Source of the DNA: an uncultured Wenzhouxiangella sp.
GTDB taxonomy: Bacteria; Pseudomonadota; Gammaproteobacteria; Xanthomonadales; Wenzhouxiangellaceae
Assembly: GCA_913057195.1 (NCBI GenBank)
Contig: CAJXNL010000017.1
Coordinates: forward strand, 1-45,393
Reading direction: 5' to 3'
Length of the DNA stretch: 45,393 nucleotides
Shown piece after piece: positions 1 through 45,393 of this stretch. The position numbers and the translations under genes are program-made. A model generated the notes under the pieces. It was not told where the DNA came from and did no database searches. It was given only the letters and a program-made list of their open reading frames with translations. Within the stretch, counting starts at the first letter, position 1. The number at the start of each line of letters is the position of its first letter.

Positions 1-2037
1 CATGCCCGCCCGCGCCTGGGCCGCGTAATAGCGACAAAAGTCAGCCGCCTCTCGAACTTCTGCAATCCCATCACGCAAAGTCTTACCGGCCTCTTGGGCA
101 CACAGCGCGATCAACTCCATGCGATGTGCCTCCAAAGCATCGGCCATGCGCTCCAAAACGCCCGCTCGATCATGTACGTTTGCCGCGTCCCAGCTGACCT
201 GGCCGGCCAAGGCCGCTTCGATCACGCCATCAACATCGGTGGCATCCATCGGGCTGATGTGGCCAACCACGCATTGCGTATCGGCAGGCGATCGCACCTC
301 ACTGGATTCACGGCCAGATGAGACCGCCACACTCCCTCGGTAACCGCCCTGCCATACGTGCCCGTCCCACTGGACCAAGGCCTCCGCCAAAGCTACGCGT
401 TCTGGCATGGAGGCAAAATTGATGCCCCGTGAGTTTTTTCGGGCTGAGCCGTATAGGGCGATCGGCAGCGGAATTTTTGGATGCGGCGTGCCGTCCACAT
501 CGGTCAGCTCAGCAACGGGGTCACCCACCACATCCGCCACTGAAATCTTGGCATCCACCACTCGGTTGACAAACGAGGAGTTTGCGCCGTTTTCCAACAG
601 ACGCCTGACCAAATACGGCAGCAAGTCTTTGTGCGCACCCACTGGGGCGTAGACCCGGCAGGCGTTGATGTATTGCGCATCCTCCAACACCTCATCGTAC
701 AGCTCAACACCCATCCCATGCAGCCGCTGGTATTCATACCCCCCAGGCTTTGGCGCGAATGCGGCGATCGCAGCGATGGTGTGGGCATTGTGGGTGGCAA
801 ATTGGGGATAAAATTGCCCCGGCGACTGCAGCAACTTGTGGGCACACGCCAAATACGACACATCGGTTGCCGCTTTGCGAGTGAACACCGGATAACCCTC
901 AAAGCCCTCCACCTGCGCTAACTTGACCTCCGTATCCCAATAGGCGCCCTTCACCAAGCGAATCGGGATGCGGTGACCGGTCCGCTCGGCCAAGGCTTTG
1001 AGATGATCAATCACGTGGATGGCGCGCTTTTGATAGGCCTGCAGCGCCAAACCCAGACCGTCCCACCCCGACAGCGCATCGTCGGCCAGCACGGTCTCGA
1101 AAACGGCCAACGACAGCGACAGGCGGTCAGCCTCTTCGGCATCCAACGTCAACGCCACCTCATGTGAGCGCGCCAGCTTGGCCAACGCCAGCACCTGGGG
1201 CACAAGCTCGGCCAGAACCCGCGGCGTTTGATCGGGGTGGTAACGTGGGTGCAAGGCCGACAGCTTGATGCTGATGCTGGGGGCCCCAAACACATCCGAT
1301 GCATCGTCAGCCTTTGCGGCAGGGGCATCACCCAGGGCCACGATGGCCTCGGCGTAAGAGCGCCAATAGCGCTTCGCATCGGCTTGAGTCAGCGCCGCCT
1401 CGCCCAGCATGTCGAAAGAGTAGCGATAGGCTCGGTTGGCTTTTTTTTGCGCCCGAGTGAGGGCCTTTTGGATGGTTTCACCCATCACATATTGATGCCC
1501 CATGATTTTCATGGCTTGACGAATTGCGGTCCGTATCACTGGCTCACCTGACCGCGCAACAAGCCGACCCAGCGTGTGGCCAATGCTCGATTGCTGGGCC
1601 TGTCGCAAGCGCATCACCCTGCCTGTCAACATCAGGCTCCAAGTTGACGCGTTCACGAACACCGACTGGCTTTGACCCAAATGCGTCTCCCAGTGGGCAT
1701 CGGTTAATTTATCCGCGATCAGCCGCTCTGCGGTGGCCACATCCGGAATTCGAAGCAGGGCCTCTGCCAAACACATCAAGATGACCCCCTCTTCGGACGA
1801 CAGGTCATATTGGCGCATAAACGCCTCCATCGCCCCCGCGTCCCGGGCACGCTCGCGGACGCGCGTGACCAAATCAATGGCATCGGCTTGGATGGCAGAC
1901 CAATCAGGGTGGGTTTGCTCGAGGTAGCGCAACAACAGCGCGTTGTGGTCGGCCTCATCGCAAGCATAGCTGGAATCAATCGCGTCGCTGGTGCGCAACG
2001 CGTCGATGGCGACATGGTGTTGACTCAAATGCGGCAT
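1..2037 (-). CDS. putA: Bifunctional proline dehydrogenase / P5C dehydrogenase PutA (3' part cut by window edge)
   Basis: PutA oxidises proline to glutamate through a FAD-dependent proline dehydrogenase and an NAD-dependent aldehyde dehydrogenase, passing electrons to the membrane quinone pool. The reading frame is open on the minus strand from an ATG at 2037 to the window edge (679 codons). I read a helical N-terminal arm, then a proline dehydrogenase barrel with RLVKGAYWD and YEYQRLHGMG, then RVYAPVGAHKDLLPYLVRRL, and then the N-terminal part of an aldehyde dehydrogenase domain. The start is fixed by an in-frame stop just upstream (2041-2043) and an AAAGG ribosome site at 2045-2049, seven bases from the ATG. 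There is no N-terminal ribbon-helix-helix DNA-binding domain of the E. coli type, so it is probably not a self-repressor. The catalytic Cys of the aldehyde dehydrogenase lies outside the window. Confidence 0.95.
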   Translation of the reverse strand, partial: MPHLSQHHVAIDALRTSDAIDSSYACDEADHNALLLRYLEQTHPDWSAIQADAIDLVTRVRERARDAGAMEAFMRQYDLSSEEGVILMCLAEALLRIPDVATAERLIADKLTDAHWETHLGQSQSVFVNASTWSLMLTGRVMRLRQAQQSSIGHTLGRLVARSGEPVIRTAIRQAMKIMGHQYVMGETIQKALTRAQKKANRAYRYSFDMLGEAALTQADAKRYWRSYAEAIVALGDAPAAKADDASDVFGAPSISIKLSALHPRYHPDQTPRVLAELVPQVLALAKLARSHEVALTLDAEEADRLSLSLAVFETVLADDALSGWDGLGLALQAYQKRAIHVIDHLKALAERTGHRIPIRLVKGAYWDTEVKLAQVEGFEGYPVFTRKAATDVSYLACAHKLLQSPGQFYPQFATHNAHTIAAIAAFAPKPGGYEYQRLHGMGVELYDEVLEDAQYINACRVYAPVGAHKDLLPYLVRRLLENGANSSFVNRVVDAKISVADVVGDPVAELTDVDGTPHPKIPLPIALYGSARKNSRGINFASMPERVALAEALVQWDGHVWQGGYRGSVAVSSGRESSEVRSPADTQCVVGHISPMDATDVDGVIEAALAGQVSWDAANVHDRAGVLERMADALEAHRMELIALCAQEAGKTLRDGIAEVREAADFCRYYAAQARAGM

Positions 2038-2319
2038 ACTTTAACCTTTCGTATGAATAAACCGGCGTCGAGGCCAGTTGAACGCGGTGCAGATGCCGAA
2101 AGTGTAACCCACGCGACGGTCAGCATGGCATTGGGCGCCCTTGGCGCGCTCACGCGATCTTGACCTGTTGATGGGCCCGCATGAGTTAGACTTAAGCGGA
2201 GTTCGAAAATCTCATGAGCCCGCTGGGCAGGCACGTCGCCGGTTGAGGATGTACCGAAAACATGACACGAAACACTGACCATAGAATCGACCATTAATTC
2301 GACCATCCGTGGTGCCATT
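2038..2319. other. Intergenic region between divergent putA and the oxidase operon
   Basis: These 282 bases separate two divergently read genes and should hold both promoters. I see no convincing gene. A TTGACC hexamer lies near 2159 but has no well-spaced -10 partner, and a TAGAAT hexamer lies at 2282-2287. The clearest structure is a tandem triplet at 2276-2311, listed separately. Confidence 0.5.
2276..2311. repeat. Three tandem 12-bp units with a GACCAT core
   Basis: Three consecutive 12-mers share the core GACCAT, at 2277-2282, 2289-2294 and 2301-2306. The flanks diverge: TAGAAT-like, TTAATT-like and CCGTGG-like. The array ends eight bases before the GTG of the DUF2244 gene. It could be an operator array for the oxidase operon, or it could lie within the 5' leader. 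The core repeat is seen directly; a regulatory role is inference. Confidence 0.45.
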
Positions 2320-2838
2320 GTGATCAAGACCCGTCAGCCAACAGAACCCAGCGACGATCTCACCATTGAACTGTATTCAAACCTGTCGATGTCGCTGGAT
2401 CGGTTCTTTGCGGTGTTTTTGGTCATCAGTGCAATCACCTTGCTCATTGCAATTTACCCTCTCGCGCTTGGACTTTGGCCGGTGATGGTCATCTCACTGA
2501 TCCACATCGTCTTGGTGGGCCTGTGTTTTCGGTCGGCCTGGCGCGGGAATTGGGTGCGTGAAATTATCCATTTTGACGCGGAAACCGTTACAATAAGGCA
2601 CTTGGCAGCCAACAAGTCGTGGCAAGTTCAATGGCCCGTGACTTGGCTTCGGCTGGCACACAATGCCGACCGCCAAGGCCACGTTCGGGTGTACTTGGGT
2701 CAGCACGGACAAAACCAAGAAATTGGCGGGTTCTTGCCCGCCCATGAGAGAAGCGAGCTGAGCGGCTTGATGAAAACAGCGCTCGCAAAACGAACCGGCT
2801 GGGTCGCCCCAGCCAACCGAGAGATGGTAGGCACATGA
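2320..2838 (+). CDS. DUF2244 family membrane protein, first gene of the oxidase operon
   Basis: This 172-residue protein has two closely spaced hydrophobic segments (about residues 28-50 and 52-70) and then a soluble C-terminal half containing TVTIRHLAA and WPVTWLRL. That fits the DUF2244 integral membrane family, which is often found next to cytochrome c oxidase genes. Its biochemical role is not known to me. The start is a GTG at 2320. No strong ribosome site is visible, so a later start such as the ATG in LSMSLDR cannot be excluded. Its stop overlaps the coxB start as ATGA, which suggests translational coupling and a role in, or co-regulation with, oxidase assembly. Confidence 0.72.
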   Translation: MIKTRQPTEPSDDLTIELYSNLSMSLDRFFAVFLVISAITLLIAIYPLALGLWPVMVISLIHIVLVGLCFRSAWRGNWVREIIHFDAETVTIRHLAANKSWQVQWPVTWLRLAHNADRQGHVRVYLGQHGQNQEIGGFLPAHERSELSGLMKTALAKRTGWVAPANREMVGT

Positions 2839-3662
2839 AAAAGCTCAACGAATGGATTGTGGGTTTGGCCGCACTGGTGGTGATCATGATGATCACCTGG
2901 GGCATTTTTGCAGTGGGCGACAACATGCGCCCCGGCGTAACGCCGTTCAGCCAAGACGTCTACGCGCTGCACAACACCGTTATGGGGGTGGTGACCGTCA
3001 TTGGCGTTTTGGTCTTCACCGCCATGTTTACCTCAATCATTTTGCACCGCAGAAGCCGCCACCCCAACGCGGCGAAATTCTCTCACTCCACGAAAGCCGA
3101 AATCATCTGGACCGCCATCCCAGTTCTCATTTTGGTGGTGATCGCGGTGCCGGCGACCCGCGTGCTGATTGATATGGAAGACACCGGGGACGCCGAGATG
3201 AACATCAAGATCACCGGCTATCAGTGGCTCTGGAAGTATGACTACCTCGAAGACGACATCAGCTTCTACTCAGCGCTCGATCGAGACAGCAACCGAGCAC
3301 GACAAATTGGCTCTGACTTGGCCCCGCAAGATGTCGACAACTACCTGCTTGATGTCAACAACCCCCTTGTCGTCCCAGTGGACACCAAGATTCGGGTGCT
3401 GCTCACCGCCGACGACGTGATCCACTCTTGGTGGGTGCCAGACTTGGGTTGGAAGCGGGATGCAATTCCTGGCATGGTCAACGAGGCCTGGACAATCATC
3501 GAACAAGAAGGGACCTACCGAGGACAATGTGCGGAGCTTTGTGGCAAAGACCATGGCTTTATGCCCATTGTGGTAGAGGCTGTCTCCAAAGAGGACTACG
3601 CCGAGTGGGTGGCCACTCAGCAAGGTCAGACGACGGCCAGCATGGGTTCAGCAGCGCCCTAA
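2835..3662 (+). CDS. coxB: Cytochrome c oxidase subunit II
   Basis: Subunit II accepts electrons from cytochrome c at the binuclear CuA centre and passes them to haem a in subunit I. The 275-residue protein has two membrane segments (about residues 8-27 and 48-70, with a further hydrophobic stretch at 95-112) and a periplasmic cupredoxin domain. The CuA ligands are visible: His197 in IHSWW, then Cys232, Glu234, Cys236, His240 and Met243 in CAELCGKDHGFMP. The aromatic YQWLWKY patch at 129-135 is the usual electron entry site. There is no fused cytochrome c domain. It overlaps the DUF2244 gene by four bases and is followed by 81 bases before coxA. Confidence 0.97.
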   Translation: MKKLNEWIVGLAALVVIMMITWGIFAVGDNMRPGVTPFSQDVYALHNTVMGVVTVIGVLVFTAMFTSIILHRRSRHPNAAKFSHSTKAEIIWTAIPVLILVVIAVPATRVLIDMEDTGDAEMNIKITGYQWLWKYDYLEDDISFYSALDRDSNRARQIGSDLAPQDVDNYLLDVNNPLVVPVDTKIRVLLTADDVIHSWWVPDLGWKRDAIPGMVNEAWTIIEQEGTYRGQCAELCGKDHGFMPIVVEAVSKEDYAEWVATQQGQTTASMGSAAP

Positions 3663-3696
3663 CTCGCATGTCGGCTCTGCAGCCATCGAATTTTGC

Positions 3697-3720
3697 TTGA
3701 CTCTGATGACTTAAACGACT
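3697..3720 (+). repeat. GACT repeated at 9-base steps before coxA
   Basis: GACT occurs at 3699-3702, 3708-3711 and 3717-3720, an exact nine-base period. The first copy is part of TTGACT, which resembles a -35 box, but the hexamer 17 bases downstream (TCAACT) is a poor -10. The array may be chance or a small binding array for separate control of coxA. A good AAGGT ribosome site follows before the ATG at 3744. Confidence 0.25.
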
Positions 3721-3743
3721 CAACTTAATGAAGGTAACTCATC

Positions 3744-5353
<1,610 letters not shown>

Positions 5354-5357
<4 letters not shown>

Positions 5358-5488
5358 GTTCAGGCCATCCGCAAACCAGCAAGAAAAAACGCCGCGCCGT
5401 CATCAAGACGGCGTGGCTGCTGGTGGCGGTGGTGCTTGCCATCTATCTCTTCTTCATCGGCCGTGCTTTTATTCAGGGTGCGTTGTGA
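5354..5488 (+). CDS. 44-residue single-pass membrane protein, probable oxidase small assembly factor
   Basis: A short open frame starts with an ATG that overlaps the coxA stop (ATGA) and ends in a TGA that overlaps the GTG start of ctaG. It encodes a very basic N-terminus (KKKRR at residues 10-14), one hydrophobic helix (about residues 18-36) and a short tail ending GRAFIQGAL. Its position, size and topology match the small proteins annotated as cytochrome oxidase small assembly protein between coxA and ctaG in other proteobacteria. The exact family assignment is inference. Tight coupling on both sides argues that it is translated. Confidence 0.7.
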
Positions 5489-6066
5489 GCGATTCTAGGG
5501 CCAGCACATTGAACTCCAAGCTCAGATACGTGGGGCAGCTGGCGCTTTTTGCGGTGGCCATGTTCGGTTTTGGCTATTTGCTGGTGCCCCTGTATGACAA
5601 GTTCTGCGAAGTCACCGGGATCGGCGGCCGGACAGCGGAGGGGCCAGTGGCTGAGGCTGAATACCTACCCACCGAGCCCGACATGTCGCGCGAAGTCACT
5701 GTGCACTTTGATGCCAACGTCAATTCATCGCTGCCTTGGCATTTCGAGCCGGTTGAAAAAACCATGGCAGTCCACCCCGGCAAGATGTATGAAACCGCCT
5801 ATATCGCGACCAATTACTCTGATCAACCCGTGGTTGCCCAAGCCGTCCCGAGCGTTGCCCCCGGTCTGGCATCGCTGCATTTCAATAAAACCGAATGCTT
5901 CTGCTTTACCGAACAGCTTCTCGGGCCAGGTGAATCGCGTGAGATGCCCGTTCGTTTTTTTGTTCATCCCGACCTTGACGATGGCACCAATTTTGTCACC
6001 CTGTCATACATCGTCTACAAGAACGACGACGCGACCGCGCGCGAAACCGTGGCAATGGGCCAATAA
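5485..6066 (+). CDS. ctaG: Cytochrome c oxidase assembly protein CtaG (CuB copper chaperone, Cox11 family)
   Basis: CtaG/Cox11 delivers copper to the CuB site of subunit I from the periplasmic face. The 193-residue protein has one N-terminal membrane helix (about residues 13-33), then YDKFCEVTGIGG, which is typical of the family, and a beta-rich periplasmic domain with the copper-binding CFCF motif in KTECFCFTEQ. I chose the GTG at 5485 because it overlaps the stop of the preceding small gene and places the membrane helix near the N-terminus. A frame extending upstream to 5413 would overlap the small gene in a different frame and has no family similarity. Confidence 0.95.
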   Translation: MSDSRASTLNSKLRYVGQLALFAVAMFGFGYLLVPLYDKFCEVTGIGGRTAEGPVAEAEYLPTEPDMSREVTVHFDANVNSSLPWHFEPVEKTMAVHPGKMYETAYIATNYSDQPVVAQAVPSVAPGLASLHFNKTECFCFTEQLLGPGESREMPVRFFVHPDLDDGTNFVTLSYIVYKNDDATARETVAMGQ

Positions 6067-6131
6067 ACTCGCTACAATCATCGCGAGCCCGTCGGGCGAT
6101 CACATGACGACATCTTGAGGTAAGGCACAGC

Positions 6132-6992
6132 ATGGCACAGGGCAGTTATTACGTCCCCCACACCGCGAAGTGGCCCATCGTGGGCTCCGTTGGCTTGTTT
6201 ACGTTGATGGTTGGCGCCGCCAACTGGCTCAACGCCAATCCCACAGGCCCTTGGGTCTTTGCCGTCGGCGCAGCGATCGTCATTTTGATGATTTTTGGTT
6301 GGTTTGCCGATGTGATCAAAGAATCGGAGGGTGGCCTTTATAGCCATGCGGTCGATGCCTCGTTCCGACAGGGCATGATTTGGTTTATTTTTTCAGAAGT
6401 CATGTTTTTTGCGGCCTTTTTTGGCGCGCTTTTTTATGCCCGCACCTTTTCAGTGCCGTGGTTGGGAGGAGAAGGCACCGGTGCCATGACAAACATGCTC
6501 TTATACCCCGACTTTGAGGCAGCGTGGCCAACGCATGGGCCGGGTGAGCTGGGCGGTGATTTTCAAACGATTTCTGGCTTTGGATTGCCGTTAATAAACA
6601 CCCTCCTCTTGCTGACTTCAGGGGTGACCATCACCCTTGCCCACTGGGCGATGAAAAAAGCGCAACGCACCGCCTTGGTGCTGTGGCTCCTCGCCACAAT
6701 CGTATTGGCCAGCGTATTTTTGTATATCCAGGCCTATGAATACGTACACGCCTATCAAGACCTCGGCTTGACCCTCGGTTCGGGCATCTATGGATCCACA
6801 TTCTTTATGCTCACCGGTTTTCACGGCCTCCATGTCTTGATCGGCACCCTCATTTTGGTCGTGATCATGTTCAGATGCATGGCGGGCCATTTCGCAGGTA
6901 AAAACCACTTTGGTTTTGAAGCAGCCGCGTGGTACTGGCACTTTGTTGATGTGGTGTGGCTTGGCCTGTTTATCTTTGTGTATGTGGTCTGA
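6132..6992 (+). CDS. coxC: Cytochrome c oxidase subunit III
   Basis: Subunit III stabilises the oxidase and supports proton uptake. The 286-residue protein shows seven hydrophobic segments, with typical stretches GMIWFIFSEVMFF, FHGLHVLIGT and AAWYWHFVDVVWL. A TTGAGG ribosome site precedes the ATG. The 65-base gap after ctaG holds a TACAAT hexamer at 6073-6078, with a weak TGGCAA 17 bases upstream. It also holds two small inverted repeats: CTCGC/GCGAG around 6068-6087, and a GCCC/GGGC pair just downstream. A separate promoter or an RNA-processing hairpin that tunes subunit III is therefore possible but unproven. Confidence 0.97.
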   Translation: MAQGSYYVPHTAKWPIVGSVGLFTLMVGAANWLNANPTGPWVFAVGAAIVILMIFGWFADVIKESEGGLYSHAVDASFRQGMIWFIFSEVMFFAAFFGALFYARTFSVPWLGGEGTGAMTNMLLYPDFEAAWPTHGPGELGGDFQTISGFGLPLINTLLLLTSGVTITLAHWAMKKAQRTALVLWLLATIVLASVFLYIQAYEYVHAYQDLGLTLGSGIYGSTFFMLTGFHGLHVLIGTLILVVIMFRCMAGHFAGKNHFGFEAAAWYWHFVDVVWLGLFIFVYVV

Positions 6993-6999
6993 TTGATCC

Positions 7000-8064
7000 A
7001 TGAGCGCACCGTCGCCCAAGCTCGTCACTGCAGGCTTGTGGCTTGTGGTGCTGGCGGTCAGCCTTTATTTGTTGGTCATTGCCAGGGATCTTCTCATCCC
7101 CCTGGTTCTGGCGATCTTTATCTGGTATCTGATCAACCTGCTCGCGCGCCAGTTCAGTCGGTTGAAAATCGGCGGCCATCCACTCCCAATGGCTTTGCAA
7201 TATGTGGCTGCCATCGCGGTCGCAGCCACCATTGCAGGCCTCTTTGGGACCCTGATCACGGCCAACATTAACCAAGTCATCGAAACGGCACCGGCTTATC
7301 AACAAAACATCAATCAGCTGATTTTGGATAACTTTGAGCGTTTTGGTTTTGAGGAACCCCCTGCGATTCGAAGCCTAATTGAGGGCATCAATTTTGCATC
7401 CATTCTTCGCAATCTTGCCAGTGCATTGGGTGGGCTCATGGGCAATCTGGGTTTAATTACGGTCTATCTGGTGTTTTTGTTTCTCGAGCAAAAGTTTTTC
7501 ACCCAAAAGCTTAAAGCCATCTTTCCCCAAGCCAAACAATTCGATACGGCGCAGTCGATCTTGCAGCGCATCGACAAAGATGTCTCAATTTATCTGGGCA
7601 TCAAAACCATGGTCAGTGCATTAACCGGATTGATTTCTTGGTTGATCATGGCCGCGGTGGGTTTGGACTTTGCTGGTTTTTGGGCGCTTTTGATCTTCGT
7701 TTTGAACTTTATCCCCAACATTGGTTCGCTGCTGGCGACGATTCTGCCGACCCTGCTGGCCTTGTTGCAATTTGATACGCTGGTGCCCTTTATGATTGTG
7801 GGCATTGGTGTGGGCACCACCCAGCTCATCATTGGCAATTTCGTGGAGCCCCCTTTAATGGGGCGCTCACTGAATATTTCGCCGCTGGTGGTGCTGTTAT
7901 CGCTGGTGCTGTGGGGGTCAATGTGGGGGATTCCGGGCATGTTCCTGTGTGTTCCCATCACAGTCATCCTAATGATCATTTTGTACCAGTTCGATGCCTC
8001 GCGCTGGATCGCTTTGGCACTGTCTAAGAACGGTCAAGTGACGCCCTCAAGTCAACGCCCTTAA
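7000..8064 (+). CDS. AI-2E / PerM family transporter
   Basis: This 354-residue polytopic protein belongs to the AI-2E transporter (PerM/TqsA, UPF0118) superfamily. It has several N-terminal membrane helices, a less hydrophobic middle region (about residues 85-200) and a C-terminal helical bundle with FVLNFIPNIGSLLATILP and GNFVEPPLMGRSLNISPLVV, which are family hallmarks. Members have been linked to autoinducer-2 export, Na+/H+ exchange or lipid and peptide movement, so the substrate cannot be assigned. It begins seven bases after coxC, so it is probably read from the oxidase operon, although no strong ribosome site is seen. Its TAA stop overlaps the stop of the convergent gene. Confidence 0.88.
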   Translation: MSAPSPKLVTAGLWLVVLAVSLYLLVIARDLLIPLVLAIFIWYLINLLARQFSRLKIGGHPLPMALQYVAAIAVAATIAGLFGTLITANINQVIETAPAYQQNINQLILDNFERFGFEEPPAIRSLIEGINFASILRNLASALGGLMGNLGLITVYLVFLFLEQKFFTQKLKAIFPQAKQFDTAQSILQRIDKDVSIYLGIKTMVSALTGLISWLIMAAVGLDFAGFWALLIFVLNFIPNIGSLLATILPTLLALLQFDTLVPFMIVGIGVGTTQLIIGNFVEPPLMGRSLNISPLVVLLSLVLWGSMWGIPGMFLCVPITVILMIILYQFDASRWIALALSKNGQVTPSSQRP

Positions 8065-10001
8065 ACCCCTTCATCGAGGTATGACTCGAGCAGCCGGCCT
8101 GCCACGATCATCAGATCGTACTCGGTGACCAAACCTACCAGCTTGCCCTTTTCTACCACCGGGAGACAGCTCAGGCGCTGCTCTCGCATCAATCGTATTG
8201 CCTCAACGGTCGGCGTGTCTGGGGACACAGAACGAGGGTCTTTATGCATAATCTCGCTGACTCGAGTGTCGCTGCTTGACCCGCGTGCAACCAGTCGCAG
8301 CAGTTGCCGATGTGAAACCAGGCCCAAAAGCTGCCCCGAGTCATCCTCAACAGGCACATGTCGAACATAACGCCACTCCATAAGGCTTGCTGCAAAGTCA
8401 ACAATGTCATCTGGTCGAACGGTGAACAGGTCGGTGGCCATGAATTGCCCGACAGTTCGATAGCTCTCCCGCCAATCTTGAGCAAAACAAAACTCTGCCA
8501 AATCCCAGTCACTGACCGGTGCTCCGCCTTTTTGTTGTTGAATCATGCTTGACGTCAGCGAGCGCAGGCACTCATGGGCAGAGCCTGTCCCTTTCATGGC
8601 ATCGAGTGACTCAAGTTGCCAACGCGCTCCGGTTCGCCTCAATTCAACGCGTTTTTTGACCACGCCCAAATAAAAATCAATGTCTTCAGATGCAATTTGG
8701 GCCTCTTTGAGGCCCTCTTCGGCCAAGGGCAGAAGAACGTCCAATATCAGCGCCTGAGCCGTCATTTGGCGTTGATCAAACCACATCTGCTGTGCTCGCA
8801 GTCCTTCACGGGCCGCGGCCATAAAGTTGGCTTTGACATCAGAAAAGTGAAAGTAGGGCCGAATGTCATCAACTGATCGAGAAAGTTTTGCCATCATCCC
8901 AAAGAAAAATGCGGCGTTGGCTATTTCATCGGTCACCGTGGGTCCTGAGGGAATCACCCGGTTTTCAATTCTCAAATGCGGCTTGCCGTTGGCTGATATC
9001 CCGTAACACGCGCGGTTCCAGCGATACACGGTGCCATTATGCAAACGCAACGCGTTGAGCTTCGGCACTTCACCACGTGCCACCATCCCGATGGGATCCG
9101 GCTCAGACTCAGTGGTCAAGATGGCACGGAATCGAGCGATATCCTCTTTAAAAATTTCGATGACTGACTGATCGACCCACTGATCACCAAAGTGGACCCT
9201 CGGCTTATGACCCCGAGCCGCATGCGCGCTCGACCTTGCGTCAACTGAGTTTTCAAATACCGCAATTCGGCTCTCATGCCAAAGCCGCCTGCCAAGCAAA
9301 ATCGGAGAATTCACACAAGCCGCCAACAATGGCCCAGTGACCACTTGGGCAATGTTGTACAGATGAGCAAATTCATCCGCTCCCACCTGGAAATGGACCT
9401 GGAAGCTGGTATTACACGCCTCAAGCATGAGGTTATCGTGATCCAATTCCAAATGGTCGATGCCTTTGATATTAAACTTGAAGTCTCGCCCCCTTAGGTT
9501 CATCAGCGCCGCGTTCAACTCGTGGTAACGCGGTTTCGGCACCATGGCGGCCAAAGTGAGATCATCTTTGGTGAGCGTGGGCAAAATGCCCACCAACGCC
9601 ACTTGAGCCCCCTCAGACGCCGCATGTTCTCGGGCGAGCTGAACCACTTCATCGGTCTCTGTGTGCAGTTGACGCAGGCACGTGCCGCCCAACTCCAGGG
9701 GTGACAAATTCGCCTCTAAATTAAACAGGCCTAATTCGTGCGTGAACCGCTCGTCGTTGATCCGATTTAAGACCTCAGTCGCCGTCAGCGAGGGGCGGTG
9801 CGCCCCATCAACCAAAAACATCTCCTGCTCTGCACCGATGCGGCGGATCCCGCCCTCAAACATCCCCTGAGAATGCATATCTTCCAGCGCACGCACCTCG
9901 GTGAGCAGCGCTTTCATAAATTCGCTGTGGGCGCGCTCATTGCCGCCTTGGGATATTGTTTGCTCGCCCATGCCAGGTGCTCGGGGTGGATATTGTGGCA
10001 T
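8061..10001 (-). CDS. Glutamate-cysteine-ligase-like enzyme with C-terminal CBS domain pair
   Basis: The protein (646 residues) has two parts. Residues about 40-500 resemble the GCS2 carboxylate-amine ligase fold: GAEQE at 56-60, LEANLSP, CNTSFQVHFQV and RIENRVIPSGP correspond to the ATP, metal and substrate segments of glutamate-cysteine ligases. Residues about 519-572 and 583-640 are two CBS domains (FMATDLFTVRPDD..., IMHKDPRSVSPDT...), which usually sense adenine nucleotides. The likely reaction is ATP-dependent amide formation on a glutamate-like carboxylate, gated by nucleotide binding, but the substrate is unknown. I chose the ATG at 10001 because AGGA lies eight bases upstream; a frame start at 10052 has no such site. 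It is convergent with the PerM-type gene and divergent from fadD. Confidence 0.8.
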   Translation of the reverse strand: MPQYPPRAPGMGEQTISQGGNERAHSEFMKALLTEVRALEDMHSQGMFEGGIRRIGAEQEMFLVDGAHRPSLTATEVLNRINDERFTHELGLFNLEANLSPLELGGTCLRQLHTETDEVVQLAREHAASEGAQVALVGILPTLTKDDLTLAAMVPKPRYHELNAALMNLRGRDFKFNIKGIDHLELDHDNLMLEACNTSFQVHFQVGADEFAHLYNIAQVVTGPLLAACVNSPILLGRRLWHESRIAVFENSVDARSSAHAARGHKPRVHFGDQWVDQSVIEIFKEDIARFRAILTTESEPDPIGMVARGEVPKLNALRLHNGTVYRWNRACYGISANGKPHLRIENRVIPSGPTVTDEIANAAFFFGMMAKLSRSVDDIRPYFHFSDVKANFMAAAREGLRAQQMWFDQRQMTAQALILDVLLPLAEEGLKEAQIASEDIDFYLGVVKKRVELRRTGARWQLESLDAMKGTGSAHECLRSLTSSMIQQQKGGAPVSDWDLAEFCFAQDWRESYRTVGQFMATDLFTVRPDDIVDFAASLMEWRYVRHVPVEDDSGQLLGLVSHRQLLRLVARGSSSDTRVSEIMHKDPRSVSPDTPTVEAIRLMREQRLSCLPVVEKGKLVGLVTEYDLMIVAGRLLESYLDEGV

Positions 10002-10134
10002 GATAAACGTCCTGTCTCTGGAGGGCAAATGCCAGCCAGGCCCGGGAAGCACTGAAAAGACTTGTCACCTCGCTCCGGCTGTGCCAAGCTTAGGCGCGGA
10101 TAGAGTGATTTCATAGTAAGGAGAGGCCACACAG

Positions 10135-11814
10135 ATGACCAAACCATGGCTTGAGCAATATCCCTCACACGTCCCTGAGCACATTGACATGCAGGCCTTT
10201 GGCTCGATTGTTGATGTCATCAACAAAAGCTGCCAAGACTACGCTGAGAAGGTCGCGTATGTGAACTTTGGCACCGAGCTGACGTACAAACAAGTCGACC
10301 AATACAGCGCCCAATTTGGCGCCTATCTGCAGTCACTCGGGCTCCAACGTGGCGACCGTGTGGCCATTATGATGCCCAACGTGTTGCAGTACCCCATCGC
10401 CGCGTTTGGCGCACTGCGCGCCGGTCTTGTGGTGGTCAACACCAACCCGTTGTATACCGCTCGGGAGCTCAAGCATCAACTGCAAGACTCAGGCGCCAAA
10501 GCCATCGTCATCCTCGAGAATTTTGCCAGCATCCTCGAGACGGTCATTCACGACACCGATGTTGAACACGTGGTTAAGACATCAATTGGCGAGATGCTGA
10601 AGTTCCCCAAAGGCATGATCGTCAACGCCGTCCTTCGGCACGTAAAAAAGGCTGTGCCGGCGTATCATTTGCCACAAGCGGTCACATTTTCCGACGCGCT
10701 CAGCCAGGGCGCAAAGGCGACGCTCGAAAGCCCTGCACTGGGTCACGATGATTTGGCATTTCTACAATATACCGGCGGCACGACCGGGGTGTCCAAAGGG
10801 GCCATGCTGACCCATGGCAACATGGTCGCCAACATGCAGCAATCATCCGCATGGCTGGGTGGTCAGATTAAATTGGGTGAAGAAGTCATCATCACCGCCT
10901 TGCCGCTTTACCACATCTTTGCGCTGACCGCCAATTGCTTGGTGTTTTTGAAATTTGGAGGGCGCAATGTCTTGATCACCAACCCCCGAGACATGCCCGC
11001 GTTTGTTAAAGAACTGAGCAAAGAGAAATTCACTGCGATTACCGGTGTGAATACCCTTTTCAATGGGCTGTTGAACACGCCAGGGTTTGACGCGCTCGAT
11101 TTCAGCCACTTGACCCTTGCGCTCGGCGGTGGCATGGCAGTGCAGCGGGCGGTCGCCGAGCGTTGGAAAACCGTCACTGGCGTCACGCTGGTGGAAGCCT
11201 ATGGGTTGACAGAGACCTCCCCGGCAGCCTGCATGAACCCGATGGACTTGGCCGATTTCAATGGCGCAATCGGCTTGCCGATCTCTTCTACCGAGTGTCG
11301 CGTGATCGATGAGGACAAAACCGTGTTGGGTGTAGAAGAGACTGGAGAGCTCTGCATCCGTGGGCCCCAGGTGATGAAAGGCTACTGGCAACGCCCTGAA
11401 GAGACGGCCAAAGTCTTGGATGAGGACGGGTGGCTGCGCACGGGGGACATGGCCAAGATGGATGCTCAAGGATTTTTCTATATCGTCGATCGAAAAAAAG
11501 ACATGATTCTGGTCTCAGGATTCAACGTCTATCCCAATGAGATCGAGGACGTCATTGCCGCCCATCCGAAGGTCGTTGAAGTCGGCGCCATTGGTGTTCC
11601 AGATGACAAATCCGGTGAAGTGGTTAAAGCCGTCGTTGTTCGTTCAGACACCTCGTTGGATGTTGAGGAACTTCAAGAGTTCTGTCGACAAGAAATCACG
11701 GCATACAAAGTCCCCAAATATATCGAGTTTGTCGATGAGCTTCCCAAAACCAACGTCGGCAAGATCCTGCGTCGTGAACTTCGAACGCTGTTCGGCGAAG
11801 CCAAGTCGAGCTGA
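10135..11814 (+). CDS. fadD: Long-chain fatty-acid-CoA ligase (FadD type)
   Basis: This enzyme activates free fatty acids to acyl-CoA via an acyl-adenylate, feeding beta-oxidation or lipid synthesis. The 559-residue protein carries the AMP-binding P-loop YTGGTTGVSKG at 212-222, the EAYGLTETSP substrate loop, the LRTGDMAKMD hinge region and a C-terminal NVGKILRREL catalytic-lysine segment. Length and motifs match E. coli FadD. A strong AAGGAG ribosome site lies at 10118-10123. It is monocistronic: divergent from the GCS-CBS gene and ending one base before the convergent dinB. The beta-oxidation genes fadJ-fadI are 13 kb away on the same strand. Confidence 0.95.
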   Translation: MTKPWLEQYPSHVPEHIDMQAFGSIVDVINKSCQDYAEKVAYVNFGTELTYKQVDQYSAQFGAYLQSLGLQRGDRVAIMMPNVLQYPIAAFGALRAGLVVVNTNPLYTARELKHQLQDSGAKAIVILENFASILETVIHDTDVEHVVKTSIGEMLKFPKGMIVNAVLRHVKKAVPAYHLPQAVTFSDALSQGAKATLESPALGHDDLAFLQYTGGTTGVSKGAMLTHGNMVANMQQSSAWLGGQIKLGEEVIITALPLYHIFALTANCLVFLKFGGRNVLITNPRDMPAFVKELSKEKFTAITGVNTLFNGLLNTPGFDALDFSHLTLALGGGMAVQRAVAERWKTVTGVTLVEAYGLTETSPAACMNPMDLADFNGAIGLPISSTECRVIDEDKTVLGVEETGELCIRGPQVMKGYWQRPEETAKVLDEDGWLRTGDMAKMDAQGFFYIVDRKKDMILVSGFNVYPNEIEDVIAAHPKVVEVGAIGVPDDKSGEVVKAVVVRSDTSLDVEELQEFCRQEITAYKVPKYIEFVDELPKTNVGKILRRELRTLFGEAKSS

Positions 11815-11815
11815 T

Positions 11816-12874
11816 TCAATCGCCCGGTGTTTGGCTGGGACGGTTGATCGACACGCCCAAGCCAAAGAGCCTCAGGGCGAATTGAGGACGCCACTTGGCC
11901 CACTCGCTGACCAGATTGACTGCGGCCTCCACCAGCACCCCGACCTCGGCACTCTGTGTGGGGAGTGCCGCCGCACGGGTGATGGTTGAAAACCCACCCG
12001 AGCGGAGCTTGATGTGAACGCCTCGCGCGTGCAGTCCTTGTTGGGCTAATCGCTCGGCCACCTGTTGAGCCTGTGTTTGGATATGGGGCAAAAGCGCCTC
12101 AAGCGAAGTAATGTTCTCATCGAATGTGGTCTCTTGACTGACTGATTGTCGATCTCTTTGTTGATTGACCGCTCGGTGATCAATGCCGCGGGCTTTATCG
12201 ATGAGGCCAACCGCACTCTCCCCTAAGGCCGCAGACAACAAAACAGGATCTGTCGCCTGCAGCTGGCCCATCGTCAGAATCCCCATGGCCTGCAATTTCG
12301 CACCCGTGGCTGGGCCAATGCCCGGGAGGCGGCGGATGGGCAAAGGACTGAGCACGCGAGACACAGACTGGGGTGCCAAATACACCAAGCCATCGGGTTT
12401 ATCGTAGTCGGAGGCAATCTTGGCCAGCAGCTTGTTGTGGGCCAAGCCGACCGATGCCGTCAATCCTGTCGCGGCTTGGATGTGGCGCTTCAATTGGCGA
12501 CCCAGTGTTTCGATGTGCGCGGCCTGCCCCAGGGCGAGATCAGTGGCATCAATATAGGCCTCATCCAAGCTCAGGCCCTCGACCGCACCCCCATACTCAT
12601 GGAAAATATCAAAAATGGTGGCAGACACCTCACGATAGCGCGCCATTCGAGCGCGCAGGAAAATGCCCGTTGGACACAGCCGACTCGCCACTTTGGCCGG
12701 CATCGCGGACCGAACGCCGAACTCCCTGGCCTCATAACTGGCCGCCGCAACCACCCCGCGTCGTCTTGCACCCCCAACCATGACCGGTCGGCCCCGCAAT
12801 TCTGGGCGATCATGCTGCTCGACGCTGGTGTAGAACGCATCCATGTCCACATGGATGATTAAGCGTTGAGTCAT
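11816..12874 (-). CDS. dinB: DNA polymerase IV (Y-family)
   Basis: DinB is the error-prone translesion polymerase. The 352-residue protein has the palm catalytic acids Asp10 (HVDMDAFY) and Asp104-Glu105 (SLDEAYID), the steric-gate Phe14, the helix-hairpin-helix thumb (RRLPGIGPATGAKL) and a little-finger domain. No C-terminal beta-clamp motif of the QxxLxLF form is obvious; the tail reads RPQFALRLFGLGVS, and its QFALRLF stretch may serve this role. No Shine-Dalgarno is visible upstream of the ATG; a TACTTT hexamer sits eight bases before it. No LexA box of the E. coli CTG-N10-CAG form is seen. It is divergent from the class V aminotransferase gene. Confidence 0.96.
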   Translation of the reverse strand: MTQRLIIHVDMDAFYTSVEQHDRPELRGRPVMVGGARRRGVVAAASYEAREFGVRSAMPAKVASRLCPTGIFLRARMARYREVSATIFDIFHEYGGAVEGLSLDEAYIDATDLALGQAAHIETLGRQLKRHIQAATGLTASVGLAHNKLLAKIASDYDKPDGLVYLAPQSVSRVLSPLPIRRLPGIGPATGAKLQAMGILTMGQLQATDPVLLSAALGESAVGLIDKARGIDHRAVNQQRDRQSVSQETTFDENITSLEALLPHIQTQAQQVAERLAQQGLHARGVHIKLRSGGFSTITRAAALPTQSAEVGVLVEAAVNLVSEWAKWRPQFALRLFGLGVSINRPSQTPGD

Positions 12875-12882
12875 AGTAAAAT

Positions 12883-12888
12883 AAAGTA
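12883..12888 (-). promoter_or_regulatory. Candidate dinB -10 element very close to the start codon
   Basis: On the minus strand the hexamer TACTTT ends nine bases before the first base of the dinB ATG (12874). This would give a leader of only a few bases. No clear -35 is visible, so the call is weak. Confidence 0.25.
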
Positions 12889-12910
12889 TCGCAAATCCAT
12901 TGAAGCCAGT

Positions 12911-14065
12911 ATGCCTGAATTTGAAAACAACACTTTATTTCCAGTAATTGACCGTCATCACTGGTTAAACCACGCGGCCATCTCGGCTTGGCCCAAACCC
13001 GTGATCGAGGCGGCCCAGCGATTTGTTTCCGAAAACCAACACCACGGCGCCACTCACTACGACGACTGGATGGCGCAAGAAGACGCGCTGAGGCGCTTGT
13101 TGGCGACATTTCTAGACGCCGCGTCCGCCGAGGACATTTCGCTGGTCAGAAACACCTCAGAAGCTTTGAATATTATCGCCACCGGCCTGTCTTGGTCGAC
13201 GGGCGACGAGGTGGTGTTTCCTGCCAACGAGTTCCCCTCTAACCTTCTTCCCTGGCATGCCCTGGCCGCTCAAGGCGTTGTGGTCAAGCCCGTCGAGTTG
13301 TCCAAAGACGCGCCCGAACAGGATCTGATCGCCCACATCACGCCCAGGACCCGTCTGGTTTCGGTGTCTGCGGTTCAGTTCGACACGGGCGTGCGCCTCA
13401 ACCTAGACACCATCGGCCGCGCAGCGCATGAGGCCGGTGCGCTTTTTTGTGTCGACGCCATTCAGATGTTGGGGGCTTTGCCGCTGTCCACCTCAAAACT
13501 GCCCGTAGACTTTGTTGTCTCCGGCAGCCACAAGTGGCTGATGGCGCCCGAGGGGATGGGGTTTATGTGGTCCCGGCAGAGCGTTCGTGAGCAGATGAGC
13601 GTGGCCTTGCCTGGCTGGCGCATGTACGATGATCCATTCAATTTTAACCGCACCGAATGGACGCCGCCGTTAACTGGACGACGGTTTGAGACTGGCACGG
13701 TGAACATGTTTGGTGTCCACACGCTTTCAGCGGCAATCCAGTTGCTGCAAGCGTTGGGACCGATGGAGACAGCCACTGCCCTCCTCGACCGAACCGACCA
13801 CGTGGTTGATGCGCTCTCTCAAATGACGCAGGTGCAGCTGCTCACGCCCCGTGAGCGGGCAAGACGTGCCGGCATTGTCTGCTTTCAAGTGCAGGGCACA
13901 GATGCCGAGTGCATGGTGAACCAGTTGGCCAGCGATCAGATCCACGTCGCCAGACGCGGCCACAATGTTCGCGTATCGCCCCATTTCTTTACCCCGAAAG
14001 AGCAGATCGATGCGTTTTTAAACCGAGTCACTGACGCGCAGTGGCTGTCGGCCTGCGCGGCTTAA
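12911..14065 (+). CDS. Class V aminotransferase-fold PLP enzyme (SufS/CsdA-related superfamily)
   Basis: This is a PLP-dependent enzyme of fold type I, class V, about 384 residues. The PLP lysine is Lys208 in SGSHKWL, the PLP-nitrogen aspartate is Asp182 in CVDAIQ, and the phosphate-cup region is NTSEALN at 81-87. Family members include cysteine desulfurases, isopenicillin-N epimerase-like enzymes and kynureninase-like enzymes. I see no Cys in the C-terminal loop where desulfurases carry the persulfide, so cysteine desulfurase activity is unlikely; the substrate is unknown. I chose the ATG at 12911 (MPEFEN); a frame start at 12866 (TTG) would run into the dinB coding region. No strong ribosome site is present. 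Confidence 0.85.
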   Translation: MPEFENNTLFPVIDRHHWLNHAAISAWPKPVIEAAQRFVSENQHHGATHYDDWMAQEDALRRLLATFLDAASAEDISLVRNTSEALNIIATGLSWSTGDEVVFPANEFPSNLLPWHALAAQGVVVKPVELSKDAPEQDLIAHITPRTRLVSVSAVQFDTGVRLNLDTIGRAAHEAGALFCVDAIQMLGALPLSTSKLPVDFVVSGSHKWLMAPEGMGFMWSRQSVREQMSVALPGWRMYDDPFNFNRTEWTPPLTGRRFETGTVNMFGVHTLSAAIQLLQALGPMETATALLDRTDHVVDALSQMTQVQLLTPRERARRAGIVCFQVQGTDAECMVNQLASDQIHVARRGHNVRVSPHFFTPKEQIDAFLNRVTDAQWLSACAA

Positions 14066-14072
14066 CAGCGGC

Positions 14073-15056
14073 TCAGGCTGCCTGCTGACAGCGGTCCTCC
14101 CAAGCCAACAGCCAGCGCCCGATCAACAGATCGTGGCGCACGCCGCTGCCGACCAGCGCGAGGCCCTCTAAGGCTTGATTCCACAACTCGGACCAATCAG
14201 GAGATCGCCTGGCCTCCGAGGCATGGATGGCATCGGGTTGATGCACTATTGAGACATGTCCCGTGGCCAACTGACAGACCCAGTGCGCCAGACATGTCCA
14301 AGTGGCCTGAGCATTTTCAGACCACTGCTCCGACAATTGTGGTGGGATGCCCTGACCTTGCGCGATGGCGCTGAGCGTATCCCAGATCTCGTTTGCCGTC
14401 TCAATTAAACCCGCTTCGAGATAAGCCAACGCCAAACAGGGCGCACCCGAACTCATCGTCAATGCCAACTCCCGATGAGCCGGCTCGAACGCTGCCCCAG
14501 CTTGATCGAGCCAGTCACGGGCTTGCTTTGGATCCGGAAGCGGCACACCCACCTTCTGACAACGGCTCCAAATGGTTGGGGGCAGTCGCCCGGGCGCATG
14601 AGAGACCACGATCAACCAAACGTTGTCGGGCGGCTCCTCAAGGGTTTTCAAAAGGGCATTGGCCGCATTTTCATTCATCAATTCTGCCGACTCGATGACC
14701 GCAACTCGGTGGGCACCCATTGCAGGCGTTAACGCAACTTTGTCGATCAACTCTCGAACTTGATCCACTGTAATGTCTTTGGCGTCTTCAGCACGTGCCA
14801 CCTGAAAGAAGTCTGGGTGAGTGCCGCCGGCCATCAATTGGCACGCACTGCACTGTCCACACGCCCCTCCGCTTGCTGGCAGCGGACTGTGGCACAAAAT
14901 CGTCTCGGCCAATGCGTGTGAAAGCGTGAGCTTGCCGATTCCCTTGGGCCCATGCAACAAAGGGGCATGCCCCAGTGAGCCCGCCTCAAACTCTCGGTAC
15001 AAACCCTTGGCTGGGGCCTCCAACCAGGGGAAAGGGGACTCAGCCACAGTGCTCAC
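14073..15056 (-). CDS. holB: DNA polymerase III delta' subunit
   Basis: Delta' is the rigid stator of the clamp loader that places the beta clamp on DNA. The protein (about 327 residues) shows a Walker-A-like HGPKGIGKLTL, a four-Cys zinc module (Cys in ILCHSP plus CGQCSAC), ENAANALLKTLEEPP and the SRC arginine finger in IWSRCQKV. The frame overlaps the end of tmk. The start is ambiguous: GTG at 15056 or GTG at 15047, with a GGAGG inside the end of tmk about 11 bases upstream of the first. It is the last gene of the fatty-acid cluster, as in E. coli, where the order is pabC-mltG-tmk-holB. Confidence 0.93.
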   Translation of the reverse strand: MSTVAESPFPWLEAPAKGLYREFEAGSLGHAPLLHGPKGIGKLTLSHALAETILCHSPLPASGGACGQCSACQLMAGGTHPDFFQVARAEDAKDITVDQVRELIDKVALTPAMGAHRVAVIESAELMNENAANALLKTLEEPPDNVWLIVVSHAPGRLPPTIWSRCQKVGVPLPDPKQARDWLDQAGAAFEPAHRELALTMSSGAPCLALAYLEAGLIETANEIWDTLSAIAQGQGIPPQLSEQWSENAQATWTCLAHWVCQLATGHVSIVHQPDAIHASEARRSPDWSELWNQALEGLALVGSGVRHDLLIGRWLLAWEDRCQQAA

Positions 15057-15687
15057 CCCCGCACACCGCCTCCAGGGCACTTTGAATTTCTGTTTGTACT
15101 TCGTTCAGCGATTGTGTTGCATCAATGACAACAAACCGGTCGGGCTCGCGCATGGCCTGTTCGAGATAGCCGTGCCGAACTCTTTCGAAAAAAGCGGTAT
15201 CAGCCAATTCAAAGCGATTTAATGCCGCTCCCCGTTTCCCAACGCGCTCCATGCCAATCTCCACAGGCACATCGAGCAAAAGGGTGAGATCAGGCTTGAG
15301 CGTCGGGTGAACCCAATCGGCCAGGGCGTCAACAGCGGCCAGCCCAAGCTCTCGCCCGGCGCCCTGATAAGCCCGGCTGGCATCGGTGAAGCGATCGCAT
15401 AGAACATCCTGGCCCTGCCCCAGCGCAGGCTCAATAATCTTGGCAATGTTTTCTGCTCGAGCAGCAAACATCAACAACAACTCCGTGGCGGGCGCCATTT
15501 CTCCTTTGGCATCTAACAAGATGTTGCGAATGCCCTCCGCCAGTGGCGTGCCACCTGGCTCACGCGTGGTGGTGACTGAACGACCTTGTGCCCGCAACCA
15601 GTCGTATATAAACTGCTGCGCGGTCGTTTTACCAGCGCCCTCGCCGCCTTCAAGCGTAATGAGCAATCCACGCCGGCGGTGTGTCAT
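15040..15687 (-). CDS. tmk: Thymidylate kinase
   Basis: Tmk phosphorylates dTMP to dTDP for DNA synthesis. The 215-residue protein has the P-loop EGGEGAGKTT (residues 13-22), the TREPGGTP dTMP-binding segment, the DRFTDASRAYQGAGR region and the LTLLLDVPVEIGMERVGKRG lid. The ATG overlaps the mltG stop as ATGA and its end overlaps the holB start, so the three genes are probably translationally coupled. Confidence 0.97.
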   Translation of the reverse strand: MTHRRRGLLITLEGGEGAGKTTAQQFIYDWLRAQGRSVTTTREPGGTPLAEGIRNILLDAKGEMAPATELLLMFAARAENIAKIIEPALGQGQDVLCDRFTDASRAYQGAGRELGLAAVDALADWVHPTLKPDLTLLLDVPVEIGMERVGKRGAALNRFELADTAFFERVRHGYLEQAMREPDRFVVIDATQSLNEVQTEIQSALEAVCGGEHCG

Positions 15688-16691
15688 TGTTCGCGCTCCA
15701 AAATATAGCGATTCACGGCTTGATTATGCGCCTCCAACGTCTCGGAGAACACATGACTCCCATCACCTTTGGCCACAAAATACAGCGCCTCGCCCAGCTC
15801 AGGCTGACTGGCCGCCTGTAAAGACGCCCGGCCCGGCAGCGCAATGGGTGTGGCGGGCAGACCATGCCGGGTATAGGTGTTCCATGGATGATCGGTTCGC
15901 AAGTGCGTCCTCGTCAAATCCCCATTATATGATTCATCGAGCCCGTAAATCACCGTGGGGTCGGTTTGAAGCCGCATGCCCAATCGCAACCGGCGCACAA
16001 ACACACCCGCAATCTTCGCCCGTTCTCGATCGAGACTCGTTTCTTTTTCGATCAATGACGCCAAATTGATGAGCGCCTTCGGTGAGTCAATGGGCAGCTC
16101 ATCTGAGCGGTTTGACCACATCTCAAGGACGGTCGCCTGCATGGCCTGATGCGCGCGCTCGAGTATCGACAGATCACTGTCGCCACGGGCGAAAAGATAG
16201 GTCTCAGGCAAAAACTGCCCCTCAGCAGCACAGCCCTCACAGTCGAGCGCTGCCATCAGCCTGTCCACCGACCAATCCGGGGTGAGCTGATCCAATTTGG
16301 GTTCTGCGGCCAGCCGACGCCGCAAGTCGCTCACCGTCCAACCCTCGACAATGGTCACGGGGTGGAGCTCCACGCGCCCCTGGCGCATGTGTTCAAGCAC
16401 ATCAAGCAACGTTTGCCCCGGCTCAACCCGATATTCCCCGGCTTGGATCTGGGGCTGGGCGAGGCGCCCATACAAACGCCACAGAATGGAACGATCAAGC
16501 ACGGAAAGCGTGTGCAACTTTCTCACCAACCCCTGGAAATGGGATCCCGGGGAGACATGCACCACAAGCGTCTGTTCTGGATGATTCAACAGCGGCGCGC
16601 TGAACTGTCGGCTGATTGCCTGATAAACCAATCCAGCCAACACCACCATCGCCAATGATGCCCACACCCAGCGGCGAGCCATCTCGACCAT
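15684..16691 (-). CDS. mltG: Endolytic murein transglycosylase (YceG family)
   Basis: MltG cleaves nascent glycan strands and is thought to set glycan chain length by terminating polymerisation. The 335-residue protein has one N-terminal membrane helix (about residues 8-26), a LysM-like YRVEPGQTLLDVL segment near residues 87-99, and the catalytic Glu215 in ASLIEKET, followed by LQTDPTVIYG and a C-terminal LYFVAKGDGSHVFS typical of the family. The ATG at 16691 has GGGAGG eight bases upstream, which rules out a frame start at 16826 inside pabC. The stop overlaps the tmk start. Confidence 0.95.
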   Translation of the reverse strand: MVEMARRWVWASLAMVVLAGLVYQAISRQFSAPLLNHPEQTLVVHVSPGSHFQGLVRKLHTLSVLDRSILWRLYGRLAQPQIQAGEYRVEPGQTLLDVLEHMRQGRVELHPVTIVEGWTVSDLRRRLAAEPKLDQLTPDWSVDRLMAALDCEGCAAEGQFLPETYLFARGDSDLSILERAHQAMQATVLEMWSNRSDELPIDSPKALINLASLIEKETSLDRERAKIAGVFVRRLRLGMRLQTDPTVIYGLDESYNGDLTRTHLRTDHPWNTYTRHGLPATPIALPGRASLQAASQPELGEALYFVAKGDGSHVFSETLEAHNQAVNRYILEREQ

Positions 16692-16719
16692 CACAGGCGC
16701 CTCCCGCCCAGAACCACCC

Positions 16720-17541
16720 TCATGGCATCGCCCTCGACCAGATCGCTTGCAGCCGGTGACAGTGCGCCCTGGCACCGAGCCGATGTCCATCCAGCGTCGC
16801 CACGGGCCGAACGCCGGCAACGGCATTCACCATCAGGATTTCACTTGCTCCATCAAGATCACACGCTCGCAATGTCTTCGACATGACCTCCACTTCGTTG
16901 GCCTTTAACCAATCTAGACCGACACCCATCACGTCAGGATGATCTGGCGTGTAGAGCCGATCACCCAAGACAACAATCACGTTCGAAGCCACACCCTCGG
17001 CGAGTGATCCGTCTTGCCGATAAACCAAAAGCTCATCCACCTCAATTTGTTGCGCCTCTTTGGCCAACAACACCTGGCTTAGCCGACTGCCATGCTTGAG
17101 CCCCACCAAATCGCTGTGTGGCCCAGAAGAAAGCATCCCCTGCGCGGTGGCGACCCTCAAGCCGTTGCGGCGATCTTTGACGATGGTTTGAGGCCATGGT
17201 CGAGACTGGACGATGCGTCGGCTCTGAGCGTGGGTTGGAAGCCAGTAGCCGCCTGTCGAACTGCCTCGTGTCACCGTAATTCGGACCACCTGCGCCTCAT
17301 CCTTGGCCACCCGCTTCAAGTCATCTAACAACGCAGCCTCAGGCGGACAATCAATCCCCAAGGCCAGGCAGCCTTGATTCAAACGCACCCAGTGCCATGA
17401 CCAAAGCGGCGCAATACATTGAGACATCGCAATGGTCTCAAACACATGATCCCCATATAAAAATCCGCGATCATCAGCGGGGATGCGATCTTCAGGTTGC
17501 CCATTGATCAAAGTCAGGCCGCCGGTGGTCATATCAGACAT
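16720..17541 (-). CDS. pabC: Aminodeoxychorismate lyase
   Basis: PabC removes pyruvate from 4-amino-4-deoxychorismate to give p-aminobenzoate for folate. It is a fold-type IV PLP enzyme. The catalytic lysine is Lys149 in LVGLKHGSRL, with the family segments DRGFLYGDHVFETI near the N-terminus and SLAEGVASNVIVV further on. Three clustered ATGs (17550, 17541, 17532) are possible starts; I prefer 17541, with GGGG a few bases upstream and an eight-base overlap with the pabB stop at 17534. Branched-chain or D-amino-acid transaminase activity cannot be excluded by motif alone, but the pabB and FAS context supports PabC. Confidence 0.92.
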   Translation of the reverse strand: MSDMTTGGLTLINGQPEDRIPADDRGFLYGDHVFETIAMSQCIAPLWSWHWVRLNQGCLALGIDCPPEAALLDDLKRVAKDEAQVVRITVTRGSSTGGYWLPTHAQSRRIVQSRPWPQTIVKDRRNGLRVATAQGMLSSGPHSDLVGLKHGSRLSQVLLAKEAQQIEVDELLVYRQDGSLAEGVASNVIVVLGDRLYTPDHPDVMGVGLDWLKANEVEVMSKTLRACDLDGASEILMVNAVAGVRPVATLDGHRLGARAHCHRLQAIWSRAMP

Positions 17542-18889
17542 GCACCCCAAAAGCTGCCAACAAACCCTTTGCTTTGGCTTCGGTTTCTCTAAGTTCTGCG
17601 TGCGGATCAGAATCGGCCACGATGCCAGCGCCCGCGCGGAATCGAATGCCGTCTGAGTTCAAACTGGCCGTGCGAATCAAAATGTTCATGTCCATGTTTT
17701 GATAGAAATCAATATAACCCATGGCCCCAGTGTAGGCGCCTCGTCCGGCCCCTTCCAATTCGGCAATGATCTCCATACACCGGACTTTGGGACAGCCCGT
17801 GATGGTCCCGCCCGGGAAAACCGCGCGCAAAGCATCAACCGAGGTGGCATTTGGGCGAAGTTGGCCAGCCACATTGGACACGATGTGGTGGACATGTGCA
17901 TAGCTCTCAAGACCCATCAGCTCGTCAACTTCGACCGATCCAGGAACACACACTCGGCCCAGATCATTGCGCTCGAGATCAATCAACATGACATGCTCTG
18001 CCCGTTCTTTTAGATTCTCGTTAAGCTCCTCCATCAATGCCATGTCTTGACAACTGGACCCGCCGCGCGGCCGCGTGCCCGCAATGGGCCGTGTCTGGAT
18101 GCGGTCTTGCCGGCGCTCTATCAGTCGCTCGGGCGATGTGCTCAGAACCGATCCGCCGGGCAAATGAGCCAGGCCTGAAAACGGTGCCGGATTGCTCCCC
18201 ATCAGTCGGTCAAACACGGCTAAGGGTGAAACCTTGCCGTGCGCTGAGAGCGTCCACTGTCGTGACAAGTTCACCTGAAATACATCGCCTGCGCGAATGT
18301 AGGACTTGATCCTCTCCACCCCCTGTAAAAAACGCGCCGGCGAATCCACCGCTTGCTGCCATGCCAGCGCTTCCCAATCCTGCGACTCACCCTCGCGCAC
18401 ACGTCCCTGATCGAGCGCGTCTAACTCACCCTTGACCTGTGCTCGCCAATCCTCAGATTCAGTCACCAACCAGCGCTGATTCAAATGATGATCATGAATC
18501 AAGGCACATCCACACTCAGCAGCATAGGCGACGGGAATGCCATCACCGGCGGCCGGCAAATCCAACTGCGGCTCGATTGCCGCAGCCATCTCATAGCCCA
18601 AATACACAAACCAACCACCCAAAAAAGGCAGCTCGCTGCGGACACCCTCGGGTTGGGAAGTGGCCAAGCACGCGTCCAGTTGTTCAAAAAAATCACTGCC
18701 ATGGGCGCAGCGAGCCATCAGCGCCTTGCCCGTCTGGCGAAACGCAATGGACCATCGCGCCGCCGAATGATTGCCTCCGCCGGCTGAATGGAGCAAAAAT
18801 CGCCACCGGTCTGGGTAGGCCCGAGTCAGTGCCGTGATATCAAACGCAGTCGATAGAGATTCAATGATCGGTGTGACGCGCGACGACAT
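17534..18889 (-). CDS. pabB: Aminodeoxychorismate synthase component I, with PIAGT motif
   Basis: This chorismate-binding enzyme is assigned as PabB, which aminates chorismate with PabA. The 451-residue protein has the chorismate-binding C-terminal domain with FPGGTITGCPKVRCMEII and RAGAGIVADSDPHAE. The key motif reads PIAGTRPRG at residues 268-276. E. coli PabB has PIKGT with a lysine that attacks chorismate, whereas anthranilate synthase TrpE has PIAGT, so the Ala270 here is TrpE-like. Position directly before pabC and the ITGCPKVRCMEII form favour PabB. An anthranilate synthase is the alternative. No glutaminase (PabA/TrpG) gene lies in the window. Confidence 0.85.
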   Translation of the reverse strand: MSSRVTPIIESLSTAFDITALTRAYPDRWRFLLHSAGGGNHSAARWSIAFRQTGKALMARCAHGSDFFEQLDACLATSQPEGVRSELPFLGGWFVYLGYEMAAAIEPQLDLPAAGDGIPVAYAAECGCALIHDHHLNQRWLVTESEDWRAQVKGELDALDQGRVREGESQDWEALAWQQAVDSPARFLQGVERIKSYIRAGDVFQVNLSRQWTLSAHGKVSPLAVFDRLMGSNPAPFSGLAHLPGGSVLSTSPERLIERRQDRIQTRPIAGTRPRGGSSCQDMALMEELNENLKERAEHVMLIDLERNDLGRVCVPGSVEVDELMGLESYAHVHHIVSNVAGQLRPNATSVDALRAVFPGGTITGCPKVRCMEIIAELEGAGRGAYTGAMGYIDFYQNMDMNILIRTASLNSDGIRFRAGAGIVADSDPHAELRETEAKAKGLLAAFGVHV

Positions 18890-18907
18890 TGGGCGCCGAT
18901 CGCGTTG

Positions 18908-20155
18908 TCAGTCGATGGCGCGGAAAACCAGCGATCCATTGGTCCCGCCGAAGCCAAATGAATTGCTGAGCGCCACCTGGACCCGTGCCTCACGCGCATG
19001 ATGTGGCACCAAATCAATCTCACCACAGGCCGGATCGGGCTGATCCAGATTGATGGTTGGCGGGATGACCCCCTCACGAATGGCCAGGACACTGGCAATG
19101 GCCTCAATGCCACCGGCCGCGCCCAGCATGTGGCCCGTCATCGACTTTGTCGAGCTCATCATCAATCGATTGGCATGGTCGCCGAACACCGAGTTCACGG
19201 CGGCTATCTCTGCCAAATCACCCACCTGCGTCGAGGTTCCATGGGCGTTGATGTAGTCAACGTCTTCAACATTAATCTGGGCATCGTCCAACGCCGTGGC
19301 CATGCACTGCGCCGCGCCGGCACCGCCTTGGGGTGGTGCGGTCATGTGGTGAGCATCCCCACTCATTCCGAAACCAATTAACTCTGCATAAATGGTCGCG
19401 CCTCTCGCCGCAGCTCGCTCCAGCGTTTCTAAAACGACCACCGCGGCGCCATTGCTCAATACAAAACCATCGCGATCAACGTCCCAAGGCCGACTGGCGC
19501 GCGTTGGCTCGTCGTTTCGTGTCGACAGTGCCCGCGCGGCAGTAAACCCGCCATACGCCGTCGGCGTTGTCCCATACTCACTGCCACCGGCAAGCATCAC
19601 ATCGGCATCGCCATAAGCAATCATGCGGGCCGCCTGCCCGATGTTGTGGGTGGCGGTGGTGCACGCTGTCACAATGCTGATGTTCGGCCCGGTGTATCCA
19701 TATCGGATCGAGATCTGGCCTGAGATCATGTTAATGATGCAGCCCGGGACGAAAAACGGTGAGATCTTGCGTGGGCCCTTGTCTTTAAAACTCTGATAGG
19801 CCTGCTCAATGGTCTGAATCCCGCCGATTCCAGAGCCAATGGCCAAACCGTAGCGATCAGCATCATCAGGTTTGGCGGGCAGCCCCGCATCCTCAATCGC
19901 TTGGATGGATGCGGCCATCCCGTAGTGAATAAAAGGATCAGAGGTCCTGGCTTCCTTGCTCGACAAGTAAGCATCCAACGGGAAATCGGTGACCTCACCT
20001 GCAATGCGCGCAGGAAAGTCAGTCGCATCGAACGCCGTCAGCGGCCCGATGCCACTGCGGCCATTTTTCAGGGCATCCCAAACGCTTGGGACGTCACAAC
20101 CCAGCGGGCTGACACAGCCCAAACCTGTGATGACAATGCGCCGGTCACCGTGCAC
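18908..20155 (-). CDS. fabF: Beta-ketoacyl-ACP synthase II
   Basis: FabF condenses malonyl-ACP with growing acyl-ACP. The 415-residue protein has the nucleophile Cys165 in VTACTTATH and both active-site histidines (INAHGTSTQVGD and SMTGHMLGAAG), plus the C-terminal NSFGFGGTNGSL. It starts at a GTG 16 bases after the acpP stop, and pabB follows after 18 bases, so the three genes appear to be one transcript. Length and motifs match FabF rather than FabB, consistent with the usual acpP-fabF pairing. Confidence 0.97.
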   Translation of the reverse strand: MHGDRRIVITGLGCVSPLGCDVPSVWDALKNGRSGIGPLTAFDATDFPARIAGEVTDFPLDAYLSSKEARTSDPFIHYGMAASIQAIEDAGLPAKPDDADRYGLAIGSGIGGIQTIEQAYQSFKDKGPRKISPFFVPGCIINMISGQISIRYGYTGPNISIVTACTTATHNIGQAARMIAYGDADVMLAGGSEYGTTPTAYGGFTAARALSTRNDEPTRASRPWDVDRDGFVLSNGAAVVVLETLERAAARGATIYAELIGFGMSGDAHHMTAPPQGGAGAAQCMATALDDAQINVEDVDYINAHGTSTQVGDLAEIAAVNSVFGDHANRLMMSSTKSMTGHMLGAAGGIEAIASVLAIREGVIPPTINLDQPDPACGEIDLVPHHAREARVQVALSNSFGFGGTNGSLVFRAID

Positions 20156-20171
20156 GATAGATCGGTCAGGT

Positions 20172-20411
20172 TCAGGCGTTGACGTTTTGGTTGATGTAAT
20201 CGATGGCTTGCTGAACGCTGGTGATCTTTTCAGCTTCCTCGTCTGGGATCTCGCACTCGAACTCTTCTTCCAGCGCCATCACCAATTCAACGGTGTCCAA
20301 AGAATCTGCGCCCAGATCATCCACAAAAGACGCACTGGGTGTCACTTCCTCTTCTTTGACGCCCAGTTGCTCGATCACAATTTTTTTGACTCGATCTTCA
20401 ATGCTGCTCAT
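20172..20411 (-). CDS. acpP: Acyl carrier protein
   Basis: ACP carries acyl chains on a 4'-phosphopantetheine arm. The 79-residue acidic protein has the attachment Ser37 in [11 protein letters not shown] and matches E. coli ACP closely in length and pattern. A GGAGG ribosome site lies upstream. A 160-base gap separates it from fabG, the largest inside the core FAS cluster, and contains a candidate promoter and a small hairpin. This fits the separate high expression expected for ACP. Confidence 0.98.
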
Positions 20412-20450
20412 TGCCGGTGGTCCTCCAATAGATAATCAATCAGCCGGCCT

Positions 20451-20480
20451 ATTGTAGTGGACACAACCCCTTCGTGCCAG
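20451..20480 (-). promoter_or_regulatory. Candidate acpP promoter
   Basis: On the minus strand CTGGCA (20475-20480) is followed after 18 bases by TACAAT (20451-20456). Transcription would begin near 20444, about 33 bases before the acpP ATG and just before its GGAGG site. The -35 match is only four of six. Confidence 0.42.
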
Positions 20481-20504
20481 CCAGCGCATACAATTTTACA
20501 AATG

Positions 20505-20522
20505 AAACCTCGGGGTTTTTTT
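20505..20522. terminator. Small hairpin with T-run between fabG and acpP
   Basis: AAACC (20505-20509) pairs with GGTTT (20514-20518) around a four-base loop. On the plus strand a T-run follows; on the minus strand, which is the transcribed one, the hairpin is followed by CATTTGT. It could slow or partly end fabG transcripts before the acpP promoter. The stem is only five pairs, so this is tentative. Confidence 0.3.
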
Positions 20523-20571
20523 AATAGATTAACGATTAAAAACAGTCAGTTAGAAAAGAATGCTCACATCG

Positions 20572-21318
20572 TCATGTCAAATACATGCCCCCGTTAACAT
20601 GCAGCGTTTGTCCGGTCATGTACGCCGCTTGTGAACTGGCCAAAAAACTGACGCACGCGGCCACATCGGCCGGTTTTCCGAGCCGCTGGGCCGGGATGGC
20701 CTCCAGCAGGCGTTGGCGCTGATCGTCGCTCAGCTCTGCGGTCATGTCGGTCTCGATGAAACCCGGCGCCACCACGTTACATGTCACGCCCCGTGCGGCC
20801 ACCTCGAGCGCCAACGCTCGCGAGAATCCCTCCAACCCTGCTTTGGCAGCGGCGTAGTTGGTTTGCCCGGGGTTGCCAGTGGACGCCACCACCGACGACA
20901 CGTTGATAATGCGGCCGTGGCGTTTTTTGAGCATGCCGCGCAGGCACGCGCGCGTAATGCGCATGGTCCCTGTCAAATTGGCATCGATCACGGCTTGCCA
21001 GTCTTCGTCTTTTAAGCGCATCAACAATTGATCTCGAGTGATGCCTGCGTTGTTCACCAGTACATCAATGGCACCGTGGCGCGCCTGTATTTCTTTGACT
21101 GTCTCATCAATGCTGTGTGCTTGAGCCAAGTCAAGCACGAAGCCACAGCCGGCCCCTAAGGCTTTTTCGATGGACGCCTGCCCGGCGCTCGAGGTGGCCG
21201 TTCCCATCACTCGATGCCCCTTGTCAGCCAGCGTCGTCGCGATGACCTGACCAATCCCGCGGCTTGCCCCAGTGACCAAACATACGCCAGTTGTGGCGTT
21301 TTCTTGAGTTGTCATCAT
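20572..21318 (-). CDS. fabG: 3-oxoacyl-ACP reductase
   Basis: FabG reduces beta-ketoacyl-ACP with NADPH. The 248-residue short-chain dehydrogenase has the cofactor motif TGASRGIG at 16-23, NNAG at 89-92, and the catalytic Ser142, Tyr155 and Lys159 (NVSSVV, NYAAAKAG). The C-terminus MTGQTLHVNGG is typical of FabG. The ATG overlaps the fabD stop as ATGA. Confidence 0.97.
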   Translation of the reverse strand: MMTTQENATTGVCLVTGASRGIGQVIATTLADKGHRVMGTATSSAGQASIEKALGAGCGFVLDLAQAHSIDETVKEIQARHGAIDVLVNNAGITRDQLLMRLKDEDWQAVIDANLTGTMRITRACLRGMLKKRHGRIINVSSVVASTGNPGQTNYAAAKAGLEGFSRALALEVAARGVTCNVVAPGFIETDMTAELSDDQRQRLLEAIPAQRLGKPADVAACVSFLASSQAAYMTGQTLHVNGGMYLT

Positions 21319-22220
21319 TCCACCTCGATGTCAAAAGTACGCCACTCGACACCCCGATCGATGCGTTTGCCCAGGCCGGTCAGAACGCGACCGGGCCCAC
21401 ACTCATAGAACACATCGCAGCCTTGATTGACCAAGTGGCGAATGCTTGCTGTCCACTGCACAGGGTGTGCCAATTGCTGAACCAGCGCATGCCGAATTTG
21501 GGTGACCGAGCCATGGCTTTGCGCGTCAAAATTGTGAACCAAATGACAGTGCGGCACCGACAGTGTGGTCTCATCTAACTGGGCTTGAAAAGCGTCAGCG
21601 GCCTGGCTCATCAACGCGCAGTGAGAGGGCACACTCACCGGCAGCATCAAGGTTTTTTTGGCGCCTGCTTCTTTGGCTTGCAACATGAGCCGCTCCACGG
21701 CACTGGCATGGCCGGCCACCACCAGCTGCCCAGGCGAGTTGTAATTGGCCGGCGAGACGACCTCATCATCCGCGACTTCACGACATAAAGCCTCCACCAC
21801 GTCATCAGGAAGACCCAGAATCGCCGCCATTGCACCCACACCGGGTGGCACCGCCGACTGCATCAATCGAGCACGCTCCACAACCAAGCTCAAAGCTGAA
21901 TCAAAGGACAACACACCGGCGGCAATCAATGCGTTGAACTCTCCAAGACTGTGACCGGCGACCGCCGCAGGCGCGGGATGACGATCAGCGTGGATCCGCC
22001 AAAACAAGTGGTTGATCCCCAACAACACCGGCTGAGTCAGCTCGGTGCGGTTCAGTTCTTCCGCTGGACCGCGCGCCATCAAATCCAGCGCATCAAGACC
22101 CAGATGCTCAGAAACTCGATCAAAAATGTCGTGCGCCAGGGCCTGATGTTTCTCCGGCAGCGCATCGAGCATTCCCACCGCCTGCGAACCCTGACCGGGA
22201 AAGACAACCGCGCTGCTCAT
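21315..22220 (-). CDS. fabD: Malonyl-CoA:ACP transacylase
   Basis: FabD moves malonyl groups from CoA to ACP. The 301-residue protein has the nucleophile Ser91 in GHSLGE, the partner His200 in VPSHCALM, and the N-terminal FPGQGSQ loop. It starts three bases after the fabH stop and overlaps fabG, so it sits in one coupled unit. Confidence 0.97.
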   Translation of the reverse strand: MSSAVVFPGQGSQAVGMLDALPEKHQALAHDIFDRVSEHLGLDALDLMARGPAEELNRTELTQPVLLGINHLFWRIHADRHPAPAAVAGHSLGEFNALIAAGVLSFDSALSLVVERARLMQSAVPPGVGAMAAILGLPDDVVEALCREVADDEVVSPANYNSPGQLVVAGHASAVERLMLQAKEAGAKKTLMLPVSVPSHCALMSQAADAFQAQLDETTLSVPHCHLVHNFDAQSHGSVTQIRHALVQQLAHPVQWTASIRHLVNQGCDVFYECGPGRVLTGLGKRIDRGVEWRTFDIEVE

Positions 22221-22223
22221 AAG

Positions 22224-23204
22224 TCAATAACGCACGAGTGCAGCGGCCCAGGTGAACCCGCCACCAAAGGCTTCAAGCAGCATCATCTGACCCCGCTCGA
22301 TGCGCCCACTGCGCACCGCCTCGTCCAGTGCCATGGGCACGGAGGCCGCCGATGTATTGCCGTGCCGATCGACAGTCACGACCACCTGGTCCATGCTCAT
22401 TTGGAGCTTTTTGGCCGTGGCTTTGATAATGCGTAGATTGGCCTGGTGAGGGATCAACCAATCCAGCTCGCTGCGATCAATTTGATTCGCTGCCAGGGTC
22501 TCTTCGACAATCCGCCCCAGCGTGTTCACCGCCACTTTGAAGACCTCATTGCCACGCATCATCACCGAAATGCCTGCTCGGGGCTCGTTGGGCTTAAACC
22601 CCTTCGAGACACCCACATCCACTTTGAGCAGGTCTGCGTGAGCGCCGTTGGCGTGCAAATGCGTCGATAGAATCCCCGCTTGAGAATCGGCACTGACGAC
22701 CGCCGCTCCCGCGCCATCACCAAACAGCACGCAAGTCTGACGATCGGTCCAGTCCAACATTCGTGTCAACGTCTCTGCCCCCACAACCAATACATGTTTG
22801 GCTTGACGGGCGCGAATGTATTGATCGGCCATGGACAGGGCGTAAACAAACCCAGAGCATGCTGCATTCACATCAAACGCACCGCACTCTTTCAGACCCA
22901 GCCGATGCTGCAACAGACACGCTGTTGAGGGAAAGATGAGATCAGGCGTCGTTGTTCCGACGATCAACAAATCAATATCGGCTGGCGCCACCCCCGCTGC
23001 ATCCAACGCTTGCCGTGCTGCACCCTCAGCGAGGTCACAGGTGGTTTGCCCCTCAGCAGCCACGCGACGTTCACGGATGCCCGTCCGCTCCTGAATCCAC
23101 TCATCGCTGGTGTCAACCAACTTCTCGAGCTCGGCGTTGGTCATCACCCGCTCGGGCAAGCATCGCCCTGTGCCCGTGATCCTCGAATAAAGCCGTTCAC
23201 TCAT
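22224..23204 (-). CDS. fabH: Beta-ketoacyl-ACP synthase III
   Basis: FabH starts fatty-acid synthesis by condensing acetyl-CoA with malonyl-ACP. The 326-residue protein has Cys116 in NAACSGF, His in LIPHQAN and Asn in RHGNTSAAS, forming the full Cys-His-Asn triad. The ATG at 23204 has GGGAG eight bases upstream; a frame start at 23228 is a GTG inside the leader. It is preceded by a 210-base non-coding gap and by rpmF, with no plsX between them, unlike the common order rpmF-plsX-fabH. Confidence 0.96.
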
Positions 23205-23414
23205 GCCAATCGCTCCCAGCACACTCACCCTCAGTGTAGCCTAGCCTGAGTCACAATCCGACCCGCCGGCATCCCGCTGGCCTGTCTGTATGCGGTCAAT
23301 GGGCAAACCCACCACCTTTAAGCGTCCCAACCGGCCTAATCTGTGCCGCCTGAGCCATCAGGCCACGCGCGATCGGCCACGACGCTCGGCAGCTGGCGGC
23401 CCAAGCGGTGACGC
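23205..23414 (-). other. Gap between rpmF and fabH where plsX is usually found
   Basis: I find no coding sequence or recognisable plsX fragment in these 210 bases in any frame. On the minus strand a TACACT hexamer lies about 30 bases before the fabH start and could be a -10 box, but no matching -35 is evident. The region probably holds the fabH leader. Confidence 0.45.
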
Positions 23415-23624
23415 TTATTCGTTGTCCTCGTCCTCGGATTCATCCATCTCAGGCGCGACATCCACCACCTGTCTGCCGCGATAGAAGCCCTCCGCAGAAA
23501 CATGGTGACGACGGTGAGTCTCGCCCGTGGTGGACTCTTCTGACAACGTAGCGCCACAGAGCGCGTCGTGCGAGCGACGCATGCCACGGCGTGAGGGGGT
23601 TTTACGACTCTTCTGAACAGCCAT
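23415..23624 (-). CDS. rpmF: Ribosomal protein bL32 with acidic C-terminal tail
   Basis: L32 is a small protein of the large ribosomal subunit. The N-terminal part matches E. coli L32 well ([36 protein letters not shown]). E. coli L32 has 57 residues and ends soon after the RGRKV stretch; this one has 69 and adds a strongly acidic end, [17 protein letters not shown] ribosome site precedes the ATG. The zinc Cys pairs seen in some L32 forms are absent. Confidence 0.96.
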
Positions 23625-23688
23625 TTTTAAATCTCCAACGTTCTAGACAGTGCAGCCGCCTCGGGGCCGACCCGCCATCGGTTCAATT

Positions 23689-24198
23689 TCACTTTTTAAT
23701 TTTACCCAACATCTCAAACGGACGATGCGTGGGGGCATTCTCTTCAAAAACCGGCGGGGATGCCTCTCCCACGGGTTCTGACTCTGGGCTGACAGGCACC
23801 AATGGGATGGCCAACAGCACCTCTTCTTGGACCAGATCCGTCAGCGCCAGGTCATCGCCTTCATACAAAACAGGCTCGTAGTCCTCAGGCAGCGCGTCTG
23901 CCTGGGCCATGTCTGTGATCAACCCCAGCCTTGAGCGGCTCTCAATGGGATACTCGAACCGATGCAGGCCACGCTGGCAAACCAGCGGCACACGCCCCGC
24001 AACGGCCACGTCGGCCACAACCTGACCCTGCTGATCGATTTTAAAGTCGATCTCAAACTCCACCCCATCGCTGGCACGTGGCTCCTCCAGGACGTCGGCC
24101 AGTCGCTGCATCGACTGCAATGCCACCCAGCCTGCAAACTGCCTGCGCGCCGCCGCCACTTTTTCGGGCCGAACCCGATCGGGATATTGTCGCGACAT
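23689..24198 (-). CDS. yceD: YceD family protein (DUF177)
   Basis: This 169-residue protein belongs to the YceD/DUF177 family, which is linked to large ribosomal subunit (23S rRNA) accumulation and is nearly always encoded next to rpmF. The central core (EIDFKIDQQGQVVADVAVAGRVPLVCQRGL, with LTDLVQEEVLLAIPLVP after it) is characteristic, and a proline- and glutamate-rich tail follows. No Shine-Dalgarno is visible; a TATACT box ends nine bases before the ATG, so the transcript may have almost no leader. It heads the yceD-rpmF-fabH cluster. Confidence 0.9.
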   Translation of the reverse strand: MSRQYPDRVRPEKVAAARRQFAGWVALQSMQRLADVLEEPRASDGVEFEIDFKIDQQGQVVADVAVAGRVPLVCQRGLHRFEYPIESRSRLGLITDMAQADALPEDYEPVLYEGDDLALTDLVQEEVLLAIPLVPVSPESEPVGEASPPVFEENAPTHRPFEMLGKIKK

Positions 24199-24207
24199 AA
24201 GCCGGCT

Positions 24208-24213
24208 AGTATA
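24208..24213 (-). promoter_or_regulatory. -10 element of the yceD-rpmF-FAS cluster
   Basis: TATACT on the minus strand, with TTGTTT 18 bases upstream as a partial -35. Predicted initiation lies about three bases before the yceD ATG at 24198, giving a leaderless or near-leaderless transcript. Confidence 0.5.
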
Positions 24214-24268
24214 TCATTGGGGGCTGCGCCAAAACAAACCCCAACAAACCCACTTGAGTGATGTCCAA

Positions 24269-24847
24269 ATGTCTCGACCGTTGATCCTGGCCTCCAGCTC
24301 TGTCTACCGCCAGAGCCTCTTGCAGCGCCTGAATCTCCCCTTTGACGCCATTAGCCCCGATGTGGATGAGACGCCACGGGCCGATGAAACGCCAAAAGCG
24401 TTGGCCATGCGACTGGCACACGCCAAAGCTCAAGCCGTGGCAGCCCAAGCGCCGCCCGACGCCGTGGTGATTGGTGCAGACCAAGTGGCCGAGGCGGACG
24501 GTCAGTGCCTGGGCAAACCCCTGACCAGTGATCGTGCGGTCGAGCAACTGATGTTGCTCAGCGATAAAACCGTGACATTCCACTCAGCAATGGTGGTGAT
24601 CGCAGGCGAAGAGGTCTGTGAGCACCACTCCCCCACACGGATCAAAATGCGTGCGCTGAGCCGAGATGAGGCGATTCGGTACGTTAGCATCGACGAGCCT
24701 CTCCACTGCGCTGGGGCTTTTAAAAGTGAAGCTTTGGGCATTGCGCTGACCGAGTCATACACCTCGGACGACCCCACTGCCATTATTGGGCTGCCGCTGA
24801 TTGCCCTGGCGCAGACTCTCCGGCAATTGGGTCTGCGCATCCCTTAA
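24269..24847 (+). CDS. maf: Maf family nucleotide pyrophosphatase (YceF type)
   Basis: Maf proteins hydrolyse non-canonical or modified nucleoside triphosphates; the YceF subgroup acts on 7-methyl-GTP. The 192-residue protein begins RPLILASSSVYRQSLL, carries the catalytic GADQVAE segment and ends with AIIGLPLIAL, as expected for the family. The ATG at 24269 is used here because it gives the standard N-terminus; a TTG at 24254 is in frame but adds nothing conserved. No good ribosome site is seen. In E. coli yceF also lies beside yceD, divergently, which supports the YceF assignment. Confidence 0.9.
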   Translation: MSRPLILASSSVYRQSLLQRLNLPFDAISPDVDETPRADETPKALAMRLAHAKAQAVAAQAPPDAVVIGADQVAEADGQCLGKPLTSDRAVEQLMLLSDKTVTFHSAMVVIAGEEVCEHHSPTRIKMRALSRDEAIRYVSIDEPLHCAGAFKSEALGIALTESYTSDDPTAIIGLPLIALAQTLRQLGLRIP

Positions 24848-24854
24848 AGACACC

Positions 24855-24936
24855 GGCAAAGTTCGCGCAAACCCGGTTGAATTGTCTTTACAATGGAGAA
24901 TGACTTGAGTTTAGGTTGGCCTATCGCGAACTTGCC
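24855..24936. promoter_or_regulatory. Long inverted repeat and -10 box upstream of fadJ
   Basis: GGCAAAGTTCGCG (24855-24867) and CGCGAACTTGCC (24925-24936) are inverted copies differing by a single extra A, 57 bases apart. A TACAAT hexamer (24889-24894) lies between them. This could be a pair of operator half-sites around the fadJ-fadI promoter or the arms of an RNA stem. It does not match the E. coli FadR or Pseudomonas PsrA operator patterns that I know. Confidence 0.45.
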
Positions 24937-25008
24937 GACTCGCTCATTGGAGCAGTAGGACGCGGGAACCAACCGCTGGCTATCACCATCCCGTTGGGAG
25001 ATCCAAGC

Positions 25009-26991
25009 ATGACATCAGCACCAAACGAGGAACGCAAGCACTGGCGGCTGACCACCGATCTTGATGGAATCGCGTGGTTGGTCTTAGACCACGCCCACGA
25101 GGACGTCAATACCCTTGGCACCGACGTTTTGGCTGAATTAGACAACGTGGTCGAAGCACTTGAGGCACAACCGCCCACCGGACTGGTGCTGATGTCAGGC
25201 AAAGCCAAGACCTTTATTGTCGGTGCCGACGTTCGTGAATTCGATGCCACAGACAAGGTGTCGGAGCTTGAGGACAACGTTCGAAAAGTCCACGGTTTAT
25301 TTCAGCGCATTGAATCGCTCTCCTTTCCCACCGTGGTGGCTTTTGAAGGCTACTGCTTAGGGGGCGGCTTGGAGCTGGCACTGTGCTTTGACTGGCGCAT
25401 TGCATTGAATGCCGATCACACCCGAATTGGTTTTCCTGAAGTCAACTTGGGGATCTATCCCGGCTTTGGTGGTTCAGGCCGCTCGGTGGCGGCCATCGGA
25501 GCCTTAAATGCCATGCCAATCATGCTCACGGGTCGAATGCTGAGAGCCAGCGCTGCCCGCGGCCTGGGACTGGTGGATCAGCTGGTCTCACCGCATGCAT
25601 CGCTCAAATGGGCTGCACGTGCAGCGGTGTTGAAAAAAAAGCGCCACCGCCCACCCAACTTTGTTCAGCGGCTGGCTGTGATGGGCCCGATCCGACGCTT
25701 CATGGCCGGTCAAATGCGCAAGCAAACGGCCGCCAAAGCACGCCGTGATCACTACCCCGCGCCGTATGAGCTGATCGATGCTTTTGAGAGCGCAGGACAT
25801 CACCCCCAGCAAATGATCGCATTGGAGGCTGAGAAAGTGCCGCGCCTGCTTGCCGGCGAGACATCCACCAATCTCCGGCGTGTTTTTCGACTCATGGAGC
25901 AGCTCAAGGCCCAAGGCAAGCGCAGCGACTTCAAAGCCCGACGCGTGCACGTGGTGGGTGCCGGTGTCATGGGGGGTGACATCGCGGCTTGGTGCGCGTT
26001 GAAAGGGCTTGAAGTCACCTTGCAAGATCGCGAACTGAAATACATTGAGCCTGCCATCGAGCGCGCGCATAAACTGTTTAAACGCAAACTGAAAAAACCC
26101 AATGCCGTGGCCGCCGCCAAAACGCGCCTGAAAGCCGATCCCAGTGGCGATGGCATCGCCAGGGCTGATGTGATTATCGAAGCCATTTTCGAAAATCTCG
26201 AGGCCAAGCGCGCACTGTTTGACAATCTCAACGAACGCGCGCCAGACCACGCCATCTTGGCCACCAACACCTCGGCGATCCCGCTGGCCGACATTGCAGA
26301 TGTTCTGGACGATCCTAAGCGGCTCGTGGGCTTGCACTTTTTTAACCCGGTCGCGCAGATGCCGCTGGTCGAGGTTGTTTATGACACCGCCACTGAGCAG
26401 CGGTGGATCGATGATGCGAGCAGCTTTGCCACCCAAATCGGCAAGTACGCACTCGCCGTGACCTCCACGCCCGGGTTTTTGGTCAACCGCGTGTTGGCGC
26501 CCTATATGCAAAATGCCATGACCTTGCATCGAGAAGGTGTTCCCAAGGAGGCCATTGATAAGGCCGCGGAGAATTTCGGGATGCCCATGGGGCCGGTAGA
26601 ACTTGCCGATACGGTCGGTCTGGATGTGGGCTTGGGTGTGATCGAAACGCTAATGGGCGATGAAGCCGGCGAGGACAAGAAGGTGCTCGAGACCATGGTC
26701 AACCAAGGACAACTCGGTAAAAAGTCAGGCCGAGGGTTTTATGAGTGGAAAAAGGGCAAGCCTCAAAAAAATGCTCAAGCCCACCGAGGGCATGACCTCA
26801 ACGCGCTGGCTGAGCGCCTGATGGCGCCCTATTTTGAGGAATGCCAAGCCTGCCTGGCCGACGGCGTTGTGTCAGATCCAGATCTGTTGGACGCCGGCAT
26901 GATTTTTGGAACCGGTTTTGCACCATTTAAAGGCGGCCCATTGCACGCTTTGGACCGCCCAGCATCGACCAGTGAGGAGAGCTCAGCATGA
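25009..26991 (+). CDS. fadJ: Fatty-acid oxidation alpha subunit (enoyl-CoA hydratase / 3-hydroxyacyl-CoA dehydrogenase)
   Basis: This is the multifunctional subunit of beta-oxidation. The 660-residue protein has an N-terminal hydratase domain with IVGADVREF and both catalytic glutamates, Glu122 (GYCLGGGLELAL) and Glu144 (GFPEVNLGIYPGFGG). An NAD-binding dehydrogenase domain follows, with VGAGVMGG near 317-323, and a catalytic His in GLHFFNPV. It is shorter than E. coli FadJ or FadB (over 700). The ATG at 25009 has GGGAG at 24996-25000; a frame start at 24916 lacks one. It overlaps fadI as ATGA. The fadJ-fadI order is the reverse of E. coli fadI-fadJ. FadB is an alternative name. Confidence 0.92.
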   Translation: MTSAPNEERKHWRLTTDLDGIAWLVLDHAHEDVNTLGTDVLAELDNVVEALEAQPPTGLVLMSGKAKTFIVGADVREFDATDKVSELEDNVRKVHGLFQRIESLSFPTVVAFEGYCLGGGLELALCFDWRIALNADHTRIGFPEVNLGIYPGFGGSGRSVAAIGALNAMPIMLTGRMLRASAARGLGLVDQLVSPHASLKWAARAAVLKKKRHRPPNFVQRLAVMGPIRRFMAGQMRKQTAAKARRDHYPAPYELIDAFESAGHHPQQMIALEAEKVPRLLAGETSTNLRRVFRLMEQLKAQGKRSDFKARRVHVVGAGVMGGDIAAWCALKGLEVTLQDRELKYIEPAIERAHKLFKRKLKKPNAVAAAKTRLKADPSGDGIARADVIIEAIFENLEAKRALFDNLNERAPDHAILATNTSAIPLADIADVLDDPKRLVGLHFFNPVAQMPLVEVVYDTATEQRWIDDASSFATQIGKYALAVTSTPGFLVNRVLAPYMQNAMTLHREGVPKEAIDKAAENFGMPMGPVELADTVGLDVGLGVIETLMGDEAGEDKKVLETMVNQGQLGKKSGRGFYEWKKGKPQKNAQAHRGHDLNALAERLMAPYFEECQACLADGVVSDPDLLDAGMIFGTGFAPFKGGPLHALDRPASTSEESSA

Positions 26992-28271
26992 CCCAATCAA
27001 CGGTTCGGCGCATTGCCATTATCGGGGGCACTCGGATCCCTTTTTGTCGATCAAATACGCTGTATGGCGAACAGAGTAACCTGGATATGCTGACCGCGGC
27101 CCTAGAAGGGGTGGTCCAGCGCTATGGCCTGTCCGGGAAAAGGGTTGATGAAGTCGTGGCCGGCGCGGTCACCACCCACTCCAAGGACTGGAACTTGGCA
27201 CGTGAGGCGGTGCTCTCAACGAGCCTGTCGGCGCATACGCCCGGCATCACGCTGCAGCAGGCCTGCGGCACCAGCCTTCAGGCAGCGCTCATGTCAGGCG
27301 CTAAAATCGCCTCAGGCCAAATTGAATGCGCCATCGTCGCGGGCACCGACACCACCAGTGATGTGCCCGTGGTGTTCCAGGAGCGATTTGCCAAGCGCTT
27401 GGTGGCCCTTTCGCGCGCCCGATCATTCGCGCAAAAGCGTCAAGCGTTTAAAGGCTTTAAGCTCTCAGAGCTGACCCCCCAGCCACCACGCAACGCCGAA
27501 CCTCGCACTGGACTGTCAATGGGCCAGCACTGTGAGCGGATGGCCAAAGGCTGGGACATCTCAAGACAGGCGCAAGATGAACTCACTCTCGAAAGCCACC
27601 AAAAGGCTGCTCAGGCTTGGGATGAAGGCTTCTTTGACGAGTTGGTCATTCCCCACGCCGGAGTCTTGCGCGACAACATCGTCCGGCCGGACACCAATCT
27701 GGACAAACTCAGTTCACTCAAGCCGGCGTTTGATAAGAAAGCGGGAACACTCACCGCAGGCAACAGCACCACCTTGAGCGATGGGTCAGCGGCCCTGTTG
27801 TTGGCCTCAGAGGAGTGGGCGAAGGCCAACAACCTCCCCATCATGGCTTATCTGGTCGCCGGTCAAACCAGTGCGATTGATCACGTCGAGGCCGAGCAAG
27901 GGCTATTGATGGCGCCCACCGTGGCGGTATCAAATCTTTTAGATAGCTTGAATTTAAAACTTCAAGACTTTGATTTTTATGAGATTCATGAAGCGTTTGC
28001 CGCGCAGGTCTTGTGCACACTGAAAGCATGGGAATCAGATCAATATTGCCGGGATCAGTTGGGACGCGCCCAGGCGCTTGGGGCAATTGACCGATCAAAA
28101 ATGAACGTACGCGGTGGTTCAATTGCCATTGGCCACCCATTCGCTGCCACAGGCGCCCGCATTGTCTCTACCTTGGCTGCAATTTTGCAACAAGCCGGCT
28201 CAGGTCGCGGACTGATCTCAGTGTGCACCGCCGGGGGCATGGGGGTGGCTGCGGTGATTGAGCGCGAGTAA
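26988..28271 (+). CDS. fadI: Acetyl-CoA C-acyltransferase (3-ketoacyl-CoA thiolase)
   Basis: The thiolase cleaves 3-ketoacyl-CoA and forms a complex with the FadJ-type subunit. The 427-residue protein has the nucleophilic Cys in QQACGTSLQA (near residue 92), a His in EIHEAFAAQ, the RGGSIAIGHPFAATGAR glycine-rich His segment and the second Cys in SVCTAGGMG. Its length is closer to FadI (436) than FadA (387), which is the basis for the symbol. It overlaps fadJ by four bases. Confidence 0.93.
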   Translation: MTQSTVRRIAIIGGTRIPFCRSNTLYGEQSNLDMLTAALEGVVQRYGLSGKRVDEVVAGAVTTHSKDWNLAREAVLSTSLSAHTPGITLQQACGTSLQAALMSGAKIASGQIECAIVAGTDTTSDVPVVFQERFAKRLVALSRARSFAQKRQAFKGFKLSELTPQPPRNAEPRTGLSMGQHCERMAKGWDISRQAQDELTLESHQKAAQAWDEGFFDELVIPHAGVLRDNIVRPDTNLDKLSSLKPAFDKKAGTLTAGNSTTLSDGSAALLLASEEWAKANNLPIMAYLVAGQTSAIDHVEAEQGLLMAPTVAVSNLLDSLNLKLQDFDFYEIHEAFAAQVLCTLKAWESDQYCRDQLGRAQALGAIDRSKMNVRGGSIAIGHPFAATGARIVSTLAAILQQAGSGRGLISVCTAGGMGVAAVIERE

Positions 28272-28275
28272 GCCG

Positions 28276-28290
28276 AAGCGTCGCGCGCTT
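28276..28290. terminator. Short hairpin between convergent fadI and folD
   Basis: AAGCG (28276-28280) pairs with CGCTT (28286-28290) around TCGCG. No T-run follows on either strand, so it is at best a weak bidirectional stop in the 31-base gap. Confidence 0.25.
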
Positions 28291-28302
28291 TAGCCAAGCC
28301 GT

Positions 28303-29211
28303 TTAGGCGTTGTGGTGGGTGGCTTTGAGGGCAAAATCGGCGGGGATAATCCCAGCCGCCTGCAGCGTATTTTGTAATAGCGTGGCCACAGTCATGGGTC
28401 CGACACCCCCAGGAACAGGGGTGATCCAGCTGGCCTTTTGACGCGCGCGCTCAAAATCCAGATCGCCCCGAAGCCGGCCGTCCTCGTCGCGGTGAATCCC
28501 AATGTCCACGACCACAGTGCCTGGCGCAATCCAGTCAGGATCAATCAAATCAGCCCGGCCTACGGCCACACACAGAATGCCGGCGCGTCCGACGTGCTTT
28601 TTGAGGTCTCGCGTAAAACGGTGCGCGATCGTTACCGTCGCGCCTGCGAGCAGCAGCTCGAGCATCAATGGGCGACCCACAATATTGGATGCCCCGACCA
28701 CCAGCGCCTCTTGACCCTTGGGATCCAACCGATAGTAGTTTAAAAGCGTGATCACACCGCGTGGCGTGCATGGCCGGATGGCTGGGGTGCGCTGCGCCAA
28801 TAACCCCATATTGGTGGGATGGAAACCGTCGACGTCTTTGCTCGGTGAGATCCGACGCGTCACTGCCGCGGCATTGATTCCTTCGGGCAATGGGAGCTGA
28901 ACCAAGATGCCGGCCACGCCTTCATCTTGATTGAGCTCATCAATGAGTGACAGCAAAGCCTCTTCAGTGACACTGGCAGGCAATCGATGAGCCAGTGAGC
29001 GAATGCCAACGCGCTCACAAGCCCTTATTTTGTGACCCACATACACTTCTGAAGCCGGATCGTCGCCCACCAAGACCACTGCCAGCCCGGGACGCGACCG
29101 GCCTTGGGCCACGTGCGCTTCAGTCACCTCCGCTAGGGCGTTGATCAGATGATCTGCGACCACCCGCCCATTGAGCATGTGCGCGGTGGCTTGGGTGTGG
29201 GGATTGGTCAT
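28303..29211 (-). CDS. folD: Methylenetetrahydrofolate dehydrogenase / cyclohydrolase
   Basis: FolD interconverts methylene-, methenyl- and formyl-tetrahydrofolate using NADP. The protein (302 residues from this start) shows VGDDPASEVYVGHK with the catalytic Lys, QLPLPEGI, KDVDGFHP, the GASNIVGRPL cofactor loop and TPVPGGVGPMTVATLL. Candidate starts are GTG/ATG at 29235, ATG at 29211 and ATG at 29178. None has a Shine-Dalgarno. I chose 29211 because a TACAAT box ends six bases before it, so this ATG could be the first codon of a leaderless transcript. It is convergent with fadI and lies 42 bases downstream of der, so it may also be read through from there. Confidence 0.95.
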   Translation of the reverse strand: MTNPHTQATAHMLNGRVVADHLINALAEVTEAHVAQGRSRPGLAVVLVGDDPASEVYVGHKIRACERVGIRSLAHRLPASVTEEALLSLIDELNQDEGVAGILVQLPLPEGINAAAVTRRISPSKDVDGFHPTNMGLLAQRTPAIRPCTPRGVITLLNYYRLDPKGQEALVVGASNIVGRPLMLELLLAGATVTIAHRFTRDLKKHVGRAGILCVAVGRADLIDPDWIAPGTVVVDIGIHRDEDGRLRGDLDFERARQKASWITPVPGGVGPMTVATLLQNTLQAAGIIPADFALKATHHNA

Positions 29212-29217
29212 GGGCAC

Positions 29218-29223
29218 ATTGTA
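29218..29223 (-). promoter_or_regulatory. Candidate folD -10 element abutting the start codon
   Basis: TACAAT on the minus strand, followed by six bases (GTGCCC) and then the ATG at 29211. Initiation seven bases downstream would fall on the A of the ATG. No clear -35 hexamer is visible. Confidence 0.4.
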
Positions 29224-29253
29224 GCGCCATTGCATGTCTGGAGGGCCTGATGG

Positions 29254-30651
29254 CTATTTTGACCGGCGGCGAAGATGTCTGCGGCGTCGGCGTTTTTGCA
29301 CTTGTCGAGGCGTGAGCGTATTGCGCCGTCCAGCGTAAGGGTTCTCAGGCGCTTTAAAGCGCAGTCCCACGGGAACGCCGGTTAAATCGAATGCGTTACG
29401 GAATTGATTCACAAGATACCGTTTGTAGGGTTCTTTGAGCGCCTCTGTCCGAGTGCCATGGATGACAATGCGGGTGGGATACAGACCCCCCATGTGGGCA
29501 TAGCGCAATTTGGGACGCAGCCGCTCACCTCCTCCAGGAGGGTGGGCCTCAACGGCACGCCGCAACACCTGGGTGAGCTGTGAGGTGGGCAACTCTTGGT
29601 CCGCCAATTGATGAACATGGTCAATTGCGTCGGTCAATTCCCCCAATCCTGAGCCATGCAGGGCCGAAATCGTCACCACCGGGGCAAACAGCGCAAACGG
29701 CAGCCGCAACTCAATGGCTTGAAGACACTGTTGACGACCATGACTATCCAGGCTGTCCCACTTATTCAGTGCCAAAATCAGCGCTCGCCCTGCCTCGATG
29801 ATGTGTCCGGCCAGGCGCGCATCCTGCTCGCTGACCCCCGCTTGCGCATCCATCACCAGCACCACAATCTCTGCTTGATCCATCGCTTGCATCGCTTTGA
29901 GCGTGCTCAAGCGCTCAAGATCTTTTTGCGCGCTTCGGCGGCGTCGGATTCCGGCAGTATCGACCACTTGGTATCGCTGGCCATCGCGCTCAACCGAGGC
30001 GTGGACGGGATCTCGAGTCGTGCCAGGGAGGTCACTGGCCAACGCCCGCTGCTCGCCAACGAACCGGTTCAGCAAAGTCGACTTGCCTGCGTTGGGCCGA
30101 CCGAGAAGCGCCAATCGAATGCCTTCTTCATCGGGCACTTCAGGCTCGTCATGCTTGGGCAATTGACTGGCAACACTCACCGCCAGGGCGTCAAGGCCGC
30201 GCCGGTGCGCAGCGGCGATGGCGCAACTGTTTGACAATCCGAGCTCGCCAGACTCTCCCATCGCCAACTCCACCTGCATGCCATCGGTTTTGTTGATGGC
30301 ATGCACAATGGGTTTGCTGGTTCGCCGCAGGCGTTGAACAATGTCGAAGTCACCTGGCATCAAGCCCGCTTGGCCATCGGTGACAAACACCAAAACGTCG
30401 GCCTGGTCAATCGCGGCTTGAGTTTGGTCTTGAGCGGCCTGATCGAGCGGCTGGTCAGCGGCCTCAAGCCCACCAGTATCGATCAAAATAACGCGCTCAC
30501 CGGCCAGCTCGGCACGCCCATAGATCCGATCCCGAGTAACACCTGGACTGTCTGCCACCAAAGCATCCCGACGTCGGGTGAGCGCATTAAAAAGGGTGGA
30601 CTTGCCGACGTTTGGTCGGCCAACAATGACGACTACGCCAGGCTGGCTCAC
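29254..30651 (-). CDS. der: Ribosome biogenesis GTPase Der (EngA)
   Basis: Der is an essential double GTPase for 50S subunit assembly. The 465-residue protein has two G domains (GRPNVGKS at 11-18 with NKTD at 120-123; GRPNAGKS at 184-191 with NKWD), DTGG and DTAG switch II motifs, and a C-terminal KH-like domain ending in a very basic QKRRRRRHLRRRSK tail. It uses a GTG start with GGAG seven bases upstream, just after the bamB stop. The context (hisS, yfgM, bamB, der) matches E. coli. Confidence 0.97.
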   Translation of the reverse strand: MSQPGVVVIVGRPNVGKSTLFNALTRRRDALVADSPGVTRDRIYGRAELAGERVILIDTGGLEAADQPLDQAAQDQTQAAIDQADVLVFVTDGQAGLMPGDFDIVQRLRRTSKPIVHAINKTDGMQVELAMGESGELGLSNSCAIAAAHRRGLDALAVSVASQLPKHDEPEVPDEEGIRLALLGRPNAGKSTLLNRFVGEQRALASDLPGTTRDPVHASVERDGQRYQVVDTAGIRRRRSAQKDLERLSTLKAMQAMDQAEIVVLVMDAQAGVSEQDARLAGHIIEAGRALILALNKWDSLDSHGRQQCLQAIELRLPFALFAPVVTISALHGSGLGELTDAIDHVHQLADQELPTSQLTQVLRRAVEAHPPGGGERLRPKLRYAHMGGLYPTRIVIHGTRTEALKEPYKRYLVNQFRNAFDLTGVPVGLRFKAPENPYAGRRNTLTPRQVQKRRRRRHLRRRSK

Positions 30652-30663
30652 CGCCCTACTCCA

Positions 30664-31833
30664 TTAAGGGCGGGCTTGCCAAGCGGTCAATTGGCCCCCA
30701 GTGTCCAGCACAAAAGCGGTGTTGCCAACAACCAAAGGCGCGGCCTGAGCTGGATCGGATCCGGCTCGCGTCCGGGCAACAAATTGACCTGAGTCGGTAT
30801 CAAGCCAGTGCATATAGCCCTCAAAATCGACGGTCAGCAAATGGTTGTTATAAAACACCGGGCGCGTGATATCGCGTCGCTCGAGGCGAGGTTCACGCCA
30901 CAAGGTCGCGCTGTTTTGCCGATCAACCAACCACACCGCATCGTCTCGATCGGCAACCGCCAACTGGGTTCGTCGAAGACTCAAACCCTGCTCGGCACTG
31001 ACGTCCTTGATCCACAGCAAGCGGCCTGATGTTATCGCCACGGCGGCCATGCGACCCTTATAGGTCACCACATACAGCGTGTTGCCAACAATGGCCATTG
31101 GCCCATCAATGTCAGTCAGTCGCTCCAGCTCTGTTCGACCCTCGGGATCGCTGATGCGTTGCTCCCAAACCAAGGTGCCATCATCAGCGCGAATGGCGGC
31201 GACCACGCCATCATCAAAGCCCAAATAAATCCGACCCGCTCTGGCCACTGGGGCACTGTTGCCCCGGAGCGTCAGCAGTGGTACGGACCGATCGTAAACC
31301 CAAGCACGACGGCCCGTGTCACGGTCGAATCCATACACTCGACCATCCAACACCCGCACGACCACCTTGTCATCAGCCACGATCGGCGATGCCAAGATTT
31401 CGGAGCTGACTTCGCGCTGCCACACCAATTCGCCAGACTGTCGGTCCAGTACGGCAATTTGACCTTCAAAAGTGCCCACCAAAATTTGATCACCAGCGAT
31501 CACAGGCCCGGCTGAAATCGCCAAATTGGTCTCAAAGCGTCGGTCGACATTGCCGGTGATCGCATTAACTGCCACGACTTGGCCTTGCTCACCTGCGACC
31601 CAGACCCGCTCGTCGGCGTATGTCGGCGCAATGGCCGAGCGAGAACGACCGAAGTCATCAACCACCCGCTCAGACCACAGACGATCGACATTCAGACGCG
31701 GCTCGAAGGCGACCAACTCAGCCGGCGGCAGCGTGTCGTCATCACTGAACCAGCCCGACAATGTCTGACAGCCGGCCAAGCCGATGAGCGCGATCCCCGC
31801 GCCAAAAAGGCGAATGGCTCGAGAGACCATCAT
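30664..31833 (-). CDS. bamB: Outer membrane assembly lipoprotein BamB
   Basis: BamB is the beta-propeller lipoprotein of the BAM complex that folds outer membrane proteins. The 389-residue protein has a lipoprotein signal with lipobox LAG-Cys22 and then repeated propeller blades of the form VYGFDRDTGRRAWVY, GELVWQREV and YLGFDDGVVAAIRADDGTLVWE (PQQ-like repeats). Residues after Cys22 are TLSG, compatible with sorting to the outer membrane. Its ATG overlaps the yfgM stop. Confidence 0.95.
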   Translation of the reverse strand: MMVSRAIRLFGAGIALIGLAGCQTLSGWFSDDDTLPPAELVAFEPRLNVDRLWSERVVDDFGRSRSAIAPTYADERVWVAGEQGQVVAVNAITGNVDRRFETNLAISAGPVIAGDQILVGTFEGQIAVLDRQSGELVWQREVSSEILASPIVADDKVVVRVLDGRVYGFDRDTGRRAWVYDRSVPLLTLRGNSAPVARAGRIYLGFDDGVVAAIRADDGTLVWEQRISDPEGRTELERLTDIDGPMAIVGNTLYVVTYKGRMAAVAITSGRLLWIKDVSAEQGLSLRRTQLAVADRDDAVWLVDRQNSATLWREPRLERRDITRPVFYNNHLLTVDFEGYMHWLDTDSGQFVARTRAGSDPAQAAPLVVGNTAFVLDTGGQLTAWQARP

Positions 31834-32483
31834 GGCGTTTGTGCCGACATTTGACCCGGCCCGGTCGCGTCATATTTCATTTGCAAAAGGCTGCTGCCAA
31901 AACCCATGTCCTCCGGCGCATCCAGGGCTTGTTCATAGGCACTCCGAGCCTGTTCAAGCTCGCCCAAGTCGTAATGCACGTCCCCGCGCGCCTCTGCCCA
32001 TGCCCCCTCATAACCGACGGGTGCAGCATCGCTTAAGACCGACAGCGCCGCTTGATGATCACCTTGGGCGGTGAGCAACCGCGCCAGACGTAACCCCACC
32101 AGGCCTTTCATTGATCCGAGTCCGCCGGCATCCCAAAGCGCTTGATACAAAGCCGTCGCCGGTGCCAGCCGACCGGCGTCGACATACCCCGTGGCCATGC
32201 TCATTGTCGCCAGCCAATAAAAGCCGTCGTCAGCAATGGCTTCCAAACGCTCGTAGTAATCCTCTGCCATCTCAAGTTCACCTGAATCAACCAGCTGCTG
32301 AATGGTGTTGAGGTAATTGGCCGCTGCGTTTTGATTGCTGAGCTGGCTGGCTTGGTACTGTTGAAATCCGAAAACGCCACCCAACGCCAATACAACAGCC
32401 AGAACGATGCTGACGCCATTGCTTTGTAACCAGCGCCGAACGCGCTCGCCTTGTTCGTGATCATCATAGAGTTCAACGGCCAT
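31830..32483 (-). CDS. yfgM: YfgM family periplasmic TPR protein
   Basis: YfgM is an inner-membrane anchored protein with a periplasmic TPR domain that works near the Sec translocon with PpiD. The 217-residue protein starts with a cytoplasmic segment (EQGERVRRWLQSNG), one membrane helix (about residues 24-41) and then helical repeat pairs, including AWAEARGDVHYDLGELEQARSAYEQAL. An AAGGA ribosome site lies upstream. The location between hisS and bamB matches the E. coli order. Confidence 0.92.
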   Translation of the reverse strand: MAVELYDDHEQGERVRRWLQSNGVSIVLAVVLALGGVFGFQQYQASQLSNQNAAANYLNTIQQLVDSGELEMAEDYYERLEAIADDGFYWLATMSMATGYVDAGRLAPATALYQALWDAGGLGSMKGLVGLRLARLLTAQGDHQAALSVLSDAAPVGYEGAWAEARGDVHYDLGELEQARSAYEQALDAPEDMGFGSSLLQMKYDATGPGQMSAQTP

Positions 32484-32519
32484 TTGGGGCGATTCCTTAT
32501 CCAGTCGAGTGATGGCTCA

Positions 32520-33776
32520 TCATTGTGAAGCCAGATATTGTGCCAGATCCGCTCTCGAGACGTGCCTTTGAGGTTGGTCTGAGCGAAGATCTTTCACCAG
32601 TACGGTGCCATCCGCAAGCTCTTGCTCACCAATGATCAGTGCCCATCGGGCGCCGGCACGGTCGGCACGCTTTAACTGTGACTTTAAACTCCCGCCTGGT
32701 AGATCGACGCCTACGGCCAAGTCAGGCAGCGCATCACGCAAAGCCTCGGCGGCTGTCATCAGCGTGGCGCGCTCAACACCGCCAACGAAATAGGCCGCCA
32801 CAGGTGGCTCGGGTGTGTCACCACAAAGCGCCAACAGCGCCAGCAAACGTTCTGCCCCCATCGCAAAGCCAATGCCAGGCACATCCTTGCCACCCGCCAT
32901 GCCCACCAAACCATCGTAACGCCCTCCGGCACACACCGTCCCTTGCGCCCCCAAATCATCGGTCACCCACTCGAAAACGGTCCGACAATAATAATCCAGA
33001 CCGCGAACCAGGCCAGGGTTAATGGTGTACTGAATGCCCAATGCATCAAGCGTTTCGGTGAGCGAGCGAAAATGCGCCCGCGCGTCATCCCCCAAGCATG
33101 TGTCAAAACGGGGTGCGTTGGCCATGATGGCTTGCGTTTGCGCCACTTTCGAGTCAAAAATGCGCAAGGGGTTGCTTTGCATGCGCCGCTGACTGTCGGC
33201 ATCCAATTGACTTTCAAAAGGCTCGAGGTAGTCGATCAGCTGCTGGCGATATTGCCGGCGGTCCTCAGGATCACCCAGAGAGTTGATTTCCAGTCGAATA
33301 TGCTCTGCCACACCCAGTTCACGCCAGAGTCGTTCCACCATGGCGATCAACTCGGCATCGATGCTGGGGGTCTCTAACCCAAATACCTCGGCCCCGAATT
33401 GATGGAACTGTCGCTGACGACCGCGCTGTGGCCGCTCGTGCCGGAACATCGGCCCCTGGTACCAAACCTTCAACCCCGGTGGGTTCAACAGGCCATGCTG
33501 AATCACCGATCTCACCACCGCGGCCGTTCCCTCAGGCCGCAGGCTCAGTGAGTCACCGTTGCGGTCTGAAAAGCTATACATCTCCTTTTCAACAACGTCG
33601 GTGCTTTGACCGATGGCCTGGGTAAACACCTCGGTGTGCTCCACAATCGGCACCCGAATTTCTTTGAATTGATAACGATCAAAAAGCTGCGCCACTTTGG
33701 CCTCAAGCCGCCGCCAAGCACCGCTTTGATCGGGCAAAATATCGTGCATGCCCCGTATGGATTGACGTGGGCTCAT
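32520..33776 (-). CDS. hisS: Histidyl-tRNA synthetase
   Basis: HisS charges tRNA-His. The 418-residue class II synthetase has motif 2 (FRHERPQRGRQRQFHQFG), the histidine-specific LVRGLDYYCRTVFEW, motif 3 (GIGFAMGAERLL) and a C-terminal anticodon-binding domain. The ATG overlaps the rodZ stop as ATGA. In E. coli ispG lies between rodZ and hisS; it is absent here. Confidence 0.97.
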   Translation of the reverse strand: MSPRQSIRGMHDILPDQSGAWRRLEAKVAQLFDRYQFKEIRVPIVEHTEVFTQAIGQSTDVVEKEMYSFSDRNGDSLSLRPEGTAAVVRSVIQHGLLNPPGLKVWYQGPMFRHERPQRGRQRQFHQFGAEVFGLETPSIDAELIAMVERLWRELGVAEHIRLEINSLGDPEDRRQYRQQLIDYLEPFESQLDADSQRRMQSNPLRIFDSKVAQTQAIMANAPRFDTCLGDDARAHFRSLTETLDALGIQYTINPGLVRGLDYYCRTVFEWVTDDLGAQGTVCAGGRYDGLVGMAGGKDVPGIGFAMGAERLLALLALCGDTPEPPVAAYFVGGVERATLMTAAEALRDALPDLAVGVDLPGGSLKSQLKRADRAGARWALIIGEQELADGTVLVKDLRSDQPQRHVSRADLAQYLASQ

Positions 33777-34672
33777 GGCTTGCGCTCCACCTGACCGTTG
33801 GCCAAAACCCGAAGCTTGGTCAACCCCACAGCGTCGTTGGGCTGCTCATTCCTCGACAAATAATCAATCGATTGGCCATTCAAGGTCATCTCGACGGCAC
33901 CACCTTTCCCCAACAGCACATCAAAAGGCGCCTCACCTTCATACCGCTGGGTCGCATTTTTGCGCAGCAGATTGTGCTCCAATCGCTTGCCCGTGGCATC
34001 TTCCACCTCAACCCAAGTGTCTTCATTCAAACGCAGCGTAAGCTGTTGATTGGTTGATGCAACCAAAGAGGCGTTGGTCGCAGAACTCGATGCAAGCGCA
34101 GAGGCGCCATCAATCCCCAAACCATTCGGCTGGGTTGATTGATCAGCCGCGGGTCGCTGAGAGCGGGGTCGACGCGGCAGCTGGCTGGCTTGAATCATCC
34201 GGCTGCGTCGCTTAGTTGTTTTTTCTTCTATTAAAGGCTTGGCAAGTTCAGCTGGACCCTCTATGCCCTGGGTCAACCAAGTGGCACTGTGATTGATGCC
34301 AAACCACAACAACGGCGGCACCACCACCATTGAAACCAGCATATAACGCAGCCAGCTGAGGGACTGGTTGAACCAATGACCACGGGGCGCCGTATTCACC
34401 GACGCCATGACCGGCTGAATGTCAGGTGGGGCCGACGGCGGCCCCAGATTCTCATCCATCCCAACGAGCGCAAGATAGCGCTTGAGAAAGGCGTCTCGGT
34501 AAATCGGCGCCAACCCCTCCCCTGCGTTGCATTCAAGTTGTTCAACAAGCGCCTGGCTCGCCCCAATTCGATCGGCCACCTCGGCGCCCGACCAGCCTTG
34601 GGCAAGGCGTGCTTCGCGCAACGCCTGACCGATGGCTTCATGATTTGACTGCGGCGCTGAAAAAACGCTCAT
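33773..34672 (-). CDS. rodZ: Cytoskeleton protein RodZ
   Basis: RodZ links MreB to the cell-wall elongation machinery. The 299-residue protein has an N-terminal Cro/C1-like helix-turn-helix domain (IGQALREARLAQGWSGAEVADRIG), one membrane helix (about residues 108-128), a linker rich in Ser, Ala and basic residues, and a C-terminal DUF4115 beta domain (LTLRLNEDTWVEVEDATGKRL). Domain order and length are typical. It overlaps both rlmN and hisS by ATGA junctions. Confidence 0.93.
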   Translation of the reverse strand: MSVFSAPQSNHEAIGQALREARLAQGWSGAEVADRIGASQALVEQLECNAGEGLAPIYRDAFLKRYLALVGMDENLGPPSAPPDIQPVMASVNTAPRGHWFNQSLSWLRYMLVSMVVVPPLLWFGINHSATWLTQGIEGPAELAKPLIEEKTTKRRSRMIQASQLPRRPRSQRPAADQSTQPNGLGIDGASALASSSATNASLVASTNQQLTLRLNEDTWVEVEDATGKRLEHNLLRKNATQRYEGEAPFDVLLGKGGAVEMTLNGQSIDYLSRNEQPNDAVGLTKLRVLANGQVERKP

Positions 34673-35784
34673 GCCATCAACGCCTGTTTCGCCAATTGGG
34701 TTTGTACCAACCGACGCCTTTCGTTTGGACTGAGCACCTGCCCCACCAATTGGCCACAGGCAGCATCGATATCGTCACCGCGTGTTTTGCGGATTGTTGT
34801 GACGATGCCCGCGGTTCTCACCGCCATTTGGAAGGCATGCATGGTCTCATTACTGGAGGGCCGAAAAGGGGTGCCCGGGAACGGATTGAATGGGATCAAG
34901 TTGACTTTACAAGGCAGCGCATTGAGCAATCGCCTCAGCCCCTTGGCGTGTGACAACTGGTCATTGACCCCTTCAATCATGGTGTATTCAAAAGTGACCG
35001 ATCGGCGTTGATCATGGGCAACGTAGCGCCGACATGCCGCCATCAGATCGTCCAGTGGGTATTTTCGGTTGAGCGGAACCAGCCGCTGGCGAAGCTCGTT
35101 GGTGGGGGCATGCAAAGACACCGCCAACGCAAATTCCACGCCTTCAGCGAGTTGATCGATTCCAGGGACCACGCCTGCTGTGGAAATTGTGACCTTACGT
35201 GAGGCCAGACCATAGGCCAAATCATCGCGCAACAGCGCCAAGGCGGGTTTGACCGCGGTGAGATTGAGCAGCGGCTCTCCCATGCCCATAAACACAACGT
35301 TCGTGATTCTTGCCTGACCGCCTGTGAGCTGATCAAGCCGCTGTTTGGCAAACCAGACTTGACCAATGACCTCGTCCGGGCTCAAGTTTCGCTTGAACCC
35401 CTGTGTGGCGGTGGAGCAAAACGTGCAATTGAGCATGCAACCCACTTGAGATGAAATGCACAGCGTGCCTCTGCCCGTCTCTGGAATGAACACCGTTTCA
35501 ACTGCACTGCCGCCGCGTTCGGTCAGCAACCATTTCACACAGCCATCGCTGGACTCACTTTCACGGATTGCGCGCGGCACCTCAATGGTGGCCACCGCGC
35601 CCAGACGCAAACGCAGCTGGCGCGACAGATCGGTCATTTCAGCAAAGTCAGTGACGCCGCGCTGATGAATCCATTGCAACAATTGCCGAGCACGAAACGG
35701 CTTTTCGCCCAACTCGGCGAAAAACGCAATCAGGCCTTGTTGATCAAGGCCCAGCAAGTTGATCTTGTCACTTACCTGGGACAC
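34669..35784 (-). CDS. rlmN: Dual-specificity RNA methyltransferase RlmN
   Basis: RlmN methylates C2 of A2503 in 23S rRNA and A37 of some tRNAs using radical SAM chemistry. The 371-residue protein has the cluster motif Cys116-Cys120-Cys123 (CMLNCTFC), GMGEPLLN, and a C-terminal DIDAACGQL carrying the resolving Cys. The only plausible start is a GTG at 35784, inside the last codons of ndk, giving a 13-base overlap. The pilW gene usually between rlmN and rodZ is absent. Confidence 0.95.
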
Positions 35785-36191
35785 AGCTCGTCTGGCTTGA
35801 AGAAAAAGTCAATCTCAGTGGCGGCTGTTTCGGGCGCATCGGAGCCATGCACGGCGTTGGCGTCGATGCTTTTTGCAAAATCGGCACGGATGGTTCCCGC
35901 CGCCGCTTCTTCAGGGTTGGTGGCGCCCATCAATTCGCGGTTCTTGCTGATGGCATTGGGGCCTTCAAGCACTTGAATCATGACTGGACCAGAGCTCATA
36001 AACGCGACCAAGTCATTGAAAAAAGGCCGATCTTTATGCACCGCGTAAAAGCCCTCGGCTTCAGCTTTTGACAAATGTTTCATTTTTGCAGCGACGACGG
36101 TCAGGCCGGCCTTTTCAAACCGTGACAGGATCTCGCCAATGACATTTTTTTCGACAGCATCGGGCTTGATGATAGACAGAGTGCGTTCCAT
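35772..36191 (-). CDS. ndk: Nucleoside diphosphate kinase
   Basis: Ndk transfers the gamma phosphate between nucleotides. The 139-residue protein has the phospho-accepting His115 in [19 protein letters not shown] at the N-terminus and a PDE-containing C-terminus. An AAGGA site precedes the ATG. It heads the run ndk-rlmN-rodZ-hisS-yfgM-bamB-der. Confidence 0.97.
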
Positions 36192-36236
36192 GGCTGATGT
36201 TTTCCTTGTGATTTCGAACAGTTACGAAAGCTTCCC

Positions 36237-36242
36237 ATAATA
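36237..36242 (-). promoter_or_regulatory. Candidate ndk -10 element
   Basis: TATTAT on the minus strand, about 45 bases upstream of the ndk ATG in the 98-base gap after ygfX. No good -35 is found at 16-18 bases, so it is tentative. Confidence 0.35.
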
Positions 36243-36289
36243 CTCCATATCTCAAGCCCCGTCACCGCCGATGACCGATTGATTGCGCG

Positions 36290-36706
36290 TCAAGACCAGC
36301 GAGCCCACCGCAACAAAGCCCCAAATTGAGCTGATGACAACTGAGAAGCGAACACCCCCAAGTGACGAGATCGCCCCAGCGCCAAGCCAATGAAGAACGG
36401 ACTGACAAATCCAACCGGCGCATCGATCTTGGCCTGACAGCGACCCGAAAGATCACAGACCATCAGATGAGAATCTCGTAAATATATGATCTTGTTGGGT
36501 TTGATTAAACGATAGGCCGCGATAAGACCACTGGCCTGTGCGGTAAACCCACCCCCAAAACCCACGAGCGACATTGACCAGGCGTCCAGCCACAGCCACG
36601 CAGCGCATTGGGTCAGTGCGATCACGCACAGCGCGTGCGACCACGCCGGTCGCACCACCCAGCCCCCATCAGGCTGGATCGCGTTCGCCACCTCGCCCTT
36701 GGCCAT
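36290..36706 (-). CDS. ygfX: YgfX-like membrane protein downstream of sdhE
   Basis: This 138-residue protein has two closely spaced hydrophobic segments (about residues 23-41 and 45-64) and then a soluble part with KIIYLRDSHLMVCDLSGRCQAKI and LGVFASQL. Size, topology and position directly after sdhE match YgfX (also called CptA), described in E. coli as a membrane partner of SdhE and a putative toxin acting on MreB and FtsZ. Sequence similarity is low by eye, so the call leans on context. The ATG at 36706 overlaps sdhE by 38 bases; a GTG at 36691 is an alternative. Confidence 0.65.
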   Translation of the reverse strand: MAKGEVANAIQPDGGWVVRPAWSHALCVIALTQCAAWLWLDAWSMSLVGFGGGFTAQASGLIAAYRLIKPNKIIYLRDSHLMVCDLSGRCQAKIDAPVGFVSPFFIGLALGRSRHLGVFASQLSSAQFGALLRWARWS

Positions 36707-36965
36707 GACAGGCCGAGATTTGCTCGATCAAGACGGCCAGCTCAGGGCTCTTGGGTCGGGTGCGACCCAGCAGCCAATTCCACAACACGTCGTCTTCTTG
36801 ATCCAACAGCGCGGTGAACTGATCCCGCTCGGCCGGTGTGGCCTTGGGATAATGGGTGCTGAGCCAGCCAGTCAGCAAAGCATCCAGCTCCCGCATTCCG
36901 CGCCGGCAGCGCCAGGCCAGCCGACGCTCTTCGATTGAGCCCAGTGATCGTGGCGCCTCGCCCAT
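36669..36965 (-). CDS. sdhE: Succinate dehydrogenase assembly factor SdhE (FAD assembly factor)
   Basis: SdhE promotes covalent flavinylation of SdhA. The 98-residue protein has the family RGxxE signature at residues 22-26 within RRGMRELD, DQEDDVLWNWLLG and the usual all-helical pattern. It starts six bases after the sdhB stop, so it is probably made with its target enzyme. Confidence 0.93.
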   Translation of the reverse strand: MGEAPRSLGSIEERRLAWRCRRGMRELDALLTGWLSTHYPKATPAERDQFTALLDQEDDVLWNWLLGRTRPKSPELAVLIEQISACHGQGRGGERDPA

Positions 36966-36971
36966 GCCTGG

Positions 36972-37757
36972 TTAGACGCCCTTGCGCGCCAACATCATCT
37001 TTTTGATTTCAGCGATCGCTTTGGCCGGATTCAGCCCCTTAGGACATGTCCTGGCGCAGTTCATGATGGTGTGGCACCGGTACAACTTGAACGGGTCTTC
37101 CAGCTCGTCGAGCCGCTCGCCGGTCGCTTCATCGCGAGAGTCAGCCAACCACCGATAGGCTTGGAGCAAAATCGCAGGCCCCAAGTAGCGATCACCATTC
37201 CACCAGTAGCTGGGGCACGATGTTGAGCAGCACGCACACAAGATGCACTCATAAAGACCATCAATGTGGGTGCGGTCCTCGTGCGACTGCAATCTCTCTT
37301 TATCGGGCGGCGGTGTCGATTGGGTTCTAATCCACGGTTTGATCGAAGCATACTGCGCGTAAAAATGGGTGAGATCGGGCACCAAATCCTTAATCACGGG
37401 CATGTGAGGCAATGGGTAGAGCTTCACATCGCCTTTGATGTCTTCGATCGCGGTGATGCATGCCAGCGTGTTCACCCCATCGATGTTGAACGCGCAGGAC
37501 CCACAGATGCCCTCCCGACACGAGCGTCTGAAGGTCAGAGTCGGGTCCATTTCATTTTTGATTTTGATCATGGCATCAAGCACCATGGGCCCGCAATCAT
37601 CGAGATCGATCTCATATGTATCGACACGCGGCTTTTCGTCATCATCAGGGCTCCAGCGATAAATGCGGAACGTCTTGATGCGGCTGGCACCCTCTGGGGC
37701 AGAGAAGTGACGCCCTTTTTGTATTCTCGAGTTTTTTGGCAAACGAAACTCAGCCAT
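36972..37757 (-). CDS. sdhB: Succinate dehydrogenase iron-sulfur subunit
   Basis: SdhB passes electrons from the flavin to quinone. The 261-residue protein has the [2Fe-2S] motif [10 protein letters not shown] with a later Cys in TLAC, and the [4Fe-4S]/[3Fe-4S] motifs [12 protein letters not shown] and [17 protein letters not shown]. It carries a longer N-terminus (about 20 residues before the ferredoxin fold) than E. coli SdhB. A GAGGA sequence precedes the ATG. Confidence 0.97.
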
Positions 37758-37781
37758 GATTGCTATTCATCCTCATTCAAA

Positions 37782-39572
37782 TCAGTATGTCCGCGCCTTT
37801 GCAGGCACCACTTCGACATCATCACTCAGCGTGAACATGTGAACGGGCCGATAATCAATCTCAGTTTGGCCTTTCTCTTTGGCCCAGATCAACGTGTGCT
37901 TCATCCACTCGTCGTCATTCCGATCCGGGTAATCCTCATGCGCATGCGCCCCTCGGCTTTCTTTACGGTTCTCTGCAGAGACCATCGTCGACACGGCGTT
38001 GCCGAGCAAGTTGCGAAGCTCGAGGGTTTCTACAAGGTCTGAGTTCCACACCATCGAGCGGTCTTGAACCCCAACGTCATCGAACGCAGCGTTGACTTGC
38101 TGAATGCTTTGAACACCATCGGCCAGTGTTTTTGACGTTCTAAACACCGCGACGTCGCGCTGCATCACCTGCTGCATTTCATCACGAATTTCCGCGGTGG
38201 AATTGGATCCATCGGCATGGCGTAACCGATCAAACTCCGCCACGATGTTGTCGACCTTCTCTGGAGACAGGGTCCGATGATTTTGACCTGGCTTGATCGT
38301 TGCGCCACAGCGTTTGGCCACTGCACGCCCAAACACGATCAAATCAAGCAGCGAATTTGAGCCCAGTCGATTGGCGCCGTGGACAGAGACGCACGCCGCC
38401 TCTCCGATCGCAAACAGACCCGGCACCACCGAGTCAGGATCACCGTCTTTCGAGGTCACAACCTCGCCGTGATAGTTGGTGGGGATGCCCCCCATGTTGT
38501 AGTGCACCGTTGGCAGCACAGGAATGGGCTCTTTTGTCACATCCGCGCCCGCAAAAATTTTGGCGGTTTCAGCAATCCCGGGCAATCGTTCATGGATTAC
38601 ATCGCCCCCCAAATGTTGGAGATTCAAGTGGATGTGATCGCCTTTGGGTCCAACACCACGCCCCTCACGAATTTCGATGGTCATCGAACGCGAGACCACA
38701 TCTCGCGACGCCAAGTCTTTCGCATTGGGTGCGTAGCGCTCCATGAATCTTTCCCCATCGGCGTTGGTTAAATAACCGCCCTCGCCGCGGACACCCTCAG
38801 TAATCAAACAGCCTGCCCCATACACGCCCGTGGGATGGAATTGCACAAATTCCATGTCCTGCAGGGGCAACCCAGCACGCAACACCATCCCATTGCCGTC
38901 ACCTGTGCAGGTGTGGGCCGAGGTGCATGAAAAATAGGCTCGGCCATAGCCCCCCGTCGCCAAAATGACCGCATGCGCTCGAAACTCATGCAGCGTGCCG
39001 GTCGCCAAATCCCAAGCGACGACCCCGCAGCAGGTCCCGTCGTCATCCATAATCAAATCCAGCGCAAAATACTCAATAAAAAATTGCGCCTGATGTTTTA
39101 ACGACTGCTGATACAGCGTGTGCAAAATCGCATGGCCCGTGCGGTCTGCCGCAGCACAGGTCCGCTGGGCGGTGCCCTCTCCAAAGCGCGTGGTCATCCC
39201 GCCAAACGGACGCTGATAGATTTTGCCTTCCTCTGTTCGAGAAAACGGCACCCCGAAATGTTCCAGTTCAATCACCGACGGGATGGCTTCACGGCACATG
39301 TACTCGATCGCGTCTTGATCCCCCAACCAGTCTGATCCTTTGATCGTGTCATACATGTGCCAGCGCCAGTCATCCTCGCCCATGTTGCCCAACGCAGCAC
39401 TCATGCCACCTTGAGCCGCCACCGTATGCGATCGGGTTGGGAACACTTTGGTGATGCACGCGGTGGTCAGGCCAGTGGCTGCCAGCCCCATCGTCGCGCG
39501 CAACCCCGCACCACCGGCGCCGATCACCAGTACATCGTATTCGTGCCGTGTTATGGAATAGGCCTGGCTCAT
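37782..39572 (-). CDS. sdhA: Succinate dehydrogenase flavoprotein subunit
   Basis: SdhA oxidises succinate to fumarate. The 596-residue protein has the FAD-binding [10 protein letters not shown], the flavin-linking His49 in [10 protein letters not shown], the HPTGVYG active-site segment and a C-terminal [18 protein letters not shown]. An AGGAG site lies at the end of sdhD and the ATG abuts the sdhD stop. Confidence 0.98.
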
Positions 39573-39953
39573 TTAGACTCCTGATGCGATAGCAAACATG
39601 GAAAAAACGACCACCACCGCGGTGATGGCGGCAGCCAACTTAATGGTCACCAGCAACCCCATCTCCAGCGCTCGCTGATGGATGTAGTCTTCGATGATCA
39701 CCTGCAAACCCAAAGTGGCGTGGTATAGCGCGGCGATCACAAACAGCGCCGCCAAGCCCGCGTGAATTGGTTGAGCCAGCCAGGCCCGTGCCGTGGCATA
39801 GTCGCTGCCCACCACCACGCTGATCGCATAGACCGACCAGATGGTCAGCACGATCAACAGCATGGCACTCAATCGTTGGGCCCACCAGTGGCCAACGCCG
39901 CCGCCGGCGGCACCGTGATTTAAGGCATTCGCCAGAGGATGTCGAAATTTCAT
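39573..39953 (-). CDS. sdhD: Succinate dehydrogenase membrane anchor subunit
   Basis: SdhD helps bind haem b and quinone. The 126-residue protein has three membrane helices and the conserved ALYHATLGLQVIIEDYIH segment with the haem His. I chose the ATG at 39953 because it overlaps the sdhC stop as ATGA; a frame start at 39968 lies inside sdhC. Confidence 0.95.
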   Translation of the reverse strand: MKFRHPLANALNHGAAGGGVGHWWAQRLSAMLLIVLTIWSVYAISVVVGSDYATARAWLAQPIHAGLAALFVIAALYHATLGLQVIIEDYIHQRALEMGLLVTIKLAAAITAVVVVFSMFAIASGV

Positions 39954-40327
39954 GACCAGACCCCCCAAGCCAGCGCGGTCAGCACCCCGGCCAGCGCCAC
40001 CACAGTCCAGCCTGTGATGTAGGCCCCTCTCAGGTCAAGAAACAATCCCGCATCCCACAAGAGGTGTCGAATGCCATTGCAGAAGTGATAGAACAAGGCA
40101 AAACTCCAGGCCACCCAAAAGACAATCGCGACGGGGTGCGAGAACAAAGCCATCACGCCGGCGTACGCCTCGGCACCCTGACTCAGCGCCACCAACCACA
40201 CCACGACGGGCACGATCCCCGCGCTCAGTAAAACACCGGTGATGCGGTGAGAAATCGACAGCACTGAGGTCAGCTGCGGTCGATAAATCTGAAGATGAGG
40301 AGACAGGGGTCTTTGTTGTGTTGCCAT
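39950..40327 (-). CDS. sdhC: Succinate dehydrogenase cytochrome b556 subunit
   Basis: SdhC is the other haem b and quinone-binding anchor. The 125-residue protein starts RPLSPHLQIYRPQLTSVLSISHRITGV, with the Ser and Arg quinone-site residues in SISHRITG, three membrane helices and the haem His in LFYHFCNGIRHLLWD. The ATG at 40327 is preferred over an in-frame GTG at 40339; neither has a strong ribosome site. Confidence 0.95.
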   Translation of the reverse strand: MATQQRPLSPHLQIYRPQLTSVLSISHRITGVLLSAGIVPVVVWLVALSQGAEAYAGVMALFSHPVAIVFWVAWSFALFYHFCNGIRHLLWDAGLFLDLRGAYITGWTVVALAGVLTALAWGVWS

Positions 40328-40581
40328 CGGCTCAATCACTCGCTTCGTTCGACCGAGGACAACCCTCGATCAGGTTTGGTCATCGATTCGCGCAAGTCCA
40401 CCACTCACGCAGCTTTCTCACCGCTTACGGGTCACTGATCCCGCTTGCGAATTCGCCTTCTTTGTCTGTGCCCATCGCCTGACTTGGGCTTAAGTGGCGA
40501 GACGTTTCGCTGTCTGATTCGCCGCTCGATCACATTGCCTTGCCCGCCCCAACGGCGAGTCACCATTCTGCCGGTCAAGCT
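40328..40581 (-). other. Leader region between the DUF1674 gene and sdhC
   Basis: I see no convincing gene in these 254 bases. The sequence holds a perfect 10-bp palindrome GCGAATTCGC (40447-40456) and two further GCGAATC-like copies on the minus strand (around 40380-40390 and 40515-40525). These could be binding sites controlling sdhC, but no classical promoter was found. A TTGACC lies near 40573 on the minus strand without a good -10. Confidence 0.4.
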
Positions 40582-40824
40582 TTAAAAGTCAATGCACCGG
40601 CCGTTTTTCTCCCAATCGCCGTAGCGAGTGGGATCCAGCCCTTGCTTGCGTCCGCCGTACTCACGCGGCGCAGCCGAGCTGGCCTCAGGGCCACATTGGG
40701 CCTGTTCGCTTTGATCACGCTCATCAAGGCGTTGCGCCTGTGGGCGGATTGGCCCACCATCACCAGCAGAAACCCTCGCGGCCTCGGCGCACTCAGTTGT
40801 GTCTGATGTCTCTTTTGAAGTCAT
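40582..40824 (-). CDS. DUF1674 protein, succinate dehydrogenase assembly factor 4 (SDHAF4/Sdh8) like
   Basis: This 80-residue protein has a disordered acidic and Gln/Arg-rich N-terminal half and ends with the family signature DPTRYGDWEKNGRCIDF, preceded by GGRKQG. DUF1674 is the family of eukaryotic SDHAF4/Sdh8, which shields flavinylated SdhA before it joins SdhB. The gene lies just upstream of sdhC on the same strand, which supports a role in assembling this complex. No ribosome site is visible, and a TATAAT box ends nine bases before the first base of the ATG. Confidence 0.85.
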   Translation of the reverse strand: MTSKETSDTTECAEAARVSAGDGGPIRPQAQRLDERDQSEQAQCGPEASSAAPREYGGRKQGLDPTRYGDWEKNGRCIDF

Positions 40825-40832
40825 TGCGCATC

Positions 40833-40838
40833 ATTATA
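40833..40838 (-). promoter_or_regulatory. -10 element of the DUF1674 gene
   Basis: A perfect TATAAT on the minus strand lies eight bases before the ATG at 40824. The predicted leader is zero to two bases. The -35 region (CTGCAT at 18 bases) is poor. Confidence 0.5.
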
Positions 40839-40942
40839 AAGGCTTGGCCGGCTTGGATGCAGTGAACCGGCGATAATATGAGTGGATGGACATCGCCTCA
40901 GCGCGAGCGCTCCACTGGACTGATTGACGGGAGACTGTGTTG

Positions 40943-41788
40943 ATGACGGCATATGCATTGGATCATCTCAAAGGGTTCTCAATTCTGGGTGAAGACGCCA
41001 TGGCGTTCGCTCAATCACAACTGACCTGCCAGCTGGGTTCTTTGGATGGCCATGACTGGCACCCTGCCGGCTGGTGCAACGGACAGGGCCGGGTCTTGAC
41101 CACCCTTCTGATCCATGCGAACAGTGGCCAGCACATCGACTGCGTGGTGCCCCGCGATCAAGTTGACGCAACGATTGACAGATTGCAAAAATTCACCATT
41201 GGACGGCAGGTGACCCTCAGTGCCCCGCAGCACATTTGGGGCGCATGGGATCTCACCACCCCCGATGTGGCCAGGCCCCTCGCCTTCGATTCTCGCCGTT
41301 ATCTGGCCCTGGCAGACGGCCAAACCGCCACCGTCGATGCAACGGCAATGCAAACATGGGCACTGGCTGACATCGAGGCTGGATTGTGTTGGCTGGGTTT
41401 GGATGTCTCAGGTCAATTCCTACCCCAAGCGCTGGGTTTGGAGCGATTGAATGGCTTAAGCTACACCAAGGGCTGCTACCCAGGCCAGGAGGTGATTGCA
41501 AAAATCTACTATCGCGGCCAACTCAAAGAGCGCCTGGTTCGGGTGACCTGGCCCGACAACATGGCCGACGGACAGCCTGGCGGCGCTTTGTTCACTGCGC
41601 CCGATGGTGACGACGGCAGCACTAAAGCGGTGGGTCGGATCATCAATCGCCAACAGCGCCAAGGCTTGGCCGTCGTCAAAACCAAAGTGGCCGTTGGACA
41701 GTGGCTCGCCGTCCAACCCAACGGCGCCGCCGGCGTCCAAATTCTCCCGGTCGAGTCGGGTGCACCGGGATCAGATCTCGTATCATAG
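40943..41788 (+). CDS. ygfZ: tRNA-modifying / Fe-S cluster maintenance protein YgfZ
   Basis: YgfZ is a folate-binding protein of the GcvT-like family that supports Fe-S enzymes such as MiaB. The 281-residue protein has the signature KGCYPGQE at 176-183 with the conserved Cys178, followed by VIAKIYYRGQLKERL. The ATG at 40943 has GGGAG at 40929-40933; an in-frame GTG lies at 40937. It is divergent from the SDH island. In E. coli ygfZ is divergent from sdhE-ygfX directly. Confidence 0.94.
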   Translation: MTAYALDHLKGFSILGEDAMAFAQSQLTCQLGSLDGHDWHPAGWCNGQGRVLTTLLIHANSGQHIDCVVPRDQVDATIDRLQKFTIGRQVTLSAPQHIWGAWDLTTPDVARPLAFDSRRYLALADGQTATVDATAMQTWALADIEAGLCWLGLDVSGQFLPQALGLERLNGLSYTKGCYPGQEVIAKIYYRGQLKERLVRVTWPDNMADGQPGGALFTAPDGDDGSTKAVGRIINRQQRQGLAVVKTKVAVGQWLAVQPNGAAGVQILPVESGAPGSDLVS

Positions 41789-41792
41789 GGGC

Positions 41793-43172
41793 ATGTCAAA
41801 CGCCGCCCTCACTGCCCTGTCGCCGCTGGATGGCCGCTACCGTGCCAAGCTCACTGAGCTGGCGGCCCTGTGCTCGGAGTCTGGGTTAATTCACCACCGC
41901 GTCGCCGTTGAAGTGGCGTGGTTTAAAGCGTTGGCCCGATGCCCTGAGTTTCAGCCACTGCCCAAGCTCACGGCCGATGATGAGCGCTACTTAGATCAAT
42001 TGGTCAGCGCCTTCAGCACCGACGATGCCGCTGCCATCAAGGCCATTGAGCGGACCACAAACCATGATGTGAAAGCCGTTGAGTACTGGTTAAAAGACCA
42101 GCTCTCGCAACGGCCATCGTTGGCCAATCATGCAGAACTGATCCACTTTGCCTGCACCTCAGAAGACATCAACAACACCGCGTGGGCGCTCATCCTCAAA
42201 AAGGCGCTGAGGGACGTCTTAGACCCGATGCTCAGCCAGTTGGACCAACAGCTCGAACACATGGCCACCGACTGGGCGGATCAGCCCATGCTGGCACGCA
42301 CCCATGGTCAGACCGCCAGCCCAACCACCATGGGCAAAGAACTGGCCAACGTGGTTTTTCGACTTCGGCGGCAACGACGCCAATTGGCTCAGGTGGAGAC
42401 CACTGCCAAGCTCAATGGTGCCGTGGGCAATTTCAATGCCCACCTGATCGCCGCCCCCGAGGTGGATTGGCCCGCACTGTCACGCGACGTGGTTGAGGAC
42501 TTGGGACTGGTCTGGAACCCCTACACCACCCAAATCGAGCCCCATGACTTCATCGCGGAATTGGCGCATGCACTGATCCGCTTGAACACCATTTGTTTGG
42601 ACTTGGCGCGCGACATGTGGGGTTACATCAGCTTTGGCTATTTCTCTCAGGCCGTGGTGGACGGCGAGGTCGGCTCTTCGACCATGCCTCACAAAGTCAA
42701 CCCCATTGACTTTGAAAACGCCGAGGGCAATTTAGGGTTGGCCATGGCCATGCTCGAGCACATGGCGACCAAGCTGCCTGTATCGCGTTTCCAGCGCGAC
42801 CTGAGCGATTCGACAGTCCAACGCAGCTTGGGCTCGGCGCTGGGCTACACCGCTCTGGCTTGGCAATCGCTGGCCAAAGGACTCAGCCGCGTCGAGTTGG
42901 CGCCGTCCGCATTGACCAACGACCTTGATCAGGCCTGGGAGGTATTGGCTGAAGCCATTCAGACGGTGATGCGCGCGAACGGTTTGCCAAACCCATACGA
43001 GGAGCTAAAACAGCTGACCCGCGGCCACACCATCGCCCAAGACGATGTTCAGCGCTTCGTGGCGGCGTTGGCCATTCCAGAGGAAGCCAAAAAGCGGCTT
43101 CGCGACTTGACGCCTGCCACCTATACAGGCAACGCCAGCGCCATGGCCCGAGCGATTGGTCGCTTTGTCTGA
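41793..43172 (+). CDS. purB: Adenylosuccinate lyase
   Basis: PurB acts twice in purine synthesis, on SAICAR and adenylosuccinate. The 459-residue protein begins ALTALSPLDGRY, has EIERTTNHD-like KAIERTTNHDVKAVEYW, the catalytic loop signature GSSTMPHKVNPIDFENAEGN (from about residue 294), and ARTHGQTASPTTMG with the catalytic His. The long E. coli-like form is indicated by the N-terminus. The start at 41793 is four bases after the ygfZ stop, so the two genes are probably co-transcribed. The frame is open upstream to 41604 through ygfZ, but family length excludes that. Confidence 0.97.
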   Translation: MSNAALTALSPLDGRYRAKLTELAALCSESGLIHHRVAVEVAWFKALARCPEFQPLPKLTADDERYLDQLVSAFSTDDAAAIKAIERTTNHDVKAVEYWLKDQLSQRPSLANHAELIHFACTSEDINNTAWALILKKALRDVLDPMLSQLDQQLEHMATDWADQPMLARTHGQTASPTTMGKELANVVFRLRRQRRQLAQVETTAKLNGAVGNFNAHLIAAPEVDWPALSRDVVEDLGLVWNPYTTQIEPHDFIAELAHALIRLNTICLDLARDMWGYISFGYFSQAVVDGEVGSSTMPHKVNPIDFENAEGNLGLAMAMLEHMATKLPVSRFQRDLSDSTVQRSLGSALGYTALAWQSLAKGLSRVELAPSALTNDLDQAWEVLAEAIQTVMRANGLPNPYEELKQLTRGHTIAQDDVQRFVAALAIPEEAKKRLRDLTPATYTGNASAMARAIGRFV

Positions 43173-43175
43173 CCA

Positions 43176-43199
43176 CTCGAGTCCCGCTGTTGGCTCGAG
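43176..43199 (+). terminator. Hairpin just after purB
   Basis: CTCGAG at 43176-43181 and again at 43194-43199 can pair around a 12-base loop, four bases after the purB stop. No T-run follows, so it may be a factor-dependent stop or a 3'-end protecting hairpin. Confidence 0.35.
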
Positions 43200-43267
43200 G
43201 CCCCCAGACCATGGCCCTCAACGCCTCGATATTGGCCAAGACCGCCCCAACCGCCGGTGGGCAAGGG

Positions 43268-43273
43268 TATAAT
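43268..43273 (+). promoter_or_regulatory. Candidate sucA -10 element
   Basis: A consensus TATAAT lies 44 bases before the sucA ATG in the 145-base gap after purB. No convincing -35 is seen at 16-18 bases, so an activator-dependent promoter is possible. Confidence 0.5.
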
Positions 43274-43317
43274 CTAAGGTTGAATCGATGTGACCTCGGC
43301 CAGAGCAGCCCCGGATC

Positions 43318-45393
43318 ATGACCAATTTCCTCAAAACGCAGTATCTGACCTCCCACTTGTCTGGCGCAAACGCGCATTTTGTTGAGGCCCTGTATGAGCA
43401 GTGGCTTTCCGATCCCCACAGCGTGCCTGGGCAGTGGCAGCAGATTTTTAAAGACCTCGCCCCCGATCAGCAAGACACGCGCCATCAGGCCATCGCTGAG
43501 GAGTTCGAGCAACTGCGCCCTGCACTGGCCGGTGGCTCGGTGGCCGCGGACCACAAGCAAGCCGGGGTTTTGCGTTTGATCAATGCCTATCGAGTCCGAG
43601 GCCATCAGCGTGCCAGACTCGATCCGCTGCAGTTGGATGAACGCCCCCATGTCGCGGATCTGGAATTGAGCTTTCATGGGCTCGACGAGCAGGACCTGGC
43701 CACGTCATTCCATTCCGGTACTCTGGCTGGCCCCGAGCGCATGCCGCTCAAAGACATTGTTGAGATCTGCCAAAACACCTACACCAACACCGTTGGCGTG
43801 GAGTTTATGCACATCACCAACACCGACCAGCGGCGCTGGCTCCAGGACCGTTTGGAAACGCAGGCCGGAAAATTTGAAATTGAGCCGGCAGAAAAGCTCC
43901 GGCTTTTAGGCAAACTCGCAGCCGCTGAAGACATGGAGAAATTTCTCCACTCGAAGTACGTCGGTCAAAAACGCTTCTCCCTGGAGGGCGGTGAGAGCAT
44001 GATTCCATTGTTTGACACCCTCATTCGCCATACCGGAACGCAGGGAGTCAAAGAGATGGTCATCGGCATGGCCCATCGCGGTCGGCTCAACGTGCTGGTC
44101 AACGTCTTGGGCAAGAGCCCCAGCGAGTTGTTTGCCGAATTCGAAGGCGCCATTTCAGATGATGATCCCAGCCGCTCGGGCGATGTGAAGTACCACCTGG
44201 GCTACAGCTCAGACGTAAAAACCAACGGCGGCGTGATGCACTTGGCGCTGGCGTTTAATCCGTCGCACCTTGAAATTGTCAACCCCGTTGTGGCCGGCTC
44301 AGCGCGTGCTCGACAAACACGCTTGCACGATGAACACCATGAACAAGTCATGCCGGTGCTGGTTCATGGCGATGCCGCCATTGCGGGTCAAGGCGTGGTC
44401 ATGGAGCTTTTGAACATGTCCCAGGCACGGGGGTTTGCCGTCGGGGGCACATTCCATATTGTGGTCAACAATCAGATTGGCTTTACCACATCCAACCCCA
44501 TCGATGCCCGCTCGACGCTGTACTGCACTGAAGTGGCCAAGATGGTGCAAGCCCCGATTTTTCATGTCAATGCCGATGACCCTGAGGCGGTCTGGTTCGT
44601 GACAAAACTGGCCGCTGATTTCCGACGCCAATTCAAAAAAGACGTGGTGATTGACCTGGTTTGTTATCGTCGCCACGGCCACAACGAAGCCGATGAGCCC
44701 GCCGCGACTCAGCCTCGAATGTACGACACCATTCGAAGCCATGACACGGTGAGAACACGCTATGCCAAACAGCTCGTCGAAGCGGGCCTAACCGACCAAG
44801 CATCGCTGGATCAGGCGCGTGAGACGTACCGCCAGCACCTTGAATCAGGTGAGTCGGTGATTGATCTTGTGCCGCAAGAAGACGCCCCCACCACTGTCGA
44901 ATGGTCGCCGTTCCTCGAAACCGACTGGCGCGCCAAAGCCAAAACGGCCATGGCGAAGAAAGACATTCAGCGGCTGAATACGCAGCTGACCGATTTGGGC
45001 GAGGGATTCAAGGTCCATCGGCAAGTCGAGCGGATCATCGAAGCGCGTCGCCAAATGGGCGCCGGTCAACAACCGCTCGACTGGGGCTTTGCCGAAACCA
45101 TGGCCTACGCAGGGCTGATCAACAGTGGTTATGGCCTGCGTTTGGTGGGACAAGACTCGGGACGAGGCACTTTTTTTCATCGGCATGCCGTCCTCCACGA
45201 ACAATCTACCGGCGAGGTCAAAATTCCGCTGGCCGAGCTGTCTGAGCAACCCAATCAAGTCACCGTCATCGACTCGTTGTTGTCTGAAGAAGCCGTTTTG
45301 GGCTTTGAATATGGTTATGCGACTGCCGAGCCGAACACGCTCACGATTTGGGAGGCGCAGTTCGGTGACTTTGTCAACGGCGCCCAGGTTGTG
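43318..45393 (+). CDS. sucA: 2-oxoglutarate dehydrogenase E1 component (3' end cut by window edge)
   Basis: SucA decarboxylates 2-oxoglutarate with thiamine diphosphate in the TCA cycle. 692 codons are visible of the roughly 940 expected. I read the N-terminal SucB/E2-binding-type segment (YLTSHLSGANAHFVEALYEQW), GMAHRGRLNVL with the active-site His near residue 253, the cofactor-binding HGDAAIAGQGV ... NNQIGFTT, and RRHGHNEADEP. The frame is open to the window end. No Shine-Dalgarno is evident; the bases before the ATG read CCCCGGATC. The sucB and lpd genes would be expected beyond the window. Confidence 0.97.
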   Translation, partial: MTNFLKTQYLTSHLSGANAHFVEALYEQWLSDPHSVPGQWQQIFKDLAPDQQDTRHQAIAEEFEQLRPALAGGSVAADHKQAGVLRLINAYRVRGHQRARLDPLQLDERPHVADLELSFHGLDEQDLATSFHSGTLAGPERMPLKDIVEICQNTYTNTVGVEFMHITNTDQRRWLQDRLETQAGKFEIEPAEKLRLLGKLAAAEDMEKFLHSKYVGQKRFSLEGGESMIPLFDTLIRHTGTQGVKEMVIGMAHRGRLNVLVNVLGKSPSELFAEFEGAISDDDPSRSGDVKYHLGYSSDVKTNGGVMHLALAFNPSHLEIVNPVVAGSARARQTRLHDEHHEQVMPVLVHGDAAIAGQGVVMELLNMSQARGFAVGGTFHIVVNNQIGFTTSNPIDARSTLYCTEVAKMVQAPIFHVNADDPEAVWFVTKLAADFRRQFKKDVVIDLVCYRRHGHNEADEPAATQPRMYDTIRSHDTVRTRYAKQLVEAGLTDQASLDQARETYRQHLESGESVIDLVPQEDAPTTVEWSPFLETDWRAKAKTAMAKKDIQRLNTQLTDLGEGFKVHRQVERIIEARRQMGAGQQPLDWGFAETMAYAGLINSGYGLRLVGQDSGRGTFFHRHAVLHEQSTGEVKIPLAELSEQPNQVTVIDSLLSEEAVLGFEYGYATAEPNTLTIWEAQFGDFVNGAQVV

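Follow-up and report, generated by a model that had tools for sequence, protein, structure and literature searches.

Several described systems resemble the ligase considered here or its partner enzyme. YbdK of Escherichia coli and Salmonella (structures 1r8g and 1tt4) shares the catalytic fold and has a GhExE-type motif, but it is a protein of about 355 residues with no CBS domain. Glutamate-cysteine ligases (GCLs) of the plant type (2gwc) and the yeast type (3ig5) have the same fold, and PafA and Dop, which belong to the same superfamily, also comprise a ligase with an opposing hydrolase; according to an excerpt of PMC8599861, Dop is a homologue of PafA. A CBS pair like the one described below is found in AcuB. 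On the hydrolase side, the nearest relatives are AstE, aspartoacylase, DoeB and CphZ, the last of which is annotated as AstE/AspA and cleaves beta-Asp-Arg isopeptides (excerpt of PMC10206079). The protein analyzed here joins a GCS-type domain to a CBS pair in a single chain. It is conserved, and we view its gene as one member of a two-gene module that is separate from glutathione synthesis and in which a hydrolase gene adjoins the ligase gene in six phyla and is unlinked, yet co-occurring, in Gammaproteobacteria. Among the open-licence PMC papers listed by a literature search, there was no description of a GCS-CBS fusion or of a pairing between a GCS-type ligase and an AstE-type hydrolase.

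The window, by which we mean the whole stretch of 45,393 nucleotides that was analyzed, comes from an uncultured Wenzhouxiangella sp. and carries the features listed here. Residues are numbered on window:8064-9974:-, with the conserved Met as residue 2, and motifs were placed in an alignment of 56 sequences, the other 55 of which are 44-84% identical to the window's protein.

8061..10052, (-): whole open frame of the GCS-CBS ligase, from the ORF list, with a GTG start at 10052
8505..9875, (-): catalytic domain with GCS / carboxylate-amine ligase fold, residues 34-490, from the AlphaFold2 model and VIA-align
9822..9836, (-): GAEQE, the GhExE metal/ATP motif of core strand 1, residues 47-51, from the alignment of 56 sequences
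9699..9737, (-): E80 and E87 region (ELGLFNLEANLSP), acidic residues of strands 2 and 3, from the same alignment
9387..9401, (-): Q192-V-H194-F-Q196, the [HQ]x[NH] metal/phosphate motif of strand 4, from the same alignment
8940..8972, (-): RIENRVIPSGP, residues 335-345, with the ExR of core strand 6, from the same alignment
8070..8468, (-): CBS domain pair, residues 503-635, from Pfam CBS and the fold match
8115..8126, (-): T617-E-Y-D620 of CBS repeat 2, from the alignment of 56 sequences

The open frame, 663 aa long from the GTG, lies far beyond chance. The first-pass annotation had ended the gene at 10001, an ATG that lies in frame within 8061-10052; the conserved start is the ATG at 9971 (-), and homologues align from that Met. 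Of 101 genomes, made up of the window's own and 100 relatives, 63 contain a match at E <= 1e-20, nearly always over the full length. Comparison with an 84% identical homologue gave codon-position differences of 115/55/360 over 636 codons, which indicates purifying selection. A permease-type gene is convergent with the ligase gene, the ends of the two overlapping, and a FadD-type acyl-CoA ligase gene is divergent, 83 bases upstream; both were named from sequence reading, and they are the neighbors given by the earlier annotation. The most specific annotation carried by relatives of the protein is 'glutamate-cysteine ligase family protein'.

At first reading, the frame had been taken for a GCS-like ligase followed by two CBS domains, and Pfam, the AlphaFold2 model (pLDDT 92.7) and the fold matches agree. 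With VIA-align, the catalytic domain matched the GCS/YbdK fold with Z scores of 35.9 to 1tt4, 35.5 to 1r8g, 31.0 to 2gwc and 29.1 to 3ig5, at an rmsd of 2.5-2.7 over 345-379 residues for the first three. Identity is 14% to YbdK, with 345-349 residues aligned, and 16-19% to the GCLs, with 471 residues of the yeast enzyme aligned. Compared with YbdK, the window's protein has a longer catalytic domain, a RIENRxLPxGP signature and the CBS pair. Pfam GCS2 (PF04107) scored 26.8 bits against a cut-off of 21, over profile positions 2-108 of 291 only. When PDB sequences were searched with a profile built from the catalytic domain, nothing credible was returned, and the relatives emerged by fold comparison; hhalign against the genome's own GshA gave a probability of 77% with a partly doubtful alignment, which was left out of the residue mapping.

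The catalytic motifs are retained. All four segments picked out in the first-pass annotation are present, namely GAEQE, LEANLSP (86-92), NTSFQVHFQV and RIENRVIPSGP, and the superfamily motif list, which includes GhExE and Ex[RK]x2D as defined in an excerpt of PMC2588565, was found in the GCS-CBS protein for strands 1-5, placed by motif and predicted strands. Residues invariant in the 56 sequences are G47, E49, Q50 and E51 of the first motif (A48 is present in 95%), E80, F84, E87 and N89 of the acidic region, Q192, H194 and Q196 of strand 4, and R335, I336, E337, R339, G344 and P345 of the RIENR segment. R236, R259 and R321 are also invariant, with R321 in strand 5 and the other two in the preceding loop. 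In strand 6, the place that falls to D in the spacing of Ex[RK]x2D is taken by P342 (98%), and the next D, D349, is invariant.

The C-terminal region scored 101 bits (E 4e-29, two stretches) with Pfam CBS, and it has the fold of a CBS pair, matching AcuB (2o16) with a Z of 20.0 over 131 residues at 34% identity; in sequence searches alone, the CBS proteins 9znf and 9sr9 score above AcuB. Unlike the window's protein, the matched AcuB chains have no ligase domain, and where AcuB reads SQRDLL, repeat 1 of the window's protein reads SHRQLL. In a nucleotide-binding CBS pair, a T/S..D ribose motif is expected in the repeats. Repeat 2 has T617-E-Y-D620, which we take to be a motif of the ribose-binding type, with T617 in 88% and D620 in 91% of the 56 sequences. 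In repeat 1 the alignment shows S-H-R and no ribose-motif D, so the pair offers at most one canonical adenosine site. AcuB, whose structures include ones with AMP, ADP, ATP and Ap4A, is among the nearest CBS folds, and it is plausible that nucleotides gate the ligase.

GCS-CBS proteins were found in at least eight phyla. Of 80 loci, 30, spread over six of nine sampled phyla, have a gene for a zinc amidohydrolase of the AstE/AspA type directly downstream. The 80 loci are the best of at least 591 matches and lean towards close relatives of the window; their hydrolase neighbors were counted by tblastn. The downstream gene is present in 28 of the 72 loci with at least 600 b of downstream sequence and in two of the eight with less room, leaving 50 of the 80 with no adjacent hydrolase. 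At 18 of the 30 paired loci, an in-frame start codon of the hydrolase overlaps the ligase stop by 4 bases. These pairs, together with an unlinked hydrolase in the window's genome described below, do not bear out the earlier view that the gene stands alone. What is supported of that interpretation is an amide ligase of the GCS type, joined to a CBS pair and distinct from the organism's gshA; nucleotide gating is plausible, and the gamma-glutamyl product is an inference.

Catalytic residues are retained in the hydrolase as well. H42, E45, R85, N92, R93, H143 and E199 occur in 28 of 28 aligned sequences; we take the H, E and H to be zinc ligands and the conserved Glu to be catalytic. The fold matches AstE, aspartoacylase, DoeB and CphZ with Z 20-24 (20.1 for the CphZ structure 8eip against the partner-hydrolase model), and the HGNE, DLNR, DLH and Glu positions are shared, but identity is 15-20% and the last ~70 residues are hardly covered. 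PF24827 exceeded its cut-off in all five scanned partners of CBS ligases and in two of three partners of CBS-less ligases, the third scoring 17 bits against 25. The partner hydrolase falls below every NCBIfam cut-off. The first-pass annotation had called the ligase its best candidate for uncharacterized biochemistry; an assessment covering the ligase and the hydrolase alone places both below the curated NCBIfam cut-offs, in keeping with that view for these two proteins. Across 27 adjacent pairs, ligase and hydrolase distances co-vary (Spearman 0.58, a value that none of 2000 permutations reached).

Co-occurrence was counted in 235 genomes of the Nannocystis phylum. A match of at least 240 bits to the hydrolase subfamily that adjoins the CBS ligase, a limit set after the scores had been seen (gap 244 to 118 bits), was found in 18 of 53 CBS-ligase genomes and in 8 of 182 others (Fisher 7e-8; since the genomes are related, this and the other Fisher p-values given here overstate independence). 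The hydrolase is adjacent to the ligase in 15 of these 18 genomes, and 35 of the 53 have no match at this level. When the limit was loosened to E <= 1e-10, so that further AstE-type proteins were included, the contrast was weak, at 21 of 53 versus 48 of 182 (Fisher 0.09). CBS-less ligases form a sister class with a hydrolase subfamily of its own. This second subfamily occurs in 17 of 22 CBS-less-ligase genomes versus 1 of 213 others (Fisher 1.5e-20) and is adjacent to the ligase in all 17 genomes that have both, five of which (G246, G285, G290, G305 and G313) had not been seen before counting. Alignment A5 draws ten of its rows from genomes that were later counted, and two rows of alignment A4 (G103 and G111) belong to the 235. 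The two ligase classes were split by score (>=571 bits versus <=522), with frame length as a check. One genome, G240, has a high-scoring ligase in a frame of only 474 aa.

In the window's genome there is one AstE/AspA-type hydrolase of the relevant kind, on a different contig from the ligase. It scores 47.8 bits with PF24827, over the cut-off, and belongs to the subfamily that accompanies CBS-less ligases, so that a swap of partners must be assumed. Its orthologues are present in 54 of 63 ligase carriers and in 2 of 38 non-carriers of the window's order (Fisher 1.5e-16). This co-occurrence concerns this one subfamily; AstE-type proteins at large are widespread in the order, being present in 18 of 19 genomes sampled. 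The carriers without this hydrolase are family f5 (4 genomes), genus g14 (3) and two incomplete f1 genomes.

The reading we lean towards, with confidence a little above even, is that a CBS-gated, ATP-dependent amide ligase and an AstE/AspA-type deacylase act as a make-and-break pair. The ligase would phosphorylate a carboxylate of a side chain, in all likelihood the gamma-carboxylate of glutamate or the beta-carboxylate of aspartate. The activated carboxylate would then be coupled to a small molecule, probably an amino acid, through the amino group of the latter, yielding an isopeptide-type amide. The C-terminal CBS pair, with its one canonical adenosine site, may tune this activity to the cell's adenine-nucleotide state. 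A dedicated AstE/AspA (M14-like) zinc amidohydrolase would cleave the same amide, and it is this step that would make the two enzymes a make-and-break pair. The genes of the proposed partners lie side by side in loci of six of the nine phyla; in the window's lineage the hydrolase belongs to another subfamily and is encoded at another locus.

Adjacency fits a hydrolase that works before the ligase just as well as one that opposes it, and the same adjacency and co-occurrence data would serve a sequential route of biosynthesis or salvage, in which the hydrolase would split an N-acyl precursor and the amino acid or amine so released would be conjugated by the ligase. AstE, DoeB and aspartoacylase, which serve catabolic routes, are fold matches of the hydrolase and lend this route some support. 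However, an external N-acyl substrate should bring more genes with it, and no third gene within 6 kb is common to more than three of the 30 paired loci; moreover, each of the two sister ligase classes has such a two-gene pair. We regard the sequential route as unlikely, though still to be reckoned with. It is rather improbable that the target is a protein or peptide tail, handled by a writer and an eraser like PafA/Dop or like RimK with a hydrolase. PafA and Dop (Z 18-19) are GCS-fold relatives that act on proteins, and the hydrolase matches Csd4 (Z 20), one of the M14-like enzymes, which act on peptides. Yet the nearest folds, YbdK and GCL (Z 29-36), act on small molecules, and among frames of at least 80 aa no small gene, Pup-like or other, recurs beside the pair. 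Dop and PafA are homologous; the hydrolase here is a zinc-type enzyme unrelated to the ligase.

Ordinary glutamate-cysteine ligase chemistry, that is, a gshA with a CBS tail, would account for the fold match to GCL, and 23 of 50 carriers outside Gammaproteobacteria have no other GCS2 protein above 75 bits, so the GCS-CBS protein could be the sole one there. For the window's genome we rejected this assignment, which the first-pass annotation had proposed to check by looking for a separate gshA: a plant-type gshA (G000:C18:40343, 296 bits) and a gshB (C13:41922, 373 bits, over the cut-off) lie elsewhere, and the GCS-CBS gene is thus not the organism's gshA. The earlier remark that no gshB lies nearby is right as to the gene's surroundings, but the genome does have one. 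A gshA of more than 250 bits is present in 57 of the 63 GCS-CBS carriers among the 101 genomes, and the GCS-CBS protein falls far below the cut-offs of the nearest NCBIfam GCL model, NF010041 (27 bits versus 332), and of EgtA, TIGR03444 (18 versus 371), among the best 25 of 31 families. The paired hydrolase would have no role in glutathione synthesis, which, to our knowledge, has no place for such an enzyme, and we consider GCL chemistry quite improbable. A catalytically dead GCS fold acting as a nucleotide-sensing regulator would be consistent with P342 in place of the strand-6 D and with the presence of CBS domains, which are often regulatory. The other metal/ATP motif residues are nevertheless invariant in the 56 sequences, and their retention would be unexpected in a dead enzyme; we hold this reading to be very unlikely.

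If the make-and-break pair does form and cleave one metabolite under energy control, many bacteria would contain an unrecognized small molecule or storage form. More tentatively, at somewhat less than even confidence, the two genes may represent an ancient, energy-gated amide cycle that stores and releases an isopeptide metabolite outside known pathways in at least eight phyla, with a dedicated hydrolase subfamily for each ligase class, exchanged at least once. Other neighbors were considered as partners and rejected. FadD is among the four nearest genes in 23 of 81 neighborhoods (a few contigs counted twice), in Gammaproteobacteria only, and is therefore read as local synteny. The SLC13/TrkA_C transporter upstream of the ligase (6 loci), a CN_hydrolase (L049 and L051) and an Lhr-type helicase are each confined to single lineages. 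A small lipoprotein-like gene of ~150 aa stands at the end of the ligase gene in 15 loci, all gammaproteobacterial; it was not found in the window's genome (best match E 0.09) and is thus not essential. A link to cyanophycin was also considered, because the AstE-type CphZ cleaves beta-Asp-Arg.

The ligase is encoded by a single open frame at 8061-10052 on the minus strand of the window. Alignments with homologues begin at the ATG at 9971 (another in-frame ATG lies at 10001), and residue numbering follows 8064-9974 on the minus strand (637 aa). Because a homologue turned up in 63 of 101 genomes (100 relatives plus that of the window, 1.78 Mb and 98.9% complete), and because differences from an 84% identical homologue fall as 115, 55 and 360 over the three positions of 636 codons, the gene is real and evolves under purifying selection. 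Its neighbours are a convergent permease-type gene and a divergent FadD-type gene. By sequence reading, window positions 3744-8064 hold a cluster for a heme-copper oxidase, with subunit I, an assembly protein and subunit III, and then an AI-2E-type permease, whose stop overlaps that of the ligase gene.

The first-pass annotation had proposed a GCS-like amide ligase fused to a CBS pair. Pfam matched both families in the window protein, GCS2 weakly (26.8 bits, cut-off 21; profile positions 2-108 of 291) and two CBS domains with 101 bits, and the fold of an AlphaFold2 model (mean pLDDT 92.7) agreed with the proposal in both halves:

Residues 34-490: catalytic domain, fold match to YbdK (Z 35.9 to 1tt4, 35.5 to 1r8g)
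Residues 503-635: CBS pair, top fold match the Vibrio cholerae AcuB structure 2o16 (Z 20.0, 34% identity)

Residues 34-490 also matched glutamate-cysteine ligase (GCL), both that of plants (2gwc; 379 residues aligned at Z 31.0) and that of yeast (3ig5; 471 residues at Z 29.1), and, at Z 18-19, Dop and PafA of the pupylation system. A sequence profile of this domain found no credible relative in the PDB, and its link to GCS relatives therefore rests on fold and motifs. The ligase carries a GCS-type active site as well as the CBS pair; the expected motifs are retained except that P342 (98% conserved) occupies the D position of Ex[RK]x2D, the sole deviation reported. In CBS repeat 2, T617 is kept in 88% and D620 in 91% of homologues, a motif which we take to mark the adenosine site of CBS repeats. 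Since repeat 1 lacks the D, the pair probably has no more than one canonical adenosine site. Further structure entries of AcuB contain AMP, ADP, ATP or Ap4A.

When the family profile was scanned against bacterial and archaeal genome contigs, at least 595 stretches matched, 591 were confirmed and the best 80 were kept. Judged by their record titles, these 80 loci come from Planctomycetota, Myxococcota, Acidobacteriota, Bacteroidota, Rhodothermota, Gemmatimonadota, Calditrichota, Krumholzibacteriota and Pseudomonadota, and all 80 matches reach the CBS pair; two loci close to contig ends are truncated inside the pair (L094) or lack the N-terminal part (L136). Relatives of about 500 aa that lack the CBS pair turned up in myxobacteria, in three actinomycete records and in a single genome from the window's order, and a haloarchaeon has one that is 27% identical.

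A hydrolase whose zinc-type site is intact recurs as the ligase's partner. An AstE/AspA-type amidohydrolase gene lies directly downstream on the same strand in 30 of the best 80 loci (28 of the 72 with at least 600 b of downstream sequence); L127, where such a gene lies about 3 kb upstream, was left out of the 30. The adjacent loci cover Planctomycetota, Myxococcota, Acidobacteriota, Gemmatimonadota, Calditrichota and Krumholzibacteriota, with none among the Pseudomonadota, Bacteroidota or Rhodothermota loci of the 80. An in-frame start codon overlaps the ligase stop by four bases in 18 of the 30, and at most three of them share any third gene within 6 kb. Pfam assigned all five hydrolases scanned to PF24827. 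Residues H42, E45, R85, N92, R93, H143 and E199 are kept in 28 of 28 aligned sequences, a set that matches the zinc ligands and catalytic Glu of aspartoacylase. At Z 20-24 a model of the hydrolase (pLDDT 91.4) matches AstE, DoeB, aspartoacylase, Csd4 and CphZ, which hydrolyses cyanophycin dipeptides. Over 27 adjacent pairs, hydrolase distances rise with ligase distances (Spearman 0.58, a value reached in 0 of 2000 permutations), and adjacency changes state at least 10 times on the ligase tree (73 scored rows).

A wider sample of 235 genomes from the phylum of Nannocystis contained the CBS ligase in 53. Partner hydrolase matches of at least 240 bits occurred in 18 of these 53 against 8 of the 182 others (Fisher 7e-8), with the hydrolase adjacent to the ligase in 15 of the 18; at a looser limit of E <= 1e-10, which includes other AstE-type proteins, the contrast was weak (21/53 against 48/182; Fisher 0.09). 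CBS-less sister ligases were present in 22 of the 235 genomes, and in 12 of 15 inspected loci the gene immediately downstream encodes a hydrolase from a second AstE subfamily. This subfamily was found in 17 of the 22 carriers against 1 of 213 others (Fisher 1.5e-20), adjoining the ligase in 17 of 17; the query alignment drew rows from ten of these genomes, and five of the 17 were previously unseen. By adjacency and co-occurrence, then, each ligase class pairs with a hydrolase of one family but of a different subfamily.

The earlier description of the gene as standing alone holds for the window, which has no adjacent hydrolase, but not for the genome or the family at large: a hydrolase gene adjoins the ligase gene in 30 of the 80 loci, and the genome's sole PF24827 protein (366 aa) is encoded, unlinked, at contig C3:52243-53340. 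It has the motifs HGNE, DLNR, DIHNN and TLECG, is 31% identical over 326 aligned positions to a CBS-less ligase's partner, and groups with the second subfamily, separated from the first with branch support of 100. At E <= 1e-8 it has matches in 54 of 63 ligase carriers against 2 of 38 non-carriers (Fisher 1.5e-16), and although genome relatedness inflates such p-values, the pattern repeats in separate families. Among the sampled genomes of the window's order, families f1, f7, f8, f9 and f10 hold both genes and f2, f3, f4, f6, f11 and f12 neither; the ligase occurs without this hydrolase in f5, one f8 genus and two incomplete f1 genomes, and both are missing from one f9 genome. Next to the unlinked hydrolase (L161-L190) lies a divergent gene resembling those of ABC-transporter ATPases, whose cluster is represented in 30 of 30 loci inspected.

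We infer that the ligase would use ATP to activate a glutamate or aspartate side chain at its carboxylate and would couple this to an amine, probably that of an amino acid, that the CBS pair would tune this reaction to adenine nucleotides, and that the hydrolase would cleave the amide again. The main rivals are that the two enzymes act sequentially, that their targets are proteins, or that, where a phylum has no other gshA, the ligase is an ordinary GCL. The last may hold for some carriers from other phyla, only 27 of 50 of which have another GCS2 protein above 75 bits. In the window's organism the ligase gene is distinct from the glutathione gene. A check for a separate gshA upheld the suggestion that it need not make glutathione: the genome holds a plant-type gshA (454 aa; 296 bits to PF04107, 588 bits to plant GCL) and a gshB above its curated cut-off (373 bits). 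Among the 63 carriers, 57 have gshA above 250 bits, one has fragments of it and the other five lack it. The ligase and three hydrolases scanned reached no curated NCBIfam cut-off, and searches of an open-licence paper library listed no account of the GCS-CBS fusion or the ligase-hydrolase pairing. Both enzymes come from known superfamilies; the novelty lies in the GCS-CBS fusion, in its pairing with a hydrolase and in the metabolite that the two would handle.

Other genes were seen in passing. A third GCS2 class, scoring 80-108 bits with PF04107 and usually some 420 aa long, sits alongside gshA and the ligase in 19 of the 101 genomes, mostly in the window's family (e.g. G038:C2:427289-428137); a search of the window's own genome did not find it. 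That genome has a glutathione-synthetase-like ATP-grasp match below cut-off at G000:C4:42607-43260 (65 bits), possibly RimK-like. In 15 loci, all gammaproteobacterial (L058, L060, L039, L038 and others), a gene for a protein of about 150 aa, lipoprotein-like by eye, lies directly downstream of the ligase and often overlaps its stop; one copy scanned had no Pfam match, and a search of the window's genome did not turn it up. A carbon-nitrogen hydrolase (nitrilase/formamidase-like) lies two genes downstream of the ligase at L049:7373-8347 and L051:7258-8250; L051 belongs to f5, and the window-type hydrolase subfamily was not found in any of the four f5 genomes. At L048, L054, L056, L070, L072 and L075 a transporter gene on the same strand lies 16-185 bases upstream of the ligase. 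Those of L048 and L056, both scanned, have CitMHS and TrkA_C domains, and the other four cluster with them; such a transporter could carry substrate or counter-ion.
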